14,140 bases of DNA from Candidatus Sumerlaeota bacterium. GTDB taxonomy: Bacteria > CG03 > SLGR01. Location of the stretch: positions 1-14,140 of the forward strand of contig SLGR01000101.1 of NCBI GenBank assembly GCA_007136585.1, in the 5' to 3' direction. This document shows positions 1-14,140 of this stretch, one piece after another. Below the pieces are notes generated by a model. The model did no database searches, had not been told where the DNA came from, and worked only from the letters and a program-made list of their open reading frames with translations. The stretch's first letter is position 1. Each line of letters begins with the position of its first letter. The translations under genes and the position numbers were made by a program.

Positions 1-1166
1 ACCTGGTCTTCCACTGTATGGGCGTATATCTCGTTTCCCGGACCGAACCCCACTGTGGGAACCCCGAAAATGCCCATAGTAGCAACTCCGTTAGTGGAAA
101 AACACCATTTCCCCACCGAAGGAACCCTACCGAAAAGCTCTCCTGAAGTTTCCAGGGCGGCACGGCAGAGCCGGTGCGTCTCCGGTATATCCCATACCGG
201 ATAATACTTCTCAACGGGATATACAAGACCCGTATAGCTCGGAAGATCATACCCGGGAACTTTTATTTCAATATCCTCCGGGGTTATTCCCGCCCGTTCG
301 GCGGCCTCTTCCACCTCCCTGAGAGCCGAGTCCCTTGTCTCCCCCCTGGTAAGCCTCCTGTCAAGGTGTATATAGCATTCGGAGGGAACAGCGCAGAGGG
401 ACGGGGTCTTACAGTCTATGTAACTTACGGCCACACTACCCTTTCCCAGGAAATTGTCGTCTTTAAGGTTCCGGTTTAAACCCTTTATTTCTTTTACCAG
501 CGAGGCCATAGCGTACACAGGGTTCCTTCCCCTTTCAGGGGCTGAGCCGTGACATGAGACTCCCCTGACTCTTACGCCTATCTCCATCCTGCCGCGGTGT
601 CCCCTGTAAACATTGAGTCCGGTCGGTTCGGTTATGACCACGCACTCCGGCCTTATCTTATCTTCCTTTATTATGTACTGCCAGCATAAACCGTCACAGT
701 CCTCCTCCTGGACTGTGCCGGTAACATAGAGTGTATAATCTCCCTCAAGCCCCTCGTCTCTGATAACTGCCCCGCTGTAAACCGCCCCTGCCATTCCCGC
801 CAGTTGGTCGGATGCTCCCCGGCCGAAGACTACTCCGTTTTCAAGCTTCCCCTCATAAGGGTCCCATTTCCACTCTTCTGGGCTCCCAATACCTGCGGTA
901 TCTATATGGGCGTCAATAGCTATAAGTGTTTTTCCGCTACCTATCCGTCCGATGATGTTTCCCATACCGTCTATTATTATCTCGTCAAACCCGCAGGATT
1001 TCATCTCTTCCCTTATCCTCAGGATAACATCACCCTCAAGGCAGCTTGTTCCGGGGATCCTGATAAGGTCCCTCAGAAACCCCGTGATTTTATCCCTATA
1101 TTTCTCCGCCCGGGCCAGAACCCGGCGGTGCTCCTCTCCATTTTCCGATATTAAGTTAGCAGACAT
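1..1166 (-). CDS. ygeY: YgeY-family selenium-metabolism-linked hydrolase (M20 peptidase/deacylase superfamily), 3' end outside window
   Basis: 388 codons are visible from ATG at 1166; the C-terminal end lies beyond the window. It is a di-metal hydrolase of the M20/ArgE/DapE superfamily. Visible metal-site motifs are AHIDTAG (H87, D89), GRGASDQ (D120), QEED (E154/E155 as general base and ligand), TEPTG (E180) and AHTVED (H383). SCHGSAPERG near residue 206 lies in the lid/dimerisation domain. Segments such as YRGHRGRMEI, PSYTGLVYP and FSTNGV match what I recall of the YgeY family better than ArgE or DapE. The true substrate of YgeY is not established; the family is linked by co-occurrence to selenium-dependent molybdenum hydroxylases. 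Family members are about 400 residues, so little is missing. The upstream ribosome site is weak: GAGG lies 15 bases before the ATG. The next codons upstream in frame include a stop, so this start is favoured. Superfamily is certain, YgeY subfamily likely. Confidence 0.88.
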   Translation of the reverse strand, partial: MSANLISENGEEHRRVLARAEKYRDKITGFLRDLIRIPGTSCLEGDVILRIREEMKSCGFDEIIIDGMGNIIGRIGSGKTLIAIDAHIDTAGIGSPEEWKWDPYEGKLENGVVFGRGASDQLAGMAGAVYSGAVIRDEGLEGDYTLYVTGTVQEEDCDGLCWQYIIKEDKIRPECVVITEPTGLNVYRGHRGRMEIGVRVRGVSCHGSAPERGRNPVYAMASLVKEIKGLNRNLKDDNFLGKGSVAVSYIDCKTPSLCAVPSECYIHLDRRLTRGETRDSALREVEEAAERAGITPEDIEIKVPGYDLPSYTGLVYPVEKYYPVWDIPETHRLCRAALETSGELFGRVPSVGKWCFSTNGVATMGIFGVPTVGFGPGNEIYAHTVEDQ

Positions 1167-1206
1167 AAATTAAAACGTTTACCTCATGCTTTATGTTAAT
1201 TACAGT

Positions 1207-1235
1207 ATTATAACAAAGATTTAAACACTTCTCTA
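1207..1235 (-). promoter_or_regulatory. Extended -10 promoter for ygeY
   Basis: The minus strand reads TGTTATAAT at 1215-1207, a perfect extended -10 (TGn plus TATAAT). A 4-of-6 match to the -35 consensus, TAGAGA, lies at 1235-1230 with a 17-base spacer. Predicted transcription start is near 1200, giving a leader of about 34 bases before the ATG at 1166. The surrounding 110-base gap is AT-rich, unlike the genes. It suggests ygeY is transcribed apart from the upstream operon. Confidence 0.6.
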
Positions 1236-1276
1236 ACCCGAGACCGGATTTAAGAAAGTTTTAAGTAAAAAAACAA

Positions 1277-3808
1277 TTACCTTACTATGGAAAATATGAT
1301 ACTGCGGTTCCGACCCCGGGAGTTTATGAGAATTATGTACACCCCGGATGCCGCATCACCGGCCCCTTCCCATAAAAGACTCTCCCTGTCCCCATAATGA
1401 CTGAAACTGTCAACAAGCTCCCCGCTTACATTAAACACCCTGATCTCTGACGGGGAGGAAACCCCATATATCATAACCCCCCTGCCCTCTGCGGCTCCGT
1501 ACTCCCGGTCCCCGGGCTTAAAAGGGTTGGGGTAAACATAAAGTTCACCTTCGTAATCCTCAGGATAAAGGAGCAGCGCATATACGGAAAGCTCGGAAAC
1601 CCCGGCCTCAATCCACCCCTCACCCGGGTTGACCAAAATATCGTCGAGGTTCCTCCATATACCAGGAGCCTCGTCAAGTCTTGCTATCCTGAGTCTCTGC
1701 GTTTCCGGGACAGAAAAGCCCCCCGGATAATAAAACCTGAGAGATATGAATCCTGCCTCCAGGGCAGGACCCGCAGCATTATCCTCCCCGTCAAGAACAG
1801 CATAATTCATCAGGGGAATAATATTTCTCCGGGTCCCGGGAGGGAGCCTGCTGTCAGCAGCTGCGACCCGGGTTTTCTGAAACTCGGAAAGTTCGGAAAC
1901 CTCCAGCCTTACGGGAAAATCATAGGCGCCGGCTTCAACCTCTACCAGTGCGAATTTTTCGTTTGTTTCCGGAGAGTATACTTTTTCAGTAAAATCCGAC
2001 TCGTATACTTCGGCTGTTCTGGCAGATACTGTTGAGGACCAGGCGGAGTTTTCAACCCTGTCTCTCGCGGCAAACCTGAACCAGTAGGTTACGCCTGGAG
2101 TAAGTTCCGTCCATTCATACACATCCTCCGAGACCCACCCTGAATCGCGCTTAAAAACACCGGTTTCCGGGGAAGTGCTCATCCGGAACCTGTACCCCTC
2201 CTGGTTGATACCGCTTAAATAATCCTTAGCCGAAGCGGATAGAAGAACCCTGGATCCTTTTACATCAAGAAGTTCAAGAACCATATCCACCGGCGGGGTG
2301 GTATCAAGAGTAAAATTCCGGGTATCCGACCATCCTGAGAGATACCCGCATTCGTATCTGGACCTTACTCTCCACCCGTACTCTCCGTCATCCAGTTCTT
2401 CAAAAACCGCCTGATTATCCGTAACCGTTTCTGAATAGGTCCGGGTGCCTTTATGAACCTCAATATCGTATTCCTGCGCGTAGGTCTTTTCTCTCCAAAC
2501 CAGCCCGATGGAGTTTACAAGGGCCCCCTCCGCCGGCTGCTCAAGAAGAGGCGGGGAAAGATACGAGAGTACCTCATAGGCGTTAAGGCGCCCGTACCCG
2601 GTCTCCGGGTTGAACCCGCTACCATCAGCGGTAAGGTTAATTATATCCCTGAGCATCTGCGGGCCCCAGTCTATATCGTTCCTTTCACAGTACGAGACCG
2701 CAAGCGAGGCCGCCCCTGAGACAAACGGTGCCGCCATTGAAGTCCCGTTAAATGAATCGTGGGTTTTATCAGGGACGGTAGAGTAAATACCCATTCCCGG
2801 GGCAACCAGGTCAAGTTTATACCCGTAATCTGATAAAGGAGCCCGGGCGTCATTGGTATCCGAAGCCCCCACCGCCATTACATTTTCATATGCGGCCGGA
2901 TACTTGATATTATCAGCTCCTCCGTCGTTCCCTGATGCCGCAACAAGTAGGCAGCCGTCGTTAAAAGCGGAATTTACAGCATCCTCAAGCGTCTGATTTT
3001 GAAAACCACCTCCGAGACTGAGGTTTATTATATCCGCGCCGTTCTCGGCGGCATAAAGAACCGCAGCGGCTACCCGGTCAAGAGGTGACTCCAAATTATC
3101 ATTAAGAACCCTGAGCGGCATTATGCTGTTGGACCAAGCCGTACCCACTACCGCAGAACCAGCCGGCCCCGTTCCCTCAGCGGCCCCTGCTATACCGGCC
3201 ACATGCGTGCCGTGGGATACACCCTCATCAGAGGTTCCGGGATCATTATTATCGTCTACAAAATCCCTTCCGGGTATAATATTAGAAGCCAGGTCCGGAT
3301 GGTCAATCTGAATGCCGCTGTCAAGTATCGCTATTACGGCTTCACCCCCGGTCTCTATATCCCAGGCGTAATGGGCTTCTACCTGCACCAGCCCCCACTG
3401 ATTGGATTCCATTGACCCGACGGAGGTGTACTCGCCCGGAAGCGTCTGGAACCCCGAATAGATATAGTTGGGCTCGGCGTACTCAACAAGCGGGCTCTCA
3501 AGGTATTCCCGGAGGGCTTTCTTCATAAGGCCGGGGGGAAGTTTCACTACTTCAACGTCTATGGCGCTAAGACGGCGAAAAACCCCGCCGCCCCTCTGGG
3601 AATGCTTTAAGATCCGCTCTTCCGCCGGAACATCTTCCCGGAACTTAACCAGGATCTCGTCTTCGACAGCGCGCACCTTTCCCCGGCCGGGGATATCATA
3701 CACTCTTATATTACGGGCTGAAAGGTTGGAAAGGCATGAGGCGTAAATAAGCGCCGAGAAAATGAATATTCTAACCGCAAGCGATGCCGGTGTTTTTTTA
3801 TTCATCAT
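1277..3808 (-). CDS. Secreted subtilisin-like serine protease (S8) with fibronectin-type repeats and C-terminal PNPF sorting/FlgD-like domain
   Basis: 843 residues. A Sec signal peptide covers about residues 1-31 (basic start, hydrophobic 11-24, likely cut after NLSA). A short propeptide-like region (about 33-115) precedes the S8 catalytic domain (about 140-415). That domain carries D163 in AILDSG, H199 in HGTHVAG, oxyanion N294 in ASGND and S357 in NGTSMAAP, so it looks active. Two fibronectin-type-III-like domains follow (about 420-500 and 505-600), then a beta-rich region (about 605-748). From residue 757 a domain starts YVYPNPFKPG and ends in an ASGVYIILI strand, as in type IX secretion sorting domains and FlgD-like Ig domains. 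It probably acts outside the cell or on its surface in protein breakdown; the substrate is unknown. ATG at 3808 follows AGAGG by 6 bases; a second ATG follows at once. It lies 58 bases after hisI, with no clear promoter of its own seen. Confidence 0.93.
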   Translation of the reverse strand: MMNKKTPASLAVRIFIFSALIYASCLSNLSARNIRVYDIPGRGKVRAVEDEILVKFREDVPAEERILKHSQRGGGVFRRLSAIDVEVVKLPPGLMKKALREYLESPLVEYAEPNYIYSGFQTLPGEYTSVGSMESNQWGLVQVEAHYAWDIETGGEAVIAILDSGIQIDHPDLASNIIPGRDFVDDNNDPGTSDEGVSHGTHVAGIAGAAEGTGPAGSAVVGTAWSNSIMPLRVLNDNLESPLDRVAAAVLYAAENGADIINLSLGGGFQNQTLEDAVNSAFNDGCLLVAASGNDGGADNIKYPAAYENVMAVGASDTNDARAPLSDYGYKLDLVAPGMGIYSTVPDKTHDSFNGTSMAAPFVSGAASLAVSYCERNDIDWGPQMLRDIINLTADGSGFNPETGYGRLNAYEVLSYLSPPLLEQPAEGALVNSIGLVWREKTYAQEYDIEVHKGTRTYSETVTDNQAVFEELDDGEYGWRVRSRYECGYLSGWSDTRNFTLDTTPPVDMVLELLDVKGSRVLLSASAKDYLSGINQEGYRFRMSTSPETGVFKRDSGWVSEDVYEWTELTPGVTYWFRFAARDRVENSAWSSTVSARTAEVYESDFTEKVYSPETNEKFALVEVEAGAYDFPVRLEVSELSEFQKTRVAAADSRLPPGTRRNIIPLMNYAVLDGEDNAAGPALEAGFISLRFYYPGGFSVPETQRLRIARLDEAPGIWRNLDDILVNPGEGWIEAGVSELSVYALLLYPEDYEGELYVYPNPFKPGDREYGAAEGRGVMIYGVSSPSEIRVFNVSGELVDSFSHYGDRESLLWEGAGDAASGVYIILINSRGRNRSIIFSIVR

Positions 3809-3866
3809 ATTTTACCTCTGCCTACTGACTGGTAAACTATCAGCCCTGGGTGCGGAAAAAGAGTGA

Positions 3867-4259
3867 TTATTTACTGTACATATCTTCGGGGTTTCTGACC
3901 TTATCCCCGGTAAGGTTCCAGGTTTCACCTTCAATCCGCCTGAAGAAACAGGACCTGTACCCCTTGTGACAGGCGCAGCCCCCTCTCTGTTCAACCTTCA
4001 GAAGGAGGGTATCCCCGTCACAGTCGCAGAGAATCTCCTTTACAACCTGAAAGTTTCCCGACTCCTCCCCCTTGCGCCAGAGCTTATTCCTGCTCCTGGA
4101 AAAATAGCAGGCCCTACCCTCCTCCACAGTTACCCTGAAGGACTCGGGGCTCATATAGGCCAGCATCAGGATCTCTCCGGTCCCGGAGTCCTGAGCTATG
4201 CAGGGGACCAGCCCGCGTTCGTCAAATTTAATCTCACGGGAGAGCGCGTCAATATTCAT
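3867..4259 (-). CDS. hisI: Phosphoribosyl-AMP cyclohydrolase
   Basis: 130 residues. It opens the adenine ring of phosphoribosyl-AMP, the third step of histidine synthesis, in the cytoplasm. The Mg site is D79, D81 and D83 in the CDCDGD motif. The Zn-binding cysteines are C80, C97 (GGCACHKG) and C104 (YRSCFFR). The length fits a stand-alone PRA-cyclohydrolase with a short C-terminal tail; there is no fused phosphoribosyl-ATP pyrophosphatase (HisE) domain, so that activity must be encoded elsewhere. ATG at 4259 follows a good AAGGAG site 9 bases upstream. It is the last his gene, separated from hisA by 67 bases that hold a hairpin, unlike the overlapping genes before it. Confidence 0.96.
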   Translation of the reverse strand: MNIDALSREIKFDERGLVPCIAQDSGTGEILMLAYMSPESFRVTVEEGRACYFSRSRNKLWRKGEESGNFQVVKEILCDCDGDTLLLKVEQRGGCACHKGYRSCFFRRIEGETWNLTGDKVRNPEDMYSK

Positions 4260-4280
4260 TTTTTTATTCTCCTTATAACA

Positions 4281-4316
4281 CTTCCCGGCTCCGGAGGTTT
4301 TCTCCTGCGCCGGAAG
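4281..4316 (-). other. Strong intercistronic hairpin between hisA and hisI
   Basis: In the transcript, CTTCCGGC pairs with GCCGGGAAG (one bulged G). A three-by-three internal loop follows, then GGAG pairs with CTCC around an AAAAC loop. No run of U follows on this strand, so it is not an ordinary intrinsic terminator. It ends 8 bases before the AAGGAG ribosome site of hisI. Possible roles are an mRNA stability or processing element, control of hisI translation, or a dispersed palindromic repeat. Confidence 0.6.
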
Positions 4317-4326
4317 ATCTTATTTT

Positions 4327-5058
4327 TCAGTTTTTCTCCCGGGTTACCCTTATGGCTTCCGAGAGAAAATTATTATCCCTGTAGAGGGCTTTACCCACTA
4401 TCACACCCTTGAGGTTTTCAATACCGAGATCCCGAAGGGCCAGAATATCGTCAATCCCGGATATCCCGCCCGCAGCTATTACCGGTATCTCCACTGCGCG
4501 CGCTATCTTCCTGATCCATTTTATCCCGGGACCTTTCATCATCCCGTCCTTTTTTATATCGGTTACTATTATCTCCGAAACCCCCATCTTTTCTACCCCC
4601 CGGGCCAGCTCCGTGGCTTCCTCTGAACTCACCTCCTGCCATCCGCTTACGGCCACTCGCCCCTCCACGGCGTCTATACCCACACTTATCCTCTCAGGGT
4701 ACCTCTCAAGGAGATCTTTCAGGAAATCCCGGTCTTTAACCGCGGAGGTCCCGAGAATCACCCTGCTTACCCCTCCTTCTATAAGCTCCCTGACGGTCTC
4801 CGGATCCCTTATCCCCCCTCCGGCCTGGAGAGGTATATCAAGGCTCCGCGCGGTTTCTATAACAATATCCATATTTTTCATACTGCCCGTAAAGGCCCCG
4901 TCAAGGTCCACCATATGAAGAAGCCGGGCCCCCTTAGACTCCCAGAGTTTTGCCATCATAACCGGGTCCGGAGAATAAACGGTCTCATTCTCGGGACGCC
5001 CCTGTTTCAGGCGAACGCATCTGCCCCCCCTTACATCAACAGCCGGAATAACTATCAT
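4327..5058 (-). CDS. hisA: ProFAR isomerase (HisA)
   Basis: 243 residues, the normal length for this TIM barrel. It isomerises the aminoaldose ProFAR to the aminoketose PRFAR, the fourth step of histidine synthesis. The catalytic pair is D8 (IPAVDVRGG) and D129 (GIDAVEGRVAVSGW). Phosphate-binding glycine motifs are seen at QAGGGI (78-83) and AAGGIS (195-200), in the two half-barrels. The HisA-type N-terminus with RLKQG and the W140 position separate it from HisF. It may also act as PriA if a trpF gene is lacking, but nothing in the sequence shows this. ATG at 5058 overlaps the hisB stop by 4 bases (ATGA) and follows AAGGG by about 7 bases. The usual partners hisH and hisF are not beside it. 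Confidence 0.96.
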   Translation of the reverse strand: MIVIPAVDVRGGRCVRLKQGRPENETVYSPDPVMMAKLWESKGARLLHMVDLDGAFTGSMKNMDIVIETARSLDIPLQAGGGIRDPETVRELIEGGVSRVILGTSAVKDRDFLKDLLERYPERISVGIDAVEGRVAVSGWQEVSSEEATELARGVEKMGVSEIIVTDIKKDGMMKGPGIKWIRKIARAVEIPVIAAGGISGIDDILALRDLGIENLKGVIVGKALYRDNNFLSEAIRVTREKN

Positions 5059-5639
5059 AAGCTTCCCTTTGTTGAGGGGACTTCACCGCCGGTTTCGGAA
5101 ACGGCCTGCCCGAGAGACCTGGCCAGGCTCTTGAAAACAGACTCGGCTATATGGTGGTTATTCTCCCCGTAAGCAAGGTTTATATGAACGGCCCCCCTGA
5201 GAGTGCGGGTAAAGGCCGAGAGAAACTCCTTTATGAGCGAGTAATCAAAATCCTCCGGCCGGTCCCAGGGAACGGGAAAATCAACGTTATATACAAGCAC
5301 CCCGCGCCCGCTCAAATCCACGGCCGTATCGCACCTGGCCTCATCCATGGCAAGCATTGCCCATCCGTACCTTTCTATCCCCCTGCGTTCGCCCAGCGCC
5401 TCGGCAATAGCTTCCCCCAGCGCCGCGCCCGTATCCTCCACCGTGTGATGGGGGTCAACCCGGGTATCGCCTTCGGCGGTTACCTCAATATCAATCCCCG
5501 AGTGACGGGAAAGCTGCTCAAGCATATGAGAGAGAAACCCGCAGGGTGTGCAGATTCTGCTCTCTCCCCTGCCGTCAAGGCCGACCTTAACGCGTATCTC
5601 CGTCTCACTGGTCTTTCTTTTTATCTCAGAACTTCTCAC
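5055..5639 (-). CDS. hisB: Imidazoleglycerol-phosphate dehydratase
   Basis: 194 residues, the usual size of the single-function enzyme without a fused histidinol-phosphate phosphatase. It dehydrates imidazoleglycerol phosphate to imidazoleacetol phosphate. The Mn-binding repeats are HHTVED (H64, H65, E68) and NHHIAES (H162, H163, E166), with further conserved histidines at 38 and 46. The start is GTG at 5639: a strong GGAGG lies 6 bases upstream, inside the hisC coding region, and the gene overlaps the hisC end by 14 bases. This overlap indicates translational coupling. A separate phosphatase (HisN or HisJ type) would be needed elsewhere in the genome. Confidence 0.96.
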   Translation of the reverse strand: MRSSEIKRKTSETEIRVKVGLDGRGESRICTPCGFLSHMLEQLSRHSGIDIEVTAEGDTRVDPHHTVEDTGAALGEAIAEALGERRGIERYGWAMLAMDEARCDTAVDLSGRGVLVYNVDFPVPWDRPEDFDYSLIKEFLSAFTRTLRGAVHINLAYGENNHHIAESVFKSLARSLGQAVSETGGEVPSTKGSL

Positions 5640-6675
5640 TTTCCACCTCCCTTACGGCTTCAAGAAACACTCTGTTTTCCTCTTCTCTTCCCACTGTCAC
5701 CCGCAGAAAGCCTCTAAGCAGGGGTTCAGTAAACTTTCTTACTTTTATATTCCTTCTCCCGAGCGCTTCCAGAACCCCGTCAATATACTCAATCTCCATA
5801 AGAATAAAATTCGCATCAGACCTGTAAGGCTTTATTCCAGTGAAACCCTGAAGTTCTTCGTAGAGCCGATCCCTGGAGCTGAGAATCTTCTTTACTGAAG
5901 CAAGGGCCGCTTCCTTCTCCGAGAGCACCGCTTCAAGCACCTTCTGGTTGATTATGCTGAAGCTGTAGGGAAGCCGGGCCTTTTCAAGCTGGGAGACCAG
6001 AGCGGCGGATCCGATAAGATACCCGGCTCTTATTCCCGCCAGAGAGAAGGCTTTTGAGAAGGTCCTGAGGAGTGCGAGGTTCCCGTACTCTTCCAGAAGC
6101 GGTATAGCTGTTTTACCTGAAAATTCGTAATAAGCCTCGTCAATTACAACAAGCCCGGAAGATTTTACAATAACCTCCCTGAGCTTCCCCTCGGGAAAAG
6201 AGTTCCCGGTAGGGTTATTAGGCGATGCTATAAAAGTCAGATCAGCCTTCTTTTCCAGAATATCTTCAACGGGGAGTTCGAACCCTGCTTTCAGCGGCAC
6301 CTCCAGGTATCGGGTTCCCGTAAGCTCGGAGAGTATCCTGTACATGGAGAAAGTAGGGCGGCAGGAAACAGATACCCTTCCCGGCCCTCCGCAGGCCGTC
6401 AGAATGAGCTGTATGAGCTCATCGGAACCGTTACCGACTATTATTCCGGCGGGGTCTACCCCGCAGTACTCGGCTATCTTTTTTTTCAGGGAACGGTTCC
6501 CCGGGTCAGGGTAGCGGTTGAGGCTGAGACTTGATATCCCGCTTATGATTTTATCCCGCACCGTATCGGGAAGCTCGTAGGGGTTCTCCTGAGCGTCAAG
6601 CTTTATCTCCCCTTCGCTCGCCTCCTGAGGTATGTAGGGGGTAAGGCGCCTTATCCTTTCAAGTACGTACCTCAT
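5626..6675 (-). CDS. hisC: Histidinol-phosphate aminotransferase
   Basis: 349 residues, a fold-type I PLP enzyme. It transfers an amino group from glutamate to imidazoleacetol phosphate, giving histidinol phosphate. The PLP lysine is K208 in RTFSKAFSLAG. SPNNPTG (151-157) and VIDEAYYEF (D179, Y182) contact the cofactor, and R325 in LRVTVG binds the substrate carboxylate. The N-terminal LDAQENPY is typical of HisC. ATG at 6675 overlaps the hisD stop by 4 bases (ATGA); a GGGAG sits only 2 bases before it, so initiation probably relies on ribosomes finishing hisD. It could also serve aromatic amino acid transamination, as some HisC proteins do. Confidence 0.95.
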   Translation of the reverse strand: MRYVLERIRRLTPYIPQEASEGEIKLDAQENPYELPDTVRDKIISGISSLSLNRYPDPGNRSLKKKIAEYCGVDPAGIIVGNGSDELIQLILTACGGPGRVSVSCRPTFSMYRILSELTGTRYLEVPLKAGFELPVEDILEKKADLTFIASPNNPTGNSFPEGKLREVIVKSSGLVVIDEAYYEFSGKTAIPLLEEYGNLALLRTFSKAFSLAGIRAGYLIGSAALVSQLEKARLPYSFSIINQKVLEAVLSEKEAALASVKKILSSRDRLYEELQGFTGIKPYRSDANFILMEIEYIDGVLEALGRRNIKVRKFTEPLLRGFLRVTVGREEENRVFLEAVREVESEKF

Positions 6676-7847
6676 CTCTCCCTGAACCTCTTCTCAACCG
6701 AAAGGGCGTGGTTCTCCATTCCCTCCTCGCGGGCAAGGCGGGCTATATCGCCCGAGGCATACTCTAACCCTTCCCGGGAAGCTGTTATGAAAGCCACGTT
6801 CTTCATAAAACTCCTCACGCTTAACCCTTCTCCGTACCTTGCCGTTCCCCCGGTGGGAAGAGTATGTGACGGGCCGGCCCAGTAATCTCCAAGAGCCACA
6901 GGGGAAAACCGTCCGAGAAAAACAGCCCCCGCATTACGGACTTTCCCTACGATCCCGGTGATAATCTCCGTTCCGCAGGCCAGCTGCAGATGTTCGGGAG
7001 CTATCCGGTTAACCCTGTTTACGGCTTCAGATGAATCCTTTACCTTTATCAGACTCACCCTTCCCTTAAGCCCGGAGTCCAGCATACTCTCCACTTTTTC
7101 AAGAAGCCCCCCGTCCCATGTGATAAGGCAGGATTTAGCGTCAGGAGCGTGTTCGGCCTGCGCGGCAAGGTCCGCGCATATAACTTCCGGGTTCTGACCG
7201 GAATCCGCAATCAGGACCACCTCACTCGGCCCGGCCAGCATATCAACGCCCACCACGCCCCTGCCGTGCAGAATCATTTTGGCGCGCTGCACGTACGAGT
7301 TGCCGGGACCTGCGATCATATCAACCGCAGGGATAGTATCTGTCCCGAAAGCAAGCGCAGCGATACCCTGTGCCCCTCCTACCCGGAAAACCCGGGAGAC
7401 ACCCGAAAGTTTCGCAGCAAGGCATACGGCGGGGGTTATATTTCCCGGAGGTGAGACCATTACCACCTCATCTACACCGGCCTCGCGGGCCGGTATGGAG
7501 CACATTAAAACCGTTGACGGGTAGCTGTATCTTCCGCCGGGAACATATATACCCGCCCTCTCCACGGGTATGAGCCTGCCCGTAATATCAAACCCGCCGC
7601 GGCTGTACTCCGTTTCATTAAGGTTATTCAATTCAAAAGCGGCGTAACTTTTTATATTCTCCGCAGCTCTTTTCAGAGCCGAGGCAAGCGGTTCCTCCAC
7701 CTGCCGGGCCCCGGTATCCAGCTCATCGGCCGGAACCTCAAGTTCGGAGGCGGAAAGCCGCGCGTTGTCATACCTGGAGGTATATTTAATCAGCGCCCGG
7801 TCGCCTTTTCTTTCAACGTCTTTTATGATCTTTTCTACTTTGTCCAT
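6672..7847 (-). CDS. hisD: Histidinol dehydrogenase, short N-terminus
   Basis: 391 residues. It oxidises histidinol to histidine in two NAD-dependent steps, the last of the pathway. Zn ligands are Q230 and H233 (AAQAEHAP), D321 (GDYWAGPSH) and H380 (ENHALSVEKR). The catalytic pair is E285-H286 (IAPEHLQL). NAD-side motifs YVPGG and IAGPGNSYV are present. Compared with E. coli HisD (434 residues), about 32 N-terminal residues are absent. This start is forced: an in-frame TAA lies 13 codons upstream at 7886-7884 with no start codon between. GGAG lies 7 bases before the ATG. It overlaps murA by 13 bases and hisC by 4. All catalytic residues are present, so it should be active. Confidence 0.96.
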   Translation of the reverse strand: MDKVEKIIKDVERKGDRALIKYTSRYDNARLSASELEVPADELDTGARQVEEPLASALKRAAENIKSYAAFELNNLNETEYSRGGFDITGRLIPVERAGIYVPGGRYSYPSTVLMCSIPAREAGVDEVVMVSPPGNITPAVCLAAKLSGVSRVFRVGGAQGIAALAFGTDTIPAVDMIAGPGNSYVQRAKMILHGRGVVGVDMLAGPSEVVLIADSGQNPEVICADLAAQAEHAPDAKSCLITWDGGLLEKVESMLDSGLKGRVSLIKVKDSSEAVNRVNRIAPEHLQLACGTEIITGIVGKVRNAGAVFLGRFSPVALGDYWAGPSHTLPTGGTARYGEGLSVRSFMKNVAFITASREGLEYASGDIARLAREEGMENHALSVEKRFRER

Positions 7848-9088
7848 ATATCTGCTCCGAGTTCCCTGAGACTGCCGGCAAGGTTATCATACCCTCTTTC
7901 AATATGCTGTATTCCCGAGACCCGGGTCTTACCTGAAGCCATCATCCCGGCTATAACCAGGGCCGCTCCGCCGCGAAGATCCATAGCGTTTACAGGGGCT
8001 CCGCTCAGGGAAGACCGCCCTGATATTATGGCGGATTCCCCCTTAACCTCTATCTCCGCCCCCATCCTGCTGAGCTCCGCGCAGTGGAGAAACCTGTTCT
8101 CAAAAACTTTCTCCGTAACAACACTCACCCCTTTTGCGCGGGTAAGAAGCGCCGTAAGCGGAGCCTGCAGGTCCGTGGGGAACCCCGGGTAGGGCGCGGT
8201 AGTTATCTCCAGGGCTCTGAACCTGGAAACACCTCTTACCGAGATCAGGTTTTCCCCCGCGGTAACAGAGGCTCCGCCGTCCCTGAGTTTATCCAGAAGA
8301 GGCTCAAGGTGCTCCGGGTTTGAGTACTCAATATCCACAGCTGAATTTTTCAGGCACCCCGCTATGGCGTAAGTTCCCGCCTGTATTCTGTCATCCATCA
8401 CGGTAAAGTCCACAGGGTTGAAATCCCTCCTCCCGGAGACCCTGAGCATATCCCCGGAAACCTCGGCCTGGACCCCCATCTGTTTCACGAAACGGACCAT
8501 CTCTATAACCTCGGGCTCCCTGGAGATATTCTCTATGACTGTCTCGCCCTCGGCACGGCAGGCCGCCGCAAGCAGGTTCTCGGTCGCCCCGACAGAGGGG
8601 TAATCCAGGTATATCCTTTTTCCCCTAAGACCCTTTGAGGAGAGGTTGATAAACCCCCCGGAAAGCCTGTATGAAGCTCCCATTTTCACCAGCCCCTTAA
8701 GGTGAAGATCTATGGGCCTTGTTCCTATGGCGCACCCTCCGGGAAGAGATACGCTCACGGAGCTCTTCCTTCCGGCAAGGGCTCCCATAACAAGAATAGA
8801 GGCCCTGAGTTTCTTTACAAGGTCATAGGGGGCCTCGCTCCTGAGCCCGGAACCGTTTTCAATTATTACCGCAGAACCCTCCCGCGCCACTTTTTTCCCA
8901 AGGAGTTCAAGCAGGTTTAACATCACAGATATATCCGTCATACGGGGGATATTCCGAAGAACGCATTTTTCATCTGTTACCAGCGTCGCGGCAAGTATCG
9001 CAAGTGAGGCGTTCTTGGAACCTCCGGCCTTTACAGGCCCCTTAAGGACGGAAGGGCCCTTTATGAATATGTTTCCGCTATCCGGCAT
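7835..9088 (-). CDS. murA: UDP-N-acetylglucosamine 1-carboxyvinyltransferase
   Basis: 417 residues, full length. It adds enolpyruvate from PEP to UDP-GlcNAc, the first committed step of peptidoglycan synthesis, in the cytoplasm. K25-N26 (GGSKNASL) and D306 (FPTDLQAP) match the catalytic residues, and R398 (ERGY) binds PEP. The catalytic-loop cysteine is C119 (LPGGCAIGTRP), so the enzyme is expected to be sensitive to fosfomycin; resistant forms have Asp here. The ATG at 9088 lies inside the prmC end (28-base overlap), with AGGG 7 bases upstream. It is the bridge between the translation genes and the his genes in this operon. Confidence 0.97.
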   Translation of the reverse strand: MPDSGNIFIKGPSVLKGPVKAGGSKNASLAILAATLVTDEKCVLRNIPRMTDISVMLNLLELLGKKVAREGSAVIIENGSGLRSEAPYDLVKKLRASILVMGALAGRKSSVSVSLPGGCAIGTRPIDLHLKGLVKMGASYRLSGGFINLSSKGLRGKRIYLDYPSVGATENLLAAACRAEGETVIENISREPEVIEMVRFVKQMGVQAEVSGDMLRVSGRRDFNPVDFTVMDDRIQAGTYAIAGCLKNSAVDIEYSNPEHLEPLLDKLRDGGASVTAGENLISVRGVSRFRALEITTAPYPGFPTDLQAPLTALLTRAKGVSVVTEKVFENRFLHCAELSRMGAEIEVKGESAIISGRSSLSGAPVNAMDLRGGAALVIAGMMASGKTRVSGIQHIERGYDNLAGSLRELGADIWTK

Positions 9089-9954
9089 GTAAATACCCTG
9101 TCCTTTCCGCTGTAATCCTTCAGGTAGGCCGGGGAACTTATACCCTCTATACGGGAAACATGTTCCATAACAGGTTCCCGGTGAAAACAGGAGGTCTCCA
9201 GAAAGACGGCTCCTCCGGGTTTTACCAGGGACGGGGCCGCCTCAAGTACTGGTTTTATATACCTGAGCCCGTCACTTCCGGCCAGGAGAGCTCCCGGTGG
9301 CTCCTTTCTTACCTCTTCCTCAAGCTCACCGTATTCTGCTTCAGAGACGTATGGAGGGTTTGATATAAGAAGATCAAAACTTCCCTGAACCTCCCCGCTC
9401 AAAACATTTGAGAGCTCAAGCATATCTCCCTCCAGAAACCTCACCCTGCCGGAAACACCGTGCGAAGCGGCGTTTACCCGGGCCGTTTCCAAAGCGGAGG
9501 GGCTCTTCTCAACCGCAATGAGTTCCGCGTCGGAATTAACCGCAAGCGCTATAGCGATATTCCCGCATCCCGAACCAAGCTCCAGCACGCGCCCCCCCCC
9601 GGTCAAGTTAAGATGCTCAAGGGCCTTCTCTGCAAGGATCTCCGTTTCCGGGCGCGGGATAAGGGTATCTTCCGTGACCCTGAACTCAAGCCCGAAGAAA
9701 AAAGCCCGCCCGGATGCGTACTGCAGGGGCATCCGGGCTCTCCGGGCCCTGATAAGCCTGTAATAACTGGAGAGTGTTTTCCTGGCGGGATAACTCTTAC
9801 CCTCAAGGTGTATCAGGGCCGGGGTTATTCCGGAGGCTTCGGCAAAAACCGCAGCTGCTTCGCCAGGATCCAGCCCACGGCTCTCAAGGAGTTTTTCTCC
9901 CCGGGATATATGCTCCATTAACGTTACAGCCTTCTCACTCCGCTGCCTGTTCAT
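9061..9954 (-). CDS. prmC: Peptide chain release factor N5-glutamine methyltransferase
   Basis: 297 residues. It methylates the glutamine of the GGQ motif in release factors using S-adenosylmethionine. Features are an N-terminal helical domain (about 15-75), LIPRPETE (98-105), the SAM loop ELGSGCGN (125-132), and the catalytic NPPY (199-202) that holds the target glutamine. It directly follows its substrate gene prfA with a 20-base overlap. The start is uncertain. ATG at 9954 has only a distant AGGA (12 bases). An in-frame ATG at residue 13 (9918) gives an N-terminus closer to the family norm and would leave a 16-base gap after prfA. The function is secure. Confidence 0.94.
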   Translation of the reverse strand: MNRQRSEKAVTLMEHISRGEKLLESRGLDPGEAAAVFAEASGITPALIHLEGKSYPARKTLSSYYRLIRARRARMPLQYASGRAFFFGLEFRVTEDTLIPRPETEILAEKALEHLNLTGGGRVLELGSGCGNIAIALAVNSDAELIAVEKSPSALETARVNAASHGVSGRVRFLEGDMLELSNVLSGEVQGSFDLLISNPPYVSEAEYGELEEEVRKEPPGALLAGSDGLRYIKPVLEAAPSLVKPGGAVFLETSCFHREPVMEHVSRIEGISSPAYLKDYSGKDRVFTCRIAETYS

Positions 9955-10999
9955 TGAGGATTTGCTTCCTTACTTCCGAGATAAAATCCCCCAGAGCCCC
10001 ATCCAGTATTCCCTGAAGGTTATAAGAGGTTACTGAACCCCTGTGATCGGTTATTCTGTTCTGGGGAAAGTTATAAGTCCTTATCTTCTCGCTCCTGTCA
10101 CCGCTCCCTATCTGTTCTCGCCTGCGTGCATCTTCCTTTGAGAGACGGTCCTGTTTCATCCTGTCCTTAAGCCTTGCGCTAAGTATATTCATCGCCTTGG
10201 CCCTGTTCTGAAACTGGGAACGTTCATCCTGGCACTGGGCTACCACACCTGTAGGTATATGGGTTATACGCACGGCCGAATCTGTAACATTGACATGCTG
10301 CCCCCCCTTCCCGGAGGCCCTGTATGTATCAATCCTTAAGTCATCTTTCCTTATATTAAGCTCCACCGGGTCCGCCTGGGGAAGAACCGCCACGCTGCAG
10401 GCCGAGGTATGTATCCTCCCCCCGCTTTCGGTCTCCGGTACTCTCTGAACCCGGTGAACCCCGCTCTCCCACTTGAGGGTCTCATACACATCCTTCCCCT
10501 CAACCGAAAAAACTATTTCCTTCAAACCACCAAGCCCTGTGGTTGAGCTCCCGGAATATATATCCAGCTTCCACCCCATATTCTCAACAAACCTGGAGTA
10601 CATCCTGAAAAGATCGGCGCAAAAGAGCGCAGCCTCTTCGCCGCCGGTCCCGGCCCGGAGCTCAAAGATTACGTTTTTTCCCGCATCAGGGTCCTTGGGA
10701 ATAAGATGCTGGCGGAGGGTCTTTTCCAGGGAATCTATCTTTTCTTTAAGAGTTCCTACCTCTTCCTCGGCAAGCTCTCTCATATCTCCGGACTCCTGCT
10801 CAACAAGAGTCTCCGCCTGGGTAAGCTGACGTTTCAGATCAAGGTACCTGTCGTAATCTTCTACCGGACCCCGCAGCTCGCCGTGGCGTTTCCCGTAATC
10901 CCGGATCTTTTCAGGGTCGGATATTACCTCGGGAAGAGTAAGTTTCTTCTCAAGTTCAAGGAACTCCTTTTTCAGTTCCTCAAATTTTTCCAGTGACAT
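9935..10999 (-). CDS. prfA: Peptide chain release factor 1
   Basis: 354 residues, normal for RF1. It reads UAA and UAG stop codons and triggers release of the finished protein. P188-E189-T190 in RVPETESGG is the RF1-type PxT codon-recognition motif (RF2 has SPF). GGQ at 232-234 (SGKGGQHVN) reaches the peptidyl-transferase centre and is the target of PrmC, encoded next. The N-terminal third is charged and helical. The ATG at 10999 fits the RF1 N-terminus but has no clear ribosome site. It comes 59 bases after rpmE. Several genes here, such as serA and murA, end in TAG and so need RF1. Confidence 0.97.
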   Translation of the reverse strand: MSLEKFEELKKEFLELEKKLTLPEVISDPEKIRDYGKRHGELRGPVEDYDRYLDLKRQLTQAETLVEQESGDMRELAEEEVGTLKEKIDSLEKTLRQHLIPKDPDAGKNVIFELRAGTGGEEAALFCADLFRMYSRFVENMGWKLDIYSGSSTTGLGGLKEIVFSVEGKDVYETLKWESGVHRVQRVPETESGGRIHTSACSVAVLPQADPVELNIRKDDLRIDTYRASGKGGQHVNVTDSAVRITHIPTGVVAQCQDERSQFQNRAKAMNILSARLKDRMKQDRLSKEDARRREQIGSGDRSEKIRTYNFPQNRITDHRGSVTSYNLQGILDGALGDFISEVRKQILNEQAAE

Positions 11000-11058
11000 A
11001 TATTGTCGGATTGCGGCGGGTAAGGGCCAAGCGGGAAGATATCAAGAAACCCGGTAAG

Positions 11059-11268
11059 TTACCGCCCTGACTTTTTACCGTATTTTCTCTGAAATTTTTC
11101 AACACGCCCGGCAGAGTCAACCAGTTTCTGCTCTCCCGTGTAGTACGGGTGGCAGGCGGAACACATCTCAACTTTTATTGTTTTTCTCGTTGAGCGGGCC
11201 TTGAACTCCTCCCCGCAGGCGCAGATGAATTTTGCCTCGTGAATTTCAGGATGTATTTTTTTCTTCAT
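11059..11268 (-). CDS. rpmE: 50S ribosomal protein L31, zinc-binding type
   Basis: 69 residues, the usual size. Four cysteines, C16 and C18 (FICACGEEF) and C36 and C39 (EMCSACHPYYTG), form the Zn-binding pattern of the C+ form; zinc-free paralogues (YkgM type) lack them. MKKKIHPEIH at the start and the HPYYTGEQK block are diagnostic. It sits at the bridge region of the large subunit. The ATG at 11268 has a strong GGAGG 5 bases upstream. It follows tRNA-Lys by 87 bases and heads the rpmE-prfA-prmC-murA-his block; the rho gene often found before rpmE is absent. Confidence 0.97.
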   Translation of the reverse strand: MKKKIHPEIHEAKFICACGEEFKARSTRKTIKVEMCSACHPYYTGEQKLVDSAGRVEKFQRKYGKKSGR

Positions 11269-11295
11269 ATTTCCTCCATATAATATTCATTTAAA

Positions 11296-11301
11296 ATTAT
11301 A
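11296..11301 (-). promoter_or_regulatory. Possible -10 box for the rpmE operon
   Basis: TATAAT at 11301-11296, preceded by an A-run, would start transcription near 11289, about 21 bases before the rpmE ATG. No good -35 element is found at 16-18 bases. A perfect palindrome, CCGGCGCCGG (11319-11328), lies where the -35 box would be and might be an operator or just chance. Read-through from the tRNA is an alternative. Confidence 0.3.
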
Positions 11302-11355
11302 TTTTTCTCAACTTCCGTCCGGCGCCGGTACAGGCTTGATATACAAACAAAAAAG

Positions 11356-11431
11356 TGGTGAGCCAGGAAGGATTCGAACCTTCGACCCACGGCTTAAAAG
11401 GCCGTTGCTCTGCCAACTGAGCTACTGGCCC
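11356..11431 (-). tRNA. tRNA-Lys (anticodon UUU)
   Basis: 76 bases including an encoded CCA. The acceptor stem GGGCCAG pairs with CTGGCTC (one G-U), with A as discriminator base. The D stem is GCTC/GAGC. The anticodon stem is ACGGC/GCCGT around the loop CTTTTAA, giving anticodon TTT. The T arm is GAAGG, TTCGAAT, CCTTC. All arms pair fully. Its first 10 bases are shared with the 3' end of serA, including the serA stop codon, so the two are presumably on one transcript. A run of six T follows the CCA after one base. Confidence 0.97.
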
Positions 11432-12987
11432 ACTCTTATATTTTTTACCTGTGTGATATATTCAATCTTCTGTATCTTTTCCTTAAGTTCTTCCGGTATA
11501 TCCCCGTCTATCTCTATGACGGTTACAGCTTCCCCGCCGGCTGATTTTCTTCCCACTTCCATAGAAGCGATATTTATACTGTTCTCACCCAGAACTGTTC
11601 CTATATGACCTATAACACCCGGGCGGTCGGCGTTAATTATAACAAGAAGGTTACCCGAAAGAGGGATATCAAATATATACCCGTTTAACCCTGTAAGCCT
11701 GGGAACGCCGCCTATTATGCCACCCTCAACTGAGAAATCTTCATTAAAGAATACCCTGATATCCCCGAGCATCCTGGTATCTCCGGAAACTGACTGCGAT
11801 ACTATCTCAACCCCCCTCTCCCGGGCCAGGACACGGGCATTTATAAGGTTTACACCCTCAATAAATTGAGAAAGATATCCCTTAAGAACCGTAACTGTAA
11901 GGGAGTCTCCGGCCTTTTCCATTTTATCCCTGTAACTTATCCTTACACTTTCTGCAAGATTCTCCGAAAGCTGTCCGCATACTACCCCTAGCTTCTCGGC
12001 AAGCTCACGTATATCCGGGTCCATATCCTGCGCAAAGGCGTTTACAGCATTTATCATACGGCCTGTCTCAAGATAATGCACAGCCTGTTTTACAATCTCT
12101 ACCGCGACTCGCTCCTGGGCCTCGGAAGTTGCTGCCCCGAGATGAGGGGTACAGACCGCGCTGTCCATCTTAAAGACAGGAGAATCGGTAACGGGCTCTT
12201 TCGGATAAACGTCAAGGGCCGCGCCCTTTATAACGCCTTTTTCAAGCGCCTCGGAAAGATCTTCTTCATTAACTATACCGCCCCTTGCGCAGTTGACCAG
12301 AAAAGCTGATTTTTTCATCCGGGAAATACTCTCCGCGTTAAAAAGGTTTCTCGTCTTGTCGTTCAGCGGGGAGTGTATTGTTATTATATCGGATTTTTCC
12401 AGAAGCTCGTCAAATTCAACAAGCCGGGCGCTCAGCTCTCCGGCCATTTCCTCGGAGGCGTACGGGTCGCAGGCTATTATTTTCATTCCGAAAGCCCCGG
12501 CGCGTTTCCCCACCTCGCATCCTATTTTCCCCAGCCCCAGGATACCCAGGGTCTTTCCGTAAAGCTCCGTGCCCTTGTATTTTTTCTTATCCCATCTGCC
12601 TTCCTTAAGAGCCTGGTGGGACGGAGAAACATTGCGGAGAAGGCTCAGGATAAGGGCCCAGGTATGTTCACACGCGGAAACGGTATTCCCCGCAGGCACG
12701 TTCATTACCACTATTCCCTTCCGCGTAGCCGCATCTATATCGACGTTATCCACCCCTACGCCTGCCCGTCCGATGATCCTTAGCCTCTCGGCTTTCTCAA
12801 TAATATCAGCGGTCACATTTGTACCGCTTCTTATAAGAAGAGCATCGTACTCACTTATCACTCCGGCCAGGGAGTCCCCGTCAAGGGAGGGGTCCGTTTT
12901 TACTTCATACCCTTTCTCGTTTAAAATATCCAGCCCCTGCCGGGAGAGACTGTCAGTAACAAGAACTTTCCATTTTTTTTCTGCCAT
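11422..12987 (-). CDS. serA: D-3-phosphoglycerate dehydrogenase, long form with ACT domain
   Basis: 521 residues. It oxidises 3-phosphoglycerate to 3-phosphohydroxypyruvate with NAD, the first step of serine synthesis. The substrate domain (about 1-95 and 285-315) surrounds the NAD domain with GLGKIG (151-156). Catalytic residues are R235 (NCARGG), E264 and H282 (TPHLG). An ASB-type domain covers about 320-435 and a C-terminal ACT domain about 448-521, the usual site of serine feedback control. GGAGG lies 10 bases before the ATG. It starts 38 bases after clpX with no promoter seen between, so co-transcription is likely. The end is unusual: the last codons and the TAG stop at 11424-11422 lie in the tRNA-Lys gene, yet the protein ends where the ACT fold is expected to end. 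Confidence 0.97.
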   Translation of the reverse strand: MAEKKWKVLVTDSLSRQGLDILNEKGYEVKTDPSLDGDSLAGVISEYDALLIRSGTNVTADIIEKAERLRIIGRAGVGVDNVDIDAATRKGIVVMNVPAGNTVSACEHTWALILSLLRNVSPSHQALKEGRWDKKKYKGTELYGKTLGILGLGKIGCEVGKRAGAFGMKIIACDPYASEEMAGELSARLVEFDELLEKSDIITIHSPLNDKTRNLFNAESISRMKKSAFLVNCARGGIVNEEDLSEALEKGVIKGAALDVYPKEPVTDSPVFKMDSAVCTPHLGAATSEAQERVAVEIVKQAVHYLETGRMINAVNAFAQDMDPDIRELAEKLGVVCGQLSENLAESVRISYRDKMEKAGDSLTVTVLKGYLSQFIEGVNLINARVLARERGVEIVSQSVSGDTRMLGDIRVFFNEDFSVEGGIIGGVPRLTGLNGYIFDIPLSGNLLVIINADRPGVIGHIGTVLGENSINIASMEVGRKSAGGEAVTVIEIDGDIPEELKEKIQKIEYITQVKNIRVGQ

Positions 12988-13025
12988 CTTATCTATTCCT
13001 CCGTACGGTACAGCATAACGCTGAA

Positions 13026-14140
13026 TTACGCGGTCTTAAGAACGGGCTCCGCCCTTTTCTCTATGACCTCGGGTGTTACTATACATTCCACAATATCCTT
13101 CTTATCGGGAATACTGTACATCATATCAAGCATTATGCGTTCAATTATAGAACGCAGACCCCTGGCCCCTCGCGACCTTTTTGCCGAATCGGAAGCAATA
13201 AGCCGGAGGGCCCCCTCTGTAACTGTCAGACGTATTCCTTCAAGAGCGAAAAGCTTCTTATACTGCTTTATAATTGAATTTCGCGGCTCGGTAAGCACCC
13301 TCACAAGATCCTCCTCCGTAAGATCGCTGAAAGGTCCGGCTACGGGAAGGCGCCCTACAAGTTCCGGGATTAGTCCGTATTTTATAAGATCCTCAGGCTC
13401 TATCTTTGCAAAGATCTCCCCTATATTTTTTGATTTGTCCCTTACCAGGCTAGCCCCGAAACCGACCTGTTTCTCACTAAGCCGGGAAGCGATTATATCT
13501 TCAAGTCCGCTGAAAGCGCCCCCGCAGATAAAAAGGATATTCGTTGTATCAACCTGAATAAATTTCTGGTTGGGGTGTTTCCTTCCGCCCTGGGGATGCA
13601 CGTTGGCCACGGTTCCCTCAAGTATCTTAAGAAGAGCCTGCTGAACCCCTTCTCCGGAAACGTCCCTGGTTATTGACGGGGTCTCGGATTTCCGTGAAAT
13701 CTTATCTATCTCGTCAACGTAAATTATACCCCACTCAGCCAGGCGCACGTCAAACCCGGAGTTCTGGAGAAGTCTGAGTATGATATTTTCCACATCCTCT
13801 CCCACGTACCCTGCCTCTGTTAAAGTTGTAGCGTCCGATATGGCAAACGGCACATCAAGTATATCCGCAAGGGTTCGCGCCATAAGGGTCTTCCCGGTAC
13901 CCGTGGGGCCCGCCAGAAGTATATTAGACTTTTCCAGTTCCACGTCCTCGTCAAATTCTATTACCTCCCGCTCGTCATCAAAAAAGGAAAACGGGCCTTT
14001 TCCTGTAAGCCCCCCTCTCTTGTAATGGTTGTAAACCGCCACGGAAATAACTTTTTTAGCCGTATCCTGTCCGATTATATATTCATCCAGAACTTTTTTT
14101 ATCTGGCTGGGGCGGGGAAGCTTTTTGGTCCTTTTTTTCC
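13026..14140 (-). CDS. clpX: ATP-dependent Clp protease ATP-binding subunit ClpX, 5' end outside window
   Basis: 370 codons are visible. The frame stays open to the window edge: residues before the internal GTG at 14042 read [18 protein letters not shown], the conserved start of the ClpX AAA+ module, so the gene does not begin at 14042. The N-terminal zinc-binding domain is beyond the edge. ClpX unfolds tagged proteins and feeds them to ClpP. Visible are Walker A GPTGTGKT, the pore loop GYVGED, Walker [28 protein letters not shown], and the sensor-2 region [14 protein letters not shown]. The ClpP-contact loop reads VGF where E. coli has IGF. It is followed by serA 38 bases downstream. Confidence 0.97.

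Follow-up and report, generated by a model that had tools for sequence, protein, structure and literature searches.

A serA gene that ends inside tRNA-Lys(UUU) in an order of Candidatus Sumerlaeota, and a promoter-like element within its coding sequence

serA and tRNA-Lys(UUU) share ten nucleotides

The window, the whole 14,140 nt stretch that was analysed (contig SLGR01000101.1 of assembly GCA_007136585.1), includes part of an operon on the minus strand in which serA is followed by a tRNA-Lys(UUU) gene (Table 1). The gene order clpX-(lon)-serA-tRNA-Lys-rpmE-prfA-prmC-murA-hisDCBAI is syntenic throughout the order, with rpmE recognised by inspection and with lon or a small additional ORF inserted in some members. 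In the window, the prfA/prmC, prmC/murA, murA/hisD, hisD/hisC, hisC/hisB and hisB/hisA ends overlap, making this a compact operon.

Table 1. Features of the window
Feature	Position	Strand	Details
clpX	13026..14042	minus	upstream of serA; 5' part past contig end; NF003745/TIGR00382
serA	11422..12987	minus	521 aa, D-3-phosphoglycerate dehydrogenase; TAG stop at 11424-11422
Degraded promoter-like element in serA	11957-11929	minus	TTGCAG-N17-TACAGG; aligned with TTGACA-N18-TATAWA of four relatives
serA/tRNA-Lys shared segment	11422..11431	minus	10 nt, tRNA nt 1-10
tRNA-Lys(UUU)	11356..11431	minus	76 nt, CCA encoded; ARAGORN
rpmE (ribosomal protein L31)	11059..11268	minus	next after tRNA; translation MKKKIHPEIHEAKFICACGEEFKARS...; named by inspection
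prfA, prmC, murA, hisD, hisC, hisB, hisA, hisI	3867..10999	minus	ORF coordinates, synteny; names by inspection

Both serA and tRNA-Lys(UUU) look like real genes. In a profile search SerA matched TIGR01327 (1.4e-171), and the Pfam domains 2-Hacid_dh, 2-Hacid_dh_C, PGDH_inter and ACT make up the catalytic, intervening and ACT parts of the full three-domain enzyme. The tRNA, the only one detected in the window by ARAGORN, has the top tRNA score in the genome (74.6 bits; 1.88-Mb assembly). A second tRNA-Lys with a UUU anticodon was not found in the assembly, and a tRNA-Lys(CUU) is present.

The shared segment comprises the last base of a Val codon followed by the GGC, CAG and TAG codons of serA. 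The 3' end of serA is ..AAA AAT ATA AGA GT/G GGC CAG TAG, where the slash marks the start of the tRNA, and the junction as a whole reads ..AAA AAT ATA AGA GT/GGGCCAGTAGCTCAG. An earlier note on this DNA had claimed that the genes share ten bases, with the last base of GTG as nucleotide 1 of the tRNA and the TAG stop as nucleotides 8-10. The ARAGORN call and the serA ORF bear out the first point, and the second can be read directly from the junction sequence. The overlap is no accident of assembly, because the identical 10-nt overlap occurs in four other genomes.

Conservation and loss of the overlap

The comparison set consisted of 16 genomes of the phylum, with the window genome designated G000. 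The serA/tRNA-Lys junction, which the earlier note had singled out for comparison among relatives, was the same, and in the same frame, in each of the five genomes of the order whose serA is full-length, namely G000, G001 and G002 from one family and G003 and G007 from other families. The C-terminus reads V-(G/S)-(Q/P)-stop throughout, with SerA identity as low as 52 %, and the base before nucleotide 1 of the tRNA (N-1) is U in every case. No tRNA was found near the full-length serA of G009, G011 and G013, the members of the phylum beyond this order that were checked.

The Val codon that contains the first nucleotide of the tRNA corresponds, in the alignment, to the C-terminal residue of most SerA proteins from outside the order, so the tRNA adjoins the last ordinary codon of serA. 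The only extra C-terminal residues in the overlap proteins are the Gly/Ser-Gln/Pro pair. A stop codon placed earlier would cut the ACT domain, and one within nucleotides 2-7 of the tRNA would require a compensating change in the acceptor stem. The overlap may thus persist because there is no slack in either the SerA C-terminus or the 5' strand of the tRNA. The last 15 codons of serA were under no outstanding nucleotide constraint (synonymous identity 0.48 vs 0.39 gene-wide).

The overlap is absent from G005, which belongs to the same genus as G007 and retains both the neighbourhood and the linkage to the tRNA. The C-terminal half of its SerA, including the intervening and ACT domains, is gone, the protein ends ..AVNDIE followed by tandem stops, and the tRNA starts approximately 95 nt past the end of the gene. 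This serA lies at L066:3443-4411, and the congener G007 keeps both domains; feedback control by serine may have been lost in G005. In G004 the only serA is of the short form, and the 20 kb examined contain no tRNA.

A promoter-like element within serA

In the window genome, a near-consensus promoter lies within some 10-35 nt of most free-standing tRNA genes. No strong promoter was found directly upstream of tRNA-Lys(UUU) in the overlap genomes, where the scores were no better than those of windows inside serA. A scan of the whole of serA revealed TTGACA-N18-TATAAA at -500 to -503 from the tRNA in G001, G002 and G003, and TTGACA-N18-TATATA is present at the aligned site in G007. An element of the form TTGACA-N18-TATAWA is therefore carried by four of the five overlap genomes. 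The window genome has only a degraded copy at this position (Table 1), which scored 6.5 vs 10-11 in the relatives and is probably inactive, and the single other candidate there is TTGACG-N19-TATAAT at -957. Given that the internal element is degraded and that nothing strong lies close upstream, it is plausible that in the window genome the tRNA is supplied by read-through of the operon, together with serA.

The internal element could be a by-product of the conserved LT...ISYK protein motif encoded in AT-rich codons and have no promoter function. The protein motif does lift the score by itself, with a shuffle mean of 35 at this column vs the 43 observed, and the chance of at least 10 of 12 matches is 0.10-0.26 per genome. 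However, the column score of 43, taken over the best four genomes of the five-gene alignment, lies above all of 150 synonymous shuffles (39.5 or less), which treat these related genomes as independent, and the chance of the exact motif given the protein is just 0.007-0.035 per genome in four genomes. The highest synonymous conservation of serA also falls at the element, with identity of 0.89 in a 14-codon window of the four genomes vs a mean of 0.40. Moreover, a near-identical string has been kept outside the ORF, beside the tRNA, in G005. The conserved site thus exceeds what the protein sequence would lead one to expect in the four relatives, while being degraded in the window genome, and we consider the by-product explanation unlikely. 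In 23 SerA genes not followed by tRNA-Lys, TTGACA is absent from the aligned position and the score does not exceed 7.5.

The string in the G005 spacer is TTGACA-N18-TATATA, and 19 nt separate its end from the tRNA. A 15-nt segment of the spacer, ATAATAAGTTATATA, matches the internal site of G007 exactly, and TTTGACA lies 9 nt upstream of this segment in both. It is as if the deletion in G005 had spared the promoter and removed the coding sequence that once separated it from the tRNA.

We read the element as a putative sigma70-like tRNA promoter internal to the serA ORF. With such a promoter, the supply of tRNA need not depend on messages that encode SerA. The earlier note had placed both genes on one transcript and had named a tRNA-specific promoter within serA, together with a distinct, longer serA transcript, as speaking against its reading. 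A candidate for the first of these is indeed conserved in four of the five genomes, which weakens the one-transcript premise for them, and its degradation in the window genome leaves co-transcription plausible there. The finding points to tRNA promoters hidden in coding sequence, where annotation that looks to intergenic regions would overlook them.

Other protein genes that run into tRNAs

A survey took in six genomes of the order, with 195 tRNAs that had 240 nt or more of sequence upstream, and four complete genomes of other phyla, with 111 tRNAs. Ten of the 195 were entered by a real protein gene, compared with one of the 111 (Fisher p = 0.06), an excess that is suggestive only. The ten cases represent four gene pairs related by descent. 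These are serA in five genomes, ispE/tRNA-Gln in G001 and G005, rdgB/tRNA-Pro in G001 and G005, and alaS/tRNA-Arg(CCG) in G003. The stop codon occupies nucleotides 8-10 of the tRNA in nine of the ten, the exception being rdgB of G005 (nucleotides 22-24). The alaS/tRNA-Arg(CCG) overlap is at L151:1501-1510 and those of rdgB with tRNA-Pro(UGG) are at L163:1501-1510 (G001) and L270:1003-1026 (G005).

In other relatives the same neighbours do not overlap, with stops at -54, -1, -63 and -19 from nucleotide 1 of the tRNA for alaS, at -12 and -56 for rdgB and at -4 for ispE. These three pairs stay linked whether or not they overlap. Together they form a natural series of overlapping, abutting and separated genes, in which the cost of RNase P cleavage to the upstream message can be addressed.

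Within ispE, TTGACA-N17 followed by TAAAAT, TAGAAT or TAAGAT was found at -278 to -283 from the tRNA-Gln in G000, G001 and G005, and the chance of the TTGACA is 0.015-0.047 per genome. These sites, which precede tRNA-Gln(UUG) at the same place in the gene (L189, L291 and L119), are likely to represent a second putative ORF-internal tRNA promoter. A search with the standard hexamers yielded one weak internal site in rdgB upstream of tRNA-Pro and none in alaS.

The single control case (L303, in G025) is a long transposase-like gene, recognised by eye, that runs into a tRNA-Thr and stops at nucleotides 21-23; three other control open frames look non-coding on the same visual basis. In G009, which does not belong to the order, the UAG of a tRNA-Lys(UUU) terminates a GIY-YIG nuclease gene (L059:1534-1803, minus strand). 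This is an independent case and the partner is possibly mobile.

A stop triplet occupies nucleotides 8-10 in 15 of the 29 tRNAs of the window genome. The U8-A9-G10 triplet is very common and strongly conserved in tRNAs, and one reading frame in three will therefore often meet a stop at this position. Any gene adjoining a tRNA in the appropriate frame is thereby offered a ready-made stop codon, and chance enters the overlap mainly via the frame.

Origin and consequences of the overlap

The explanation that we favour, and hold to be rather probable, is that this is an ancestral overlap produced by compaction and then locked in, that the tRNA is fed by both the operon and ORF-internal promoters, and that the loss of stop codons is a tolerated cost and not an evolved switch. 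In the ancestor of the order a tRNA-Lys gene would have come to abut the final sense codon of serA. Once serA had lost its own stop codon, translation would have run two codons into the tRNA, as far as U8-A9-G10, and the pair would then have been locked by a SerA with no spare C-terminal residues and a tRNA 5' strand that could not change. For most of the relatives, the sigma70-like promoter in serA, about 500 nt upstream, is a probable additional source of tRNA transcripts, and this would uncouple the tRNA supply from full serA messages. Maturation of the long operon transcript by RNase P would strip the serA stop from that molecule, a cost that could be met by co-transcriptional translation and tmRNA rescue. 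Three points argue for a tolerated side effect: the sister pairs can do without an overlap, G005 has lost the one in serA, and putative promoters lie within the coding sequence.

The earlier note had instead seen a switch, and some of its premises hold. RNase P cleaves at nucleotide 1 of the tRNA, and from the sequence and this known enzymology it follows that the cut would leave a serA message without a stop codon, ending ..AGA GU. Conversely, a ribosome terminating at the UAG would, judging from the sequence, sit over the 5' strand of the acceptor stem and some of the D arm, whose folding the note had expected it to block. The proposed rescue by tmRNA stands as far as availability goes, as each of the five overlap genomes has a tmRNA. 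On such a scheme, translation of serA would conflict with maturation of the tRNA-Lys on one transcript, ribosome traffic or RNase P activity would set the ratio of SerA to tRNA-Lys, and tmRNA with ClpXP would clear the nonstop SerA. The geometry of the overlap is as this requires, no promoter was found immediately before tRNA-Lys in the genomes with the overlap, clpX is upstream in the same operon, and the overlap is retained wherever serA is full-length. The switch itself is nevertheless unsupported. A promoter-like element is conserved within serA in four of the five genomes, G005 lost the overlap while the linkage stayed, and the ispE, rdgB and alaS overlaps switch on and off among relatives. 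In addition, there is no evident metabolic tie between serine synthesis and tRNA-Lys, and Lys codons are only a little more numerous towards the 3' end of these serA genes than at that of other SerAs (2.0 vs 1.3 per 12 residues, n = 5). Together these make a regulatory conflict of this kind decidedly unlikely. Feedback through stalling at Lys codons at the serA 3' end was rejected on the same slight excess.

Two further forms of coupling were weighed. Selection could have favoured a mild coupling, in which the tRNA serves as a 3' punctuation or stability element of the serA message, the overlap sets the spacing for RNase P and GTG supplies the U at -1. The invariant U at N-1 in the five overlap genomes and the survival of the serA-tRNA linkage through a change of downstream gene are in keeping with this. 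However, cleavage takes off the stop codon, so the protected message would be a nonstop message, and the ispE, rdgB and alaS linkages are also kept where there is no overlap; we find this very unlikely. It is equally doubtful that serA/tRNA-Lys, ispE/tRNA-Gln, rdgB/tRNA-Pro and alaS/tRNA-Arg are standing pairs in which the UAG at nucleotides 8-10 terminates the gene and the decision to translate the transcript or to cleave it with RNase P is used for regulation, coupling the supply of enzyme and tRNA.

Presence of tmRNA was also considered as a correlate of the overlap and rejected, as it is found in G004, which has no overlap, as well as in the five overlap genomes, and the genomes are too few. 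In G005 (94 % complete), no tmRNA was detected above the Rfam cut-off, and an assembly gap is possible. The order genome with no tmRNA match is the same one that lost the serA overlap and kept the linkage.

Two points run counter to the locked-in compaction overlap that we favour. The serA overlap has been kept in all five genomes, but the other pairs have not kept theirs, and selection might be involved. In the window genome, moreover, the tRNA may depend on co-transcription with serA.

Comparison with known overlaps

In ordinary operons of protein and tRNA genes, RNase P excises the tRNA from a polycistronic transcript and the upstream gene usually ends before the tRNA. Excision of the tRNA is common to those operons and to the arrangement described here, but in the former cleavage usually spares the upstream stop, whereas the serA stop would be removed.

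Overlaps between tRNA and protein genes in animal mitochondria, such as the tRNA-Lys within cox1 of Armadillidium, are cited in a study of selB-selC (Mukai 2021, PMC8124441). As cited there, they resemble the present case in that tRNA processing competes with an intact message of the overlapping gene. They differ in that the genome is that of a compact organelle and the entire tRNA lies inside the coding region, whereas here 10 nt are shared at the 3' end of an ORF in a cellular bacterium.

The closest precedent is the overlap of selB with selC, the gene for tRNA-Sec, in Alphaproteobacteria, Gammaproteobacteria and Nitrospirae (PMC8124441). In both systems a protein ORF extends into the co-directional tRNA gene that follows it, and the overlap is conserved among relatives with losses, being present in five of five full-length serA genes and lost in G005. 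In some selB-selC lineages the stop codon is inside the tRNA, at nucleotides 46-48, and the overlap has been lost in some relatives (PMC8124441). That a nonstop mRNA arises after tRNA processing and lowers the amount of protein is a proposal of that study (PMC8124441), and the same idea may apply to serA and tRNA-Lys. The partners are different, however. tRNA-Sec and its own elongation factor are a plausible regulatory pair, whereas those found here are elongator tRNAs and unrelated housekeeping genes, and tRNA-Lys(UUU) with SerA falls outside the selB-selC class in its narrow sense. The serA stop, moreover, comes after just two codons of tRNA sequence, at the strongly conserved U8-A9-G10. Beyond PMC8124441, nothing was found in the open-licence literature on bacterial elongator tRNAs overlapping protein genes. 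The serA/tRNA-Lys overlap extends the bacterial protein/tRNA overlaps from the special case of tRNA-Sec to canonical elongator tRNAs.
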